This document shows positions 1 to 64,000 of a stretch of DNA of 64,000 nucleotides, piece by piece (position 1 is the stretch's first letter; every line of letters begins with the position of its first letter). This DNA is from Bacillota bacterium (GTDB lineage Bacteria > Bacillota > UBA4882 > UBA8346). A model generated the notes under the pieces. The model was not told where the DNA came from. It saw only the letters and a program-made list of their open reading frames with translations, and did not search any database. The DNA lies in NCBI GenBank assembly GCA_012735315.1, contig JAAYHS010000071.1:1-64000 (forward strand), given 5' to 3'. The translations under genes and the position numbers were made by a program.

Positions 1-2
1 AC

Positions 3-1301
3 GCCGACTTTGTCAGCCTTAACCCGCCGACCTCCGGCGGAATCGTAATCGTGCCGCGTAACGCGGACGGTTCGCCGAACCTGGGCAACTTCCTGAAGAT
101 CGCTTCCAACAGCGATTTGGTTGGCGCCGGAGTTAACGGCGCGACTATCGGAGCCAATTTAAGCTCAGGCACAAATTACACGCCGATTCCGACTAATCCG
201 CCGTCCACTCCGCTGCCGACTCAACCACCGGCGTCGCCGACACCGACTCCAAAACCGACTGCGACTCCGACCCCGAAACCGACGGTTCCTAGCGGACCCG
301 GCGCCTATCAAGCGGAAGACGCTTACTATTCGAAAGCTATTTTTGAAAACAAGCATTCGGGCTACACCGGCTCCGGCTATGTCAACTATGAACCCAATGA
401 ACCCGGCGGCTATATCCAATGGACCGTAAACGTCGCCACCGCAGGCGCCTATACGGTCACCTTCAGATACGCCAACGGCACTTCCTCCAATCGTGCCATG
501 GACATTTACGTCAACGGTTCAAAAGTAGTCGGCAACTTGTCGTTTAACGGAACCGGCGCCTGGACCAGTTGGAGCACCCGAAGCGTTAACGTCAATCTAA
601 ACAGCGGCAACAATACTATTAGAGCAACCGCTATCGCTTCCGACGGTGGTCCGAATGTGGACAAAATTGATCTCAGCGGCGGGGTCGCGCCAACACCGAC
701 ACCGACCAAACCGCCGGCGACAGCCACACCTACTCCAACCAAACCGGCGGCGACTCCGACTCCGACTCCGACGACTCCCGGCGGAAGCGTAATCTTCAGC
801 GACAACTTTGAGTCCGGCAACTACAATAACTGGAACACTCAAAATGGTTCCTGGTCGATTACCACCGACGGTTCTAAAGTGTTGCGTCAATCCAGCACCG
901 GCGCCGAAGGTCGGGCTTGGGCCAAATCCGGTTCCGCTGCCAATCAATCGGTACAGGCCAGAGTCAAAGTGACCAACTTCAACGGCAAAAACCAAGCTTT
1001 GGTATGCGCCCGGATGGCCGACGGCAACAACTATTATGCTGTCGCCATTAAGAGCAATGCCATTGAGTTGCGGAAGAAAATCAGCGGTAGCACCACCGTG
1101 CTTACATCCAAGAGCATGTCTTTCAGCACCAATACCTGGTATACCATCAGACTGGATGTAGTCGGAGATACCCTTACCGCTTATGTTAACGGCGCCCAAC
1201 AGCTTTCCACCACCACTACCGGCAGGAGTTCGGGCGTGGCCGGATTAATCGCTTGGAAAGTGGCAGCCAACTTTGACGATGTAGTAGTCAGCCAACTCTA
1301 A
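3..1301 (+). CDS. Modular secreted pectate lyase, C-terminal part (5' end outside window)
   Basis: The frame is open from base 3, so the N-terminal catalytic part lies before the window. The first 45 or so residues (DFVSLNPP, PRNADGSPN, SDLVGAGV) resemble the closing segment of family 9-type beta-helix pectate lyases. Next come a Thr-Pro linker, a CBM6/CBM35-like sugar-binding beta-sandwich (starts GAYQAEDAYY, contains GGYIQW and VDKIDL), a second TPTP linker, and a C-terminal concanavalin-like (LamG/DUF1080-type) module starting FSDNFESG. It presumably acts outside the cell on polygalacturonate. The lyase family rests on a short tail and is less certain than the modular pectinase reading. 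An intrinsic terminator follows about 80 bases after the stop. Confidence 0.75.
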   Translation, partial: ADFVSLNPPTSGGIVIVPRNADGSPNLGNFLKIASNSDLVGAGVNGATIGANLSSGTNYTPIPTNPPSTPLPTQPPASPTPTPKPTATPTPKPTVPSGPGAYQAEDAYYSKAIFENKHSGYTGSGYVNYEPNEPGGYIQWTVNVATAGAYTVTFRYANGTSSNRAMDIYVNGSKVVGNLSFNGTGAWTSWSTRSVNVNLNSGNNTIRATAIASDGGPNVDKIDLSGGVAPTPTPTKPPATATPTPTKPAATPTPTPTTPGGSVIFSDNFESGNYNNWNTQNGSWSITTDGSKVLRQSSTGAEGRAWAKSGSAANQSVQARVKVTNFNGKNQALVCARMADGNNYYAVAIKSNAIELRKKISGSTTVLTSKSMSFSTNTWYTIRLDVVGDTLTAYVNGAQQLSTTTTGRSSGVAGLIAWKVAANFDDVVVSQL

Positions 1302-1381
1302 GATCCACTATCAGCAGCAATGATGCCTGTTGGTAAAATTTAATACCGAAAGTCGCCTTCGCTCATTTCTAAACGCATATC

Positions 1382-1412
1382 AATAGGCTGCTCCTACGAG
1401 CAGCCTATTTTT
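1382..1412 (+). terminator. Intrinsic terminator after the modular pectate lyase
   Basis: A 12-bp perfect stem (AATAGGCTGCTC paired with GAGCAGCCTATT) with a 4-base loop is followed by T residues. It sits 80 bases downstream of the lyase stop codon on the same strand. Confidence 0.85.
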
Positions 1413-1661
1413 AAATCATAAGCTATTGTCGGCGAAAAACCATCCCCTTAAAACAAAACTTTCCTATGGTGAAGTTTTTGGTGTATAATAAAGCTTATCA
1501 AAACTCTTTCCTTACAATGAAAAAAATGTTTAAAAATTACTTTTAATGGTTTTTCAATGTTAATATTGAGATTGCCTTGTATCGAACCGCGTTGAATTTA
1601 AATACGGACTTGGAATAAGGCGCTTTAAAGGATATGCCATCACCGAAAGGAGGTTGTCATC
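1413..1661 (+). other. Intergenic region upstream of the ABC operon
   Basis: About 250 AT-rich bases with no convincing gene. A TATAAT-like hexamer occurs near 1485 but has no good -35 partner. The ribosome binding site AAAGGAGG (1646-1653) stands 8 bases before the ABC ATPase start. I see nothing else. Confidence 0.5.
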
Positions 1662-2666
1662 ATGATTGAGGTTTCAAATATCACTAAAATTTATCCCAAC
1701 CAACGCGGGGTCAAAAACATCAATTTTACCGTCGCCAAGGGCGAATTATTAGGCTTATTGGGGCCCAACGGCGCCGGTAAGACTACCATTATGCGCATGG
1801 TCACCGGGTATTTATACCCCACTCGCGGGACCATCAAAGTCGGCGGATGCGACCTCTTTGACGATCCGCTCGGGGTTAGAAAGCAAATCGGATATTTGCC
1901 CGAAATTCCCCCAATCTACCCGGAGATGTCCGTCCTTGATTACTTGAAATTTGCCGCCCGCTTGAAAGGGGTCAAAAAACGCGAACTAAACGCTGAAACG
2001 AACCGGGTAATGGAACTGACCGGATTGGAACAAGTCCGCCGGCAATTAATCGGAAGCCTTTCAAAAGGATTCAGACAGCGGGTCGGATTGGCTCAAGCGC
2101 TCTTAAATTCTCCGCCGGTTCTGATTCTCGATGAACCGACCGTCGGTCTTGATCCGAAACAAATCATCGAAATCCGAAATCTGATCAGCAATCTGGCGCA
2201 TGAACACACAGTCATCCTAAGTTCTCATATTCTGCCGGAGGTCAATTTGATCTGTAACCGGGTCGTGATCATCGATCAAGGGCAATTAGTGGCTATCGAC
2301 ACCCCGGACGGGCTGGCCCGGCAATTAAGAGAAGGCCAAAAAGTGGAGATCACCGTTAAAGGCTCCCGGCCGGAAATCGAACCTGTCCTAAAAAACGTCA
2401 AAGAAATTCGCGAGTGGTCTTTCCTGGAAACCCTTCCGGACAATACTTGCCGCTTTCTGGTTCAAAGCGAAACCGAGGGTAATCTGCAAGAACTTTTATT
2501 CAAAACTTTTGCCAAGGCCGATCTTCCTCTTTTAGAAATGCGGACGGTCAATTTGAGCCTGGAAGAAATATTCCTGCAGCTTACGACCGAAGAGGACGAC
2601 CCGAATAATCCGGGGAACAAACCGTCCGTTTCCGGCCCGGGAAAGGAGGATGCCGCTAATGGATAA
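1662..2666 (+). CDS. ABC transporter ATP-binding protein (GldA-like)
   Basis: ATPase subunit of an ABC-2-type exporter. The nucleotide-binding domain is complete: Walker A GPNGAGKT at residues 34-41, a signature motif LSKGF at 133-137 (a variant of LSGGQ), Walker B VLILDE at 153-158 and the switch histidine in SSH at 187-189. The C-terminal 100 residues are the extra domain usual in this subfamily. It is first in a four-gene operon with a GldF-like permease, a GldG-like auxiliary protein and a DUF4340 protein, all with overlapping ends. In Bacteroidetes related proteins serve gliding; in other phyla the substrate is unknown, so no substrate is assigned. The start has the SD AAAGGAGG 8 bases upstream. 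Confidence 0.9.
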   Translation: MIEVSNITKIYPNQRGVKNINFTVAKGELLGLLGPNGAGKTTIMRMVTGYLYPTRGTIKVGGCDLFDDPLGVRKQIGYLPEIPPIYPEMSVLDYLKFAARLKGVKKRELNAETNRVMELTGLEQVRRQLIGSLSKGFRQRVGLAQALLNSPPVLILDEPTVGLDPKQIIEIRNLISNLAHEHTVILSSHILPEVNLICNRVVIIDQGQLVAIDTPDGLARQLREGQKVEITVKGSRPEIEPVLKNVKEIREWSFLETLPDNTCRFLVQSETEGNLQELLFKTFAKADLPLLEMRTVNLSLEEIFLQLTTEEDDPNNPGNKPSVSGPGKEDAANG

Positions 2667-3369
2667 AATCACCAACATTATGAGACGCGAATTGTCATCA
2701 TATTTTTTATCCCCCATCGCTTATGTGCTAATGGCGGTTTTTATCGCTCTCTACGGAGTATTCTTCACCGGAGTCTTTGTGACATACGGCGTGGCCAATT
2801 TGCAATTCAGTTTGGCAAATCTTTTATTGGTCTTCCTTTTCATTGCCCCGCTGATGACCATGCGCGCCCTGGCCGAAGAGCGCAAACTGGGAATCGAAGA
2901 ACTGTATATGACCGCCCCCATTACGACCACCGAATATATTTTAGGCAAATTTTTAGCGTTGGCAATTTCTTATTTAGTGATGTTAAGCCTGCTCTTAATC
3001 CACTTCGGAATCGTTTTTTACTTTGCAAAACCCGATTGGGGCCCGGTTTTGTCGAGTTTAACCGGTTTAATGTTGGCCGGTTTTACCTTTCTGGCAATCG
3101 GTTTATTTACCTCCTCCCTCTCCGATAGTCAAATTATTTCCGGCTTGGCCGGTTTCGGGATCTTATTGTCTTATTGGCTGTTGGGTTGGGTGGGCAATTC
3201 CATGGGCGGTAAATGGGGCGAGATTATCGGCAATCTATCCTTGCTCAGTTATTATCAGGACTTTAATAAAGGCGTGATCGACACCAAAAACATTATTTTT
3301 TATTTATCCAACATCGGTGTGTTTTTATTCCTGACTATCAGGCACATGGAAGCGCGGAGGTGGAGATAA
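2659..3369 (+). CDS. ABC-2 type permease (GldF-like)
   Basis: Integral membrane subunit of the exporter, about 236 residues with six predicted hydrophobic segments (for example IAYVLMAVFIALYGVFF and NLLLVFLFIAPLMTM). The motif MRALAEERKLGIEELYMTAP in the first cytoplasmic loop is typical of the GldF/ABC-2 family. An ATG at 2650 is in frame, but it abuts the SD AAAGGAGG (2642-2649); the ATG at 2659 has proper spacing and gives MDKITNIMRREL, so I use it. The gene overlaps the ATPase gene by 8 bases and the next gene by 1 base, indicating translational coupling. Confidence 0.88.
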   Translation: MDKITNIMRRELSSYFLSPIAYVLMAVFIALYGVFFTGVFVTYGVANLQFSLANLLLVFLFIAPLMTMRALAEERKLGIEELYMTAPITTTEYILGKFLALAISYLVMLSLLLIHFGIVFYFAKPDWGPVLSSLTGLMLAGFTFLAIGLFTSSLSDSQIISGLAGFGILLSYWLLGWVGNSMGGKWGEIIGNLSLLSYYQDFNKGVIDTKNIIFYLSNIGVFLFLTIRHMEARRWR

Positions 3370-4775
3370 TGAGTCGACTACAACCGGATATCGAAAAAAT
3401 CGGCAGTGATCTGCGTCGTTTTTTCTTCAACTGCAATGGTTTTTTGATCGCCTTGATCGTAATCATCGCCGCAGTGATTATTAACCTGATCGCTTTTCGC
3501 TTTAATTACACTTTTGATTTGACCCGGAATAAACTTTACTCCTTAAGCGATCAGTCGCTCCAAGCCATTGAAGAAATAAACCGGCAGCCCAATAATTTGT
3601 ATATCTATGGTTTCTTCTCGGGTGATATCAGCAGCAATGCAATGGTCGATCTGATTAAGGAGTTTCAAAAACGAAGCGGCAAGATCATTTATCAAACCGT
3701 TGATCCCTATAAAAACCAGGCTGAGACAAGACAATTTGAAATCCGGGAACTGGGAACCCTGGTTTTTCAGCTGGGCGATAAAAACCTTAAGATTTTGCCC
3801 TGGGATGTCTACGTTGAAGACTCCGAAGGCCGCGAGACCTTCATCGGTGAACAAGCTATTACGCGGACTATTTATAAATTAATTGACGCGGATACCAAAT
3901 ACCTTAATATCTTAATCGGGCATGGCGAAAAAATTTACCAATCCGCCCGGGAATACATCAAAGGGGCCGGTTATAAGGTTGAGTACCTTGATTTGATGAA
4001 CGACGGGAAAATACCGGAAAATTGCTCTCAGTTGATTATTGCCGGTCCGAAATCCGACTTGACCATACCGGAACTGAATTTAATCGAGAAATATTTGGAA
4101 CAGGGCGGCCGACTCATGATTTTTCTGGACTTTCCGCCCAACAAAGCCAGCCTGCCCAATCTGATCAAATTGCTTAACCAATGGGGGATCGACACCGAAG
4201 ACAGCGTGGTCCTGGAATTGGAAAAACGGAGCGCTTTCGATCATACCATGATTGTCCCCAATTACCGGCGCCACGAGATCACCCAAAGGCTCGGCGAAAC
4301 TTTCACTAATCTTATTTTCCCTTTCAACCGGACTTTGAAGGTAATCGAGAATTATTCCGGTCCGGCTAAAGTTGAAGTGATTTTAGAAAGCAGTCCCGAG
4401 TCATGGGGTGAGACCGACCGCGGCGGCCATGTTAAAAAAGATCCTCATGAAACCGCCGGCCCCATCCCTTTGGGAATCGTAGCCAGCCGTTTCTTCAACG
4501 GAGTTGAAAGCCGACTGGTCGTTTTAGCCAATTCAAACTTCATCGACGACCAATTCGTTACCGAAGCGGGTAATCTGAACTTGTTTTATAGTATGACCAA
4601 TTGGTTATTGGGACAGCCCGAACGAATTACAATCGCTCCAAAACAACTACAGCTAACCAGGGTATTTTTGACTCCGCTCCAAACAAATCTGGTTCGCTCT
4701 TTTGTATTAGTGGTTTTACCGTCCCTAATCTTAATTTCGGGCGGTGTTATTTGGTTTAGGAGGCGAGCGCGATGA
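3369..4775 (+). CDS. GldG-like ABC transporter auxiliary protein
   Basis: About 468 residues. An N-terminal membrane segment (LIALIVIIAAVIINLIAF) precedes a large extracytoplasmic region of the GldG/ABC-transporter auxiliary type (NKLYSLSDQSLQAIEEI; a thioredoxin-like fold is usual in this family), and a C-terminal membrane segment (SFVLVVLPSLILISGGVIW) with a basic tail. The family partners with GldA/GldF and probably forms part of the export complex. The ATG at 3369 overlaps the permease stop by one base and lies 8 bases after GCGGAGG; a GTG at 3360 in frame is less likely. The gene overlaps the DUF4340 gene by 4 bases. Confidence 0.85.
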   Translation: MSRLQPDIEKIGSDLRRFFFNCNGFLIALIVIIAAVIINLIAFRFNYTFDLTRNKLYSLSDQSLQAIEEINRQPNNLYIYGFFSGDISSNAMVDLIKEFQKRSGKIIYQTVDPYKNQAETRQFEIRELGTLVFQLGDKNLKILPWDVYVEDSEGRETFIGEQAITRTIYKLIDADTKYLNILIGHGEKIYQSAREYIKGAGYKVEYLDLMNDGKIPENCSQLIIAGPKSDLTIPELNLIEKYLEQGGRLMIFLDFPPNKASLPNLIKLLNQWGIDTEDSVVLELEKRSAFDHTMIVPNYRRHEITQRLGETFTNLIFPFNRTLKVIENYSGPAKVEVILESSPESWGETDRGGHVKKDPHETAGPIPLGIVASRFFNGVESRLVVLANSNFIDDQFVTEAGNLNLFYSMTNWLLGQPERITIAPKQLQLTRVFLTPLQTNLVRSFVLVVLPSLILISGGVIWFRRRAR

Positions 4776-5713
4776 GACGGAAAAATTATTCTACGCCAAT
4801 TTTAGCGGTTATAGCCATCATTTTAGGATTAATCGCCTGGTGGTTGATGGCGACTCAAGAAACCGCCGTAAATAAAAATTTGGTTCTAAAATTATCCGAG
4901 ACGGAGATCATCGGTTTCGATATCGTTAAAACCGAGGAAAATCAGAAAATTGAAAAAATATCGGTGCAAAGAGACTCGGGTAACGACTGGATAATAACCG
5001 CCCCGGTCAGCGATATAACCGATCCCGAAACCATTTCCCTAATGATTACGCCGTTAAAATGGCTCACAACCCCTTCAATAATTAAAGACGTCTCCGACTT
5101 ATCGGAATTTGGTCTGGATCGTCCCTCATTATCGGTTACGATAAAGCTCCAAAAAGGAAACCCGGTGACCATCAACTTCGGCGCCGAAAGCCCCATCCCG
5201 GAGATGTATTACGCTCAGGTGGCCGGTAGATCGGAAGTGGTGGTCATCGACAAAGATATCAAAAACAACCTCTCTCCTAAATTAAGTTATCTACGGGAGC
5301 GCAAAGTAGTAAAAGTGACCCGTGAGCAAGTGAAGGAATTGATTGTCGCAAAGGGCCGGGAACAGGTTTACCGGATGGTTAACCACAATGGCGGCTGGCT
5401 TTTGATCGAACCTTATCGGGTAGAGCGAGTTGCCAATGTGGTCAATGCGATTATCGACGGCTTAAACACTCTGTGGACCCATGAAAACGACGATGATCTC
5501 GACAACCTCTCCAAATATGGCCTCGATCAGCCCGATTACCGGATCGAACTAAAACTAACCGACGGAAAGTCGTTTTCATTGATCGCCAACAAAATCGGCA
5601 ACGATTATTATATGTTGAATAGCTTGCGCCCGACCATTATCCGGCAAAAAAACCCCGAAGCTTTTAATTTTTTGGAAACCGGCATTCAAGATTTGCTGAA
5701 GCGGAAACCTTAA
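4772..5713 (+). CDS. DUF4340 domain-containing protein of the ABC operon
   Basis: A 313-residue protein with one N-terminal membrane anchor (PILAVIAIILGLIAWWLMA) and extracytoplasmic DUF4340 repeats, recognisable by FGLDRPSLSVTIKL and YGLDQPDYRIELKL, which share a GLDxP(D/S) pattern. DUF4340 proteins regularly follow GldG-like genes and are thought to be accessory to the transporter; their mechanism is unknown. The start overlaps the previous stop (ATGA) with the SD TAGGAGG. This is the last gene of the operon and a hairpin terminator follows. Confidence 0.82.
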   Translation: MRRKNYSTPILAVIAIILGLIAWWLMATQETAVNKNLVLKLSETEIIGFDIVKTEENQKIEKISVQRDSGNDWIITAPVSDITDPETISLMITPLKWLTTPSIIKDVSDLSEFGLDRPSLSVTIKLQKGNPVTINFGAESPIPEMYYAQVAGRSEVVVIDKDIKNNLSPKLSYLRERKVVKVTREQVKELIVAKGREQVYRMVNHNGGWLLIEPYRVERVANVVNAIIDGLNTLWTHENDDDLDNLSKYGLDQPDYRIELKLTDGKSFSLIANKIGNDYYMLNSLRPTIIRQKNPEAFNFLETGIQDLLKRKP

Positions 5714-5771
5714 CCCTTTTGTTCCTTATTATCGAAAAATTGAATGCCGTTTAAAAATAGATTCATTAGAC

Positions 5772-5794
5772 AAAACCGGTTTATCCGGTTTTTT
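5772..5794 (+). terminator. Intrinsic terminator of the ABC operon
   Basis: The stem AAAACCGG / CCGGTTTT with a 5-base loop runs directly into further T residues. It lies 60 bases after the DUF4340 stop. Confidence 0.8.
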
Positions 5795-5853
5795 ACTTGA
5801 ACTCCCCAGTCTCTTTTTATGTCGAAAAAAAAAGAATTTTAACGATTAACATA

Positions 5854-5882
5854 TTGACTATGGAATTAAGCGATGTTACAAT
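5854..5882 (+). promoter_or_regulatory. Sigma-A-type promoter of the PL1 pectate lyase gene
   Basis: TTGACT (5854-5859), a 17-base spacer and TACAAT (5877-5882). It predicts transcription from about 5889 and hence a 5' leader near 360 bases, long for a single secreted enzyme. The downstream paralogue has the same arrangement. Confidence 0.65.
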
Positions 5883-6174
5883 AAAGTCAAGAACATACTA
5901 AACGTTTTTTTAAATACCAATGTACTTACAAATAAATATTAGGTTTATACATTTAAGGCAGTATTGTTGTTTTTTACCAAGTTAAAAACGACTATGACTG
6001 TTTCACCTGGCTGTTAAAACTAATTCGCAAACACAACATCGGCTTAGTTTCAATTGAATAACAACACTTTTATACTTCTTAGTAATGTAAAAAGAAATGA
6101 AAAATAATGTAAATTGTATGTATAAATCTTTAAAAACACCGTTCCTTACTTCATAAATTAGGGAATTTATGGAA

Positions 6175-6206
6175 GAGGGGTGATTGCCAAAATAAGGAGG
6201 GTATAA
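6175..6206 (+). promoter_or_regulatory. Leader element with SD-like tract and micro-ORF, PL1 gene
   Basis: GAGGGGTGATTGCCAAAATAA lies about 52 bases before the PL1 start codon. The polypurine tract resembles the 16S rRNA-complementary AAAGGAGGTGAT. It could start translation at TTG 6184 (codons TTG CCA AAA TAA) or at GTG 6180 (8 codons, ending at 6206). An almost identical element precedes the PL3 gene at the same distance. It may be a leader peptide or a ribosome-binding mRNA stabiliser; the role is inferred. Confidence 0.45.
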
Positions 6207-6247
6207 AATCCGAAGCCGTTTATGTAAATTTTTAAGGAGGTAAGAAA

Positions 6248-7750
6248 GTGAAGCAAAAGGTTTTATTAGGTCTGGTTTTAAGCGTAATCGCCTGCCTGTT
6301 GGTATCCACTTCCGTTTTAGGCGCTTACAGCGGTTATTACCAGATTCGAAACGCCAATAATCCTGAGATGTACATCGACGGCATGGGTCGCACCGACAAC
6401 GGCGCCGATCTTTGCATGTGGGCGTACACCACCCATTATAACTCTCATTGGGAGATCATTGATGTCGGCGGCGGTTATTATCAATTGAAAAACCGCACCA
6501 CCGGCTTGTTCATCGACGGTATGGGCCGTACCAATAGCGGTGACCCCTGCGGTCAATGGGCGAACACCACCCATTACAATTCCCACTGGAAAATCTCTTC
6601 CGATAAGGGCTATGTAAGGTTCCAAAACCGCTCTACCGGCCGTTATTTGGACAGCAACGGACAAACCTCCAACGGCGCCGTTGTGGTGCAACGGAGCGGC
6701 AGATCCGACTTGGCCCAACGCTGGACATTGGTTTCCATGGGAGGAGGCGGAGGCACACCGACTGCAACTCCGAAGCCGACTGCAACTCCGAAACCGGGAG
6801 CAACCCCGACACCGAAACCCACACCGACCAGTGGCGGTGGTGGCGGTCCGGTTCCTAGCGGCTTGGTAGGTTTCGCCACCCTTAACGGCGGCACCACCGG
6901 CGGCCAGGGCGGGCCCACGGTTACCGTAAGCACCGGCACCGATCTGCAGAATGAAATTAAAAAAGGCGGCCCGAGAATCATTCAGGTAAACGGCACCATC
7001 ACTACTTCCAACTCCGGCAGCTTGAGTAAAATCGACGTTAAAGACGTTAACAACATTACCATCATCGGTGTTGGAACCAGAGGTGAACTTAACGGTATCG
7101 GGATCAAGGTCACCCGTGCCAATAATATCATTATCCGCAATCTAAAAATCCATCATGTCCTCAAAGGGGATAAAGATTGTATCAGCATCGAAGGACCCGT
7201 CAACAACATCTGGGTCGACCACTGCGAATTGTATAACCAATTCCAAGGCGTTGACAAAGATTATTATGACGCATTATTAGATACCAAAAAGAACGCTGCC
7301 TACCATACCTTCTCCTGGAATAAACTTCACGACAGTTGGAAGGCCAGTCTTGCCGGTTCTTCGGAAAGCGATACTTATGATCGCAGGGTTACCTACCATC
7401 ACAATTCGTTTATAAACATTAATTCCCGGTTGCCGTTGTACCGTGGCGGTCAGGGACACGTTTACAACAATCACTATAAGGATGTCCCAACCACTGCGGT
7501 TAACTCCCGGCTCGGCGCCAGATTACGGGTTGAGTACAATTACTTCGAGAACGTCAACAACTGTATCGGTTCCTGGGATAGTAAGGAAGTCGGTTACTGG
7601 CACGTGGTTGGCAATGTCTTCTCCAATTGTTCCGGTAGCCAGCCGACCTCGTCGACTTGTACCTATAACCCGCCGTATAGCTACAGCATTGAATCGACTT
7701 CAACTCTGAGATCTACTATCAACAACAATGCCGGCGTTGGTAAAATTTAA
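6248..7750 (+). CDS. Secreted pectate lyase, ricin-type module plus PL1 domain
   Basis: A 500-residue extracellular enzyme that cleaves polygalacturonate by beta-elimination. Order: signal peptide ([22 protein letters not shown], about residues 3-24), a ricin-type beta-trefoil (CBM13-like) with three repeats each containing [24 protein letters not shown] and ending in W, a Thr-Pro-Lys linker (about 170-195), and a PL1 beta-helix (about 205-500). PL1 hallmarks are IWVDHCE, the SSESD calcium-site region and SRLPLYR, which carries the conserved catalytic arginine. The GTG start has the SD AAGGAGG at 6234-6240. The ricin module is shared with the downstream PL3 gene. A strong promoter and long leader precede it and a terminator follows. 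Confidence 0.93.
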
Positions 7751-7797
7751 TTAACAACCGGCAATTAACGATTTGTTTTACGGCATTACTCACTACC

Positions 7798-7827
7798 AAA
7801 GGACCGCTCGATCGAGCGGTCCTTTTT
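7798..7827 (+). terminator. Intrinsic terminator after the PL1 gene
   Basis: A long near-perfect hairpin (AAAGGACCGCTC / GAGCGGTCCTTT, loop GATC) with a T tail lies 47 bases after the stop codon. Confidence 0.85.
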
Positions 7828-7939
7828 ATAAATCGATCTCTCTTTTAATTTTGAATTCTAAAACAAACAGCTTCAAATATTATTTTACTGATCTAGTTTT
7901 ACTACTGAGAAAAAAATTAACTTTTTAAAGATGATCTTA

Positions 7940-7968
7940 TTGACTAAATAACAAATTAATGTTAAAAT
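7940..7968 (+). promoter_or_regulatory. Sigma-A-type promoter of the PL3 pectate lyase gene
   Basis: TTGACT (7940-7945), a 17-base spacer, TAAAAT (7963-7968). The predicted leader of about 385 bases mirrors that of the PL1 gene. The rest of the 7969-8284 stretch is AT-rich with no gene that I can see. Confidence 0.65.
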
Positions 7969-8284
7969 TCTGTTAAAGATGTTAACATAATCTAAGACCT
8001 CGCTTTATTCATCTCTGCAAATTTTTTATAACAAAGTAGGTTGCATTCCATCCAGATTGACTCCCCTTTCCAATCAAGCAAGCGATATCTGAATCTCAAC
8101 AAAAGAGCATCAAAATTTTACTCATGGTTAAGCTTAAAACATTAACCGTCTTTTAGGGCCTTATATTATGGGGATAATTTTGCCTAAGTTGTACTTATGA
8201 ATATATATAATGATATGTACATTTAACCCAAAGGTAGATTCAAGAATGGATTAATATTTATTCAACTTTTTTAAAAATTATAAA

Positions 8285-8305
8285 AAGGGGGTGATGGCCA
8301 AATAA
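8285..8305 (+). promoter_or_regulatory. Leader element with SD-like tract and micro-ORF, PL3 gene
   Basis: AAGGGGGTGATGGCCAAATAA ends 54 bases before the PL3 start. It holds a polypurine tract followed by GTG ATG GCC AAA TAA, so a frame of two or three sense codons (M-A-K) after a strong SD. The match to the element before the PL1 gene (GGGGTGAT, one base, GCCAAA, TAA) stands out because the rest of the two leaders does not align by eye. Confidence 0.45.
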
Positions 8306-8359
8306 GATCTTGTTTGTGAGTTATTAGTTTCCAAAAAAACTTAAAAGGAGGTCACAGTG

Positions 8360-9547
8360 ATGAATCGCAAAATTCTACTGGGTTTAGTGTTGAGCTTAAT
8401 CGCCTGCCTGTTGGTATCCACTTCAGTTTTAGGCGCTTACAGCGGTTATTACCAAATTCGGAACGCCGGTAATACTTCGATGTATATCGACGGCATGGGC
8501 CGCACCGATAACGGCGCCGATCTTTGCATGTGGGCGAACACCACTCATTATAACTCTCATTGGCAGATCATTGACGTCGGCGGCGGTTATTATCAATTGA
8601 AAAACCGCAGCACCGGCATGTTCATCGACGGTATGGGCCGTACCAGTAGCGGCGACCCTTGCGGCCAGTGGGCAAATACCACCCATTACAATTCCCACTG
8701 GAAAATCTCTTCCGATAAGGGCTATGTAAGGTTCCAAAACCGCTCTACCGGCCGTTATTTGGACAGCAACGGACAAACCTCCAACGGCGCCGTTGTGGCG
8801 CAACGGAGCGGCAGATCCGACTTGGCCCAACGCTGGACAATAGTTTCCGTGGGCGGAACCGCGCCTACACCGCCTCCGGGACCGACCCCGACACCGAAAC
8901 CTGGTCCAACTCCGACTCCGAAACCCACACCGACCAGTGGCGGCGGCAGTGGCGGAACCAAATATATCTCCAGCACCATCGTGGTAAAGTCGGGTCAAAC
9001 CTATGACGGCGGCAACCAAACCATTATTGCCCAAGGGATGGGCGATGGCAGCCAAAGCGAAAGTCAAAAACCGATTTTCAAGCTTGAAAGCGGCGCTAAT
9101 TTACGGAATGTTATCATCGGAAAACCGGGCTGTGATGGGGTGCATTGTTATGGTAACAATAATGTCACCAATGTGAGATGGGTAGATGTCGGAGAAGACG
9201 CTTTGACCGTAAAAGGCGGCGACAGCGCCAACGCTGGTACAATTAATGTTGACGGCGGTTATGCCAATTACGCCGATGACAAGGTCTTCCAGGTAAATGC
9301 GCCTTGTACCTTAAGAATCAGTAATTTCAGCGCCGATACCATGGGTAAGCTCGTCCGTCAAAATGGCGGGAAAACATGGAAGATGACCGTGTATCTTACA
9401 AATGTAACATTAAACAATGTAAAGGAAGCCGTTTTCAGAACCGATTCCAGCTCATCCCGTGTCTATTACCGGAACTTAAAGGTCACCAATTTCAAAGGTT
9501 CCAAGGGTTGGTGGTACGGTAGAGATTCCCAAGCTTCGCCGTATTAA
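8360..9547 (+). CDS. Secreted pectate lyase, ricin-type module plus PL3 domain
   Basis: A 395-residue extracellular pectate lyase. It has a signal peptide ([21 protein letters not shown]), a ricin-type beta-trefoil almost the same as in the PL1 enzyme upstream, a Pro-Thr-Lys linker (about 172-195) and a C-terminal PL3 catalytic domain. PL3 features are TYDGGNQTII, QKPIFKLESGANLRNVIIG, DGVHCYG, VRWVDVGEDALTVKGG and the C-terminal VYYRNLKVTNFKG. The ATG at 8360 is 8 bases after AAGGAGG; a GTG directly before it (8357) is also in frame. The bulk of the ricin-module DNA differs moderately from its paralogue, but one block is nearly identical (see findings). Confidence 0.93.
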   Translation: MNRKILLGLVLSLIACLLVSTSVLGAYSGYYQIRNAGNTSMYIDGMGRTDNGADLCMWANTTHYNSHWQIIDVGGGYYQLKNRSTGMFIDGMGRTSSGDPCGQWANTTHYNSHWKISSDKGYVRFQNRSTGRYLDSNGQTSNGAVVAQRSGRSDLAQRWTIVSVGGTAPTPPPGPTPTPKPGPTPTPKPTPTSGGGSGGTKYISSTIVVKSGQTYDGGNQTIIAQGMGDGSQSESQKPIFKLESGANLRNVIIGKPGCDGVHCYGNNNVTNVRWVDVGEDALTVKGGDSANAGTINVDGGYANYADDKVFQVNAPCTLRISNFSADTMGKLVRQNGGKTWKMTVYLTNVTLNNVKEAVFRTDSSSSRVYYRNLKVTNFKGSKGWWYGRDSQASPY

Positions 9548-9582
9548 TCATAATATTGCATTCAAATTCGGTAATTAGTTTC

Positions 9583-9617
9583 AAAGCGCGCCGGAAAACA
9601 TTCCGGCGCGCTTTCTT
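9583..9617 (+). terminator. Intrinsic terminator after the PL3 gene
   Basis: A 14-bp perfect GC-rich stem (AAAGCGCGCCGGAA / TTCCGGCGCGCTTT) with an AACA loop and a short pyrimidine tail, 36 bases after the stop. Confidence 0.85.
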
Positions 9618-9662
9618 ATACGATTAAACCGTCAATTGTTTCGAAAACACATATCTAGAAAA

Positions 9663-9740
9663 TGATTTCTCCGCGCCTTCGTGTCTCTGTGGCCAATAAA
9701 TAAATTAGCCACGGAGACGCAGAGACACAGAGAAAAAACT
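9663..9740. repeat. Dispersed palindromic repeat, copy A
   Basis: Imperfect inverted repeat with arms GTGTCTCTGTGGC and GCCACGGAGACGCAGAGAC. A second copy lies at 53788-53855, differing mainly by a missing 7-base segment (CGCCTTC region) and the central spacer. Its translation yields the TETQRHRE peptide seen in many spurious bacterial gene calls, which fits a widespread noncoding repeat. Confidence 0.8.
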
Positions 9741-9787
9741 AATCCGGCTTGTTGCATTCCAAAAGTAACCATTAACAATGACATCCG

Positions 9788-11161
9788 TTATTTCAACTTC
9801 AACAAATGCTTGCCCGTTTCCATCGCCAGGCTAAAAAAGTCCCGGTTACGCTCAAAAATTTCCGCCAAAGCGTCCACTACCCGGTCGATATCCGCTTTCT
9901 CCACTATTAAAGGCGGCTCCAACCGGATCACATTCGGATTATTCAAGGTATACGCGGTAATGATGCCGTGTTTATTCAAAAGTTCTCCGGCCACCATCGC
10001 TCCGGTATACTCACGGGCGGTTTCGCTTAATCTGCCTCCGCTAAGTTTATCCAACCATCCTTGAGGTTGTTCAAACTCCAGTCCGATCAAAAGTCCCAAG
10101 CCCCTGACTTCTTTGATCAATGAATATTTCTCCTGCAACTCCTGTAATCTGCTTAAAAAATATACTCCTAGCTCAGCGGCTCTTTCCGAAAGCCGCTCCT
10201 CGACGATGACTTCCAAAGCCGCTAAACCGGCGGCGCAGGCCATATTATTACCCCCAAAGGTGGAACTGTGCAAAGTGGCCTTTTCAATCGAGCCGTAACC
10301 TTTCTTCCATACGGCGTCGGTCGCCAGGTAAACCCCCAGCGGCATCACCCCGCCCCCTAACGATTTGGCGAGACAAAGGATATCCGGTTCCACTCCTTCA
10401 TGTTCACAAGCAAAAAGTTTGCCGGTCCGTCCAAGGCCGGTTTGAATCTCGTCGATGATCAACAACGCTCCAAATTTGGAACACAACTCCCGTGCCGCCT
10501 TTAAAAACCCGGACGGCGGGATAATGATGCCGCCCTCGCCTTGGATGGGTTCCAAAATTACCGCCGCCACATCGCGGGGCTCCAATAATCTTTGTAAAGC
10601 CTGAAGGTCACCGAAGGGGAAATAGCTAAAATCTGGAACCAACGGTTGAAAAGGTTTTTGGTATTTCTCCCTTCCGGTGGCGCTAAGAGCGCCGAAGGTT
10701 TTCCCGTGAAACGAATTCCAAGCGGAAATGATCTTGGTTTTTCCGGTAGCGATCCGCGCCAGTTTTAAAGCGCCTTCAACCGCTTCGGCGCCGCTGTTGC
10801 AGAAAAAACTACGCTGCAGATTACCGGGTGTAATTAAAGCCAAATTATGAGCCAAGGCCCCGGCCAGGGTATTTAAAGAAGCTTGTAGCAAGTTAGGCTG
10901 TCCGGCCGCCTTAGTAAGAGCCGCTAAAACACGGGGGTGGTTATGCCCCAAGTTAAGCGCGCCGTAGCCGCCTAAAAAATCAAGATACTCCCGGCCTTCA
11001 CTGTCCCAAACCCGTATTCCGTCGGCTTTGACATATTGTTTGGTGAAATCAATCAAAGACATTAACCCTACTAAACTGGAGTTGAGATATTTCCGGTGTA
11101 ATTCGATCATTTCCGTTCGAGTAACGGTTAAGGCGTCTTCCAAAGATAATAATTTAGCCAA
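9788..11161 (-). CDS. Class III (PLP-dependent) aminotransferase, putrescine/ornithine type
   Basis: A 457-residue enzyme that would move an amino group from an omega- or alpha-amino donor to a keto acid using pyridoxal phosphate in the cytoplasm. Fold-type I hallmarks are FFCNSGAEAVEGALKLAR (phosphate-binding GAE turn), AWNSFHGKT, EPIQGEGG, IIDEIQTGLGRTG and the PLP lysine in LCLAKSLGGG. The extended N terminus (TEMIELHRKYLNSSLVGLM) is like that of putrescine aminotransferase (YgjG-like) rather than acetylornithine aminotransferase, but the substrate is not proven. It stands alone, with the dispersed repeat just past its stop. Confidence 0.87.
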   Translation of the reverse strand: MAKLLSLEDALTVTRTEMIELHRKYLNSSLVGLMSLIDFTKQYVKADGIRVWDSEGREYLDFLGGYGALNLGHNHPRVLAALTKAAGQPNLLQASLNTLAGALAHNLALITPGNLQRSFFCNSGAEAVEGALKLARIATGKTKIISAWNSFHGKTFGALSATGREKYQKPFQPLVPDFSYFPFGDLQALQRLLEPRDVAAVILEPIQGEGGIIIPPSGFLKAARELCSKFGALLIIDEIQTGLGRTGKLFACEHEGVEPDILCLAKSLGGGVMPLGVYLATDAVWKKGYGSIEKATLHSSTFGGNNMACAAGLAALEVIVEERLSERAAELGVYFLSRLQELQEKYSLIKEVRGLGLLIGLEFEQPQGWLDKLSGGRLSETAREYTGAMVAGELLNKHGIITAYTLNNPNVIRLEPPLIVEKADIDRVVDALAEIFERNRDFFSLAMETGKHLLKLK

Positions 11162-11244
11162 TTTGAAACGCTCCTTCTAGCAACGCTTGTATCGCTCAAT
11201 TGTAACATCAAATTAATTCGTGTTTTTTCCGGTTTTCCCTGCCG

Positions 11245-11275
11245 TTGACAATGAAGACTTAATAAAAGTTATAAT
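11245..11275 (+). promoter_or_regulatory. Possible promoter for the coiled-coil/amidase pair
   Basis: TTGACA (11245-11250) and TATAAT (11270-11275) are both consensus, but the 19-base spacer is longer than optimal. It lies just upstream of two plus-strand genes. Confidence 0.4.
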
Positions 11276-11308
11276 TAATTTCTTGAGGGGAAAAATATAA
11301 GGCGCTGT

Positions 11309-11554
11309 TTGATACTTTACCTATTAAAACAGGTCATGGAGGAAAGCCATTTGGGTACCCTTGAAGAGACTAAAGTCATTCAAGCCGCCAACCGTCTCGA
11401 AAGCGCGCGCCAACTTTTAGAGGAAGTCGCTAAAAAAGAGGACCGGTTCAGTAATTCTTTTTCCAAAATCGTAGCCGAGCTTGGAAAGTTTGAAGAGGAG
11501 TTGCGCCAAATCAGCAAGACTCTAAACGCGGAAAACCTGGGTAAACGAAGTTAA
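11309..11554 (+). CDS. Small coiled-coil protein of unknown function
   Basis: Up to 81 residues, almost entirely charged helix (ETKVIQAANRLESARQLLEE, SKIVAELGKFEEELRQISKT) with a heptad-like pattern. No catalytic motif or membrane segment is visible and I do not recognise the family. The start is uncertain: TTG at 11309 has a weak, distant SD (GAGGGG at 11285), and ATG at 11336 (MEESHLGTLEE) has no clear SD. It ends about 70 bases before the amidase gene and is probably co-transcribed with it. Confidence 0.6.
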   Translation: MILYLLKQVMEESHLGTLEETKVIQAANRLESARQLLEEVAKKEDRFSNSFSKIVAELGKFEEELRQISKTLNAENLGKRS

Positions 11555-11623
11555 ATAAGGTTGGTAATAATTCAGAGACATTCTTCGGCGAAAAATCATA
11601 AGCTAAATTCAGGGGAATGTCTC

Positions 11624-12136
11624 ATGTCCGCAAACCTTGGTTTAATCCCTTACAACCGTAAAGCGGCTTTGAACTACGCACTCAAATGGGCGTTGGGCCG
11701 CAATCCGAACTTTTACGATTATTCCGAACTCGGCGGTGATTGCGCCAATTTTGCCTCACAAGTCCTGCTGGCGGGCGGCGCGGTTATGAATTATCAGCCG
11801 GTTCTGGGCTGGTATTATATCGACCCCAATCGAAAATCGCCGTCTTGGACCGGGGTAAATTTCTTATATAATTTTTTAATCTCCAACCGGACTAAAGGTC
11901 CTTTCGGCGTTGAAACAGAGCCTAATGAGGTGGGAATCGGAGATTTGGTCCAACTTTCCTTTCAGGGAAACTCTTATTACAATCACACTCTAATAATCAC
12001 CGATTTATCGAGACCGATCAGCCCGAGCCAAATATATGTATCGACTCACTCGATCGACCGGCTGAACGCGAATCTCGCCCAAACATATTCCTGGAAACAA
12101 ATCCGGTTCATTCACATCATCGGCAGCTATTTATAA
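11624..12136 (+). CDS. Amidase_6-type putative cysteine amidase
   Basis: A 170-residue protein of the Amidase_6 family (NlpC/P60-like papain fold), often acting on cell-wall or capsular amides. The candidate nucleophile is the cysteine in GGDCANFASQ and the histidine is in YYNHTLIITD; both sit at the expected spacing, with LGWYYID and GDLVQL between them. No signal peptide is visible. The ATG at 11624 follows the SD AGGGGAA (11611-11617); the frame extends upstream to TTG 11561, but that part looks noncoding. Substrate unknown. Confidence 0.8.
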   Translation: MSANLGLIPYNRKAALNYALKWALGRNPNFYDYSELGGDCANFASQVLLAGGAVMNYQPVLGWYYIDPNRKSPSWTGVNFLYNFLISNRTKGPFGVETEPNEVGIGDLVQLSFQGNSYYNHTLIITDLSRPISPSQIYVSTHSIDRLNANLAQTYSWKQIRFIHIIGSYL

Positions 12137-12140
12137 TCTG

Positions 12141-12196
12141 AAAACCCGGTTTGGTTTTTAAAGCGCCTAATAAGATAACCGGGGAATCTCCCCGGT
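12141..12196 (+). terminator. Tandem hairpins after the amidase gene
   Basis: AAAACC / GGTTTT with a 6-base loop and following T (12141-12159), then a GC-rich hairpin ACCGGGGA / TCCCCGGT (12178-12196). The first resembles a weak intrinsic terminator; the second has no T tail. Confidence 0.45.
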
Positions 12197-12255
12197 CTAC
12201 GGTCGAACTTGGAAACATCTTCGCGATCTTTTCCAGCTTCGATATCAGCCGCGCT

Positions 12256-12696
12256 TTAAATTTTTTCCGGTTGAGACGGTATGGAAATCTCTCCTAAGGT
12301 TTTCGAAAGCTCAACATCATATTTGGCTTTGGTAGCCAGATCGCCCAAGGAAACCATCCCCACCAAACGGTCCCCTTCCACCACCGGCAAACGTCGAATC
12401 TGCTGCGCCGCCATAATTCCGGCCGCTTGTTGAAGGTTCGTCTCAGGACTGACCGATTTTACCTGGGTTGTCATTACGTCTCTAACCATAGTATGGTTGG
12501 GATCTTTCCCATGGGCGATATTTCTGACTACAATATCCCGGTCGGTAACCAATCCGACGATATTAGCGCCTTCACAAACCGGAACGACGCCGACATCATG
12601 CCTTTGCATTACCTGCGCGGCCTCAGTCACCGTAGTGTCTGGTGAAACAACCGCCAAATCATCAGTCATGATATCCTTGATCTTCAATAAAACCAT
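12256..12696 (-). CDS. CBS domain pair protein
   Basis: A 146-residue cytoplasmic protein made only of two CBS motifs: residues about 1-60 (IKDIMTDDLAVVSPDTTVTE, GLVTDRDIVVR) and 72-130 (VRDVMTTQVKSVSPETNLQQ, GMVSLGDLA). Tandem CBS modules bind adenine nucleotides or related ligands and act as sensors, but a stand-alone pair has no defined partner here. The ATG is preceded by a purine-rich SD (GGAAAGG). It is monocistronic. Confidence 0.88.
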   Translation of the reverse strand: MVLLKIKDIMTDDLAVVSPDTTVTEAAQVMQRHDVGVVPVCEGANIVGLVTDRDIVVRNIAHGKDPNHTMVRDVMTTQVKSVSPETNLQQAAGIMAAQQIRRLPVVEGDRLVGMVSLGDLATKAKYDVELSKTLGEISIPSQPEKI

Positions 12697-12792
12697 CCTT
12701 TCCTTTTTTTAAAAGTATCCCCCTCCTCAATAAAATCATGCATTTTCAAAAATCAACCTTTTTTAGCATTACGGAACTAGTCTAGGGGAAGT

Positions 12793-12821
12793 AAAAAGCG
12801 TTGCTCCGAAGCAACGCTTTT
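12793..12821 (-). terminator. Intrinsic terminator after the zinc-ribbon gene
   Basis: The stem AAAAGCGTTGC / GCAACGCTTTT is followed on the minus strand by T residues, about 40 bases past the zinc-ribbon stop. Its near symmetry could also serve plus-strand transcripts. Confidence 0.75.
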
Positions 12822-12859
12822 CAAAAAATTGATAACGGTTTTAAAAATTCCTAATTTAT

Positions 12860-13132
12860 TTATTTTTGGGCCTGAAAACAATCGCGGCAATAAACGGGAC
12901 GATCACCGCTCGGTTTAAAAGGAACCTCAGTTTCGACGCCGCAATTCGAACATACTACCTGATACATTTGCCTGGGACCGCCGGTCCGTTGTTGCTTACG
13001 GGCAGCCCGGCATGCCGGACATCGGCCCGGCTCATTTTGAAAACCCTTACCGGCGTAAAATTCCTGTTCATTGGCAGTAAAAACGAATTCCTGGCCACAT
13101 TCTTTACAAGTCAAACTCTTGTCTTGATACAT
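12860..13132 (-). CDS. Zinc-ribbon protein (two treble CxxC motifs)
   Basis: A 90-residue small protein with two zinc ribbons. The first (zf-trcl type) has CKECGQEFVFTANEQEFY followed by GRCPACRAARK; the second has CSNCGVETEVPF and CRDCF. Such proteins are common in Bacillota and Chloroflexota, often described as probable zinc-binding; a nucleic-acid role is likely but unproven. The start has SD AGGAGG 5 bases upstream. An unusually structured leader precedes it (separate entry), so post-transcriptional control is plausible. Confidence 0.85.
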   Translation of the reverse strand: MYQDKSLTCKECGQEFVFTANEQEFYAGKGFQNEPGRCPACRAARKQQRTGGPRQMYQVVCSNCGVETEVPFKPSGDRPVYCRDCFQAQK

Positions 13133-13250
13133 AAAAACCTCCTGAATTCTAGCCCTTTGGGCTGATAATCGGCCTTTTTCCTAGGGCTAGCCATGGAGGT
13201 GATTCTGGATGGACAAATCAGCGAAACCATTGCAAACCTAAGGTGAGGCA
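13133..13250 (-). promoter_or_regulatory. Structured leader of the zinc-ribbon gene
   Basis: On the minus strand, CTAGCCC (13190-13184) can pair with GGGCTAG (13155-13149), enclosing a smaller GGC/GCC hairpin. ACCTCC (13200-13195) just outside is complementary to GGAGGT of the SD (13142-13137), so the structure could hide the SD. A TATAAT hexamer (13259-13254) would start a leader of about 115 bases, but no good -35 is seen. On the plus strand the inner hairpin (13160-13174) plus T tail resembles a terminator, so the active strand is uncertain. Confidence 0.4.
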
Positions 13251-13303
13251 CTAATTATATTTTAGCACGAATTTTTAAAAATGCAATAGGATAAAGGGTT
13301 ATA

Positions 13304-14526
13304 TTAATCCCAAACTTGCCTCGTTTTTAGCAACCAATCATAAAATTGATCCTTCTCTTCCCAGGCGACCCCGGTCCGCCGGAATTCCAACATCACATCG
13401 GGCTTGGACATCCGGCCGTCGAAAAAGTAGCGATCAATGATTAGCGTTAATACCAACGGTGAGCGCATTAAATTGCCATGGGGCAAATCCTTCCCCAAGC
13501 AAATAGTCTTCGCGAACGGGCCGCGCGCGCTAAAAGGATCAACCCTGCCGTCACCGGAAAAAGCGTAGCGAAGATCTTCAGGTCCGGGTTCAAGCGTTGG
13601 ACCCACCCGGTCGCTGCAAAGGATCTCCGGATGATAGATTCCTTCGAAATCATATGAACCGTGCCGAAACCGTCGCTTAATAAATTTTCACTCGGGTCGA
13701 GCCGCCTGGTGATGGGCGTGTATCGATCGGCAAATTCCTTCGCCGTAATGATAAAATCAGTTCCCATTTTTACGATTCCGTCTCCGAAAAAAAACCTCTC
13801 CGCCAAATAAAGCCCAATCTCTTGGGAACGTTCAATATAGCCGCGCCCGCCGAAAGTAACCCTCTCGCCCCGGCGTTGGCAGCCGATTTCATAGATTCCA
13901 TATTGGGGGCCGCCGATTGAAATCAGTGAAGCCAGTCGTTTCGGATATTCGGTAGCCACATACCGGCCGAACAACCCGCCCAAGCTATGACCGATCCAAT
14001 GAATCTCGGCTTCCGGCCATTTGCGCTCAATTAATTCCAAAAGCGGCGCGGCATAATGTTTACACATCAAAGGCAAGTCCAGTCGCCAATCATACTTCAG
14101 GTAAATGACATTGATGTCGCCGATCCCGGCGGGATCATCCTCCAATATCTGCCAATCATCAAAGATTTTAATCAGCTCCCTGCTGGCTCGCTTGTTGATA
14201 CGGGATCCCCAAAACGAAAACTCTTTCTCCATTAACCGGTAAGAACAGAGCAATAATTTAGTGGCGGAGGGTCCCTCTCCCAATGCTTGATACTTTTGCG
14301 GGATCGGCCGGTAATCCGGTCCGGTCAAAAAATCGGCGTCTTGATGTTTGCGGTAGTGCGGATAGGGTGAATTTTCCAACCACGCCGGATCTTTAGTGGG
14401 CAATTTATCCATACTGCCCCAAAAACCGGGAGTAAAAATAATAAACTCCGGCGGCGACGAGCCGCGAACCGGAAAAGGAATAATCATCGTCAAACCGACG
14501 GCTATTATTAAAAGCAACCTCAACAT
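13304..14526 (-). pseudogene. LCAT/lipase-like alpha/beta hydrolase, interrupted by a frameshift
   Basis: A secreted esterase or lipase-like hydrolase read in two frames. The N-terminal part starts best at ATG 14526 (SD GGTGGGGG; signal peptide MLRLLLIIAVGLTMIIPFPV) and contains FTPGFWGS, YDWRLDLP and the nucleophile elbow GHSLGG (serine). The C-terminal part, in another frame, holds SGDGRVDPFS and LPHGNLMRSPLV, which supplies the expected histidine. Extending the second frame upstream gives YDFEGIYHPEILCSDRVGP, a plausible coding stretch, so the lesion lies near 13640-13690. One inserted or deleted base would restore about 400 residues. It is either a decayed gene or a sequence error. Confidence 0.72.
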
Positions 14527-14593
14527 CAATAATAATCCCCCACCAATCGACTCGCTATCGGCCAACATGCCGATTTTAGCCCTAAAATGTGAC

Positions 14594-14618
14594 AAAGCCG
14601 GGGTTTTGCTCCCGGCTT
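14594..14618 (-). terminator. Hairpin terminator after the EF-G paralogue
   Basis: The stem AAGCCGGG / CCCGGCTT lies 6 bases past the stop codon on the minus strand. The T tail (TTTGTC) is short, so termination strength is uncertain. Confidence 0.55.
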
Positions 14619-14623
14619 CGGTT

Positions 14624-16690
14624 TTATTCTTCCTCTTCAGACATATGTTTTTTAGCCTCCGCGATAATCGCTTCCGCCTGCTGAGCGGGAACCTCCTCGT
14701 AATGATCAAAATTAACGGTGAAATCAGCCCGGCCTTGGGTCATCGAACGTAAATCAATCGCATATTTGGTCATTTCCGCTTGCGGAACCAATGCCCTTAC
14801 TATCTGATATCTCCCCTCCGGTTCCATCCCTAGAATCTTACCGCGTTTTTTATTTAAATCACCGATGACGTCCCCCATGAACTCTTCGGGCGTCCTGACC
14901 TCCACGCTTAAGATGGGTTCCAACAAAATCGGTTTAGCGTCCATAAAACCCTTTTTAAAAGCCATCGAAGCAGCGATCTTAAAAGCCATTTCCGATGAAT
15001 CCACCGGATGGTAGGAGCCGTCGTACAACGTTACCTGGATATCCACTACGGGATAACCGGCCAAAACACCCTTCTCCATCGTCTCGCGCACGCCTTTTTC
15101 CACCGCCGGACGATAGTTTTGCGGAACCGACCCGCCGAAAATCTTATCGACAAATTCAAATTCGCCACCCGGCAGCGGGTTAAGTTCGAGCCAAACATGG
15201 CCGTATTGTCCCCGGCCGCCGCTCTGTTTTTTGTGTTTGCCTTCGACTTTGGTGGAACCCTTAATGGTTTCTTTGTAAGCGATCTTCGGAGCTTTTAGAT
15301 TAACTTCAACCCCGAATTTTTTATGGAGTTTGCTGGTAATAACCTCGATATGGAGATCGCCCATGCCGGAGGCCACGATTTCATTGGTCACCGTATCTTT
15401 AGTAACTTGAAATGTCGGATCTTCCTCCATCAGTCGGGACAAACCGGCGCTGATCTTTTCTTCGTCGCCTTTGGCTTTCGGTTCCACGGCCAACGAAAGT
15501 TTGGGTTTGGGGAATTCTATTGCCGGTAAAACAATCGGTTTATCTTTTTCGGATAAAGTGTCCCCGGTATAAGTCTCCTGTAGTTTGGCTACACCGCCGA
15601 TATCTCCCGCTCCCAACTCGGTAGTGGGTTCTTGGTTTTTCCCTTTAATGATGAATAACTGTCCGATACGCTCATTCTTTCCTTTGCTTGAATTAAACAC
15701 CTGCGAATCGGATTTGATAACTCCCGAAAAAACCCGGAACAAGGTGAGTTTACCCACAAAGGGATCAGCCATTGTTTTAAAGACCAGGGCTGAAAATGGT
15801 TCGTTATCCGAAGGTTTCCGCTCTTCTCCTTGAGCGTTCTTAACCGGGCCCCGATCGACCGGCGAGGGTAAGAATTCGGTAACCACATCCAGGAAATTAG
15901 TGATTCCGATAAGCTTAAGCGAGGAGACGGCCAAAACCGGAACCAATTGCCCGTTGATGGTTCCTTGGCGCGCGCCGCTCAATAATTCGTCTTGGGTTAA
16001 TTCCTGGCCCTCCAAATATTTGGTCAGCAAATCATCATCCGTCTCGGCTACCGACTCCACCAACATTGACCGGTATTCTTCAACCTTAGACTCCAAATCG
16101 GCCGGGATCGGCTTTTCAACCATTTTCCCGCCTTCGAAGACAAAGGCTTTGTTTTTCAAAACATCAACAATTCCCTGAAACTTATCGGCAGCCCCGATTG
16201 GGATTTGCACCGGAATTATGCTGGTTCCGAACCTTTGACGCAGTGCCGTTACCGCTCCGTCAAAATTCGCATTTTCACGGTCCATTTTATTGATTACGAT
16301 CACTCGGGGCAACTTCTGCTCTTGGATATAATCCCAAGCCTTCTCGGTGCCGACTTCCACTCCGGATACGGCGCAAACCACAATACAAGCAGCATCAGCC
16401 GCTCTAATCGCCCCTTTGACTTCTCCGACAAAATCGAAAAATCCGGGCGTATCCAAAATATTAACCTTGACGTCCTTATATTCTACCGGGGCAACGGAAG
16501 CCCCAATACTGATCTTGCGCTTGATTTCTTCCGGATCATAATCCATGATGGAAGTTCCGTCATCCACCTTGCCGAAACGGTCCACCGCTTTGGTTGAAAA
16601 CAGCATCGCCTCGGCCAACATCGTTTTTCCACAGCCGCCATGTCCCAAAAAAATTAAATTCCTGAGTTGTTCTACTTTGTACCTTTTCAA
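14624..16690 (-). CDS. Elongation factor G-like translational GTPase (EF-G paralogue)
   Basis: About 688 residues with the full EF-G layout: GTPase domain with P-loop GHGGCGKT, DTPGFFDF and NKMD, then domains II-V (SGGRGQYGHVWLE in domain IV, KRGKILGMEPEG in domain V). It belongs to the stand-alone EF-G2 type common in Bacillota, since it lies away from rpsL-rpsG-tuf. Translocation or recycling under special conditions is inferred. I choose TTG 16690 (MKRYKVEQLRN), which follows SD GGGAGGG at 6 bases; ATG 16714 is in frame but has a poor SD and adds MKLWGGNL, unlike family N termini. Confidence 0.88.
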   Translation of the reverse strand: MKRYKVEQLRNLIFLGHGGCGKTMLAEAMLFSTKAVDRFGKVDDGTSIMDYDPEEIKRKISIGASVAPVEYKDVKVNILDTPGFFDFVGEVKGAIRAADAACIVVCAVSGVEVGTEKAWDYIQEQKLPRVIVINKMDRENANFDGAVTALRQRFGTSIIPVQIPIGAADKFQGIVDVLKNKAFVFEGGKMVEKPIPADLESKVEEYRSMLVESVAETDDDLLTKYLEGQELTQDELLSGARQGTINGQLVPVLAVSSLKLIGITNFLDVVTEFLPSPVDRGPVKNAQGEERKPSDNEPFSALVFKTMADPFVGKLTLFRVFSGVIKSDSQVFNSSKGKNERIGQLFIIKGKNQEPTTELGAGDIGGVAKLQETYTGDTLSEKDKPIVLPAIEFPKPKLSLAVEPKAKGDEEKISAGLSRLMEEDPTFQVTKDTVTNEIVASGMGDLHIEVITSKLHKKFGVEVNLKAPKIAYKETIKGSTKVEGKHKKQSGGRGQYGHVWLELNPLPGGEFEFVDKIFGGSVPQNYRPAVEKGVRETMEKGVLAGYPVVDIQVTLYDGSYHPVDSSEMAFKIAASMAFKKGFMDAKPILLEPILSVEVRTPEEFMGDVIGDLNKKRGKILGMEPEGRYQIVRALVPQAEMTKYAIDLRSMTQGRADFTVNFDHYEEVPAQQAEAIIAEAKKHMSEEEE

Positions 16691-16714
16691 AAGATTCCCT
16701 CCCCATAATTTCAC

Positions 16715-17040
16715 CCAAGTTCCGTTCGACCTTTAGGATAATTTGTTCATCTAAAGCTAAAAGCGGTTTCATAACTTAACGTCCGACTATTTCCATCCCC
16801 TCTGAGAAGTCGACCGGTTCTTTGATTTTTCCTATGCTGATATATTAAATTTATGAAACCCGCTATCGGATTACTATTCGTTTATTCGATTTAACTAATT
16901 TATTTCCTGCCGCTTACAAAATTTTTATGAGTAAGGAACGCTATTTTGGCTTAATAAAATACCAATAATAACTGCTTCTGGCATTAATTTTTATTTAATT
17001 TTAGGAATAAAAGAAGCGGCGCTCAGCATAATAATGAATG
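16715..17040. other. Intergenic region between EF-G paralogue and RNA candidate
   Basis: AT-rich, with no coding frame supported. It should carry the minus-strand promoter of the EF-G gene and a plus-strand promoter for the structured element that follows, but I find no clear -35/-10 pair. CATAAT at 17027-17032 is a possible plus-strand -10. Confidence 0.35.
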
Positions 17041-17214
17041 AACTACCGGTGAACGGCCGACCAATCTGCCCTGAGAGCGATGCTCTCCGTTAGGGGCAAC
17101 TATTGTCGCTAGACACGACGTTCGTCGTGATTTCTAGAAAACGCCGGCGTAGCTAACGGTTGTTAGTTCGGCGCATGCGCCCATAAAATTGAGTTTGATG
17201 CGTTCCCGGTAGTT
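17041..17214 (+). ncRNA. Candidate structured noncoding RNA, unknown class
   Basis: A 174-base element closed by a 14-bp stem: AACTACCGG (17041-17049) with CCGGTAGTT (17206-17214) and GAACG (17051-17055) with CGTTC (17201-17205), one bulged T. Inside are three hairpins: TGCCCT/GGGGCA enclosing GAGAGC/GCTCTC (17067-17098); CTAGA plus CACGAC with GTCGTG plus TCTAG (17109-17137); CGCCG/CGGCG enclosing GCTAAC/GTTAGT with a GGTT loop (17142-17173). Two wobble pairs (T17072-G17093, G17052-style G17152-T17167) are G-U on plus but A-C on minus, favouring plus. A terminator follows at once. I recognise no known family. Confidence 0.55.
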
Positions 17215-17218
17215 TAGC

Positions 17219-17243
17219 GCCCGTCTATCATAGACGGGCCTTT
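17219..17243 (+). terminator. Intrinsic terminator directly after the RNA candidate
   Basis: A 9-bp perfect stem GCCCGTCTA / TAGACGGGC with a 3-base loop, then CTTTAATTATTTATT on the plus strand. The minus strand lacks a T run. It fits termination of a plus-strand RNA ending just after 17214. Confidence 0.65.
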
Positions 17244-17249
17244 AATTAT

Positions 17250-17801
17250 TTATTCGGCGGAGAGACCGTTAAGCCCTTCAAGCAAGTGGAGCTTTTCTTT
17301 CCCGTCTTTAAAGGGAATCCCTTTTTTCAAATCCTCGATCTCCGCCTCAGGTAGTTTATTAAGATTAAGAGCGATTTTTTCCATGATCGGCCCCGGCTTA
17401 TCGGGAGTGCCGCGATACACGGCTATCCTTTGACCTTCGATTCCTAAAAACTGATTTTTAAGACAGGAATCGCATAAATCTTGATTTTCCTCATAATAGA
17501 CATACAAACCGTCGTTTTCTTTAACAATTTGTCGGGAATGATTCACGATCACCGACTTGAAAGGCTTCTCTAACTGATATTCCGTGCGTTTCGATACGGT
17601 ATGCCCGCACATGGTATATAATTTACGACTCTCTAATACCCACTTCCGGGGCGCGACGGTATCGGAAGGAGAAACCAACTTTTGAAACTTGCCGATTAAG
17701 GCCGGATCCTTTTTGAACCACCAACCGATCATGACCATTATCAACAAACTGATCCCAATTACCCGGAGTATCGTTAACCTTGACCAAGCAACCTTTCTCA
17801 C
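17250..17801 (-). CDS. bofC: BofC-like sporulation protein
   Basis: A 183-residue protein with an N-terminal membrane segment (ILRVIGISLLIMVMIGWWF) and an extracytoplasmic C-terminal BofC domain: YVYYEENQDLCDSCLKNQ, FLGIEGQRIAVYRG and LPEAEIEDLKKGIPF. BofC of Bacillus acts in the intermembrane space of the forespore, restraining SpoIVB-dependent activation of sigma-K. The gene follows yebC, the same neighbourhood as in Bacillus subtilis, and a terminator separates the two. The N-terminal region differs from the Bacillus protein, so only the C-terminal domain is firmly assigned. It supports endospore formation. Confidence 0.8.
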   Translation of the reverse strand: MRKVAWSRLTILRVIGISLLIMVMIGWWFKKDPALIGKFQKLVSPSDTVAPRKWVLESRKLYTMCGHTVSKRTEYQLEKPFKSVIVNHSRQIVKENDGLYVYYEENQDLCDSCLKNQFLGIEGQRIAVYRGTPDKPGPIMEKIALNLNKLPEAEIEDLKKGIPFKDGKEKLHLLEGLNGLSAE

Positions 17802-17877
17802 GGGACCACCCCCCTCTTTTCCGAGGATAGCATAACCAAACTTGGAAATTTTATAAGCGTCCGGTTTATCCGCCTAA

Positions 17878-17902
17878 CAAAAAAAGCGCCCGTAGCGCTT
17901 TT
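17878..17902 (-). terminator. Intrinsic terminator of yebC
   Basis: The stem AAAAGCGC / GCGCTTTT with a 5-base loop and a run of seven T on the minus strand overlaps the yebC stop codon. Confidence 0.85.
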
Positions 17903-18653
17903 ACTGGATTTCCTCCATGATTGAGTCGGGAATGTCAAAGTTCCCGTAAACGTTCTGGACATCATCATTGTCTTCGAGAGCATCGACCAACTTTAATAGC
18001 TGCCTGGCTTGGTCTCCATCGACCTCAACCGTATTGGCGGGAACCATCGTTAGTTCCGCTTCTTTTACCGGAACATTATTCCGTTCGAAATATTGGCGGA
18101 CTGCTTCGAGCCGGCCGGGTTCGGTATAGATTTCATAGGTTTCGCCGTTATTCTTCATGTCCTCGGCTCCTGCTTCAATAGCCATTTCAAATAACTCTTC
18201 CTCGGACTTGGCGGCGTTTTCGACTTCGATCGTGATCAACCCTTTTTGGGAAAACATCCAAGCGACACAACCGACCTCGCCGAGGTTCCCATTATTCCGG
18301 GAAAAAATATAACGCATATCGCCGGCTGTCCGGTTGCGGTTATCGGTCAATACTTGAACCAACAGGGCCGCTCCTCCCGGTCCATATCCTTCATAATAAA
18401 CTTCTTCGTATTGTTCGCTTTCAGTGGCGCCGATCCCCCGCTTAATCGCCCGTTGGATATTGTCGTTGGGCATATTAACCGCTTTCGCTTTTAAGATCGC
18501 CATTCGCAACCTAAAGTTATGATCGGGGTCTCCTCCCCCTGCTTTAGCGGCTACAATAATCTCTCTGGTAACCTTAGTAAAGATACCGGCCCTTTTAGAG
18601 TCGGTCGCTTCTTTTTTACGTTTTATCGTCGCCCACTTTGAATGGCCAGCCAT
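17901..18653 (-). CDS. yebC: YebC/PmpR family regulator (TACO1-like)
   Basis: A 250-residue cytoplasmic protein of standard length. It opens with the family hallmark MAGHSKWATIKRKKEATDSK and contains GGDPDHNFRLRMAILKAKAVNMPNDNI in two conserved parts, EVYYEGYGPGGAALLVQ, and the C-terminal LVDALEDNDDVQNVYGNF. YebC proteins bind DNA or ribosomes; a subset ease translation through proline stretches. The ATG has a purine-rich SD (GAAAGAGGTG). It forms its own transcription unit ahead of bofC. Confidence 0.95.
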   Translation of the reverse strand: MAGHSKWATIKRKKEATDSKRAGIFTKVTREIIVAAKAGGGDPDHNFRLRMAILKAKAVNMPNDNIQRAIKRGIGATESEQYEEVYYEGYGPGGAALLVQVLTDNRNRTAGDMRYIFSRNNGNLGEVGCVAWMFSQKGLITIEVENAAKSEEELFEMAIEAGAEDMKNNGETYEIYTEPGRLEAVRQYFERNNVPVKEAELTMVPANTVEVDGDQARQLLKLVDALEDNDDVQNVYGNFDIPDSIMEEIQ

Positions 18654-18738
18654 TTACCAACACCTCTTTCCGGTTTACCTTCTAAAAGTATACCCGAAGA
18701 GAGACGAGAACGCAAGGGTCGGGAATTAACGGCAACGA

Positions 18739-19422
18739 CTAACCTTTATAGGGCGATCTTCCGACTTGGATGTGGATGACTTGAAACAAACGAACCAATA
18801 AAGTTCCGATTAATAAAAACGCTAACAAAGAGAAGAAGGGGGTTCTCAAAAAAAGCAAAAAATCATAGGTCCCATGCGCAATCAAAGCCGCTAAAAACCC
18901 TTTCCAGAGAATCAACCCATCGCGATTGGACTCCAAACGATACTTTGAGACATAAAAACCCATCCAACCCGAAAAGGAAGCGTGAGCCAAGGTCGTTACC
19001 GCCGCTCTAAGGATCGCCACCCCAAAACCGAAGATACTGGCCCAAAGAAGGTTTTCCAAAGAGGCGAACCCGAGTCCCATCGTAATTCCGTATATCGGGC
19101 CGTCAACCGGTTCATTCAGTTCATGACTATTACCGGTCATCCGGATTAAGGCGATTGTTTTTAATCCTTCTTCAATCAAAGCGATCACTAAAAAAGCCAG
19201 CCCCAGAAAACTCACCCAATCTCCGGTTTGGATCGATTCCATCATTTGATCGCGCCAAATCTGCTCCAATAACCCGGCGGGGAGCACCAATATGAGTCCG
19301 ACTAGAAACACTTTAATAATCTTGCGGACCGGTTCCGGTTCATACCGGTCCTGCCGGTAAAAGAACCATAACCATAACAAGCCCGGCCCGACCGAAGCCA
19401 GTAATAAATAGAAAAAACGCAT
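18739..19422 (-). CDS. prsW: PrsW-family intramembrane metalloprotease
   Basis: A 227-residue polytopic membrane protein. PrsW motifs are visible: EEGLK in the third segment region, SLEN in GFASLENLLWA, and two histidines in TLAHASFSGWMG and LIAHGTYDFLL, which together form the putative metal site. In Bacillus PrsW cuts the anti-sigma factor RsiW at site 1 during envelope stress; no sigma/anti-sigma pair lies nearby, so the substrate here is unknown. The ATG 19422 has the ideal SD AGGAGG; the open frame extends upstream to 19512 but that part crosses the preceding terminator area. Confidence 0.87.
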   Translation of the reverse strand: MRFFYLLLASVGPGLLWLWFFYRQDRYEPEPVRKIIKVFLVGLILVLPAGLLEQIWRDQMMESIQTGDWVSFLGLAFLVIALIEEGLKTIALIRMTGNSHELNEPVDGPIYGITMGLGFASLENLLWASIFGFGVAILRAAVTTLAHASFSGWMGFYVSKYRLESNRDGLILWKGFLAALIAHGTYDFLLFLRTPFFSLLAFLLIGTLLVRLFQVIHIQVGRSPYKG

Positions 19423-19522
19423 CGCTTTCCTCCTGGTGATTATAAAACTATTATTCCTGCCGGATGCCGGTTTTAACCTAAAAAAATTATTATTTAAAAG
19501 GCTTCGCTTCACAACCAGCTAT

Positions 19523-19558
19523 AAAAAACCGCTTAATCAATGAATGATCAAGCGGTTT
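19523..19558 (-). terminator. Intrinsic terminator of the GH105 gene
   Basis: The stem AAACCGCTTGATCA / TGATTAAGCGGTTT (one mismatch) with loop TTCAT is followed by T residues on the minus strand, 27 bases after the stop. Confidence 0.85.
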
Positions 19559-19584
19559 CAGCAACGGTTTTATGCGGGTTAAAA

Positions 19585-20760
19585 CTAATCCTCCATTACA
19601 CTGGCGGCCAACATTACCGCCGCCATACCGTGGGGTAGGTTATCCACCTGTTTTTTATTAACGTAATTGGCGTAATTCCGTTGAACTCCCATACCTTCCA
19701 CCGAACCGCGGACCACTATTCCCCCTTTAGCGGTATCGCTTACCATTCCTTTAATCCCTTCCCAACCCCGCTCGGCGACGGTTAGGTATTGAGCATCGAG
19801 ATAACCTTTGACCACGGCCTTTTTAAGCGTATAAACGAACATCGCGCTGCCTGAAGTCTCCACCCAATTATTGGGTCGATCGCCCTTATCGATAACTTGG
19901 AACCAAAGCCCGGTAACGGGATCTTGATATGCGGCCAAACCCTCCGCCACTGTCTCTAATATCGCGGCCAAATCCTGATATCCGGGATAATCCGAGGGCA
20001 AATATTCCAGGATATCCACTAAGGCCATACAATACCAACCCAACCCCCGGCACCAAAACTCGGGAGAAAGTCCGGTTTCGGGATCGGCCCAATCGGTGGT
20101 TTTCTTATCGTCCCAACCATGATATAATAACTTCTTTTCTCGGTCCAGCGCCTGCTCGGCCATTAGTTTAAGTTGAAAAACAGCCGTTTGAAACGAATAT
20201 TCCCGTTCGGGTCCGGATTCGGCGATCAACGCGCCGTATTTGGCGATAAAGGGCAACGCCATATATTGTCCGTCCAACCACATTTGATTGGGATAGTTGG
20301 CTTTGTGCCAAAAACCGCCTTTAGAATTGGTTGGAAAATCGTCGAATTTTTTTCGGGTATTAATGGCGCAAAGCTTATACTTCGGATCGCCGCTTGTTTC
20401 ATATAAAGTAAACAATAGATTGGACGGCTGAATTACGTCCAAATTATGTCCGGATCTGATTGGGCTGATCTTCCCTTTTTGATCAACATACTTATCGACC
20501 CATTTTTTAATATAATGATAGTATTTGGGATCTTTGGTTTGATGATAGATCGCCTCCATACCGCAAAAAACGATTCCATTGGTATACTCCCATTGTTTGG
20601 CGGTAATCCGGTCCGGATTCGGCCAGCGTTCCATGATATAGTCGGCGATTCGGCTCCCGATTCCGCGCTTTTCGGTGGCGTCAACCTTAGATAATGTCAA
20701 CGAATTGGCGCATGCCATTAACAATAAACCAAACATCCCTACATATACTCCCTTGATCAT
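19585..20760 (-). CDS. GH105 unsaturated rhamnogalacturonyl/galacturonyl hydrolase, exported
   Basis: A 391-residue (alpha/alpha)6-barrel enzyme of the GH88/GH105 (YteR/RhiN) type, which removes the 4,5-unsaturated uronic acid left by pectin lyases through hydration of its double bond. Motifs are QWEYTNGIVFCGMEAIY, MWLDGQYMALPF (aspartate expected to be catalytic), LLYHGWDD, EFWCRGLGWYCMALVD and NWVETSGSAMFVYTL. Unlike many cytosolic relatives it has a signal sequence with LLMAC (residues 13-17), a possible lipoprotein cleavage site. A strong promoter and a palindrome lie in the leader, suggesting dedicated control by a pectin-responsive regulator. Confidence 0.9.
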   Translation of the reverse strand: MIKGVYVGMFGLLLMACANSLTLSKVDATEKRGIGSRIADYIMERWPNPDRITAKQWEYTNGIVFCGMEAIYHQTKDPKYYHYIKKWVDKYVDQKGKISPIRSGHNLDVIQPSNLLFTLYETSGDPKYKLCAINTRKKFDDFPTNSKGGFWHKANYPNQMWLDGQYMALPFIAKYGALIAESGPEREYSFQTAVFQLKLMAEQALDREKKLLYHGWDDKKTTDWADPETGLSPEFWCRGLGWYCMALVDILEYLPSDYPGYQDLAAILETVAEGLAAYQDPVTGLWFQVIDKGDRPNNWVETSGSAMFVYTLKKAVVKGYLDAQYLTVAERGWEGIKGMVSDTAKGGIVVRGSVEGMGVQRNYANYVNKKQVDNLPHGMAAVMLAASVMED

Positions 20761-20798
20761 ATTTCCTCCTTGGGATCATAGTTTGCCTGATCCTATAA

Positions 20799-20820
20799 TG
20801 AAGTCATCCGGATCACTTCA
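20799..20820 (-). promoter_or_regulatory. Palindromic operator candidate in the GH105 leader
   Basis: A 22-bp near-perfect palindrome: outer arms TGAAGT / ACTTCA, inner core ATCCGGAT, one non-matching base between each arm and the core. It lies some 20 bases past the predicted transcription start and 40 bases before the start codon, a classic repressor position. The regulator is unknown. Confidence 0.5.
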
Positions 20821-20844
20821 TATACTATTATGGAAGACAAGGAA

Positions 20845-20873
20845 ATTATAATATTGTCTCCCATATAAATCAA
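20845..20873 (-). promoter_or_regulatory. Sigma-A-type promoter of the GH105 gene
   Basis: On the minus strand TTGATT (20873-20868), a 17-base spacer and a perfect TATAAT (20850-20845). Confidence 0.65.
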
Positions 20874-20962
20874 TTGCTATTTTTTTTCATTACTATAAAA
20901 TTTTTTATAAGAAAATGTTAATGATCGCTTTAAAGCGAACGGGAACATGGCTTCCCGGACTT

Positions 20963-22045
20963 TTAAATCTCTTTGCCGCACTCCCGGCAGTAGTTGCCGT
21001 TTACATAGGTTAACCGTTCACATTCCGGGCAAGCTTGATATTGACTCGTTCCACATTCAAAACAATATTTATCATTGTCGGGCAGTTTTTTACCGCATCC
21101 CACGCAATTCCGATTGCGAATTCTTTTTCCGATGATTTTTCCCCGGTTAAAGAGATGTTTTTGAAGATGATAAATCAGTAAAACGGTAATGCCGATCGCG
21201 ATTGCAATTATAATGTAATACCAGATCGCGATCAATTTTAAGGAGTCCAATAAATCAATGAACTTTTTGATGATTTGTTCGGGGATAATATTTAAAATAA
21301 GTTCGATCATTTTTAAAAAGATCGGTATGGATACCACGACCAATAAATGGGTTGCGATTACGCTTTGAAATCTATTGTTGACGCTCTTTTTGTACCAAAT
21401 GTAAAACACCAGAAGCAATGGGAGTAGAAATAGAAGTTGAAGCAATATTTCATAGATTGGAAAGATAAAACGGTAATTGCGCAAGGTCTTGATAAGCTCT
21501 TCTTGCTTAACGGAGGCTTTGTCAATAACACTCCAAAGAACGGTTACTTTGGGGTTTGAATTGATTTTTTGATTGATTTCAAGGATTTCATTGGATAACT
21601 CAATATATTTCGGATCATTCTCCGCTAAGAAGCCTTTCTCATTTTGCAACTTTATGAGTTGTTCCCGTTCTTCAAATAGTCGGATAACGGCTTTATCGGT
21701 CTTAACCCGATCAATCGCATCCATAACCTCTTTGCAGAGAGGATGCATTTTTCCCGTTTTTTCTTCTTGATAGGTTGAACGATGATAATTAATTACAATT
21801 TTACTTAGTTTATCCAAGCGATTGTTCTCGGTCCAATCCCGATCAATAATAATTCTTTGGCAAAGAAACGGGATATATTCATCAGGGCTTGATAATAACC
21901 TGGAATGAGCATCTAGTCCTTGAAATAAAACCATTAGTAAGAAAAAATCCAATAAAATAAGGACAAATACGGATAAAGGACTGAGAGGTTCATCATCATC
22001 TAATCGAAACATTCGATTCCGGAAATTTAACAACATTTTTTTCAT
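20963..22045 (-). CDS. Membrane protein with C-terminal double zinc ribbon, unknown function
   Basis: A 360-residue protein. One membrane segment near the N terminus (LSVFVLILLDFFLLMVLF), a charged helical region of about 140 residues (KTDKAVIRLFEEREQLIKLQ) likely outside the membrane, then three further segments (LLQLLFLLPLLLVFYIWY, SVIATHLLVVVSIPIFL, WYYIIIAIAIGITVLLIY), and a cytoplasmic tail with two zinc ribbons: CVGCGKKLPDNDKYCFECG and CPECERLTYVNGNYCRECG. I do not recognise the family. It is flanked by long noncoding stretches and appears monocistronic. Confidence 0.7.
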   Translation of the reverse strand: MKKMLLNFRNRMFRLDDDEPLSPLSVFVLILLDFFLLMVLFQGLDAHSRLLSSPDEYIPFLCQRIIIDRDWTENNRLDKLSKIVINYHRSTYQEEKTGKMHPLCKEVMDAIDRVKTDKAVIRLFEEREQLIKLQNEKGFLAENDPKYIELSNEILEINQKINSNPKVTVLWSVIDKASVKQEELIKTLRNYRFIFPIYEILLQLLFLLPLLLVFYIWYKKSVNNRFQSVIATHLLVVVSIPIFLKMIELILNIIPEQIIKKFIDLLDSLKLIAIWYYIIIAIAIGITVLLIYHLQKHLFNRGKIIGKRIRNRNCVGCGKKLPDNDKYCFECGTSQYQACPECERLTYVNGNYCRECGKEI

Positions 22046-22530
22046 TTTTCCTTGAAACCTCCTTGGTAAAATTAAACAATTAAAAATAATTCTATTTATC
22101 CGCCTTTTTTAGAATTTGCCGTTGCTATTTGTGCTTTATCAAGACACCCTCCCCATCCAGGAATACAGGTCTTGCTCAATTAATACCTAAAACCATACCA
22201 TTAAAGTTATCGGTTGCCAATTGGAAAAATTTAGCCGGCAATTGCCGATACCCATTTTGAATACGCAACAATTACCATATTTCCGTCGGCGCTGGATAAT
22301 AATTTAATCTCAAATATAAAAATCTGTTTCTGCCAACTTTCCTTCAAAAAAACAAAAACAGTAGCCATTTTTTCATTTTCATCCCCAAATACTTAAATTA
22401 AATATAATTTACATCTTACTTACTAACGGCTTCAAAGAAAGCAGTCGATGAACCGTTAAAGAATACTATTAGCATTATCTCAATCGCCCAAAATGTAGCG
22501 TAAATTATATTAAGTCCTCCAAAAACGCCT
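22046..22530. other. Noncoding stretch between the zinc-ribbon membrane gene and the small ORF
   Basis: About 485 AT-rich bases. No frame longer than a few tens of codons with an SD is visible, and no repeat or strong hairpin. It should contain promoters for the genes on both sides. Confidence 0.4.
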
Positions 22531-22546
22531 GAGGAGGTGAGTACGG

Positions 22547-22660
22547 ATGTCCCATCATAAATGTCGACGGGTTTCCCCCGGTATTTTCAGCGGTGGATGT
22601 TCATGGATTATAGTTCTCTTAATTATTCTCCTCTGCTGCTGCGATCGGCGCGTTTTTTAA
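22547..22660 (+). CDS. Small cysteine-rich membrane peptide (37 aa), YjcZ-like
   Basis: A 37-codon gene starting ATG 22547 with an excellent SD GAGGAGGTGA (22531-22540) at 6 bases. The peptide begins MSHHKCRRVSPGIFSGGCSW, continues with a single hydrophobic helix IIVLLIILLCCC and ends DRRVF. The layout (short Gly/Cys N-terminal part, one membrane helix) is like the tiny YjcZ-type sporulation proteins of Bacillota, but sequence identity cannot be judged here. Presumed membrane-inserted, possibly made during sporulation. The neighbouring regions are noncoding. Confidence 0.6.
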   Translation: MSHHKCRRVSPGIFSGGCSWIIVLLIILLCCCDRRVF

Positions 22661-22747
22661 TCAACTATAGACAATAAAATTAATCCTAAAGACTATATGA
22701 TATAAACTCTTTCTTCACTAATACACCGAGCAGAAAGTGGGTATTAA

Positions 22748-22771
22748 AAAAAGGAGCGACAGCTCCTTTTT
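22748..22771 (-). terminator. Intrinsic terminator of pgsA
   Basis: The stem AAAAAGGAGC / GCTCCTTTTT with a 4-base loop overlaps the pgsA stop codon and continues into T residues on the minus strand. Confidence 0.85.
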
Positions 22772-23303
22772 AATTTATTTTATTATCCTTGCTTTCTTTC
22801 AGTTTCAAATACGCCAAATAATAAGTGTACAATGCATAAATCGACATCCCGATCGCAATGGCAAGCACCGCTTGTCCGATGACTTTATGAACGAAAAACA
22901 ATCCAAACCCCAAGAAAAAGGCGAAGGTCGCGTTCTTACCGAACCGGTTGGCCGGAATTACCAGTTTCATGCGTTTTACCAACACCGCGCCCGCCCCGAC
23001 CTGAATCATTTCTTTCAATATATAAACCAGAACCATCCAAACCGGCAAGCCCCATTTGACGGTTAACGCCAATAACACGCCGCCCGTTACCAATTTGTCG
23101 GCCAGCGGATCGAGAATTTTACCCAACTCGCTCACTTCATTCCGGGAGCGGGCCGCCCAACCGTCTGCCACATCGGTCAAACCCGCAATTAAAAGCAAGA
23201 TTAACGCCCAAACAACCCCTTGAGAAGCGCCTCCGGTTAATTGCCAAAAAATAAAAGGCGCCAAAACAAAACGGCTGGAAGTAATCCAATTAGCTAAAGT
23301 CAA
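22770..23303 (-). CDS. pgsA: CDP-diacylglycerol-glycerol-3-phosphate 3-phosphatidyltransferase
   Basis: A 177-residue membrane enzyme that joins CDP-diacylglycerol and glycerol-3-phosphate to make phosphatidylglycerophosphate, the committed step of phosphatidylglycerol synthesis. The CDP-alcohol phosphotransferase signature is complete at about residues 41-67: DVADGWAARS, then G and two aspartates in LGKILDPLADK. Several hydrophobic segments follow and the length is normal. Related synthases share the signature; the phosphatidylglycerophosphate reading is favoured by length and by N-terminal LANWITSSRFVLAP. It has its own terminator. Confidence 0.9.
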   Translation of the reverse strand: MTLANWITSSRFVLAPFIFWQLTGGASQGVVWALILLLIAGLTDVADGWAARSRNEVSELGKILDPLADKLVTGGVLLALTVKWGLPVWMVLVYILKEMIQVGAGAVLVKRMKLVIPANRFGKNATFAFFLGFGLFFVHKVIGQAVLAIAIGMSIYALYTYYLAYLKLKESKDNKIN

Positions 23304-23567
23304 TATCTACACCTCTGATCATTTTTTAAGATCTTTAAATTTTACTATTCTGGTTCCAAATAATTTTTCCTCTTTAAACTTGAAAAGCTTAACCGACTAC
23401 CCCAATTCCTCCCCCACACCCAAGGGGAAAAACAGTTTACCCCAATTGAAAGAAAAAACGACTGCCGGGCGTCGACCGTCCAGCAACCGTATGAAATTTA
23501 CCTTCCTCTAATTTTTAAAGTCTATGAAAAGAAAATCTATAAAATTAAAACACACTCCAGATTTATT

Positions 23568-23595
23568 TTTACCCTTTACCCTTTACACTTTACCC
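23568..23595. repeat. Tandem heptamer repeat (TTTACCC)4
   Basis: Four consecutive heptamers: TTTACCC, TTTACCC, TTTACAC, TTTACCC. They lie 7 bases past the guaB stop codon. The rest of 23304-23567 is AT-rich with no gene visible. Confidence 0.75.
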
Positions 23596-23601
23596 TTTTA
23601 T

Positions 23602-25062
<1,461 letters not shown>

Positions 25063-25183
25063 TCACTCTCCGATTTTAAACATATAGCGATTGGCATCTT
25101 GACCAAATACAATAAATACCCTCCCGTCAACTTAACCAAAGTCAACGGAATAGCCGGAACCTAAGCGAATTTATTTTGAATTT

Positions 25184-25211
25184 ATTTTATCATAGAAACC
25201 TGTTTTTGCAA
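25184..25211 (-). promoter_or_regulatory. Possible guaB promoter
   Basis: On the minus strand TTGCAA (25211-25206), a 16-base spacer and TAAAAT (25189-25184), 130 bases before the guaB start. Confidence 0.4.
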
Positions 25212-25246
25212 GCTAAAATATGAATTTTAGAAGCATTTTTATTTTA

Positions 25247-25640
25247 TTATTTGGTAATCTTTCCGGATACGATCGATAATAACCCGAAAAAAACCGGTTG
25301 ATGCAGCAGATAAATTAATAATGACCGGCGGCCTAAAAAACAAAACAGCTCGATAATTGAGTTATTCGGATTCTTCAACCGGAACCTGGGAATCCCCCCG
25401 CGGATAAAAATAATGGCCCCCGAAAATTCCGATTAAAAGATACCCAAATCACGGAAAAATGGGAAAATAGTCGATACTAAGGAACCGTTCCGGAATCAAA
25501 CCCAACCAAACCAGCCAAGCAAATTCAAACCGGTACCGGCCAAGTTGAACTCCGATTAAGATCGTTAAAACCCCCAATCCCAAGGCTGAATATTTATGAG
25601 GCGGCAAAGGATAGGCCAATACCGAAACTTATTCTTTCTC
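25247..25640 (-). pseudogene. DUF1624-like membrane acyltransferase remnant
   Basis: The minus strand encodes a degraded C-terminal part of a DUF1624/heparan-alpha-glucosaminide acetyltransferase-like membrane protein. One frame reads LGLGVLTILIGVQLGRYRFE, then DYFPIFP, a TGA (25451-25449) where the family has tryptophan, then FGYLLIGIFGGHYFYPRG. After a frameshift near 25362-25372 a second frame gives NNSIIELFCFLGRRSLLIYL followed by LHQPVFFGLLS and a normal stop. The N-terminal half is missing. Truncation, a nonsense codon and a frameshift together indicate a true pseudogene rather than a single sequencing error. Confidence 0.65.
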
Positions 25641-25686
25641 AAATCCGAAATTTTGAACGAATTAAATAACAAATAAAAAAAAATAT

Positions 25687-25715
25687 TTGACAACAAACGA
25701 AAACAAACGTAAAAT
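25687..25715 (+). promoter_or_regulatory. Consensus promoter of deoR-galE-pfkA with repeat in the spacer
   Basis: A perfect TTGACA (25687-25692), 17-base spacer, TAAAAT (25710-25715). The spacer carries a tandem repeat, ACAAACGAA followed by ACAAACGTA, resembling the short direct repeats bound by DeoR-family repressors, so autoregulation of the first gene is likely. The start codon follows only about 14 bases after the predicted start of transcription. Confidence 0.65.
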
Positions 25716-25734
25716 TAATGCGGAGGTAACCCCG

Positions 25735-26496
25735 ATGTTTCCGGAAGAACGGCGTTCAATAATACTCAAAATTCTAAATAGGCAAGGACGCTGCCTCGTT
25801 TCCGACTTGGCCAAAGAAATGGAAGTCTCCGAGGTAACGGTACGCCAGGATTTGGACGCTTTGGAACGCGAAGGGCTGCTTCGCCGGACCCATGGCGGAG
25901 CTATTTTACCATCGAAAATCGGCTTCGAGCGCCCGTTTCAAATCGAAGAAACATCCTTCAAAGCTCAAAAAGAGCGGATCGCGCAGGCCGCCGCCGAACT
26001 GGTTTCTCCCGGGGACACTCTGATTTTGGACGTTGGAACCACCGTCTCCGAATTGGCTAAAAAACTGTTGAATATCCATGACCTGACCGTTTTTACCAAT
26101 GCTCTAAATATCGCGATTATTCTGGAGGCCGCTCCATCGATAACGACCATTGTTACCGGAGGGACGCTTCGGGCCAAGCAGCATTCCCTGGTTAATCCAT
26201 ACGCTACTTTAATCTTGGAAAAAATCCGGGTTGATATCGCCTTTATCGGCGTGGGCGGGATCGAAGCCAACCATGGTATCACCAACGTCAATATCGCCGA
26301 AGCGGAAATAAAATCCCTCTTTCTAAAAACCGCGCGGCGACGGGTTGTGTTGGCCGACTCCAGTAAAATCGGGAATATCGGTTTGGTGAAGATCGGAGAC
26401 ATCGAACAAATCGATTTATTAATCACCGATAAGCAAGCCGACGCTAAAGAAATAGCGGCCTTGCGGCGGAAGGGATTAAAAGTGTCTTTAGTATAG
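25735..26496 (+). CDS. DeoR-family transcriptional regulator of sugar metabolism
   Basis: A 253-residue repressor. N-terminal winged helix-turn-helix (RRSIILKILNRQGRCLVSDL, then VSEVTVRQDLDALEREGLL and RRTHGGAIL, the family signature) and a C-terminal sugar-phosphate-sensing domain of the DeoR type (ILDVGTTVSELAKKL, IVTGGTLRAKQHSLVNP, FIGVGGIEANHGITN, VVLADSSKIG). ATG 25735 has SD GGAGG at 8 bases; the upstream in-frame TTG 25687 is the -35 hexamer, not a start. First gene of an operon with galE and pfkA, so a galactose or fructose pathway phosphate is a plausible inducer. Confidence 0.92.
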   Translation: MFPEERRSIILKILNRQGRCLVSDLAKEMEVSEVTVRQDLDALEREGLLRRTHGGAILPSKIGFERPFQIEETSFKAQKERIAQAAAELVSPGDTLILDVGTTVSELAKKLLNIHDLTVFTNALNIAIILEAAPSITTIVTGGTLRAKQHSLVNPYATLILEKIRVDIAFIGVGGIEANHGITNVNIAEAEIKSLFLKTARRRVVLADSSKIGNIGLVKIGDIEQIDLLITDKQADAKEIAALRRKGLKVSLV

Positions 26497-26647
26497 CAAA
26501 TCAGTCCTAAGGAGAAAAATGCCCGAAAAATGCTTTTTGCGCTTGTCTTGAGGAGGAATACCGCGACGGCCGGCGAATCGTTTTCGAGGGCGCGAAACAC
26601 TATCCTAGCAACCCATGGCGGGGGCAGCGATTGTCAGGAGGTAATTG

Positions 26648-27637
26648 ATGAATATTTTAGTAACCGGTGGAGCGGGTTATATTGGAAGCCAAGTTGCGCT
26701 TGATTTAGCCAGAAATGGTCATCACCCGGTGATCATCGACAACTTAAGCAAAGGCCACCGGGCCGCCGTAAAAGCGGGCCGATTGATCGAAGGCGAACTC
26801 GGCGACTTGGAGTTTGTGAAGAATATCTTAACCACCGAAAAAATCGAAGCCGTAATTCACCTGGCCGCCGACAGCCTGGTAGGGGAATCGGTCCAAAATC
26901 CGGCCAAATACTTTCGGAATAATATCGGCAACGGCATTAAGCTCTTGGACGCCATGATTGATTGTGACGTCAAGCTATTTGTCCTCTCCTCGACCGCGGC
27001 CGTTTATGGCGAACCGGAACGAACGCCCATCACCGAAGACCATCCCAAAAAGCCCACCAATCCCTATGGTTTCTCCAAACTGACTTTGGAGGGCATCTTG
27101 GATGCTTATGATCGGGCCTACGGGCTTCGTTATATTTCGCTGCGTTATTTTAACGCCGCCGGCGCCGACCCTAGCGGAGAAATCGGCGAGGACCATCAAC
27201 CCGAAAGCCATTTGATTCCCATTGTCCTACAAACCGCTTTGGGACTAAGGGAAAATATTCACCTGTTCGGGACCGACTACCCAACTCCCGACGGGACTTG
27301 TATCCGGGATTACATTCACGTGGCGGATCTCTCCCAAGCTCATCTACTGGCGTTGCAAGCGCTGGCGAGCGGAGCCTCCTCCAATATCTATAACCTTGGC
27401 AACGGCCGCGGCTATTCCAACCTTGAGGTCATCGAAGCCGCGCGTCAAGTGACCGGCAAATCAATCAAGGTAGTCAACGCGGCTCGGCGTCACGGCGATC
27501 CGGCGATCCTGGTCGCTTCTTCCGAACGTATTAAGCGGGAATTGAGATGGAATCCGCAATATCCTGAACTTAAAACGATAATTTCAACCGCCTGGAATTG
27601 GCATCGGAATCATCCGCAAGGATACCAACCAAATTAA
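26648..27637 (+). CDS. galE: UDP-glucose 4-epimerase
   Basis: A 329-residue extended SDR enzyme that interconverts UDP-glucose and UDP-galactose with bound NAD. Glycine-rich motif VTGGAGYIGS at the N terminus, HLAADSLVGESVQNP, LSSTAAVYGEPE (catalytic serine region), NPYGFSK (Tyr-x-x-x-Lys pair), RYFNAAGADP, TPDGTCIRDYIHVADL and YNLGNGRGYSN, all family typical. ATG 26648 follows AGGAGG at 6 bases. Second in the deoR-galE-pfkA operon. The 150 bases before it contain an SD-preceded 10-codon frame and a possible galT scrap. Confidence 0.95.
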   Translation: MNILVTGGAGYIGSQVALDLARNGHHPVIIDNLSKGHRAAVKAGRLIEGELGDLEFVKNILTTEKIEAVIHLAADSLVGESVQNPAKYFRNNIGNGIKLLDAMIDCDVKLFVLSSTAAVYGEPERTPITEDHPKKPTNPYGFSKLTLEGILDAYDRAYGLRYISLRYFNAAGADPSGEIGEDHQPESHLIPIVLQTALGLRENIHLFGTDYPTPDGTCIRDYIHVADLSQAHLLALQALASGASSNIYNLGNGRGYSNLEVIEAARQVTGKSIKVVNAARRHGDPAILVASSERIKRELRWNPQYPELKTIISTAWNWHRNHPQGYQPN

Positions 27638-27693
27638 GCTTGCGGTTTCCAAATAATAATAATAATTGACCTATCGGATGGGGGAAGAAGATT

Positions 27694-28680
27694 ATGAAAA
27701 TCGGCGTTTTAACCAGCGGTGGAGATGCTCCGGGAATGAACGCGGCCATCAGAGCGGTGGTTCGAAAAGCGCTTTACCACGGTTGTCAAGTATACGGAAT
27801 TAAAAGAGGTTTTAGCGGTTTGCTTACCGGAGAAATCGTTCCTTTAGATTCCCGGGCGGTCAGCGATATTTTACAAAAAGGCGGCACTATCTTACAATCG
27901 GCCCGCTGCCCCGAATTTAAAACTCCCGAAGGACAAGCCAAAGCCAAGGCCCAGCTGGAGAAACTAGGCTTAAACGGACTCGTGATTGTCGGCGGAGACG
28001 GTTCTTTCCGCGGAGCCCGGGTTCTAAACCAAATGGGCTTTCTAACCGTGGGAATTCCCGGAACCATTGACAACGATATCGGCTGTACCGACTATTCGAT
28101 TGGTTTTGATACCGCCGTCAATACGGTGCTGGATGCAATGAACAAAATCAGAGATACCGCCTCATCCCACAACCGGGTTTATGTGGTGGAAGTGATGGGG
28201 AAAAATTCCGGTTTTATCGCGGTGGCCGCGGGCTTAACCGGAGGAGCGGAAGCGATCCTCATCCCGGAAAATCCGGTTAATCTTGATGATATTTGTAAGA
28301 TAATCCTGACTAACGCCAAATTGGGCAAAGCTCATAGCATTGTCTTGGTTGCCGAGGGATACTATGAAGATCCCATTTCCGCTCAACAATCGAGCGGGTT
28401 CCGAGTCGGTAAATACCTCGCCGAAAAAACCGGTTGCGACACCCGGATCACGATCCTCGGCCATCTCCAAAGAGGCGGAACGCCGACCTTTTTCGACCGC
28501 AAACTCGCGACTTTACTGGGCAATAAAGCCGTGGAACTGCTGCTGGATAACGAGACTGAAAAAATGGTAGGAATAATAAATAACCGGATTCAAGTCTTCC
28601 CGTTGGAAAAGGCCCTTACTACCAAGAAAACCATTAGCAAGCAGGAATTAGAGCTGGCGGGAATTATGTCCAGTATTTAA
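27694..28680 (+). CDS. pfkA: ATP-dependent 6-phosphofructokinase
   Basis: A 328-residue glycolytic enzyme that phosphorylates fructose 6-phosphate. Motifs: TSGGDAPGMNAAIR (ATP/PPi site), VGGDGSFRGA, where the glycine after GGDGSxx favours ATP over pyrophosphate, IPGTIDNDI with the catalytic aspartate, MGKNSGFIA, VAEGYYE and LGHLQRGGTPTFFDR. Length is that of the bacterial A-type enzyme. It is the last gene of the deoR operon and its stop lies 6 bases from the convergent neighbour, with no clear terminator between them. Confidence 0.95.
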   Translation: MKIGVLTSGGDAPGMNAAIRAVVRKALYHGCQVYGIKRGFSGLLTGEIVPLDSRAVSDILQKGGTILQSARCPEFKTPEGQAKAKAQLEKLGLNGLVIVGGDGSFRGARVLNQMGFLTVGIPGTIDNDIGCTDYSIGFDTAVNTVLDAMNKIRDTASSHNRVYVVEVMGKNSGFIAVAAGLTGGAEAILIPENPVNLDDICKIILTNAKLGKAHSIVLVAEGYYEDPISAQQSSGFRVGKYLAEKTGCDTRITILGHLQRGGTPTFFDRKLATLLGNKAVELLLDNETEKMVGIINNRIQVFPLEKALTTKKTISKQELELAGIMSSI

Positions 28681-28686
28681 CCGTTC

Positions 28687-29778
28687 TTATCGCCAGTTTT
28701 TATAAAAATCTCCGATATATTCAACGAGCGGCGCGGCTTTTCTCCCGGCCAAATTATAACAATAGTTCCTGATCCGGAGCGCTTGGGTGCCGGCATTCAT
28801 ATCTCCTTCGCAAAGCCCTCTCCCCAAAACCACTTCATTGGGCGCAGCCGGCGACTTATCGATACCCCTTGAAAAACCGCCGTCCGGTCTTTTAAATAAC
28901 GCCAGATTTTTGGAAGTGATCCGCAAAAATTCCAATAAGTCGTCCTTGGGGATATCGGTTAAATGAGGCGCCAAACTTGACAATAAATCAACCGGGTTTC
29001 TGACAAAACACATATCGGTCGGAATTTCCGTACGAATACAGTTAAAAATACTTTGATAGATTCGCTCGGGGTTGGGTATGGACTCGTCCACCCGATTATA
29101 AAACAAAGCGATTTTAAAAGCTCCCGATAATAACCGGAAAGGGGCTCCTTCACCCCAAAATCCGGTGCTCCCGTCTTGCTTCTCCCTTAAAAAATCCAAG
29201 ACTTGTTCCAGAAAAGGCCGTCTTTCGCTCTCGGACAATTGGACGAGATAATTACCGCTGACTTGGATCGCGTCCCCGGCCATCCAGGGATCCCGCCAAT
29301 TAAGATTCTCCAACCAGGTTCGGTATTGCTCCGGATTTTGAAATTGTTCGGGCAGATTATCGATTCCGCGTTCGCCCGGCAAAGGATAAAGCGGTTTACT
29401 GCCCAGCGCTGCCAGACAATTTTTGCTGTAAATTACCGCCCGGCCGACCATTCGATAAACCTCGCGCATCTTATTATGCGGATCATAAAAATAACCCGTC
29501 CGGGGATCTTGCCTGCTTTGGATGAAGCCAATCAGTTTTTGTTTCACTTCCGGCGGGATTACATCCACCAATCCGGAACTTGACAAGATATAAACCGCTT
29601 GAGCCGTTGATTCAATATCCGGTTGAAATTCCGGCGGCCCAATCGAGCTGGGAGCATAATAAAACCCTCCCGTTTCCGGGTCATATTGACCGGCAAACCA
29701 TTGATAAAAGCCTTCAAGCAATCCGTCGATCTTTTTTAAGGTTTCATCAATCCCGGAAAGAATCTCTTCCAAAGACAC
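28687..29778 (-). CDS. Alpha/alpha-toroid-like protein of unknown function
   Basis: A 363-residue protein without signal peptide or membrane segment. It contains repeated helical segments with aromatic-Gly patterns such as YDPETGGFYY, QDPRTGYFYDP, QDGSTGFWGEG and KRPDGGFSRG, which occur in prenyltransferase/terpene-cyclase and glycoside-hydrolase toroid folds. No DxDD, GH88 or GH105 catalytic motif is recognised, so no activity is assigned. It lies next to the PL10 pectate lyase on the same strand, which also has an alpha/alpha-toroid catalytic domain; a role in uronide metabolism is possible but only inferred from context. Confidence 0.65.
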   Translation of the reverse strand: MSLEEILSGIDETLKKIDGLLEGFYQWFAGQYDPETGGFYYAPSSIGPPEFQPDIESTAQAVYILSSSGLVDVIPPEVKQKLIGFIQSRQDPRTGYFYDPHNKMREVYRMVGRAVIYSKNCLAALGSKPLYPLPGERGIDNLPEQFQNPEQYRTWLENLNWRDPWMAGDAIQVSGNYLVQLSESERRPFLEQVLDFLREKQDGSTGFWGEGAPFRLLSGAFKIALFYNRVDESIPNPERIYQSIFNCIRTEIPTDMCFVRNPVDLLSSLAPHLTDIPKDDLLEFLRITSKNLALFKRPDGGFSRGIDKSPAAPNEVVLGRGLCEGDMNAGTQALRIRNYCYNLAGRKAAPLVEYIGDFYKNWR

Positions 29779-29920
29779 TCCCGACCCCTCCGTCTCAAAG
29801 CCTAAATATGCAGGTATTCGCTGAAATTTTTCTACATTTAACCGCTAATACCTTGTTAAATTATGATGACATTTCAACGCCACGGCTGTTGCCCATACCT
29901 TTAAATACCAATTGAAAACG

Positions 29921-29954
29921 AAAAAAAGGGGAGACTTTCATTTCTCCCCCTTTT
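29921..29954 (-). terminator. Intrinsic terminator after the PL10 gene
   Basis: The stem GGGGGAGA / TCTCCCC is flanked by A and T runs; on the minus strand it ends in seven T residues, 25 bases after the PL10 stop. Confidence 0.85.
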
Positions 29955-29978
29955 AACTCAGCTAGACAAATTATAACC

Positions 29979-32276
29979 CTACTTCTTCACCCATTTCGCC
30001 CGCCATTCCGGATATTCCTTTGCAAGCAATATAGCGGGCCTATTGGTATACCACTGATAATTGATCCTGCGTTCATGCTCGATCTCGGCCAAACTATATT
30101 TCTTGACGCCGTCCCGGCCGCAGAAAAACGGTTTGTTGGTGCCGATCTCATAGAAACGGGCCCAAATCGGAGGAGCGGCCGGATCTGCGATTACCACCCG
30201 GTCAAATCCGTCCGGTAATGAAGGATCGGGTTTATCGATCACTTTGATCCCGGTAATTTTAACCGACTCCAGCCAAGCCACCGCCGCTTCGACAGCTGCG
30301 ATAATCTCCGGACTAGGTTTGTCGATGCTCATTAAGAACCGGATAATTCCCACGCTTTCCTGACCGCTGATCGACGGCAATTCGTAGCTCCGTGCGGCAG
30401 CCGGGGCCAGGGTGTTCTGATCATGCTGGGCGCACCAGGCGGTTAGTTTCCCGTTAACCCGGATTTGAGATTTAAGGATACAATCAATCCCCTTGGCAAC
30501 CGCTTGGTTGGCTTTAGCTTTACGATCTTTATCCACGAAAGCGTATTCCGGATTGGTCCCGCCGATTTCCCGCAACAGTTCCATCACCCGTACCATGGCC
30601 TCATCATTGTAAGTGATCCGCATGTGATACTCCAGATTTCCTTTCGGGTAATACTGAGGCCAACCGCCGTTCGGATATTGCGCCTTTAGTAAGAAGTCAA
30701 TTCCTTTGAGACAGCCTTCTTTAAAGCGTTCGATTTTGGTAGCGTTGTATACTTTGGCCAAATATTTGATCTGATCGGTAGTCGCGTCGTTATCGATGGT
30801 GGAATCATTGAGATTTTTCTTTTCGACGAGCAACACCGCTTTGTTCTTTTCGGTTAACTCCTGAGCCATATCGATATCCTTAAACCAGCCGCCGGTGTCG
30901 CGTTGGTAGAAAAGCACGTTATCCGCGATCCGGATCGCTTCTTTGCTGGAATACCATTCCGGCAGTTGGCCCAAGCAGGCTTTCCATGTAATCGGAACGG
31001 TGACGGCCGGCGCCGTCAAAGGCTTGGCAGGCGCTTTCGGACCTTTTTGCCCCTTAACGATTACAATATATTGAGTCGCTCCGGCGCTGCCCCCGTTTTC
31101 ACCCAAAGTTACCACGGAATTGGCGGGAAAACTTTTTTCGAAGATACTGTAGGTCACTTTGGGGGATGTTTGATTATCGGTGAGGTCGTCCCCGGTATCT
31201 TTCCAATCGGCCATCCAAGCCGGTTTAACCACGATCCGGTCGTCGTGAGCTATGTATACGGTAGCGTCTTCTTTTACTTTAAAGGTAGCCATTACTTTGC
31301 CGGAGAAACGCTTCGAGTCACAACCGGTCCTGATCCAATCATACCCGGCATATTTATCCGGCATGGAAGCGATTAAATAATAACGATCCCCGAACATCTG
31401 CTCATTGACTTGAATATTTGTGCGAACCGACCAATAGCGACTTCTCTCGGTATCATACAATGTCAGATCCTCGATTAGATCCGATTCTCCCGAGGCTATT
31501 TTAACGGGCTGAGCCGCGGATTGAGCCGCCGGTTCCTCCTCCGTCTCGAAAATCCCCGGGTCCTCCATGTAGGATTTATCGGCTTCATAAACTTGAATAT
31601 TGTCGAGATAATGCCCTTTACTGCTGCTGCCCGGAGTATAGGAATCAATGGCGCCGATCTCTTTCACCGGTTTCAAAAAAGGAATTTTTTCCGCTCTTAA
31701 AACGCCGTTGACGTAAATATTGGCGACTTGATTTTCGAGATCGGTTACGATCCTGAATCGATACCACTTGTTTTTCTCATAGGAGTCAAAGTTGACAAAT
31801 TTACCGTCGGAAGTCCGGTATGCCAATTTAGCGCCGGATCTTGTTTCAACGTGAACCGCCGCATTGGCCTTGTCCGGATCTTTAAGGCACTCCGTATCGG
31901 TAATCCGGATTACTTTGGCGGTGCTCCCCAAGTCCGGTTGCATGAAAGAAACTTCAACGACCAAAATTCCACTGTTGCGCTTGGTTTTGCTATACGGTTT
32001 GAACCGCTTAATAATTCTGATATTGCTGGTTCCCGGATCGAATAAATAAACAGCTTTGTAATACGGCTCCGGTAGTTCAGCAATCTCAACACTGCCGGCG
32101 GTTTCCTCGATTTCATACCCCGGCGGTTTTGAACCGACCGGTAAAGAGTTGAAGTTATCCTCCACCAACATATTAACGGCGGCTTCCGAAAACACACCGC
32201 TGAAGATTAAAATCGTCAGGATGATTAGGCAACTCCATCTTAACCGGTTAAAGTTTCCCTGCTTCTTTCTGAACAA
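29979..32276 (-). CDS. Secreted multidomain pectate lyase, PL10
   Basis: A 765-residue extracellular enzyme. Signal peptide (SCLIILTILIFSGVFSEA), an N-terminal concanavalin-like module (about 35-235; LVEDNFNSLPVGS, YLDNIQVYE), a spacer, a second beta-rich module (about 265-405; DRYYLIASMPDKYAGYDWIR), and the PL10 alpha/alpha-toroid (about 425-765). Catalytic-domain motifs are RDTGGWFKDIDMA, TIDNDATTDQIKYLA, YPNGGWPQYYP, TYNDEAMVRVME, LTAWCAQHD and SYELPSISGQES. It starts with TTG after AAAGGGGGT. It uses a fold unlike the beta-helix lyases elsewhere in the window, widening the set of pectin cuts. Confidence 0.92.
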   Translation of the reverse strand: MFRKKQGNFNRLRWSCLIILTILIFSGVFSEAAVNMLVEDNFNSLPVGSKPPGYEIEETAGSVEIAELPEPYYKAVYLFDPGTSNIRIIKRFKPYSKTKRNSGILVVEVSFMQPDLGSTAKVIRITDTECLKDPDKANAAVHVETRSGAKLAYRTSDGKFVNFDSYEKNKWYRFRIVTDLENQVANIYVNGVLRAEKIPFLKPVKEIGAIDSYTPGSSSKGHYLDNIQVYEADKSYMEDPGIFETEEEPAAQSAAQPVKIASGESDLIEDLTLYDTERSRYWSVRTNIQVNEQMFGDRYYLIASMPDKYAGYDWIRTGCDSKRFSGKVMATFKVKEDATVYIAHDDRIVVKPAWMADWKDTGDDLTDNQTSPKVTYSIFEKSFPANSVVTLGENGGSAGATQYIVIVKGQKGPKAPAKPLTAPAVTVPITWKACLGQLPEWYSSKEAIRIADNVLFYQRDTGGWFKDIDMAQELTEKNKAVLLVEKKNLNDSTIDNDATTDQIKYLAKVYNATKIERFKEGCLKGIDFLLKAQYPNGGWPQYYPKGNLEYHMRITYNDEAMVRVMELLREIGGTNPEYAFVDKDRKAKANQAVAKGIDCILKSQIRVNGKLTAWCAQHDQNTLAPAAARSYELPSISGQESVGIIRFLMSIDKPSPEIIAAVEAAVAWLESVKITGIKVIDKPDPSLPDGFDRVVIADPAAPPIWARFYEIGTNKPFFCGRDGVKKYSLAEIEHERRINYQWYTNRPAILLAKEYPEWRAKWVKK

Positions 32277-32508
32277 AGCAATACCCCCTTTTTTTGGACA
32301 TGGCCATACTTCTATTATTTATTATAAGTTTTTTCCCCAAAAAAAGAAATAGTTAATACCAATTTTAAAGTTAACATTACCTTGATCACAATTTTTATGG
32401 ATATTAACAAACCCCGGGCCGATTGCGAAAAGATGTCTATTTGAGGTGACAAGGATTTTAAAATATTTTACAGAATAATGAATTGAATAGGCTTTAAAGG
32501 TGGGTATT

Positions 32509-34386
32509 ATGAAACTAATCAGTAAACTCAACCTTTTTTTTGGAATAATTTTAATAGTTTTAATGATTTCAGTTTTTATTTTCACCGATCATTTTTTCCA
32601 AAAAGAACTGGAACGCCAAGTAGAAAAATCTTTACAAGTGACTTATCAGAGTTTTAAGATTACCCTCGATAATATCATTAATGAACAAGTAACCCGTTCC
32701 CTTATTCAAACCAAACGCGATATCATCGGTTTAACCACCCGCGATCGGCTAAAAGCGGTGCTTAACTATTACTTAAAACTTACCGCCAAAGATTACCATC
32801 TTGGTTTAATTGAAATTTTGGATCCGGACGGCGTTTTACTGGCCGATAACAATACGGCTTATGAGGAAATCGCCGTCAAGGTTCCTTTTAAAAAGCCGCC
32901 TTTATCGAGCAGTGAGTCTTATTTATCCCGGCGTGGCGAAAAAGTATATTTGATAACGACTTCACCAATTATCTTCAATAATCAGCCGGTCGGCTATTTA
33001 AATCTGGGAACCTTGGTTGACTCCGAGCTGATTTCCTATTTTTCATCAGTATTAAATAACAGTATCTTGTTATTTATCGATCATCAAATCATGGGCAACA
33101 TCGCTCCGGTTCCTTTTTCCGAACGGATTGAGAATTTTCTCGCCGCGATACCGAACCGGACAATTTTTGTCCCAGGAAATAAACTAGGCATTAAAAACTA
33201 CGACTATATATTTTTCCCACTCCCAAGCGACGCCAGTTTTAAAGCGATCGGCGGCATCGCCCGCAGCCGCAACGAAATACTAGAAGCTTTATTCCGGCAG
33301 AAATTTTTCCTGTCGGCGTTGATCGGGTTTAGTTTGATTTTCGGCTTTATCGGCGTCAATCTTTTGGCCAGAAACATCAAAAAATCTATTTTCGGCATGG
33401 AACCGAAACAAATCGCTTCCCTGCTTGAACAAAACACAACAATTTTGCAATCGACTTTTGAAGGAATTATTGCCTTGGACCAAGAAGGATCAATTACCTT
33501 AATCAACAAACAAGCCCAAAAAATCCTCCCTACCGACATCGAAATGGCCGGTCAACCGGTGGAAACTTTTTTTAAAGGCCTTAACACCAAAAAAGTTCTT
33601 GAAACCGGGGAGGCGATTTTCAATCAACAGCAAGTAATTGGTGAAAGTATAATAGTTTATAACTGCGTGCCGATTAAAACTAAAAACGGAATTCTCGGCG
33701 CGGTGATCACCCTCCGGGATTTGACCGAGTTCCAAAAAGTCGCCGAAGAATTGGTTGAGGTTAAAAATTACACTCAAGCTCTGCGTTCCCAAGCCCACGA
33801 ATTTTTAAACAAACTCCAATCATTATCAGGTTTAATTCAACTCGGTAAATATGAAACCGCCCTGGCGCTTTTACATGAAACCACCGCCGCGCAACAAGAT
33901 CTAATATCGTTTTTGGCTAACGCCTTCTCCACCTCGGCAGTCTCAGGAATTTTGCTGGGCAAGTATAATCGCGCCCGGGAACTCAACATCAAATTCGAGA
34001 TCAACCGTTCCAGCCGGATACCTCAAAAAGTAAAAATTCCCGACAATGAACTGGTATGTATTGTCGGCAATCTGATTGAAAACGCATTTGAAGCCCTCCG
34101 CGCCAGTAATCAACCCTCAAAAGAGGTTTGGGTTAAAATCTTTCCCAAAGGCGGTTATTTGAAAATCGCGGTCGCGGACAACGGCCCCGGGATACCGCCG
34201 ACTATTAGAAAGCAGATCTTCGAACGAGGTTTTACCACTAAACAGGGGAATAACAAAGGCATCGGACTTAATTTGGTAAGACAATCAGTCGAGCATTTAC
34301 ACGGAACAATTCGCTTCCGCAGCCATAAAAAAACTCTGTTTTTAGTGAAAATTCCATTAAGAAAAGAGGGTGAGCAAGCTGGCTAA
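32509..34386 (+). CDS. Sensor histidine kinase, CitA/DcuS-like with Spo0B-type dimerisation
   Basis: A 625-residue membrane kinase. Two membrane segments (FFGIILIVLMISVFIFT; FFLSALIGFSLIFGFIGVNLLA) bracket an extracytoplasmic sensory domain of about 240 residues. A cytoplasmic PAS domain (about 315-410; LQSTFEGIIALDQEGSITLI) precedes a Spo0B_a-type dimerisation helix with phosphoacceptor histidine in SQAHEFLNKLQSLSGLIQLG and an ATPase domain (NLIENAFEAL, VADNGPGIPP, GIGLNLVR). This architecture is that of carboxylate sensors. Start ATG 32509 after AAAGGTGG. It overlaps the response-regulator gene and faces TRAP genes, suggesting control of organic or uronic acid uptake. Confidence 0.9.
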   Translation: MKLISKLNLFFGIILIVLMISVFIFTDHFFQKELERQVEKSLQVTYQSFKITLDNIINEQVTRSLIQTKRDIIGLTTRDRLKAVLNYYLKLTAKDYHLGLIEILDPDGVLLADNNTAYEEIAVKVPFKKPPLSSSESYLSRRGEKVYLITTSPIIFNNQPVGYLNLGTLVDSELISYFSSVLNNSILLFIDHQIMGNIAPVPFSERIENFLAAIPNRTIFVPGNKLGIKNYDYIFFPLPSDASFKAIGGIARSRNEILEALFRQKFFLSALIGFSLIFGFIGVNLLARNIKKSIFGMEPKQIASLLEQNTTILQSTFEGIIALDQEGSITLINKQAQKILPTDIEMAGQPVETFFKGLNTKKVLETGEAIFNQQQVIGESIIVYNCVPIKTKNGILGAVITLRDLTEFQKVAEELVEVKNYTQALRSQAHEFLNKLQSLSGLIQLGKYETALALLHETTAAQQDLISFLANAFSTSAVSGILLGKYNRARELNIKFEINRSSRIPQKVKIPDNELVCIVGNLIENAFEALRASNQPSKEVWVKIFPKGGYLKIAVADNGPGIPPTIRKQIFERGFTTKQGNNKGIGLNLVRQSVEHLHGTIRFRSHKKTLFLVKIPLRKEGEQAG

Positions 34387-35056
34387 GATTAAATTGTTAA
34401 TTGTAGAAGATGATCCGATGGTGGTGGATATCAGTAAGGAATTTATTAAAGAAGCGCCTGACTTTCAAGTAATTGGGACAGCGAAAAACGGAACGGAAGC
34501 CGTCGAGCAAACCAGGGAATTGGAACCCGATATCATTTTGCTGGATAACTGTTTGCCTGATTTCAACGGAATTAAGGTTATTGAAAAAATTCGCGCTTTT
34601 AATAAAAAGGTGGATTTTATTATGGTTACGGCGGTTAAAGACGTCCCGGTCGTTCAAGAATGTTTCCGGCTGGGAATTAGGGATTACCTGATTAAACCTT
34701 TTTTGAAACAACGTTTGCTCCAAGCTTTGCATAATTATAAATGTTTTAGGGATACCCTCAACCAACCCGAAATCTCTCAATCCGATTTGGACCGCTTATC
34801 CGCTTCCACGGGCAATAATGACGATTACCCCCAAAAAGGGTTTAGTCAAATCACTGAAAAGAAGATTATCGAGATTTTAAAAGAAAAAAAACAAGGCGTC
34901 ACCTCTGATGATATCGCCGCCGAAGTAGGCGTCTCCACGGTATCCGCCCGGAGATATTTGAAGCTGCTCCAAGATAAAAATATGGTCGGCTATGACTTGA
35001 TCTACGGCAAACAAGGCCGGCCGACTTATATCTATTATATGATAAAAGACAATTAA
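34370..35056 (+). CDS. CitB/DcuR-type response regulator
   Basis: A 228-residue DNA-binding partner of the upstream kinase. Receiver domain: acidic pair LLIVEDDPM, phosphoacceptor aspartate in IILLDNCLPDFNG, MVTAV and IRDYLIKPF (conserved lysine). C-terminal helix-turn-helix: TSDDIAAEVGVSTVSARRYL, as in CitB/DcuR/MalR regulators. GTG start overlaps the kinase gene by 17 bases, with a purine-rich stretch just ahead. Targets probably include the adjacent dctP and dctQMP genes. Confidence 0.9.
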   Translation: MSKLAKIKLLIVEDDPMVVDISKEFIKEAPDFQVIGTAKNGTEAVEQTRELEPDIILLDNCLPDFNGIKVIEKIRAFNKKVDFIMVTAVKDVPVVQECFRLGIRDYLIKPFLKQRLLQALHNYKCFRDTLNQPEISQSDLDRLSASTGNNDDYPQKGFSQITEKKIIEILKEKKQGVTSDDIAAEVGVSTVSARRYLKLLQDKNMVGYDLIYGKQGRPTYIYYMIKDN

Positions 35057-35094
35057 GTCCCCACCCTGCTAATCGGGTATATTAAACTATTTTT

Positions 35095-36108
35095 CTAATA
35101 GGTCCGGGGATTCTTGTCTAAACCGCTGTTTAATTTTTTAATTTTATTGATAACCGATTCGAATTCTCGGGCGTTTTGTTGATAAAAATTTTCCAACCCG
35201 ACTCTAAATGCCGCTTCATCGACTTCATTGAATTTACAACCCGACTTTTCCAACTCTTCTCTACTTTTGACTTCAAATTCGGACCAAAGCAAGCGTTGAT
35301 AAGGAACCGACTCTTTGGCCGCTTTCATTAGAATTTCCCGGTCCGACAGCGCCAGTTTTAACCAATTTTTTTTGGAAATCAACAAAATTTCCGGGATGGA
35401 AGTGTGTTTGTCAAAGGAATAATAGCGGGCCACCTTGTAATGGCCTGAAGTTAAATAACTGGGAATGTTATTCTCGGCGCCGTCAATTACCCCGGCGGCC
35501 AATGCAGGGTAAACCTCATTATAATCTATCGGAACGGGGGAAGCCCCAAAATATTCGACCAACCGAAACATGATTTGATTAGGCTGCACCCGGATTTTTA
35601 AACCTCGTAAATCCTCAGGCCGGTAAATCGGGCGCTTTGAATTATAAAAACTACGATGCCCCGCTTCCTGAAAACAGAGTCCGATTAAATCGTATTTAGC
35701 AAGACTTTTCAATAAATCGTCCCCGATGGAGCCTTCTAATATTCTCCATTTATGCGCTTCATCATTATAAATATAGGGCAAAATTAAAACGCCCAGTTCC
35801 GGATTGACTTCCGCCACTTGGGACAAACTTACCCTCCCCATATCCAGAGCGCCTAGTCGCAACATTTCGACTACCGACGCTTCCGAACCCAAACTGCCTT
35901 CCGGATAGACTACGATCTCAATCCGTCCGTTGGTCTTTTCCTTAACCATTCTAGCCATGTATAATACGCCTTCAATGGTTGGATATCCGAGAGCGTGCAC
36001 GTCGGCGCAGCGTAATATTAGTTTGCTCTGTTGGGCGGTTAATAAGTTTTCTCCTGGAATCAATATCAAACTGCTCAGCAGGACAATCCAGAGTAATTTC
36101 CGTTGCAA
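35095..36108 (-). CDS. dctP: TRAP transporter substrate-binding protein DctP (first copy)
   Basis: A 337-residue exported binding protein. Signal peptide LLWIVLLSSLILIPGENLL; DctP hallmarks ADVHALGYPT, GSLGSEASVVEMLRLGALDM, LPYIYNDEAHKW, EAGHRSFYN, LRGLKIRVQPN (ligand arginine), and EVYPALAAGVIDGAENN. The pattern is that of uronate/sugar-acid binders rather than C4-dicarboxylate ones; inferred. It is separate from and divergent to the dctQMP operon and convergent with the response regulator, so it may supply an alternative ligand or work with the sensor kinase. TTG start with SD GGAGGGG. Confidence 0.88.
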   Translation of the reverse strand: MQRKLLWIVLLSSLILIPGENLLTAQQSKLILRCADVHALGYPTIEGVLYMARMVKEKTNGRIEIVVYPEGSLGSEASVVEMLRLGALDMGRVSLSQVAEVNPELGVLILPYIYNDEAHKWRILEGSIGDDLLKSLAKYDLIGLCFQEAGHRSFYNSKRPIYRPEDLRGLKIRVQPNQIMFRLVEYFGASPVPIDYNEVYPALAAGVIDGAENNIPSYLTSGHYKVARYYSFDKHTSIPEILLISKKNWLKLALSDREILMKAAKESVPYQRLLWSEFEVKSREELEKSGCKFNEVDEAAFRVGLENFYQQNAREFESVINKIKKLNSGLDKNPRTY

Positions 36109-36292
36109 AATCCACCCCTCCGGCGTTGTTTTTTTTATGTTTTAAATGCTTCTTATTTTTAAAAATAGGGTTTTTAAGAGCCGCCGTAATATTATATTAA
36201 CATCATTTTAAGCATATATTTACAATTATCATTGTATCACAGAATTCTCTTAAAACCAATTTTGAAACAAAAGGGAGAAGGAGGTTATAGTT

Positions 36293-36856
36293 TTGACTTC
36301 AAAAAAACCCCCGGTTTCCAAGATCCCCCCGATGCGTCTCAGTCCGTTTCTTCCGGTCGGCAAATTTTTAAGAACGTCGCTCGGAGTATTGGAGCGCATT
36401 ACCGAAACCATCGGCGCGATCTTGCTCGCCGCAATGACTTTACTCATTTTCTTGCAGGTTATTATCCGTTTTAAAGTAATCAGAAGCACCATACCATGGA
36501 CGGAGGAAATCGCCCTGATGTTTTTGGTCTGGTTCGGCTTGACCGGCGCGGCGATAGGTATCAGGAAGGGGACTCATATTGGGGTTGAATTCCTCTTTGC
36601 CCTCTTCGGTCCGAAAACCAAAAAAGTAGTGAATATATTCATCGGGTTATTGATAATCCTGTTCTCGGTCTTCTTACTGATTGAAGGCATCGCTTTAGTT
36701 CAAGGGACGATTGATGTATTCTTATCCGCTTCTTTACTCTCCCGCGGACTCTGTGTTTATTTGGCGGTCCCAATATCCGCCGTATTAATGTTGTTATACT
36801 CGATAGAATTCATCATTAACCAGTTCACCACGGGAGGTAATAATAATGACGTATGA
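36293..36856 (+). CDS. dctQ: TRAP transporter small permease DctQ
   Basis: A 187-residue protein with four hydrophobic segments (IGAILLAAMTLLIFLQVIIR, IALMFLVWFGLTGAAIGI, VVNIFIGLLIILFSVFLLI, VYLAVPISAVLMLLYSIEF). The DctQ signature WTEEIALMFLVWFGLTGAA followed by HIGVEF is present. It pairs with DctM to form the sodium-coupled membrane unit. TTG start 36293 with SD AAGGAGG. Overlaps dctM by 11 bases. A 184-base gap to the divergent dctP holds a widely spaced inverted repeat (TTTTTAAGAG near 36165-36180, CTCTTAAAA near 36247-36256). Confidence 0.9.
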   Translation: MTSKKPPVSKIPPMRLSPFLPVGKFLRTSLGVLERITETIGAILLAAMTLLIFLQVIIRFKVIRSTIPWTEEIALMFLVWFGLTGAAIGIRKGTHIGVEFLFALFGPKTKKVVNIFIGLLIILFSVFLLIEGIALVQGTIDVFLSASLLSRGLCVYLAVPISAVLMLLYSIEFIINQFTTGGNNNDV

Positions 36857-38141
36857 TCCGATTGCCATCGGCATTCTCTTAGGGACTTTCGCTGTTTTAA
36901 TTCTCATTCGGACTCCGATCGCTTTTTCGCTCGGTATCGCTTCGATCGCGACCGCTTTATACTTGAAACTTCCGTTGCTAATCGTAGCGCAACGAATGGT
37001 GGCGGGAATGGAATCCATCTCCCTGATCGCGATTCCCTTCTTTATTCTGGCCGGACAAATTATGAGCGAAGGCCGGATCGCCGAACGCCTAATCAACCTG
37101 GCGAGCCTCTTTGTAGGCCGGATCCGGGGAGGTCTGGCCATGATCAATTGCATTGACAGCATGTTTTTCGGCGGCATCTCCGGTTCGGCGGTAGCCGATG
37201 TCTCCAGTCTCGGCAGCTTAATGATTCCGGCGATGCAAAAAAAAGGGTATAGCAAGGATTTTGCAATCGCTCTAACGGTTACCACCGCGGTCCAGGCGGT
37301 CTTAATCCCCCCCAGTCATAATATGATTATTTACTCTTTGGCGTCGGGCGGAGTTTCCGTCGGAAAACTGTTTTTAGCCGGAGCGCTACCCGGAATCCTG
37401 ATGGGCCTTTCCTTAATGGTTGTAAGTTATGTATTGGCCGTTAAATACAATTTTCCGCGCGAAGAATGGAAAGGATTTCGCAATGCTCTCCGCGTCATCT
37501 TGGACGGGTTTCTCTCGGTTGGGGTCGCGATTTTGATCATGGGCGGAATTTTGAGCGGCGTCTTTACCGCTTCCGAATCCTCGGCTATCGCGGTTATATA
37601 TGCTTTTATCCTGACCTTTATCGTCTACCGGGATCTTAAGTTTCGGGAATTGCTCCGGGTCCTTAAAAATGCGTTGATAACGGTGTCGATGGTCTTTCTG
37701 CTGATCGCTACCTCCAACGCCTTCGCCTGGCTGATGACTGTCCTCCAGGTTCCACGGGCGATGGCGGATTGGATGTTATCAATCTCGCAAAATAAATACG
37801 TGATCCTTACTTTAATAAATATTATCCTGCTGTTTACCGGGATGATTATGGATATGGCGCCGGCGATAGTGCTTTGCACTCCGATCCTCCTGCCGGTAGC
37901 GATGCGAGTTGGAGTCGACCCCGTCCATTTCGGCGTCATCTTAATGTTCAATCTGGGGATCGGCCTTTGTACTCCACCGGTCGGCAGCGCTCTTTTCGTC
38001 GGTTGCGCCGTGGGAAAAGCCAAGCTCGAAGAGGTCTTCAAATCCCTGATGGTCTGTTATATTCCAATGCTGGTTATTCTCTTTTTGGTTACCTTCATTC
38101 CGGATATTGCCATGTGGCTCCCGAATTTACTTATGAAATAA
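36846..38141 (+). CDS. dctM: TRAP transporter large permease DctM
   Basis: A 431-residue polytopic protein, usual DctM length, with about twelve hydrophobic segments. Signature regions: IAIPFFILAGQIMSEGRIA, FFGGISGSAVADVSSLG, IPPSHNMIIYSLASGGVSVG, ASESSAIAVIYAF and GIGLCTPPVGSALFVG. It carries the substrate and sodium across the membrane, receiving substrate from DctP. ATG after GGGAGG and coupled to dctQ. The next gene is the operon's own dctP. Confidence 0.93.
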   Translation: MTYDPIAIGILLGTFAVLILIRTPIAFSLGIASIATALYLKLPLLIVAQRMVAGMESISLIAIPFFILAGQIMSEGRIAERLINLASLFVGRIRGGLAMINCIDSMFFGGISGSAVADVSSLGSLMIPAMQKKGYSKDFAIALTVTTAVQAVLIPPSHNMIIYSLASGGVSVGKLFLAGALPGILMGLSLMVVSYVLAVKYNFPREEWKGFRNALRVILDGFLSVGVAILIMGGILSGVFTASESSAIAVIYAFILTFIVYRDLKFRELLRVLKNALITVSMVFLLIATSNAFAWLMTVLQVPRAMADWMLSISQNKYVILTLINIILLFTGMIMDMAPAIVLCTPILLPVAMRVGVDPVHFGVILMFNLGIGLCTPPVGSALFVGCAVGKAKLEEVFKSLMVCYIPMLVILFLVTFIPDIAMWLPNLLMK

Positions 38142-38176
38142 TCCCAACCAGCCAACAAATCGCGAAGGAGGTGGAT

Positions 38177-38215
38177 TTGAAAAACAATTTTAAGTGGCTA
38201 ATCTCTGGTATTTGA
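38177..38215 (+). other. Twelve-codon frame with a perfect SD between dctM and dctP
   Basis: AAGGAGGTGG (38165-38174) is followed by TTG 38177 and a short frame (MKNNFKWLISGI) ending at TGA 38213-38215. Its sequence resembles the first residues of a signal peptide. It may be a leader peptide or the scar of a former dctP start. Confidence 0.3.
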
Positions 38216-38243
38216 TTAAATAATTAGAAGGAGGTTGCTGTTT

Positions 38244-39227
38244 ATGAGAAGTCGTAAAATCGGATTACTGCTTTTAATCCTGATCATGATCGTTGTCACT
38301 TGTTCCGGCGCCCAACTGATGGCCGCCACGAAAGTCTGTAAGCTGGCTGAAGTCCATCCACCCGACTATCCTACCGCTAAAGGCGATTCCAAATTCGCGG
38401 AATTGGTTGAAAAGTATACTAACGGCAGATATAAAATCCAATGCTTCTTCAATAGCCAATTGGGTTCCGAAAATGACGTGGTTGAACAGGCCAAACTCGG
38501 TGTAATCGAATTTACCCGGGTTTCCATCGCACCGGTGGTAACCGTTTACCCTGAAATCGGCGTCTTTACCATGCCGTTTATCTTCACCTCCCAAGAGCAC
38601 CAATGGAAAGTTTTAAACGGCCCCATCGGCCAACACTTTTTAGATCAATGCGTAAAAGCCAACCTGATCGGTTTGGGTTATTTTGAAGCCGGCGCCCGTC
38701 ATTTCTATGCCAATAAACCGCTCGACAACCTTGCCAGCCTTAAGGGTCTAAAAATCAGGGTACAACCGAGTCCGGTTCCGGTGACGATGGTTAAATTACT
38801 TGGCGCTATCCCGACCCCAATCGCTTACGGCGAAGTATATAGCGCCCTCCAAACCGGAGTGGTTGACGGCGCTGAAAATAACTATCCGAGTTGGGTTACG
38901 CAAAATCACTGTGAAGTCGCCAAATACCTAATTCAAGACGCTCATTTACGCCAACCGGAAATCATGCTGGCCAGTAAAAAATTCTGGGATACATTGAGCA
39001 AAGCCGATCAAGCCGCTATAAGACGAGCGATGAAAGAAGCAACCGAGTATCAGATCAAGGAATGGAATAACCATGAGTTTGAAGCCCTGGAACAAGCCAA
39101 GGCTAGAGGTTGCATCGTAAAACCCGCCAATATCGCCGAATTCCAGGCGGCTATGGCTCCGATCTACGATATGCCGGAGTACAAGATTTATAAGGAATGG
39201 ATCGAGAAAATCAAAGCAACCAAATAA
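38244..39227 (+). CDS. dctP: TRAP transporter substrate-binding protein DctP (operon copy)
   Basis: A 327-residue exported binding protein, signal peptide IGLLLLILIMIVVTCSGAQL. DctP features: LAEVHPPDYPTAKGD, NSQLGSENDVVEQAKLGVIE, MPFIFTSQEHQWKVLNG, FEAGARHFYAN, LKGLKIRVQPSP and EVYSALQTGVVDGAENNYPS. HPPDYPT and the GAENN loop resemble uronate-binding TRAP proteins, which fits uptake of galacturonate-type products of the pectinases; ligand not proven. ATG 38244 is 9 bases from AAGGAGG, while an in-frame TTG 38235 touches the SD. It shares the fold and many motifs with the first dctP. Confidence 0.9.
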   Translation: MRSRKIGLLLLILIMIVVTCSGAQLMAATKVCKLAEVHPPDYPTAKGDSKFAELVEKYTNGRYKIQCFFNSQLGSENDVVEQAKLGVIEFTRVSIAPVVTVYPEIGVFTMPFIFTSQEHQWKVLNGPIGQHFLDQCVKANLIGLGYFEAGARHFYANKPLDNLASLKGLKIRVQPSPVPVTMVKLLGAIPTPIAYGEVYSALQTGVVDGAENNYPSWVTQNHCEVAKYLIQDAHLRQPEIMLASKKFWDTLSKADQAAIRRAMKEATEYQIKEWNNHEFEALEQAKARGCIVKPANIAEFQAAMAPIYDMPEYKIYKEWIEKIKATK

Positions 39228-39242
39228 GTTAAATCAAAACAT

Positions 39243-39302
39243 TTAAACCCCTGCGGGGCTAGGTATAACTCGAAGATTAACCCAGCCCCATTAAAGGGGT
39301 TT
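39243..39302 (+). terminator. Nested hairpin after dctP
   Basis: Outer arms AACCCCT / AGGGGTT with inner GGGGCT / AGCCCC around a 20-base loop, 16 bases past the dctP stop. There is only a TTT tail, so it may terminate or protect the transcript end. Confidence 0.45.
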
Positions 39303-39346
39303 GAGAAAGCTTATATAAACCCTGCCGATCCTTTTAGTGCTCGGTA

Positions 39347-39393
39347 GAAAAAGGGCATCCGTTGGAATCTCTTTTTGCAACGACCCTTTTTTC
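39347..39393 (-). terminator. Intrinsic terminator of codY (bidirectional)
   Basis: Arms AAAAAAGGG-TCGTTG and CAACGGA-TG-CCCTTTTT around a 12-base loop lie immediately past the codY stop, with T runs on both strands. Confidence 0.7.
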
Positions 39394-40143
39394 TTAAGCC
39401 CGTTCCTTTAACATCTCATAAAATTGCATGTTTTTAACTTTGATGTGAGTCCCCTTAATCCCCAACGACCGGGACTCTACTACTCCCGCGCTCTCCAGTT
39501 TGCGCATGGCGTTGACGATCACCGAACGGGAAACCCCGATCCGGTCCGCGATTTTACTGGCGACTAAAAATCCTTCAGTCCCGTTTAAAGCCTTGAAAAC
39601 ATTACTGATCGCTTTCAATTCCGAAAAGGAAAGCGAATCCAAAACCATTTTCGCGGCGTCGCCCCGCTCCTGTTCCGGAACGGTGAGGAAAGCGTTGTTT
39701 TCATATAAGTAAACACTGGTCACCAGAGCGGATATTTCGGCCATGATTAACTGCTCTTCGGTAAACTTTTCTTCCGGCTTGGCCAATAACAACCACGCCG
39801 AAGTGGTCCGGTTATTGCGGACCGGAATTATCGTCATCATTAAATTTGAGCGAGCGCAATAATCTTCATGAAAAAAACAACTCTCCACCGGAATGTTGGC
39901 CGCGGTTTGAAAAGTGAAACCAAGCCGCTGTTTCAATTCGGGTTTTAAGCGATCAACCTTTTGCGAACTCTTAACACAATCATTGCCGTTCGGCAGAGCC
40001 ATCGCCATGATTTCACCCTGAGAACCAATCAAATAACCGTTGCAGCCGATGATACTTGTAATAGCCTCAACTACCCGGTCGATCCCGACGTTTTCCTTTT
40101 TTAAAACACTTTCCAATTGATAAATGTTTGATAACAACGACAT
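39394..40143 (-). CDS. codY: GTP- and branched-chain-amino-acid-sensing repressor CodY
   Basis: A 249-residue global regulator of stationary-phase and nutrient genes. N-terminal GAF-like ligand domain (SLLSNIYQLESVLKKENVGI, SCFFHEDYCARSNLMMTIIPV) and C-terminal winged helix with the highly conserved VASKIADRIGVSRSVIVNAM, RKLESAGVVESRSLGIKGT. Length is as in Bacillus. It follows xerC on the same strand; in Bacillus subtilis the order is xerC-hslV-hslU-codY, so hslVU is absent from this position. A bidirectional terminator closes the transcript. Confidence 0.95.
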   Translation of the reverse strand: MSLLSNIYQLESVLKKENVGIDRVVEAITSIIGCNGYLIGSQGEIMAMALPNGNDCVKSSQKVDRLKPELKQRLGFTFQTAANIPVESCFFHEDYCARSNLMMTIIPVRNNRTTSAWLLLAKPEEKFTEEQLIMAEISALVTSVYLYENNAFLTVPEQERGDAAKMVLDSLSFSELKAISNVFKALNGTEGFLVASKIADRIGVSRSVIVNAMRKLESAGVVESRSLGIKGTHIKVKNMQFYEMLKERA

Positions 40144-40185
40144 TCTATCCTTCTCCCACCTTTTTAAATAAATTTTCGGATTGCG

Positions 40186-41091
40186 CTATGCCCGGGGATG
40201 ACTCTTTAAATAAATCGAGCGAATTCTTTCCTTGGTTACATGAGTGTATATTTGAGTACTAGATATATCCACATGTCCCAATAGTTCCTGGACCACCCTT
40301 AAATCCGCTCCGTTTTCCAATAAATGAGTGGCAAAGGTATGACGAAACGTATGGGGACTGATTTTACGCCGGATCGAAACCAGCCGGAGATACTTTGAGA
40401 CAATTCTTTGAATACCGCGTCCGCTCAACCTGGTCCCGCGATAATTTAGAAAAACGTTATTCTGAAATCCAATTTTAGAGTTCGCTTTAGCCGCCAAAGC
40501 CGGTCTCACTTCCCGTAGATAACGGAGTAAAGCGCGCCGGGCAGCCCCCCCCAAAGGCACGATTCTTTCTTTGGAACCCTTCCCGAAGACCCTAAGGTAG
40601 CCGCGGCTCAGATCCAAGTCGTCCATTCGAAGCGCGACAAGCTCTTGCAGCCGCAGTCCGCTGGAGTATAAAACCTCCAAAATTGCCCGATCTCTGATCC
40701 CTAAATCGCTTGAAGGATCAGGCATCTCTAAGAAAGCCTCGACTTCCTCGGGATACATAAATTCAGGTAAACGTTTTTCACGCCGGGGAGAAGAAACTCC
40801 CAGTAACGGATTTTCTTCCAAATAACCTTGCCGGCAAAGAAATTTAAAAAAAGTACGCAAACAGGCAAGTTTACGAGTAATCGAAGACTTGGCAAACGAG
40901 GCTTGTTTTAAACCGGCCAAAAAGCGCCGCAGCACGATATGGTCTACTGCTTCCGGTTTATCGATTCCCTGTTCCGCCAGAAAATGGAGAAATTGCCGCA
41001 AATCAAGACCGTAACTTTCGAGAGTGCACGCTGAGTAACGGTTCCCTACCCGAAGGTGGGTTAAAAATTCATCAACCAAGTTCTCCAGCAT
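40186..41091 (-). CDS. xerC: Tyrosine recombinase XerC
   Basis: A 301-residue site-specific recombinase that resolves chromosome dimers at dif. N-terminal SAM-like core-binding domain (residues about 1-90) and C-terminal catalytic domain with the full set R-K-H-R-H/W-Y: arginine in SSGLRLQELVALR, lysine in FGKGSKERIVPLG, HTFRHTFATHLLENG, LGHVDISSTQIYTHV. Position between trmFO and codY matches the Bacillota xerC locus rather than xerD. It lies about 70 bases downstream of trmFO. Confidence 0.92.
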   Translation of the reverse strand: MLENLVDEFLTHLRVGNRYSACTLESYGLDLRQFLHFLAEQGIDKPEAVDHIVLRRFLAGLKQASFAKSSITRKLACLRTFFKFLCRQGYLEENPLLGVSSPRREKRLPEFMYPEEVEAFLEMPDPSSDLGIRDRAILEVLYSSGLRLQELVALRMDDLDLSRGYLRVFGKGSKERIVPLGGAARRALLRYLREVRPALAAKANSKIGFQNNVFLNYRGTRLSGRGIQRIVSKYLRLVSIRRKISPHTFRHTFATHLLENGADLRVVQELLGHVDISSTQIYTHVTKERIRSIYLKSHPRA

Positions 41092-41163
41092 TTTTCTCCC
41101 ATCCTAATTTATGATATCATAAATCATAGATAATAACAATAAAAACGATTTTTTGCAAAATGC

Positions 41164-42468
41164 TTAATTAATCATTTTTATCAGTTTATTTAAATGATCG
41201 AGGGACCGCTCCGCTATTTTCCGGCGGCGTTCTTGCTTCCCCCTTGGCTTGTCCGCTAACTCGGGAAATAAACCGAAATTGATATTCATTGGTTGGAAAT
41301 ACTTGGGGTCGGCCCGGATAATATAGTTGATCAAGGCGCCAAGCGCGGTTTCGGGCGGAAATGCGATCGGCTCCCGGCCGTTAACGAACCGCGCGCAATT
41401 AATCCCGGCGATTAAACCGGCGGCGGCCGATTCGACATATCCTTCCACTCCGATTAGCTGTCCCGCCAAAAAAAGATCGCTTCTCTTTTTAGTCTGCAAG
41501 GTCTCCCTCAAAATCACCGGCGCGTTAAGATAAGTATTACGGTGCATTACGCCCAGTCGAACAAATTCCGCATTCTCAAGACCGGGAATCAGTTGAAAGA
41601 CCCGTTTCTGTTCTCCCCATTTTAAATGGGTTTGAAAACCGACCAAATTATATAAACGGCCTTCCCGATCCTCCGGTCTAAGCTGGACTACGGCATAAGG
41701 ACGTTTCCCGGTACGCGGATCGATAATGCCGACCGGCTTCATCGGCCCGTAACGAAGCGTATCCCTGCCCCGTTTCGCCAACACTTCCACCGGCATACAG
41801 CCTTCAAAAAAAATCGCCCGTTCCTCGGGAAGATGGCTTTCAGCCACTTCCGCGGCGCTTAGTTCCTTCCAAAACAATTCGTATTCTTCTTTGGTAAACG
41901 GACAGTTAAGATATTCTCCCTCCCCCTTGCCGTAGCGGGAAGCCGGAAAAACCTTATCATAATCGATGGATTCAGCGGTGATGATCGGAGCAGCGGCGTC
42001 ATAAAAATAGAAATATTCCTCCCCGGTAAACCGTTGCAGCGCGGCTCCAAAAGCATCCGACGTCAAAGGACCGGTGGCGATAATCGCCGGACCTTCCGGA
42101 ATCGTGTCGACTTCTTCCCGCGCCGGTTCAACCAAGGGATGATTTTGAAGCGTATCCGTCAGTAATCTTGAAAATCGTTGCCGGTCGACCGCCAATGCTC
42201 CGCCGGCGGGGATCGCGGTTAAATCGGCGGCTTTGATCGTCAGTGAATCCAACCGCCGCATCTCTTCTTTTAACAGGCCGACGGCATTTTCCAAAGCCGC
42301 GCCCCGAAAGGAATTGCTGCAAACCAACTCCCCAAAATCCCCGGTATGATGGGCCGGCGTCATTTTAAAAGGCCGCATTTCATAGATTCTTACCGGAATG
42401 CCGCGTTTCACCAACTGCCAAGCAGCCTCCGTCCCGGCCAAACCGGCGCCGACCACGGTTACTTTCAT
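41164..42468 (-). CDS. trmFO: Methylenetetrahydrofolate-tRNA-(uracil-5-)-methyltransferase TrmFO
   Basis: A 434-residue FAD-dependent enzyme making 5-methyluridine at tRNA position 54 with folate as carbon donor. N-terminal dinucleotide motif [17 protein letters not shown], then [39 protein letters not shown] near the C terminus, and [12 protein letters not shown]. Length is standard. This folate-dependent form is typical of Bacillota. The gene follows topA on the same strand, a conserved pair. Confidence 0.95.
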
Positions 42469-42582
42469 AAATTCTCACCCGCATCGGTGGTAATCGGTAA
42501 ACCTTCGCTCAGCACGCTTTTTTCTCTTCCTAACATTCTGTAATTCGTATTTTTGAGGCTAGCGTTCAAAAATAGTTTAAAT

Positions 42583-44673
42583 TTATGTTTCGTTAAGTTT
42601 CTCGGCAAAACCGCAACCTTCCTTGAGACATACCGCTTTTTTATCAAGATTGCCGCCTTTAACCGTCATCATCGAACCGCAACGCGGGCAACCCTTTTGA
42701 TAAGGCCGCTCCCAACTGAGAAAATCGCATTCCGGGTAGCGGTTGCAACCATAAAAAACCCGTCCTTTTTTGGATTTACGTTCCACAATTTCATCATTGC
42801 CGCATTTGGGGCATTTGACATTCCAGGTTTTGCGAATGGCCTTAGTGTTCTTACACTCCGGATAACCGGGGCAGGCTAAAAACCTGCCGAAACGCCCATA
42901 TTTATAAACCATCATCCGGCCGCACTTGTCACAGCGGACATCGCTTTCCTCCGGCGGAACCTCCACTTTTGCCAAGCTTTCCTTGGCTTCCTGCACTTCC
43001 TGATTGAAAGTTTGATAAAATTTTTCCAAAACTTTAACCCAATCGATCTCGCCGTCTTCGATCTTATCAAGCAATTCTTCTAATTCCGCGGTAAAGTCAT
43101 AGTCGATGATCTTCGCGAATTTATCCTTTAAAAGTTCAACCACAATTTGACCCAATTCGGTGGGCCGCAGTTTCTTTTCTTCGATCACCACATAATTCCG
43201 CTTCACAATAGTGTCGATGGTTGGAGCATAAGTACTGGGACGACCGATTCCTTTCTCTTCCAATGTTTTAATCAGCGACGCTTCCGTATAGCGAGGCGGG
43301 GGTTGAGTGAAGTGTTGTTTCAAATCAAATTTAACCAGTTTAACGGTGGTTCCCTCGATTAATTCCGGCAGCCGCTCTTCTTGTTCTTGACCGTCATCGT
43401 CCCTACCCTCCTGATAAACTTCTAAAAAACCGGAAAACTTCAAAGTATTGCCGTTGGCGCGTAAAATACTTTCTCCGCCTTTGATATCCGCCACTACCGT
43501 ATCATAGACGGCCGGACGCATTTGACTGGCAATAAAGCGGGACCAGATTAATTGATAAAGACGGTATTGATCACGGGTTAGATAGGCTTTAACCGCACCG
43601 GGATGGCGCGCAATCGAGGTGGGCCTTATGGCTTCATGGGCTTCCTGGGCTGAAGTGGTCTTGGTCTTATATACCGGAGGTTTGTCGGGGACGAATTTTT
43701 CCCCGTACCGTTCGGCGATGACCTTCCTGGCTTCCGCTTGAGCCTCGAAGGCCACTCTAACCGAATCGGTTCTAATATAAGTAATCAGGCCTTCGGGGCC
43801 TTCGGTTCCCAAATCCAAGCCTTCATATAGTTGTTGAGCGATCATCATCGTTTTGCGGGCGCCGAACCCCAGTTTACGGCCGGCTTCTTGTTGTAAACTA
43901 CTGGTGTTAAAAGGCGGCGCCGGAGCGCGCAGCTTTTCCTTTTTCTTGACTGAGGCCACCGTAAAGATTTGATCTTTCAAATCGGCCTCGATCTTTTTAG
44001 CCTGACCCTCGTTGGCGATCGACACTTTTTTCCCGGCAATCGATAACAGTTTGGCTTGGAAAAATTCTTGAGCGGAATTTTCAAATAAACCGGTGATGCT
44101 CCAATACTCCTCGGGGACGAATTCTTTAATCTCCCGCTCTCTTTCACAGATCAGTCTTAAAGCCACCGACTGGACTCTGCCGGCGCTTAAACCACGGCGT
44201 ACTTTATTCCACAGTAAAGGGCTTAACTCATAGCCGACGATTCGATCCAGGATCCGGCGGGCTTGTTGGGCGTTAACTCGGTTCATGTCGATATCACGGG
44301 GGTGTTTTAAAGATTCCTCAACCGCTCGTTTCGTGATCTCGGTAAATTCGATTCGCTTCAAATACTTGGAGCCGAGATTTAAAACATTGGCAAGATGCCA
44401 TGAAATAGCCTCTCCTTCCCGATCCGGGTCGGTTGCCAAATAGACGGCGTCGGCCTTATCGGCTGAGTTCTTCAGCTCGTTGATTAATTTAGCCTTACCC
44501 CTAATTTTAATGTATTTAGGTTTAAACCCGTTCTTAATATCGACGCCGTATTGGCTTTTGGGCAAATCGACAATATGTCCCATCGAGGCTTTAACGGTAA
44601 ATTTTTTTCCCAGATATTTTTCAATGGTTTTTGCTTTAGCGGGTGATTCGACAATTACCAAAGATTTCGCCAC
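42583..44673 (-). CDS. topA: DNA topoisomerase I
   Basis: A 696-residue type IA topoisomerase that relaxes negative supercoils. Toprim domain (LVIVESPAKAKTIEKYLG; DPDREGEAISWHLA), active-site tyrosine in EGLITYIRTDSVR, and GIGRPSTYAPTI. The C terminus has three topoisomerase zinc ribbons (CDKCGRMMVYKYGRFGRFLA; CPKCGNDEIVERKSKKGRVF; CPRCGSMM with a C-terminal pair). Length is usual for Bacillota. It sits between the DUF494 locus and trmFO; a terminator ahead of it suggests its own promoter. Confidence 0.96.
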   Translation of the reverse strand: MAKSLVIVESPAKAKTIEKYLGKKFTVKASMGHIVDLPKSQYGVDIKNGFKPKYIKIRGKAKLINELKNSADKADAVYLATDPDREGEAISWHLANVLNLGSKYLKRIEFTEITKRAVEESLKHPRDIDMNRVNAQQARRILDRIVGYELSPLLWNKVRRGLSAGRVQSVALRLICEREREIKEFVPEEYWSITGLFENSAQEFFQAKLLSIAGKKVSIANEGQAKKIEADLKDQIFTVASVKKKEKLRAPAPPFNTSSLQQEAGRKLGFGARKTMMIAQQLYEGLDLGTEGPEGLITYIRTDSVRVAFEAQAEARKVIAERYGEKFVPDKPPVYKTKTTSAQEAHEAIRPTSIARHPGAVKAYLTRDQYRLYQLIWSRFIASQMRPAVYDTVVADIKGGESILRANGNTLKFSGFLEVYQEGRDDDGQEQEERLPELIEGTTVKLVKFDLKQHFTQPPPRYTEASLIKTLEEKGIGRPSTYAPTIDTIVKRNYVVIEEKKLRPTELGQIVVELLKDKFAKIIDYDFTAELEELLDKIEDGEIDWVKVLEKFYQTFNQEVQEAKESLAKVEVPPEESDVRCDKCGRMMVYKYGRFGRFLACPGYPECKNTKAIRKTWNVKCPKCGNDEIVERKSKKGRVFYGCNRYPECDFLSWERPYQKGCPRCGSMMTVKGGNLDKKAVCLKEGCGFAEKLNET

Positions 44674-44803
44674 GCTATACCTCCGTTCCCGATATTATCG
44701 TTCTTCGCCGCTCGCTACTCATCGTCCGAATATAACTCGGCAGCCGCCGTCGCCCCCTCAATAAGATGGAATGTACGGCAAGCCGGAGCGAACGACCACT
44801 TTA

Positions 44804-44829
44804 TAAAAAAAGGGTTAATAATTAACCCT
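44804..44829 (-). terminator. Intrinsic terminator after the DUF494 locus
   Basis: The stem AGGGTTAAT / ATTAACCCT around one base (effective loop of 3) with seven T on the minus strand. Confidence 0.8.
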
Positions 44830-44921
44830 CTTAGAATGATAACAGAAAAGCTTTCATTTGTCGATCCTTGTCGCCAAACGGCCTAATAAATCCGGCTCCG
44901 ATTTCGGACGGCGTTAATAAT

Positions 44922-45396
44922 CTAATTTAAAAGAAAATAAGGTCCGTTCTCCAACGGGTACTGGATGATCATCAATAATCGTTCCTCATCGTTGATCACT
45001 TTATGCAAAATCGCTTCCAACTCTTTGACGCCGACTTCATCCGTTTCGCTTTGCAAGGCTTCGACAATTACCTGCTCTAATTCTTCCGGAGTAAGCAGGG
45101 AAGAATAAAGCAACCGGAAAATTTCTCCCTGACAGGCAAGGCTGAGTTTTTTTTTCTCAACCGGGCTCAAGACCCGATATCCGGATTGAGCATTATCCAA
45201 ATAGTTGGGACGGCGTATTTTTAAGTCGCAATAATCAGGAATCAGGCACATTAGATTGAAAGCCTCCCTATTTCTCCTCGGCGCAACCCAACCGAACCGG
45301 TTCGTTGATCAATATTTGAGCGGAATCCGACCGGCTATTATGCTTGGCTAAGTATTGCCGAATTAAGTAATTAACGATTTCCACCACCCGCTCCAT
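44922..45396 (-). pseudogene. DUF494/Smg-like protein gene split by a frameshift
   Basis: Two minus-strand frames together span about 157 codons, the length of E. coli Smg. The N-terminal frame (ATG 45396 to TAG 45268) reads MERVVEIVNYLIRQYLAKHN. The C-terminal frame (open through 45251 to stop 44922) contains REAFNLMCLIPDYC, YRVLSPVEKKKLSLACQGEI and VGVKELEAILHKVIND, like the Smg C-terminal part. Joining them needs one indel near 45290-45300. DUF494 genes sit between dprA and topA in many genomes, as here. A start at 45251 (SD GGGAGG) would give a separate 109-residue protein, so translation of the C-terminal half alone is possible. Confidence 0.6.
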
Positions 45397-45580
45397 CTTT
45401 TGATCACTTTAATCTTAACCATGGTTGACACTTACTTCTTCGGCAGGTTCGATCATTACCTTTATAAAAAATGGTTTCCAGTCTTACCATTTCAAGGACT
45501 TGAATCTTGAATTACTGAATTGAAGGGAAAATCAATCCCGAAAAAGCCGCGCCTCGCTTGTCAGCATAGATGAGACGTAG

Positions 45581-46669
45581 TTATTTAACACGAATATACA
45601 ATTGTCCGGGGTAACGCTTTACCAACCCGCGCAATTCCAGTTGGGTTAATATCGAATTAACCTGCGCCGGCGCCAAGGACGCCCTTCTCAAAATATGATC
45701 GATATGAAGGGGTTCCCGGGTCATTACCGCCATTACTTTCTGTTCCAATTCATTCAATTCAAGACCGGCCGCGGTTTGGATATCGGTCTGCGACAAATGT
45801 GGAATCGACAATTCGGCTAAGATATCCCGGTAATTTTCAACCAGCTTCGCGCCCTGACGGATTAGTTTATGCGGCCCTTTACTACGATCATTCTCGATAT
45901 TACCGGGAACCGCGAAAACATCCCGGCCTTGTTCCAAGGCAAAACCGGCAGTAATCAACGAACCGCTGTCCTGAGCGGCCTCCACCACCACCACGCCCAA
46001 ACTAAGGCCGCTGATAATCCGGTTGCGCGCTGGAAAATTCTTGCCATACGGCTTGGTTCCCAAAGGAAATTCGGAGATCACGATTCCTTGACCGGCGATT
46101 CTCTCCATTAATGCTTCATTCTCAATCGGATACGGCATGTCCAGACCGCTGCCTAAGACCGCGATCGTCCTGCCGTTTGCCTCGAGGGCGCCCCGGTGAG
46201 CTTCGGAATCAATCCCCCTGGCCATCCCGCTGACGATCGTCAAACCTTGAAAAGATAATTGGGAGGCGAGATCTTTCGCAGTTAAAGCGCCTGTCGGCGT
46301 AGGATTACGGGTTCCCACAATCGCGATCGCCATATCGTCCCCATATTCAAAATTCCCCCAACCGTATAATACCGGGGGCGGATCGGAAATCCGTTTTAGG
46401 GCCGCGGGATAATCGGAATCATGAATACAATAAATCCGGAAGCCGAAGTGCTCCACTTTTTTTAGTTCCAATTCCGGGTCCCAGTCGGTCAAGGCGGTTT
46501 TATATCCAGCCACCGCTTTGGAACCAATCAACGGTTCCAGTTTGGTTTCTCCCGCCAACCAAGCGTCTTTCATGCTGCCGAACTCCTCAAGCAGCTTGTA
46601 AAATCTATATGGCCCGATTCCGGGAACATAATTCCACCACAACCAATATTTTAACTCTTCCGCTTGCAT
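45581..46669 (-). CDS. dprA: DNA processing protein DprA
   Basis: A 362-residue protein that loads RecA on incoming single-stranded DNA during transformation. N-terminal helix-hairpin region (YVPGIGPYRFYKLLEEFGSM), Rossmann-like core (AIVGTRNPTPTG, SGMARGIDSEAHRGAL, LGSGLDMPYP, FPLGTKPYGKNFPARNRIIS, EAAQDSGSLITAGFALEQGR) and a C-terminal winged helix (HIDHILRRASLAPAQVNSIL). ATG 46669 follows GGGAGGTG; the frame extends upstream to 46702 without support. With comFB it suggests competence-related functions. Confidence 0.94.
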   Translation of the reverse strand: MQAEELKYWLWWNYVPGIGPYRFYKLLEEFGSMKDAWLAGETKLEPLIGSKAVAGYKTALTDWDPELELKKVEHFGFRIYCIHDSDYPAALKRISDPPPVLYGWGNFEYGDDMAIAIVGTRNPTPTGALTAKDLASQLSFQGLTIVSGMARGIDSEAHRGALEANGRTIAVLGSGLDMPYPIENEALMERIAGQGIVISEFPLGTKPYGKNFPARNRIISGLSLGVVVVEAAQDSGSLITAGFALEQGRDVFAVPGNIENDRSKGPHKLIRQGAKLVENYRDILAELSIPHLSQTDIQTAAGLELNELEQKVMAVMTREPLHIDHILRRASLAPAQVNSILTQLELRGLVKRYPGQLYIRVK

Positions 46670-46702
46670 ACCAACACCTCCCATCCGTATTATTCGAGCC
46701 AA

Positions 46703-46956
46703 AAAATCCCATTCCTGCTTGATAAATAAGTTGATCCAATTCCTAAGCTATTCGGCGAAACAGAGCAACCGCTAAATTATACCTTTGCCTACGACTGATA
46801 AGGGCAAACCCTTAGATTGCTCCATCCGGATGGTAATACGTTGATATTTTTTTGTTTAAGCTTACTATACTTGCCAGCATGAGCGAAGTTTTTTCAAGAG
46901 ATAATAGCTTTAACCGGTAAAACAATTCGCGGAGTTAATAATAGAGGTGCTTTAAA
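46703..46956. other. Divergent intergenic region dprA / zinc-ribbon gene
   Basis: About 250 bases, AT-rich. TTGATA and TATACT hexamers with a 19-base spacer (near 46842-46872) could serve the plus-strand gene; the spacing is poor. Nothing else recognised. Confidence 0.3.
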
Positions 46957-47181
46957 GTGAACCGGACCGAAATCGATCATGTTTACCTCTGCCCCCGTTG
47001 CGGCGTGGATACGCTTCATTACGTTAAAAACCGCAACCGGGATCTGGTTGGAATTATTTGCTCCCACTGCAACACGCCTTCTTTGGTTAAAAAAGAAATT
47101 TTAACCTACCATCAGCTAAAATGGGAGGATGAATTACGCCAGATTTTAAATAATCTTGAAAACCCCTTTGATGAAAATTAA
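46957..47181 (+). CDS. Small zinc-ribbon protein
   Basis: A 74-residue protein with one zinc ribbon: LCPRCGVDTLHYVKNRNRD and GIICSHCNTPSLV, followed by a charged helix (YHQLKWEDELRQILNNLE). I do not recognise a named family. GTG start with SD GAGGTG at 7 bases. It converges on the RNase J gene, with only 3 bases between the stop codons. Confidence 0.65.
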   Translation: MNRTEIDHVYLCPRCGVDTLHYVKNRNRDLVGIICSHCNTPSLVKKEILTYHQLKWEDELRQILNNLENPFDEN

Positions 47182-47184
47182 CAC

Positions 47185-48849
47185 TCAGATCTCCATGATA
47201 ATCGGTAAAATCATGGGGCGTCTTTTCATTCTTTCATAAAGATGTTTGCCGAGGATTTCCTTGATCTGGTTTTTGGTAGCGGCCCAATCCGAATATTCCG
47301 GATTACGCTCCAAGGCACTGCGAACTTTTCTTCTGGCTTCCTCGATCAGAGCCTCCGACTCCCTCACATAAACAAAGCCCCGGGATACGATATCCGGTCC
47401 GGCCGCGATGCGACCGGTTTCCTTGTCGATAGTCACCACCACGATTAAAATCCCGTCTTGGGATAATTGTTTCCGGTCGCGCAATACAATATTGCCGACA
47501 TCGCCCACTCCTAAACCGTCGACAAAGACATTCCCCGAAGCGACCTTGCCGGCGACCCGAATTCTTTCTTTAGTAACTTCAATTAGATCCCCGTTCTCAC
47601 CGATGATTACATTCTCGCTGTCAAGTCCCAAATCCACGGCCAGTCTGGCGTGTTGGACCAAATGCCGGTATTCGCCGTGGATCGGGATGAAGTATTTAGG
47701 TTTAATCAAATTAAGCATCAATTTTTGCTCTTCCTGGCTGGCGTGGCCGGAAACATGAATGCCCGAGACCGACTCATAAATAACCCGGGCGCCCTGTTTA
47801 AACAAGTAATTGATGGTTCGGGCCACCATTTTTTCATTGCCCGGGATTGCCGAGGCGGAAATTATCACCATGTCGCCGGGAACGATGCTCACTTTTTTAT
47901 GTTCGGAAGTCGCCATTCGCGTCAAAGCGGACATCGGTTCGCCCTGGCTGCCGGTGGTAATAATTACGATCTGGTTGGCGGGGTAGCGATCGATCTCATC
48001 CAAGTCGATAATTATGTCTTCGGGGACCTGTAAATAACCCAATTCAAAAGCGATTGAAGCCACATTGATCATACTGCGACCGCTAAAAGCCACTTTCCGA
48101 TTGTGTTGTAAAGCGGTATCAATTATTTGTTGAATCCGATGAATATTGGAAGCGAAAGTGGCGACTAAAATCCGCCCCTCGGCTTTTACGAACAGTTCCT
48201 CAAAGGTCTTTCCTAATTCCCGTTCCGATGGGGTATATCCCGTTTTTTCCACATTGGTGCTGTCCGACAACAACGCCAATACCCCTTTGTCGCCCAACTC
48301 GGCCAGTTTCCGAAAATCGGTAACCTTGCCGTCCACCGGGGTGTGATCAAACTTAAAATCGGCGGTATGAAAAATAATTCCCACCGGAGTGTGCACCGCC
48401 AAAGCCACTACATCGGCGATACTGTGATTGACGTGAACAAATTCAACTTTAAAAGCGCCGATTTGGACCTCATCGCCTGCCTGAACGACGTTCATGTCGA
48501 CGTCTCCGGTCATGTTATGCTCTTCAAATTTGCCCTTGGCCAATCCTAAAGTCAACTTAGTTCCGTAAATCGGCGCCTTGATCTGTTTCAATACATACGG
48601 CAAAGCCCCAATATGGTCCTCGTGCCCATGAGTTAAAAAGATCGCTTTCACCTGATCGCGATTTTCCAGTAAATAAGAGATATCGGGAATCACCAGATCG
48701 ATCCCCAGCATATCTTCGTCCGGAAATACCAAACCGGCGTCGATTACGATGATCTCCTTATTATACTTGACGGCCAGCATATTTTTACCGATCTCCCCTA
48801 AGCCTCCGAGGGGAATTAAGAAGACCCGGTCATTCTTTAAATTTGCCAA
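47185..48849 (-). CDS. rnj: Ribonuclease J
   Basis: About 554 residues, a metallo-beta-lactamase/beta-CASP ribonuclease with 5'-exonuclease and endonuclease activity, central to mRNA decay and rRNA maturation in Bacillota. Zinc motif LTHGHEDHIGALPY, PLGGLGEIGKNM near the start, LSDSTNVEKTGYTPSE, ATFASNIHRIQQ, HVSGHASQEE, and a C-terminal domain ending LERNPEYSDWAATKNQIKEI. TTG 48849 (after SD AGGGGGTG) starts near the family N terminus; ATG 48879 is in frame but lacks an SD and adds MQAQQGVFFL. Confidence 0.93.
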   Translation of the reverse strand: MANLKNDRVFLIPLGGLGEIGKNMLAVKYNKEIIVIDAGLVFPDEDMLGIDLVIPDISYLLENRDQVKAIFLTHGHEDHIGALPYVLKQIKAPIYGTKLTLGLAKGKFEEHNMTGDVDMNVVQAGDEVQIGAFKVEFVHVNHSIADVVALAVHTPVGIIFHTADFKFDHTPVDGKVTDFRKLAELGDKGVLALLSDSTNVEKTGYTPSERELGKTFEELFVKAEGRILVATFASNIHRIQQIIDTALQHNRKVAFSGRSMINVASIAFELGYLQVPEDIIIDLDEIDRYPANQIVIITTGSQGEPMSALTRMATSEHKKVSIVPGDMVIISASAIPGNEKMVARTINYLFKQGARVIYESVSGIHVSGHASQEEQKLMLNLIKPKYFIPIHGEYRHLVQHARLAVDLGLDSENVIIGENGDLIEVTKERIRVAGKVASGNVFVDGLGVGDVGNIVLRDRKQLSQDGILIVVVTIDKETGRIAAGPDIVSRGFVYVRESEALIEEARRKVRSALERNPEYSDWAATKNQIKEILGKHLYERMKRRPMILPIIMEI

Positions 48850-48879
48850 TAAAAAAAACACCCCCTGTTGTGCTTGCAT

Positions 48880-49122
48880 TAAAAAAACTATGTGGCGGGA
48901 ATTTTTCCGACAGGTTTCCCGAGACCCTTTTTAGAAACATAAATTCCAATGCCGCACTCAATATAATTAATAAAATTATTATATCGAATTTTAGTTAAGT
49001 AAACAAGTTTTTTACCAAAGTTTAATTGATTTTAATACCGGAACAGCCAGTGAACCCGCCAATCCGTTTAAAAGAACCATCCGCAACCCGGTTTTAAATA
49101 TCAGGATTAAATGCCGTAAAAT
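48880..49122. other. Intergenic region upstream of RNase J
   Basis: About 240 AT-rich bases without a gene; expected to hold the RNase J promoter on the minus strand, although no clear hexamer pair stands out. Confidence 0.3.
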
Positions 49123-49166
49123 AAAAAAACCAACCCCGCCTTTTTCGATTGAAAAGGTCTGTTTGG
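49123..49166 (-). terminator. Intrinsic terminator of the aroE-secretin-comFB operon
   Basis: Interrupted stem: CCAA with TTGG outside and CCTTTT with AAAAGG inside, then TTTTTTT on the minus strand, about 50 bases after the comFB stop. Confidence 0.6.
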
Positions 49167-49217
49167 CATTAATCTAAAATAATCATCCGGAACTTCGGCT
49201 TTTAATAAAGGCGCCGC

Positions 49218-49496
49218 TTAACGCTCGTGATTAGGCTGCTTGGCGACTAATTGGGCCGCTTCAATAATCATCACCAGGGCATCGGCCCTGACTTGGCGGT
49301 CTTCTCGGGACAATTTCGCGAAAATCTCTCCTTCCGGACTAACCGCATATCTCCCTTTTAACTTTGACAAGGCCAGCACAAGCGTATCGGCGCTACAACG
49401 CGGGCAACTGCAATACTCAGGGTAACTCTTTTTAAAATCGTTGTAAACTTCGATTACCACATCTTCCATATAATTTTTAAAGCTCTGGTTGTCCAT
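49218..49496 (-). CDS. comFB: Late competence development protein ComFB-like
   Basis: A 92-residue protein of the ComFB family: NYMEDVVIEVYNDFKKSYPE, YCSCPRCSADTLVLALSKLK, where the cysteines match those of the family, and GRYAVSPEGEIFAKL. In Bacillus comFB lies in the comF competence operon but has no settled function; ComFB homologues in cyanobacteria bind cyclic dinucleotides. ATG 49496 has SD GGAGG at 8 bases. It follows the secretin gene directly, linking it to a surface-export or pilus setting. Confidence 0.82.
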   Translation of the reverse strand: MDNQSFKNYMEDVVIEVYNDFKKSYPEYCSCPRCSADTLVLALSKLKGRYAVSPEGEIFAKLSREDRQVRADALVMIIEAAQLVAKQPNHER

Positions 49497-49511
49497 TATC
49501 ATCACCTCCAA

Positions 49512-51218
49512 TTAAAATTGAGGGTTTACCACATCCCGGTTGGATTTCGGCAGCACCAAAACCTGTCCCTGATTGATTTTGGTCTCATCGGTGATCCCGT
49601 TTAAATCCATTAATACTTCCATGGCGACGCCGTAACGTTTCGCGATTCTCCATAACGTTTCGTTAGTCTTTACTACGTAGGTCCGCTCGGCCGGCACCGG
49701 GACCACTAAAACGGTATCGACTTTGAGCACATCCGAACCGGTTAATTGGTTACGCTCTAAAATGTTCGCCGGAACCACGCCATACTTCCGCGCGATCCCG
49801 AAAACCGTATCCCCTTTTTTAACGGTATACTTTACCTCATAAAAAGAACCGTCCGTACTCCGTACAGGACCCACGGTAACGGCTTCGGACCGTTCAGCGG
49901 GTTGATTTTCCGGGACCACGACCGCGTCGAAGATTACCACCGGTTTTTCCGCCTTGGGTTGAGTGATTTCCGCCGGAAGCGTCGCGCCTGGTTCCCCATA
50001 TTCCGAAACGGAGCCGTCAATAGGGGGTTCGGTCGGTTCGGACCGAGTCGGAACGGTATCATTCGCCGGATTAAGATCCGGTTCGGTTTTCCCGGTCTCA
50101 CTAGCGGCAGTTTGGTCGCTTTCATCAACCGGTTTGGGAGTGATTAATAAAACTACCCTCGTAGACTGGCTTGAACCCTGCGTAATTCTGTTTTCAAACA
50201 AATTTTCCAAGATCGGATATAAATACCCGCTTTCTTTCCGTTTCAATTCGAGAAATTCGTTTCTTTGCATTACTCCGTTGATCAGGACCGTTTCTCCGAA
50301 ATGCATACCGGTCAAGGAATGAATTCCGCGAATCACGGTTTGTTGATCACCGGCATTGGCTTGAACCAAGGTATTAACTTTAAGTTTTAATCGCCCGCCG
50401 CTAACCGTTGGAACCACTGTCAAACGCGTTCCGCTTTCCAATCTTTCATTGAAGGCGTTGTTAGGGTTCGATTTCAATAAGTAGTCGCCAACCAATACCC
50501 TGGCCTCTTGATTATTGAAACAGGTCAAACTCGATTTCCCCAATAAAAGACTATTGGCGTTTTCCCGCAACATGTTTAGCTGCTGCCCGCTTAAAAGGAC
50601 CGCCCCCAATTCGTCGGCTCCCCAATCGATCCCCAGTTGTAACTCACCCAACAACGAATCGGCGACCTCCTCAACCCTAATCTCCAAGTTAACGGATGAT
50701 TTGGGGCCGTCCATTTGGCTGACCAGTTCCGAAATATTCTGATGCTCCGCAATATTTGCGGTTATCGTCAACTCTTTGGTTTCATAATCTATTTTAACCC
50801 GTTCCCGAGGGATCACCGTCTCCAGCTTGTCGACGACAAACATCGGGTCGGCGTTTTTCAAAGTATAAATACGGGTGGACCTGGCTGCGAAATTGCCGTT
50901 AATAAAAGCCGAAGTCCCGATCATTAAAGTTGACGCGTCGAGCCAGCGACTGCTATACCCGTATCCCCGGGCCACCGTTCCTACCGCTTCCTTGGCGGTC
51001 ACTCCATGAATTAAGGTTAACGTCACATCGCCTTGAACTTGTCGATCCAAGACCACGCGAAATCGGCCCATTTCCGCCAAATCTCTAATTACATCCGGCA
51101 AGTCGACGTTAATATACTCCAAATCCCGCTCTAAAACGACCTCGTCGGCGGCATGGCCAACCGGACAAAAACAGAAGACTATTATCAAAAAAACCGGCAA
51201 AAACTTGAAGAATTTCAA
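49512..51218 (-). CDS. Secretin-like outer-membrane protein with two C-terminal LysM domains
   Basis: 568 residues. Signal peptide (FLPVFLIIVFCFCPVGHA), an N0/STN-like domain (about 30-100; VDLPDVIRDLAEMGRFRVVL), an N1-like domain (about 113-170), a secretin domain (about 175-365; SVNLEIRVEEVADSLLGE, GTRLTVVPTVSGGRLKLKVN, GETVLINGVMQ, GYLYPILENLF, STRVVLLITPKP), a Pro/Glu-rich linker, then two LysM motifs (YTVKKGDTVFGIARKYGVVP; YVVKTNETLWRIAKRYGVAM). Secretins build outer-membrane pores for type II/III secretion or type IV pili, so the gene implies a diderm envelope. PilQ-like proteins usually bind peptidoglycan by N-terminal AMIN domains; LysM at the C terminus is unusual. Confidence 0.82.
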   Translation of the reverse strand: MKFFKFLPVFLIIVFCFCPVGHAADEVVLERDLEYINVDLPDVIRDLAEMGRFRVVLDRQVQGDVTLTLIHGVTAKEAVGTVARGYGYSSRWLDASTLMIGTSAFINGNFAARSTRIYTLKNADPMFVVDKLETVIPRERVKIDYETKELTITANIAEHQNISELVSQMDGPKSSVNLEIRVEEVADSLLGELQLGIDWGADELGAVLLSGQQLNMLRENANSLLLGKSSLTCFNNQEARVLVGDYLLKSNPNNAFNERLESGTRLTVVPTVSGGRLKLKVNTLVQANAGDQQTVIRGIHSLTGMHFGETVLINGVMQRNEFLELKRKESGYLYPILENLFENRITQGSSQSTRVVLLITPKPVDESDQTAASETGKTEPDLNPANDTVPTRSEPTEPPIDGSVSEYGEPGATLPAEITQPKAEKPVVIFDAVVVPENQPAERSEAVTVGPVRSTDGSFYEVKYTVKKGDTVFGIARKYGVVPANILERNQLTGSDVLKVDTVLVVPVPAERTYVVKTNETLWRIAKRYGVAMEVLMDLNGITDETKINQGQVLVLPKSNRDVVNPQF

Positions 51219-51223
51219 AGAAT

Positions 51224-52090
51224 TTAACCTCCGCTATCAGAAATCTTTAAGGCCTTCCTCATCACTTTTATCGGCGGTTCGATCTCAAACCATAATCGAA
51301 AACTTTCGGCCCCCTGGTACAAAAGCAAGGAAAGTCCTGAAAGTGTCGCGCATCCGGCCTTACGGGCCTCCTCAATCAGAGTAGTGACTTCTCCGCTCCG
51401 GTAGACTAGATCATAGACAAATATGTTACGCCGTAAAAACCGGCGCGGAACTAAAGATCTCCGGTCCTTCAGCCCTACGGAAGTAGCGTTGATCAGTAAA
51501 TCAACGGAATCCCAATCCAACTTCTCCATCCGCTCAAGCCCTCCGGTTATTAATTCGAATCCGGTATCTTGGGAGACTTTCCGGTGAAGCCTGACGGCAT
51601 TTTCTTGATTGCGGTTCAACAGGATGATCGATTTCACACCGGCGGCGATTAAACTGTAAATCACCGCCGTGGCCGAACCGCCTGCCCCCAGTAATAATAC
51701 ATTCTTGCCGGCGACTTCAAATCCGCCTTCCTCTTTCAAGGAATTTACCAAACCGGTTCCATCGGTGCTGGTTCCGTAAAGTTTGCCGTTGCGATTGATA
51801 ATAGTGTTCACCGAACCACTAAGAGAACTATCGCCGAAGAGCCCATCGAGTTCCCCGATTATTGCCTGCTTATGAGGGATCGTAACATTGGCGCCCTTGA
51901 AATTTAAAGCCTTCAGTCCTAAGACGGCGATGCTCAACTGTTCAGGCCGGACCAGGCAGGGAATGTAGACGCAGTTCAGACCCAATGCTTGTAAAGCGGC
52001 GTTATGCATCGCCGGCGATAAGGTATGACTGATCGGATCGCCCAACACCGCTAAAAGTTGGGTATCGCCCTTAATCGGTAACTTATCCAT
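51224..52090 (-). CDS. aroE: Shikimate dehydrogenase
   Basis: A 288-residue NADP-dependent enzyme of the shikimate pathway. Substrate-site motifs LGDPISHTLSPAMHNAAL and GANVTIPHK (catalytic lysine), nucleotide motif LLGAGGSATAVIYSLI, INATSVGLKD and the C-terminal LLYQGAESFRLW. It lies just before the secretin gene (5 bases between) and after yqeG-yqeH, the Bacillota order. In proteobacteria the pilQ secretin precedes aroK, another shikimate gene, a similar though not identical neighbourhood. Confidence 0.95.
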   Translation of the reverse strand: MDKLPIKGDTQLLAVLGDPISHTLSPAMHNAALQALGLNCVYIPCLVRPEQLSIAVLGLKALNFKGANVTIPHKQAIIGELDGLFGDSSLSGSVNTIINRNGKLYGTSTDGTGLVNSLKEEGGFEVAGKNVLLLGAGGSATAVIYSLIAAGVKSIILLNRNQENAVRLHRKVSQDTGFELITGGLERMEKLDWDSVDLLINATSVGLKDRRSLVPRRFLRRNIFVYDLVYRSGEVTTLIEEARKAGCATLSGLSLLLYQGAESFRLWFEIEPPIKVMRKALKISDSGG

Positions 52091-52156
52091 TTATATATAA
52101 TTTCGTTCTGTCTCTTCAAACTCCTTTTTGTTTGCATCATTTATCCGCCGCCGGAT

Positions 52157-53266
52157 TTATGTTTGATCACGCTTGCCGATCAGCGCCGGCCTGATTTCCA
52201 AACGAACTCCTTTCGGATACCACAGTTTGAATTCGGTCTCCGATACCCGCGCCGAAACCCAGCCCAAACCGGCGATTGCCAAGTCGGTGTTGGGTTTCAA
52301 CCGGATCTGCTCCTCTTGCCAACTTAGCTTCGGCGAACATTGCGGACAATCCTTGACTAACCAGGGCGGACCCTTGGCCAAATAATCACTAATTTTAACG
52401 CCGGCGGTCCGGTGAAACTCCAACCTGCCCGGGACAAAGCTGAGCAAGACTGCTTCCGAATCGCCCGCGTTGGCGATCCCCAAATAGCGATCGATAATAA
52501 TTCCTTTGCCGGGCTTGATTCCCCATAATTTATGACTCAGTCCGGCGGCGGATACCAAGCGTCCCGCGCATTCGGGACAAAGTAGATCGCCCAGCCGGTC
52601 CCCAGGCGCCAAACCGGGGGTGTCGATGAGGGTGTTCCGGCCTTTAAGGATATCCCAGTTGCTCAATCCGAGAGTGGTCCCGGGAAATTTGGAGACGGTC
52701 GGTTGGCGCTTTGAATTACCGGCCGCCGTTATTTGTTTAATCAGCGAAGACTTGCCGACGTTGGTCATCCCCAATAAACCGATCCGCGCCCCGGCGGGAG
52801 TCGCTTTTTTGATCTCACTCAAAAGAGTGGTCACGCCGTATCCTTTAACGCCGCTGGTTAAAACAAGCGCGGCCGGTTGTTGCTGAAACCGGTCCGCGAC
52901 ATATTTTTTCAAATAATCGAGCAGTTCGGTTTTGGGGGTTCGTTTCGGCGCCAAATCGATTTTATTGACGGCGATCAGATAGGTACGCCCGGCAACCATC
53001 CCGGACCAAACCGGCAAAGTCCCGGTCAAATCGGAAAAATCAGCCACTATAACTAATGTTTGGCTTAACCGGATCGCCTCGAAAACCTTTTGCTCAATCT
53101 GTTCCGGGTTTAACCGAACTTTCCCGCTCTTCCCGTAATGGATCATTTGGTAGCATCTTTGACAAATCGAATTTTTGCCCCGGACCGTTTCCGGAATAAA
53201 ACCCGGTCCTTCCGGGTCGGCGCTTTGCAGAACACTCCCGCAACCCCGGCAATATTCAGCAGTCAT
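52157..53266 (-). CDS. yqeH: Ribosome biogenesis GTPase YqeH
   Basis: A 369-residue circularly permuted GTPase needed for 30S subunit assembly. N-terminal zinc finger (CRGCGSVLQ, CQRCYQM), then permuted G motifs in order: NKIDLAP (G4), TSGVKGYG (G5), GMTNVGKSSLI (G1), TTLG (G2) and DTPGL (G3), and a C-terminal domain. Overlaps yqeG by 4 bases. Order yqeG-yqeH-aroE is conserved in Bacillota. Confidence 0.95.
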   Translation of the reverse strand: MTAEYCRGCGSVLQSADPEGPGFIPETVRGKNSICQRCYQMIHYGKSGKVRLNPEQIEQKVFEAIRLSQTLVIVADFSDLTGTLPVWSGMVAGRTYLIAVNKIDLAPKRTPKTELLDYLKKYVADRFQQQPAALVLTSGVKGYGVTTLLSEIKKATPAGARIGLLGMTNVGKSSLIKQITAAGNSKRQPTVSKFPGTTLGLSNWDILKGRNTLIDTPGLAPGDRLGDLLCPECAGRLVSAAGLSHKLWGIKPGKGIIIDRYLGIANAGDSEAVLLSFVPGRLEFHRTAGVKISDYLAKGPPWLVKDCPQCSPKLSWQEEQIRLKPNTDLAIAGLGWVSARVSETEFKLWYPKGVRLEIRPALIGKRDQT

Positions 53267-53769
53267 TTTAAAAATCCTTTCTTCCGGAATCTTTTAATAA
53301 CCAAGCGTTCAATTTGACGAACCGCCCTGGTGCTCAATAATTCGGTGGAACTAAGCGGGGGCGTCCAAATCGTGTACAGTTCCATCCGGTTGCCACCCAA
53401 AATATCGGTGAATAATTGGTCGCCGATCACCGCCGTCTCCTCGGGACCGGTTCCCATAATCTCCAACGCTTTTCGAAAAGGAGATTTGCGCGGTTTGATG
53501 GCCCTGGAAACATAAGGGATATTGAGCACTTGAGCCACGGCTTCAACCCGATGTTCGAGGGCGTTTGAAAGGATACACAGTTTAAAACCTTTATCTTTAA
53601 ACCGGGATATCAAATCGATTACTTCCTGCGACAAGGTGTCTTTTTTCCATTCCACCAAAGTGTTGTCCAGATCGAAAATAACACCTTTAATCCCGGAGTC
53701 GATCAATTCGTCCAAATCAAGTTCCAAAATGGAATTGGCCTGCAATTTGGGGCATAATTTTTTAAGCAT
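53263..53769 (-). CDS. yqeG: HAD-superfamily (subfamily IIIA) phosphatase YqeG
   Basis: A 168-residue predicted phosphatase. HAD motifs: nucleophile aspartates in VIFDLDNTLVEW, ILSNALE (motif II), lysine in AIKPRKSPF, and IGDQLFTDILGGNR (motif IV). Substrate unknown; the gene is a fixed neighbour of yqeH. The dispersed repeat copy B begins 19 bases upstream of the start. Confidence 0.92.
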   Translation of the reverse strand: MLKKLCPKLQANSILELDLDELIDSGIKGVIFDLDNTLVEWKKDTLSQEVIDLISRFKDKGFKLCILSNALEHRVEAVAQVLNIPYVSRAIKPRKSPFRKALEIMGTGPEETAVIGDQLFTDILGGNRMELYTIWTPPLSSTELLSTRAVRQIERLVIKRFRKKGFLK

Positions 53770-53787
53770 TCCCAGCCTCCTATCAAG

Positions 53788-53855
53788 TGATTTCTCCGTG
53801 TCTCTGTGGCCAATAATGATTTAGCCACGGAGACGCAGAGACACAGAGAAAAACT
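53788..53855. repeat. Dispersed palindromic repeat, copy B
   Basis: Second copy of the element at 9663-9740. Arms TGTCTCTGTGGCCAA and TTAGCCACGGAGACGCAGAG are identical to copy A apart from a shorter left arm and a different centre. Confidence 0.8.
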
Positions 53856-53875
53856 TATTTTCATCCTTTAATGTG

Positions 53876-54012
53876 CCCCGGCATGCCGGGGTGGCAACTA
53901 CTTAGAAAATAATAAACCGATTAAAGATTTAACCGCTAATATACGCCAATTAACGCTAATAAATCTAAAAAACCTTAGGGTTTTTATTCGCGTTTATTAG
54001 TGTTCATTAGCA
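53876..54012. repeat. Palindrome cluster between yqeG and hslO
   Basis: CCCCGGCATGCCGGGG (53876-53891) is a 16-base perfect palindrome. It is followed by a large inverted repeat with arms GCTAATATACGCCAATTAAC (from 53935) and GCGTTTATTAGTGTTCATTAGC (to 54011), written in parts as GCGTTTATTAG and TGTTCATTAGC, around an AAAACC/GGTTTT hairpin that could terminate hslO. These occupy the noncoding gap together with copy B. Confidence 0.55.
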
Positions 54013-54072
54013 GTTTCGGGTGGATTACAACCCAACCACCGTCTGTCGAGGTGGGTCGGTAATAATTTTATT

Positions 54073-54939
54073 TTAACCTTGTTCCGATTTTAACTCGGAC
54101 TCTCGGTAATGATAACGTTTATTGCAAAAATGGCAGCGCACTTCCACCAATCCCTGTTCATTGATAATCCCATCCAATTCCCCCTGACCAAGGCTTAACA
54201 ACGGACCTAAAAAACGTTCCCGAGAGCAATCGCAGCGGTAGCTAAGGGCTACTTCTTCCAAAATCTTTGCGCCCATCGCTCCGGTCACCTCGTTGATCAA
54301 ATCGGTAGGAGTCATTCCCGACTTTAGCATGGTGGTAAGCGGAGGCAACTCGTTTAATTTCTCTTCCAAAGTCCGGATCTGCTCCTCAGTGGCTCCCGGC
54401 ATAATTTGAATAATCAATCCCCCGGCAATTTTGACCGAACCGTCCGGTTCCACCAGCACCCCCAGGGACACCGCCGACGGAGTCTGTTCCGACTTTGTAA
54501 AATAATAAGCGAAATCCATCGCCACTTCGCCGTTTTGAAGCGGAACCACTCCATAATAAGGACTTTTTAAACCGTAATCCTTAATCACCGTTAGAGTCCC
54601 GGAACCGATAGCGGCGCCCACGTCCAATTTACCCGATGGGTTCAAGTCCAAATCAACATGGGGATTTTCCAGATAACCCTTGACTTCGCCCCTCCGGTTG
54701 GATACGGCTAAAATCATCCCCAACGGACCGTCGCCCTTAATTTGTACCGTCAACCGGTAAGGATTATCGCTCATCACTCCGGTGATCAGAGTCGCGGTCA
54801 AAACCCTCCCTAAAGCGGCGATGGCGGTCGGCCAAACGTCGTGTATTTTCCGGGCGGTTTCAACCGTTGCGGCGGTAAAAGCGGCATATATTCTAACGTG
54901 GCCATTGCCGCTGGTCGCTATTATTAGATGATCCTTCAT
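54073..54939 (-). CDS. hslO: Redox-regulated chaperone Hsp33
   Basis: A 288-residue holdase that becomes active when oxidised. The N-terminal domain is typical (VGAAIGSGTLTVIKDYG, ALGRVLTATLI) and the C-terminal zinc switch has four cysteines as YRCDCSRERF and VRCHFCNKRYHY (CxC and CxxC). Length is standard. It stands alone between the repeat cluster and mltG. Confidence 0.94.
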   Translation of the reverse strand: MKDHLIIATSGNGHVRIYAAFTAATVETARKIHDVWPTAIAALGRVLTATLITGVMSDNPYRLTVQIKGDGPLGMILAVSNRRGEVKGYLENPHVDLDLNPSGKLDVGAAIGSGTLTVIKDYGLKSPYYGVVPLQNGEVAMDFAYYFTKSEQTPSAVSLGVLVEPDGSVKIAGGLIIQIMPGATEEQIRTLEEKLNELPPLTTMLKSGMTPTDLINEVTGAMGAKILEEVALSYRCDCSRERFLGPLLSLGQGELDGIINEQGLVEVRCHFCNKRYHYRESELKSEQG

Positions 54940-55045
54940 TCGGCCTACCTTTCTTTAAGTATCAGTAAAATAGTTAAAACCGGAACTTTAGTTTCCAAAA
55001 TCCCGGTTGATTGCAAGTTTTGCAAAATCGTTTCTTCTCCAAAAA

Positions 55046-56152
55046 TTACTGCCGGTTTCTTTCCCGCTCCACTTTCCGCTGGGCGATTAAATGCTGTTGG
55101 TAGGTGGTGCTGAAAATATGACTCCCATCGGGCTTGGCCACAAAATATAAGTAATCGACCTTTGCCGGAGACGCGGCGGCCCTAATGGAATCTAAGCCCG
55201 GATTGGCGATGGGCCCCGGCGGTAAACCGCTATAAAGATAAGTATTATAAGGAGAAACGACCTCTAAATCCTTATAATAAAGACGTTCCTTATGTTTCCC
55301 CAGGGCATATTGAACGGTGGCGCATGATTGCAACGGATAGCCCCGCCGCAATCGATTGTAGAAGATACCGGCGATTATCGGCCGTTCATCCGCTTTTTTG
55401 GCTTCTTTTTCAACGATCGACGCTATGATCAATAGCTCCCGTTTTCGGCTGGGGGGCGCCGCCTCTACTTCGGACTCAAAGACTTCAAGGAAGCGCTTCG
55501 CCATTTTAGCGATAATCTCCTCTTCGGTGACGTCCAAACTAAAATCGTAGGTATCCGGAAATAAATACCCTTCGGAAATCGTCTTCCATTCCTCGCCGAT
55601 TAAGCCGCCGATAAACTGAGGATCCTTGAGGAGTTTCAAAAAACGCTCCCGGTCGGCCAGGCCTTTTTTCGAAAATAAGTCGGCAATTTCTTGAGCGGTC
55701 AATCCTTCCGGGATGGTTATCCGGATTTGACTCGGTATTCCCCGCCTTAATTCCTTAACAACCCGGAATAAATTCATTCCCGGACCCAACTGATATCTTC
55801 CCGCTTTCACCATCCGCTTTTTAGGGTTTAAACGGACATAAATTTCAAAAGCTAGGCGGCTTCTGATTAAGCCGCGGGATTTCAACCGTTCTCCCACCTG
55901 GCGTAGGGAAGTTCCATAAGGCACTTCAAAAACCTGAAGCCGGGTTGAACCGGGGTCTTCGGGAAGAAAATTCCAAAAAAAGACAGACAGCGAAACTACT
56001 AAAAAACCCGACAATATTATAATTCCACCCCCGAGTCGAGGGTGGTTATGCCGGAATATTCGCCAATTTTCCTTTGAAAAAAAGGAGATCCGGTTAAACT
56101 TAACAATGGGAAACCCATTGTTTTTTACCCAAGAGGTTAATCTTTGGCGCAC
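55046..56152 (-). CDS. mltG: Endolytic murein transglycosylase MltG
   Basis: A 368-residue enzyme that cuts nascent glycan strands. Short cytoplasmic N terminus, one membrane anchor (GGIIILSGFLVVSLSVFFWNF), a LysM-like subdomain (FEVPYGTSLRQVGERLKSRG) and the YceG catalytic domain with the active glutamate in IIASIVEKEA, plus TYLYSGLPPGPIANPG and YLYFVAKPDGSHIFS. GTG start after AGGAGG. Followed by DUF1292 and ruvX as in Bacillus yrrL-yrzB-yrrK, though the order of reading here starts with ruvX. Confidence 0.93.
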   Translation of the reverse strand: MRQRLTSWVKNNGFPIVKFNRISFFSKENWRIFRHNHPRLGGGIIILSGFLVVSLSVFFWNFLPEDPGSTRLQVFEVPYGTSLRQVGERLKSRGLIRSRLAFEIYVRLNPKKRMVKAGRYQLGPGMNLFRVVKELRRGIPSQIRITIPEGLTAQEIADLFSKKGLADRERFLKLLKDPQFIGGLIGEEWKTISEGYLFPDTYDFSLDVTEEEIIAKMAKRFLEVFESEVEAAPPSRKRELLIIASIVEKEAKKADERPIIAGIFYNRLRRGYPLQSCATVQYALGKHKERLYYKDLEVVSPYNTYLYSGLPPGPIANPGLDSIRAAASPAKVDYLYFVAKPDGSHIFSTTYQQHLIAQRKVERERNRQ

Positions 56153-56210
56153 TGGTTAATCATCCTCCTGGTCAACATTATACTAGAAATTTGGTCCGCT
56201 GACAAACCAG

Positions 56211-56498
56211 TTATTGCACTTCCGGTCCGGTCGCATCTTCTTCGTACAGATCCTCTAAAACCTCGCAAACCTTGGCGAATTCCTCATCGTCTTCAATATC
56301 CACTAAAATTTCTTCGCCCGCTTCATCGGTATCAATTCTGAAAACGACCGCTTCCTCTTCTTCATCCTCCTGAAGCGCTTCGGGAACCATTACCGCGTAC
56401 TTTAAGCCGTCGACTTCCAATACGTTTAACAAATTAAAACGATGTTCCTGCCCTTCCTCATCCACCAAAGTGATCCAATTATTCTCTTGTTCCGCCAT
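56211..56498 (-). CDS. DUF1292 protein (YrzB-like)
   Basis: A 95-residue very acidic protein: WITLVDEEGQEHRFNLL, LKYAVMVPEALQEDEEEEAV and ILVDIEDDEEFAKVCEVLED. DUF1292 members are near-universal in Bacillota beside ruvX and mltG; function unknown. ATG with SD TTGGAGG. A repeat-bearing gap of about 400 bases separates it from ruvX. Confidence 0.88.
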   Translation of the reverse strand: MAEQENNWITLVDEEGQEHRFNLLNVLEVDGLKYAVMVPEALQEDEEEEAVVFRIDTDEAGEEILVDIEDDEEFAKVCEVLEDLYEEDATGPEVQ

Positions 56499-56691
56499 GG
56501 TTTTGCCTCCAATTTTTTATTTTGCGCCAAATTTATTAAAGATAGATCAGGATGATTTTTATTTTGCGCCGCTTGATTGCGAGATACTTTCCTTGATTCA
56601 TAAATGATCGTCAATAACGCAAGCCGCTCTTTAATTCATGGTTCAAGGATCAAAAGCGTTCATCAAGGCTCTATCGATAATGGCGCAAGCT

Positions 56692-56774
56692 TTTATAAAA
56701 TCCCGTAAATCCGTTAATCCCGTCTCTCAAAACCTTCGTATTTGACAGGATTCTCGCGGATTAACACGGATTTT
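56692..56774. repeat. Imperfect inverted repeat between ruvX and DUF1292
   Basis: Arms AAATCCGTTAATCCCGT and CGCGGATTAACACGGATTTT pair imperfectly around a 35-base centre. The motif ATCCGTGTTAATCCGCG recurs in many bacterial genomes, so this may be another dispersed element. The rest of 56499-56895 shows no gene. Confidence 0.45.
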
Positions 56775-56895
56775 AAAACATTGTTTATCATTCGCCAAAA
56801 ATGGGTTTCCACTTATATTAACCCGGGATCCGATGCTATTATACCCGCGCGGTTAATCTTAATTCCACGGACTTAATGGCGAAAATCACGCGCTT

Positions 56896-57315
56896 TCAAC
56901 CTTTTCTGCGGTAATCCAGATAGTTTTGGAGAATAAAGACCGCCGCTACTTGATCGATTTTTTGTTTCCGTTTTTTCCGGGAGAGATCGGCTTCGAGAAG
57001 CGTCCTCTCCGCCGCCAGCGTTGTCAGCCGTTCATCCCAAAAGATTACCGGCAGTCCGGTTTTCTCTTCCAACCTCCGGCCGAAATCCCTTACTTTTTCA
57101 GCCATCGGCCCTTCGGTTCCGTTCATATTTTTGGGCAAGCCGATCACGATTCCCTCCACGGTCTCCCGGGCGATAACCCCGGATAAATATTCCAAATCCC
57201 GGTTCAATGATTGGCTCCGCTCCAAAACCGAATATCCTTGAGCGAACAGCTCCAAAGGATCACTTAGCGCGATTCCGATTCGGCGTTGTCCCACATCCAA
57301 TCCCAACCACCGCAT
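56896..57315 (-). CDS. ruvX: Putative pre-16S rRNA nuclease / Holliday junction resolvase-like RuvX
   Basis: A 139-residue RNase H-fold protein (YqgF). Motifs LGLDVGQRRIGIALSD, VIGLPKNMNGTEG, FWDERLTTLAAE and KQKIDQVAAVFILQNYL include the expected acidic residues. It acts in 5' maturation of 16S rRNA in E. coli. Located beside DUF1292 and mltG as usual for Bacillota. The aldo/keto reductase gene ends 10 bases upstream. Confidence 0.93.
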   Translation of the reverse strand: MRWLGLDVGQRRIGIALSDPLELFAQGYSVLERSQSLNRDLEYLSGVIARETVEGIVIGLPKNMNGTEGPMAEKVRDFGRRLEEKTGLPVIFWDERLTTLAAERTLLEADLSRKKRKQKIDQVAAVFILQNYLDYRRKG

Positions 57316-57324
57316 GTTAACCCC

Positions 57325-58269
57325 TTAACAAATTTTTAGACAAAAATCCGGACATACCCGGGCGCAATACCCGCAGCGGACGCATTTTTCCTGGTTAACC
57401 CGGATCTTGCCGTTATCTATAATCAAGGCCTCGAAATGACATTCGGCGGCGCATTTACCGCAGCCGCGACACCAGTCGGCCACTTGCAAAGATCGTTTTT
57501 TACTTTTTATCTCTCGGAGTAAATCAGCCGGCGCCGGTAAACCGGATAATAACGCCAGATTGAGTTCAACCTCCGCCGGGGATTGCATACCGACGGCCAC
57601 GGCGTCAACACAGTCCAATTCCCTGATAAAAGAGAACGCCGCTTCGCAGTCAGCGATTAAATGGCCTCCGGCCAATACCTTCATCGCATAAATACCTTTT
57701 CCGAATTCCTTGGCGGTGCGAATGGCGGCTATCATCTCCGCCGCCGAACCGTCGCGGATTCCGATCCCTTCCCGGTTAATCAGGGGGTGGATCACCTCAA
57801 CCGCCGGGTCGGTGGCCCCCGCTCTCACTCCGGCGACGGTATGGGTTGAAATTCCCACGGCTCTAATCAATCCTTTTGCTTTGGCCTCCCACAAATAATC
57901 GAGGGCTTCCCGATGCCCCCTTAAAGAAGCGGCGTTTTCCACCTCATGCAGGCAAAAAAGATCGATATAATCCCGGTTTAATTCTTTGCGCGCCCGTTCA
58001 ACGCTGTTCCGCATTTGGTCCTTGGTGAACGCATACGACTTGGTGGCGATCACCATTTCCGGGAACTTTCGCAACGCCAGCGCCAAAGAAGGATAAGTGC
58101 CGTAAATTTCGGCGGTGTCGAAAAAATTCACTCCCAGCCGGTAGGCATGGGTGAATAACTCGGCGGCCGCCTCCGGAGGAAAATTTTGGTGAAGCGGTCC
58201 CACGGTCAAAGTCCCGAAACAAAGCCTTGAAACGAATAAATCAGTGTTTCCCAACAGTTTAAGTTCCAT
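57325..58269 (-). CDS. Aldo/keto reductase with C-terminal ferredoxin domain
   Basis: A 314-residue protein. N-terminal aldo/keto reductase barrel (LGNTDLFVSRLCFGTLTVGP; NFFDTAEIYGTYP with catalytic Asp and Tyr; IDLFCLHEVE; VGISTHTVAG) and a C-terminal domain binding two [4Fe-4S] clusters (CRGCGKCAAECHFEAL; CVRCGYCARVCPDFCL). The fusion is common in anaerobes and suggests electron exchange between a flavin- or NADPH-bound substrate and ferredoxin; the substrate is unknown. It lies 6 bases from the baseplate-J-like gene and is likely in one operon with it. Confidence 0.88.
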   Translation of the reverse strand: MELKLLGNTDLFVSRLCFGTLTVGPLHQNFPPEAAAELFTHAYRLGVNFFDTAEIYGTYPSLALALRKFPEMVIATKSYAFTKDQMRNSVERARKELNRDYIDLFCLHEVENAASLRGHREALDYLWEAKAKGLIRAVGISTHTVAGVRAGATDPAVEVIHPLINREGIGIRDGSAAEMIAAIRTAKEFGKGIYAMKVLAGGHLIADCEAAFSFIRELDCVDAVAVGMQSPAEVELNLALLSGLPAPADLLREIKSKKRSLQVADWCRGCGKCAAECHFEALIIDNGKIRVNQEKCVRCGYCARVCPDFCLKIC

Positions 58270-58275
58270 ATCCGG

Positions 58276-59802
58276 TTATGGTTTTCCTCCCGCCGGCAAA
58301 ATTACTTTAATCTGATAAGTGTATCGCGGCAAGCGCTCCGACTTATTCTTGAGCTCGATTTTAAACCGGGACACTTCGTTTTGTCGAGTTAACAGATCCG
58401 AAGCTTCGGTCGGCGTCTTTCCCTTGATTAAGTTTTTGAGCTTAACCGGTTCAATAATTCCCAAAATCGAACCCTGCCCCGTCAGTTCCAATTCCGCGCC
58501 GCCGGGACCGACGCCCCCGGCTTTTACCGCCTTTAACGCCACCGGCTTGGCGGCGGCCTTAAAACCCTGAAGGATGCTTTCTTCAAACTTACGGACCAAA
58601 TACTTATAGAGATCGTCTCGCAAGGGCGCCAATAACGAAATCCGATAATCAAGGGTGGTTTGAAGCGTCTCGCCTTCGGCTCCGATATCGGGCGCATTGA
58701 CGACCCGGACGATTTCCGAACGGACCAACTCCGGCAAAAATAAATATTCGTTACCGGCAAGGGCGGCGGCTTCTTCGGGACCGACCAACCGCAGCTGGAG
58801 TTTGGCTTCGTTTTCACCCCTTTTGACATCATCGAGGGTGACTACCGGGACTTTGCGATCAGTCCCGTTTTTAGTGGGAGCGGGGTTGACCACTTTCAAA
58901 AAACGCTGATAACGTCCGCTCAGAGTGGTAATCGAGCGCGAAGGTTGATTGCCGATGGTTCCCTTTTTTTCCGAGGTGATACTCACTTCGGCCCGGCCGT
59001 ATTCTTCCCCGACGGCAATCCCGTTTTGGTATTTGGTATACCGTTTGGGGACCAAAACATCTTCATCGGTCAAAAACCGGACTCCGGCTTTGCCGGACAC
59101 CACGCTTCCCTTGGGGAGCAGGATCGGTTGCGTGGTGCTGTTGATCAAGGTGATTCTGCCCACCGCCGGAGTCACCCCGACAATCTTGGAACCGGTGGTA
59201 ACTGTTTGCGCCCTAATCCGGTTTTCTTTCTCCAAAATCCTGGCCGGTATCTTTCCTTCCGGGATTTGCTGAGCGTTATAACCGATTCCGATTTGGGCAA
59301 GGGTCGTAAAGGAGACCGTCTGTTCTTTCGGATAAACGATGACCACCGCTTGCGGTTGTAAAAACCACCAACAAGCCAAAAATAAACTGAACATCGTAAT
59401 GATTATCGCCACCGGCAAGCCGCCCTGCCATTGGGGCCAATCGGTAACCGGCATTTCGGGTTCGGGTTCCGGGGAAGCGGCAATCTCGCTTTCAACCTCT
59501 TGCCGATACGATATTTCCGGTTCGCTGCGCCGCTCCGTCAACGCCACACGATCCTCTTTTAAAGTTGAGATTCCGAATTGATGAGCCAACCCGTTTAACT
59601 CGGGATTATTCGATTTGATGATCAGTTCTTTGTCCTTTTCTTCCGCGTAAAATTTGAGCAATCTCAGATTTATTTCATTATCGAATATGGTGGCGTCTTC
59701 GGCTATGTCCAAAATGATGCGTGACCCGGGAGTATTGATTAACTTCTCGATCAAGCCCTCGACGGTTAAACCGGCTTTCACTTTGATTTTGGCTGCGCCC
59801 AT
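58276..59802 (-). CDS. Baseplate J-like membrane protein
   Basis: A 508-residue protein. An N-terminal cytoplasmic domain (about 1-85; VEGLIEKLINTPGSRIILDI), an acidic linker, one membrane segment (GGLPVAIIITMFSLFLACWWFL, about 128-149) and an external region matching Baseplate J/gp47-like families: QPILLPKGSVVSGKAGVRFL and AEVSITSEKKGTIGNQPSRS. Despite the name there are no other phage genes here. Similar proteins occur outside phages in Bacillota and may be envelope proteins. The start overlaps the upstream gene by 25 bases; SD AGGAGTGA. Confidence 0.7.
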   Translation of the reverse strand: MGAAKIKVKAGLTVEGLIEKLINTPGSRIILDIAEDATIFDNEINLRLLKFYAEEKDKELIIKSNNPELNGLAHQFGISTLKEDRVALTERRSEPEISYRQEVESEIAASPEPEPEMPVTDWPQWQGGLPVAIIITMFSLFLACWWFLQPQAVVIVYPKEQTVSFTTLAQIGIGYNAQQIPEGKIPARILEKENRIRAQTVTTGSKIVGVTPAVGRITLINSTTQPILLPKGSVVSGKAGVRFLTDEDVLVPKRYTKYQNGIAVGEEYGRAEVSITSEKKGTIGNQPSRSITTLSGRYQRFLKVVNPAPTKNGTDRKVPVVTLDDVKRGENEAKLQLRLVGPEEAAALAGNEYLFLPELVRSEIVRVVNAPDIGAEGETLQTTLDYRISLLAPLRDDLYKYLVRKFEESILQGFKAAAKPVALKAVKAGGVGPGGAELELTGQGSILGIIEPVKLKNLIKGKTPTEASDLLTRQNEVSRFKIELKNKSERLPRYTYQIKVILPAGGKP

Positions 59803-61979
59803 CGGCTAATCACTCCTTTTGCCGAGTCGTCAAACAACACCAGGAGCAATAAGACACCTCCAAAAACAAACAGCGTCGCTACCGCGACAATTCCGGTATC
59901 ATTAACTAATAAGGCGATCAATGCGGTAAAAACCAAACCTAAAAAACCCGTTAGCCGTTCCGGGTAATTGTGCATCAGTTCGGTAATTTTGGGAGACGGT
60001 TTACAGTAAAGCAACGGAACTAAAATCAAAATGCCCAACAAAACTTTGGACCAAGGCGTGTAATTAATCAGTCTCAGATTCAGCTCCCATTTGCGGAGCG
60101 CCAGTTCTTTAACGACCGGAAAACCTCCTTCCCTGATCAAAAACAGCAACCGCCCGAAATGAGCCGGCCGGCTTCCGCCGAACCAAAGGTCCCACAAACC
60201 CACCAAAGTCAATAAGCCGACCAATTCCAAAAACAACCGGCCGATTTCTTTGAGACCGACTCGTTTCTTCAACAGCAGGAGATTGGTGATGCCCAAACCC
60301 AAAATCGCGGTGACGCCCCCTCCGATATTGGCGCCGAAGTTGGGGTGGGCCACCAGCAAGGCAATGAACCACCTTCCCGATTTTAATATCGTTTCCCGGT
60401 ATTTAGCGAAAAACTTTAAGTTTAAAGACAGCGCCGCGATATAAGCGCCCAATAAGAATCCCAAATATTCATTGCCGATCCCGTAAAAACGGGACCCCGA
60501 CACCGGCGAATATCCCAAAAAAGACCTGCCGCCCCAAAAACCGTTGCCCAGTCCGTCAATGGCGATTAAGATTACTGTCGCAGCGCTGATTAACGATAAA
60601 GCCCGAAACGGCTCCCACCCCCCGGCGTGGACCACCAACGCCCAAAACAAGGCTGCCAAAATCAAGGTCAAACCCAGCACCGCCAACCAGGTTAAGGGGT
60701 TAAAGGCCGCTTCCACTAAAAATACGGCCGGAATCATCAATAGCGACAGGTAGACGAAGGTCAATAATTTCAAAAATCGCGGCGGCCATTTAAAGCATAA
60801 ACCGATTATTCCGGCCAATGCGGAGCCTATTAACAGATAAGCGTAACCGGTAAGCAGCGGCCACCGCATCCGGTAATTTTGAACCAATTGGGGGCGAAGC
60901 CGGGACACTTGCCGCCAATCCCCCGGAACCGATCCCAGGCTTTGCCCGTTGAAACGGCCCGTCTTTTTAATGCCGAGAAAACTGAGGATGGCGGCGGGAA
61001 TGTCGTATTCGGCAATCACCCCGATTTGCCTGGTGGCATCGGATTTAAGTACTCCCGGCTGAATCCCCGGCCCGGCAAGGGCCACCGGCATTAATTTTTC
61101 TCCCACCCCCGCTTTTCGCGCCGGCGGAATTCCGCTCAAAAGCACCGTCAAAGTAGAGCGAGGTTCAATCGTCGCTTGGATGCTCTCGAAAAGCCGATCG
61201 TACCTTTCCATAACCGAACGGCGGTAATATTCCCAACGCTGCTCGTTCAAATAGGGGCCGAACCTTTCCAGCCGTTCCAAGTCCCCCAAAGTGATCACGA
61301 TTACGTCAGCGTCTTTTTGAAACGCTCGCCAATAGGAGATAATTTTATGGTCATCGGTGATTAATTCGTACGGAAAGTCGGGGTCGAGGGTCAGAGTCTC
61401 CGCGCCGAGGGCCGCGTAGTCGATTTGCCCTTTTTCATCCATTAATAAGAGGGCGCCTCCCCGGTTGGGAGATTCGGCGTCGGCATTACCGATAGCCGCC
61501 GTCTTCCGGTTATTGGAATGCAACAACCTGCCCAAGAGGCCGATGTTTTGGGCCCGGGAACCGGAGTTAACCTGAATCAACTTGGCGAGGCCGAGATGGA
61601 CCCCGCCGTTGGAAGGCGGATCATAACCGCTTAACGAACGATATAATCCCCCGGCGGACAGTCGTTTGAATTCTTCATTAACGCCTAAAATCAATAAAGT
61701 ATCACCGGCCGCCGGTATTAGTTGAGCGCCGGCATTAAAACCCAGATATACTTTTTCCAAAGTCACCGGCTCCGTTGCTGAAACGGTCATCAGTCCTACG
61801 GCGCCGCTAGCCAAAAATTTCCGGAAATTAGGGGCATGGTCCAGATCTTCAAAGGTCAAACGGGGAATATCAATAATTAAAACTTGATTGCCGGTTTCGG
61901 ATCTGATCGGTCTACCGGTAATTAAGAGTAAGCAAATTAAAATTAAACAACTTGCGGTGATAATCGCCCGGGTTCGCAC
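59778..61979 (-). CDS. Membrane protein with alkaline-phosphatase-like domain
   Basis: A 733-residue protein of unknown function. After a signal-type segment (IITASCLILICLLLITGR) an external domain of about 350 residues resembles the alkaline phosphatase/sulfatase superfamily core (VLIIDIPRLTFEDLDHAPNF; DADVIVITLGDLER; YDIPAAILSFLGI), but a clear catalytic Thr/Ser metal site is not evident. The C-terminal half has about ten membrane helices (LLTGYAYLLIGSALAGIIGL, ITNLLLLKK). GTG start. Translationally coupled to the baseplate-J-like gene. I do not know a characterised homologue. Confidence 0.65.
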   Translation of the reverse strand: MRTRAIITASCLILICLLLITGRPIRSETGNQVLIIDIPRLTFEDLDHAPNFRKFLASGAVGLMTVSATEPVTLEKVYLGFNAGAQLIPAAGDTLLILGVNEEFKRLSAGGLYRSLSGYDPPSNGGVHLGLAKLIQVNSGSRAQNIGLLGRLLHSNNRKTAAIGNADAESPNRGGALLLMDEKGQIDYAALGAETLTLDPDFPYELITDDHKIISYWRAFQKDADVIVITLGDLERLERFGPYLNEQRWEYYRRSVMERYDRLFESIQATIEPRSTLTVLLSGIPPARKAGVGEKLMPVALAGPGIQPGVLKSDATRQIGVIAEYDIPAAILSFLGIKKTGRFNGQSLGSVPGDWRQVSRLRPQLVQNYRMRWPLLTGYAYLLIGSALAGIIGLCFKWPPRFLKLLTFVYLSLLMIPAVFLVEAAFNPLTWLAVLGLTLILAALFWALVVHAGGWEPFRALSLISAATVILIAIDGLGNGFWGGRSFLGYSPVSGSRFYGIGNEYLGFLLGAYIAALSLNLKFFAKYRETILKSGRWFIALLVAHPNFGANIGGGVTAILGLGITNLLLLKKRVGLKEIGRLFLELVGLLTLVGLWDLWFGGSRPAHFGRLLFLIREGGFPVVKELALRKWELNLRLINYTPWSKVLLGILILVPLLYCKPSPKITELMHNYPERLTGFLGLVFTALIALLVNDTGIVAVATLFVFGGVLLLLVLFDDSAKGVISRWAQPKSK

Positions 61980-62045
61980 GGAGAGCCCTCGCTTTGCTAA
62001 GAATCGGAACTAAATTAACCTTTTTCACCAACATTATCGCCAACT

Positions 62046-62069
62046 AAAAAAGCGGACTAAACCCGCCTT
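62046..62069 (-). terminator. Intrinsic terminator after the AI-2E family gene
   Basis: The stem AAGGCGG / CCGCTTT (one G-U pair) with a 6-base loop and T residues on the minus strand, about 95 bases past the stop codon. Confidence 0.6.
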
Positions 62070-62163
62070 CTATTTTTGGGAAACGGAGAAAATCCGATTG
62101 CGGAAAATTGTTGCCGAAAATCCAAAATTTATATTTCAATCATAACCAATCAAGGGATGCTTG

Positions 62164-63231
62164 TCAATCCAACTCCGGGTGGTTGAAATTAAGTTTTTCG
62201 GAGATTGGTTCGTTATTCTCGATCCCAAAAGCAATTTCATAAATACTTTTTAAAAAGATAATCAAGATCGCTCCCAAGGGCGCCGCGAAAACCATTCCGA
62301 AAAGCCCCCCGATCTTGCTCCCGGTCAGGATCAAATAAACTACGGCAATCGGATGCATCCGCAAGCTGTCTCCGATGATCCGGGGCGCCAGAAATAGGAC
62401 CTCCAATTGATTGACGATCACAAATAAGATAATTACGTACAACACGCTCCAAGGCGAATGTAGCAAAGCCAACAAACCGGCCGGGATCGCTCCCAACACC
62501 GGGCCGAAATAGGGAATTAAATTTAGGACCCCGGCGACGATCCCCAGCAAAAACGCGGCCTCCAACCCGAGCAGGCTGAGACCGATCCCGATCAACAACC
62601 CAACGATCACGGTGAGCAATAATTGGCCTCGAATATAAATTTTCAGCACTGAGTCCACTTTTAAAAAGGTGCGGGTCCAGTGGTTGCCCAGATGGTCGGT
62701 GAGCCAACAATAACTTTTTTGTTTGAGCCTGGGGTAATCCCGGTTGATATAATAGGCCAACACCGGCACCAGAATAAAAAGCGCCGCTTTGGAAAGCAGG
62801 TCCACGGTTGTCTCCGCTAATTGGATTAAGGTATCTCTTAAAATAATCTCCATTCTTTTGATTACTTCTCCGACGATCGGTTTCAGGTTAAGCGGCAGCC
62901 TCCAATAAAATCGATTTAAGCTGCCGCCCAGTTTTTCAAATTCTTCGAAAATAACGGGCATTTTCTTGATGACTTTAGTAAGGTCGTCAATCAGCCGGGG
63001 CAGGATGCTTCCCAATACCAAAGCGATCAGGACGATCAGGATCACATAAACCGTTAAAATCGCGTACTCCCGGCGGGCTCCCTTTTTTTGCAAAAACTCC
63101 ACCAGCGGATTGATGGCGTAAGCCAGAAAAAAAGCAGTAATAAACGGACCGATGATCGCTCTTGACAAATATAAAACATACCCGAGCAAGGGTATAATCA
63201 GAATTATGAAAAGTAGTTTTTTGAGAGGCAC
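62164..63231 (-). CDS. AI-2E/PerM family membrane transporter
   Basis: A 355-residue protein with about eight hydrophobic segments in the usual AI-2E (PF01594) pattern: LYLSRAIIGPFITAFFLAYA followed by INPLVEFLQKKG, a central soluble stretch (DDLTKVIKKMPVIFEEFEKL), and the C-terminal GVLNLIPYFGPVLGAIPAG, FVIVNQLEVLFLAPRIIGDS and GGLFGMVFAAPLGAIL. Members export peptides, sodium or autoinducers; the substrate here is not known. GTG start. Monocistronic by spacing. Confidence 0.88.
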   Translation of the reverse strand: MPLKKLLFIILIIPLLGYVLYLSRAIIGPFITAFFLAYAINPLVEFLQKKGARREYAILTVYVILIVLIALVLGSILPRLIDDLTKVIKKMPVIFEEFEKLGGSLNRFYWRLPLNLKPIVGEVIKRMEIILRDTLIQLAETTVDLLSKAALFILVPVLAYYINRDYPRLKQKSYCWLTDHLGNHWTRTFLKVDSVLKIYIRGQLLLTVIVGLLIGIGLSLLGLEAAFLLGIVAGVLNLIPYFGPVLGAIPAGLLALLHSPWSVLYVIILFVIVNQLEVLFLAPRIIGDSLRMHPIAVVYLILTGSKIGGLFGMVFAAPLGAILIIFLKSIYEIAFGIENNEPISEKLNFNHPELD

Positions 63232-63452
63232 TTTATCACCAGGTTACTTTATTTTACTAGCTAGTCTTTCCGTTCTTACAAGATGTTACTAATTTTTTTC
63301 GGTTTTATGAGTCGATGTAAGGCGCGGGATATGAGTAATAAGGGGGTCCCGAAAAGCCTATTATTAAGATTTGAAATTAGGGTTTTAGTGCCCGATAGAC
63401 ATTTAGTACCTCCAGAAAAATTTTCCTACAGCTTGATTTCTTTTATTCAACA
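63232..63452. other. Intergenic region between kduD terminator and AI-2E family gene
   Basis: About 220 bases, no gene seen. It should hold the AI-2E gene promoter (minus strand). Confidence 0.3.
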
Positions 63453-63499
63453 ATAAAAAACCTCCGATTCAGTTTTGTTTCAACTGGAATCGAAGGTTT
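63453..63499 (-). terminator. Intrinsic terminator after kduD
   Basis: Long interrupted stem: AAACCTTCGATTC with GAATCGGAGGTTT plus CAGTT with AACTG, ending in TTTTTT on the minus strand, about 70 bases after the stop. Confidence 0.8.
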
Positions 63500-63570
63500 A
63501 CACAAACAACTCCCAAATCTAACAAAAGTATTCAGAAGAGCCGCAGTATATGAAAAGGCCGTCCTTTTGC

Positions 63571-64000
63571 CTATCTGGCCAACCAGCCGCCGTCGACGGC
63601 AATAGTATAACCATTTATATAATCCGAAGCGCTTGAAGCCAGAAAAACGGCTACACCTTTCAAGTCCGCCGGAGCCCCCCACCGCCCGGCCGGAATCCTG
63701 CTCAAGATTTCAGCGTTCCGCTGGCTATCGGCCCTTAACGGCGCAGTGTTGTTAGTCGCCATATAACCCGGCGCAACGGCGTTAATATTAATATTGTATT
63801 TTGCCCATTCATTGGCCAAAGCCCGGGTAATGCCCATTACTCCGCTTTTACTGGCGGTATAAGACGGAACTCTGATCCCACCTTGAAAAGAAAGCATCGA
63901 AGCAACGTTAATAATTTTTCCGCCGCTATTCTGTTTTACATATTGCCTGGCCGCCGCTTGGCAAAAAAAGAACACCGTTTTCAAGTTGATATTAGTAACA
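63571..64000 (-). CDS. kduD: 2-dehydro-3-deoxy-D-gluconate 5-dehydrogenase KduD, C-terminal part (5' end outside window)
   Basis: The frame stays open to the window edge, so only the last 143 residues are visible. It is a classical short-chain dehydrogenase with catalytic serine in NVASMLSFQGG and the Tyr-x-x-x-Lys pair in VPSYTASKSGVMGITRALAN, then NINAVAPGYMATNNT, RIPAGRWGAPADLKG and the closing SDYINGYTIAVDGGW. This sequence pattern is that of KduD, which reduces 3-deoxy-D-glycero-2,5-hexodiulosonate to 2-keto-3-deoxygluconate in pectin catabolism, matching the pectinases in the window. Confidence 0.9.
   Translation of the reverse strand, partial: VTNINLKTVFFFCQAAARQYVKQNSGGKIINVASMLSFQGGIRVPSYTASKSGVMGITRALANEWAKYNININAVAPGYMATNNTAPLRADSQRNAEILSRIPAGRWGAPADLKGVAVFLASSASDYINGYTIAVDGGWLAR

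Follow-up and report, generated by a model that had tools for sequence, protein, structure and literature searches.

A structured non-coding RNA of ~207 nt, with its own predicted forespore-type promoter and a terminator, is encoded on the plus strand in the gap that separates bofC from a gene for an EF-G-like GTPase; it is most likely (with a probability of roughly 0.6) a reduced paralogue of a sporulation-linked RNA that we call ring RNA. It lies in the window, that is, the whole 64,000-nt stretch of Bacillota DNA analysed here. On slightly better than even odds, ring RNA represents a new forespore RNA class present in about 40% of sampled phylum genomes, which was duplicated in the window's lineage, with the bofC copy cut to ~207 nt and kept by selection, possibly in a new role.

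The initial annotation had described a closing stem around three inner hairpins, two of them with 4-base loops, and we located this structure at 17041-17214 (Table 1). None of 200 dinucleotide shuffles (−62.3 ± 4.3 kcal/mol) was as stable as the fold of 17041-17239 (+) at −86.6 kcal/mol (z = −5.64), confirming that the segment holds a real folded structure. An alternative helix shares two bases with the 3′ arm of the closing stem P1, and may reflect either a switch or an alignment effect. A 9-bp terminator with a T-rich tail on the plus strand only, as annotated, was also found. As 1.8 terminator-like sites are expected by chance in the 1.4 kb scanned, it is the position directly after P1 that counts; an equivalent hairpin is present in syntenic loci.

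Table 1. Features of the window RNA and its neighbourhood (positions in the window).
Feature	Position	Strand	Basis or remark
Promoter-like site GAATA-N17-CATAATA, forespore sigma type	17005-17033	+	exact pattern match
Boxes of the promoter-like site	−35 17005-17009, −10 17027-17033	+	calibrated pattern
P1 closing stem (14 bp), 5′ arm, AACTACCGG-T-GAACG	17041-17055	+	duplex taken alone z = −4.3; kept with changes in sister species G001
P1 closing stem, 3′ arm, CGTTC-CCGGTAGTT	17201-17214	+	partner of 17041-17055
P2 hairpin, inner part TGCCCTGAGAG...CTCTCC...GGGGCA	17059-17106	+	fold; motif weakly like P2 of G007 and G003
P3 hairpin, 4-nt loop	17109-17137	+	fold; 1 doubly compensated pair in G001
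CGCCGGCG element	17142-17149	+	sequence comparison; between P3 and P4 in G001, G003 and G006 too
P4 hairpin, 4-nt loop	17151-17168	+	fold; kept in G001
Alternative helix CGCAT/ATGCG	17172-17202	+	competes with innermost P1 pairs; 3 doubly compensated pairs in G001
Intrinsic terminator GCCCGTCTATCATAGACGGGC, 9-bp stem	17219-17239	+	T-rich tail CTTTAATTAT to 17247
bofC, convergent neighbour marking the conserved locus	17250-17801	−	Pfam BofC_C, E = 2.8e-12
EF-G-like GTPase gene	14624-16714	−	other-side neighbour

The 3′ end of the promoter-like site lies 7 nt ahead of P1, so that an independent transcript of ~207 nt, from about 17040 to 17247 (+), is probable. Both flanking genes are on the minus strand, as the annotation stated, and yebC lies on the same side of the RNA as bofC. 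Because the next downstream genes are antisense to it, the RNA is not a leader. Separately, a block upstream of the EF-G-like gene (16865-16930; minus-strand letters CGGCAGGAAATAAATTAGTTAAATCGAATAAACGAATAGTAATCC) is strongly kept in G001 and partly across the family, and its pattern GCAGGAAAT...CGAATA has one further site in the genome (C204).

The same RNA is found at the same locus in the genus sister G001 with its fold kept, although the two species have diverged substantially: their BofC proteins share about 58%. The two-species consensus is far more stable than column-shuffled alignments (z = −6.0), contains five doubly compensated pairs and favours the plus strand (−45.8 vs −34.5 kcal/mol for the reverse complement). 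Beyond the genus, pairwise sequence similarity is weak, too little to stand alone, and named genomes searched for BofC relatives yielded none. The RNA occurs once in the 2.95-Mb genome (the remaining matches are 16-mers, E = 0.75), and the Rfam scan proposed with the annotation returned no family for it at gathering or relaxed thresholds. The annotation had offered an independent plus-strand RNA of a new class or a mobile palindromic element. The former reading is supported by a promoter-like site, a syntenic homologue with a kept fold, the lack of an Rfam match, and overwhelming covariation in the related RNAs described below. The latter can be given practically no credence: terminal inverted arms are present, but there is one copy only, at a single conserved locus that is syntenic across the family. 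What the annotation could not see is that the window copy is an atypical, reduced form beside a much larger family.

A bofC match was present in 27 of 29 genomes of the window's class. In all eight genomes of the window's family where the bofC/EF-G interval is readable, it contains an RNA with a closing stem, and at seven of these eight syntenic loci an exact promoter match lies 0-3 nt upstream of the assigned RNA start. At this locus, an RNA with clear covariation is present in three family members (G002, G004 and G009) and in a sister family. In the sister family, one member of which is a record named Hydrogenispora sp., the interval holds a full-length, longer RNA with the repeated motifs GAACNAAGACT, GTCGAGCAAAG and GCCGGCGCGAAGGTC. 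At one bofC locus (L043, G025:C74, 1270-2090) we observed four successive half-ring matches; here the whole ring RNA is apparently tandem-duplicated.

R1, a covariance model made from the first half of the sister-family RNA, found matches in 20 of 29 genomes of the class, among them G004 and G009 of the window's own family at the bofC locus, and in 46 of the 399 phylum genomes sampled. A model rebuilt from 76 matches (R2), which covers a half-ring, matched 169 of the 399. When 84,980 species genomes were scanned for a ring RNA motif, the 24 matches all lay in records named Bacillota or its members; viral contigs had no match to the motif. Across 122 distinct matches, many of which trained the model, 95.5% of cells pair compared with 70.5% in shuffles that ignore relatedness, and double changes number 885 compared with 255. 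Slid versions of the structure pair at only 22-46%. At relaxed thresholds, the related loci gave no credible Rfam match and only chance ones; the single real match near them is a neighbouring RNase P gene (L070). Ring RNA is not in Rfam 15 and we found no description of it in the open-licence literature, so the family is apparently previously undescribed. Several loci per genome occur in G003, G007 and G008 of the window's family, whereas most sister-family genomes have just one.

Full ring RNAs are typically ~360-390 nt long and have two similar halves, whose six helices close into a pseudo-twofold ring. In most carriers, two R2 matches lie about 65 nt apart, and the outer joints are a median of 366 nt apart (mostly about 310-400). 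The ends of the halves pair across the halves with mean energies of −22 and −19 kcal/mol, compared with −7 and −8 within them. As the closed six-helix ring was better in 41 of 41 full-length RNAs, ring RNA is best drawn this way; two separate three-way junctions per RNA were rejected, and helix 1 of R2 therefore represents two helices of the ring. The purine-rich joints GAGCNAA, GAGCAAA and GGCGCGAA are kept, and a two-base joint-joint contact covaries (G-C, C-G, U-A). Variation is free in the helices but absent from the unpaired joints, and no neighbour gene is constant. Together with the RNA's own promoter, this points to a trans-acting structural RNA, which might bind a protein or ligand rather than act by base pairing and would probably serve as a scaffold in the forespore.

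The distribution of ring RNA follows sporulation genes. Among R2-positive genomes, 165 of 169 carry spoIIIAE, compared with 166 of 230 other genomes (p = 3e-13, phylogeny uncorrected), and three of the four R2-positive genomes without it are assemblies about 84% complete. For promoters, we used a sigma-F-like pattern, GNATA-N15-GGNNANAAT, and a sigma-G-like pattern, GNATA-N17-YATNHTA. Their box letters, which we take to be those of B. subtilis, were then adjusted on the sigG upstream regions of the window's class. An exact match to one of the two patterns lies upstream of 34 of 66 distinct ring RNAs, compared with 0.4 in shuffles, and similar patterns keep a narrow distance of 14-20 nt to the module start. 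As a control, 19 of 21 sigG upstream regions of the class matched the sigma-F-like form, and in C. difficile mapping has placed a SigF promoter at sigG (PMC7438776). The sigG upstream was used because spoIIR sits behind sigG; it does so directly in the class (L175-L199), where the sigG promoter is near-invariant (GTATA-N15-GGCAATAAT). In the SASP gene control for sigma-G, neither form was found upstream of the SASP genes of the window's family, which makes a specific sigma-G assignment less secure than the wider term forespore-type. Many of these genes (L146-L163) have a common upstream motif of the ATAGCTGGG type, not the expected forespore boxes. Judged by their match to sigma-F/G-type boxes, the ring RNA promoters are thus putatively of forespore type, and the promoter of the window RNA would likewise predict expression in the forespore.

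How does the window RNA relate to this family? With filters off, R2 had no match at E ≤ 10 to the window RNA or its sister (L008, L009), whereas at the bofC locus G002, G004 and G009 score 36.5, 52.5 and 54 bits. The joints GAGCNAA, GAGCAAA and GGCGCGAA were not found in it, and only the CGCCGGCG element remains; it is too short for a second module and lacks the second half of the ring (P4-P6). As it fails R2, we leave it outside the family. Nonetheless, it occupies the bofC locus common to the recognisable class members, has a forespore-type promoter just upstream and is closed at its transcript ends by a 14-bp stem, against the roughly 12 bp or more expected of a ring RNA. Its position, promoter and closing stem make a reduced, divergent paralogue or positional relative of ring RNA the most likely reading. 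A full ring RNA is also encoded in the window genome (G000:C62:12687-13052), behind a sigK-like gene that we read as probably encoding sigma-K; this copy has a promoter of its own, GCATA-N17-TATTCTA. A third R2 match in this genome (C105) was discarded as chance, as it sits inside a purC-like coding sequence. In five genomes (G000, G001, G003, G006 and G007), the bofC copy is unrecognisable yet ring RNAs are kept elsewhere in each, which is best explained by a duplication after which the bofC copy was reduced. An ancestral ring RNA would have occupied the bofC locus; in the window's lineage, with a full copy kept beside the sigK-like gene, the bofC copy may have become free to shrink, retaining promoter, closing stem and hairpins. 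We infer descent from a full ring RNA on these grounds.

The lack of an R2 match, and the weak similarity to other RNAs at the bofC locus, would also fit a lineage-specific structured sRNA, unrelated to ring RNA, that took over the locus and its promoter and would then be a new small sporulation RNA in its own right. We regard this as unlikely, since the RNA agrees with recognisable members of the same family in where it lies, in the spacing of its promoter, and in its closing stem and terminator. If the RNA is instead a decaying relic, redundant beside the full copy and without function, the loss of its joints while that copy stands elsewhere would be explained, but not the retention of promoter and terminator, nor a fold kept with compensatory changes despite substantial divergence from G001; this reading is distinctly improbable.

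The convergent arrangement with bofC, itself a sporulation gene, raises the idea of a cis-acting antisense regulator of the bofC mRNA 3′ end. We give it very little weight, as the RNA stops before the bofC stop codon and the ring family adjoins unrelated genes in other clades. Its inferred expression is similar to that of CsfG, a known forespore sRNA of Bacillus (PMC3574147, PMC9147052). The gene for CsfG lies opposite the older ylbH motif (RF00516), which matches 148 of the 399 genomes; 80 of these are common with ring RNA, at separate coordinates where both places are listed. RF00516 had no match in the window RNA or in the sampled genomes of the window's class. This distribution and the coordinates rule out that ring RNA is CsfG, and homology of the window RNA to CsfG is hardly conceivable.

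Several known systems come close. CsfG, an independent RNA under forespore sigma factors that is widespread in spore formers (PMC3574147, PMC9147052), resembles ring RNA in its distribution and, putatively, in its expression, but it differs in sequence, size and locus. Bvs196 and other sporulation sRNAs described in Bacillus are also sporulation-linked (PMC9147052), a comparison made by description only. OLE, ROOL, GOLLD and raiA/ModT are likewise large, elaborate and strongly conserved non-coding RNAs, and the first three form oligomers (PMC12286853). Ring RNA is set apart from OLE, ROOL, GOLLD and raiA by its six-helix pseudo-twofold closed junction and its distribution in spore formers, and the Rfam models of these four matched neither the window RNA nor ring RNAs. 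Within Rfam 15 and the open-licence literature, we found no forespore RNA of such size or architecture described. To our knowledge, only a small number of conserved RNAs have been described from the forespore, even though sporulation ranks with the most thoroughly studied developmental programmes of bacteria. A structured RNA that keeps its unpaired joints fixed and is nearly confined to carriers of sporulation genes suggests that RNA has a part in spore formation or dormancy, and ring RNA adds a new six-way junction to RNA structural biology. Elsewhere in the window, two predicted secreted proteins (6248-7750 and 8357-9547) have a near-identical N-terminal repeat domain and differing C-terminal parts.
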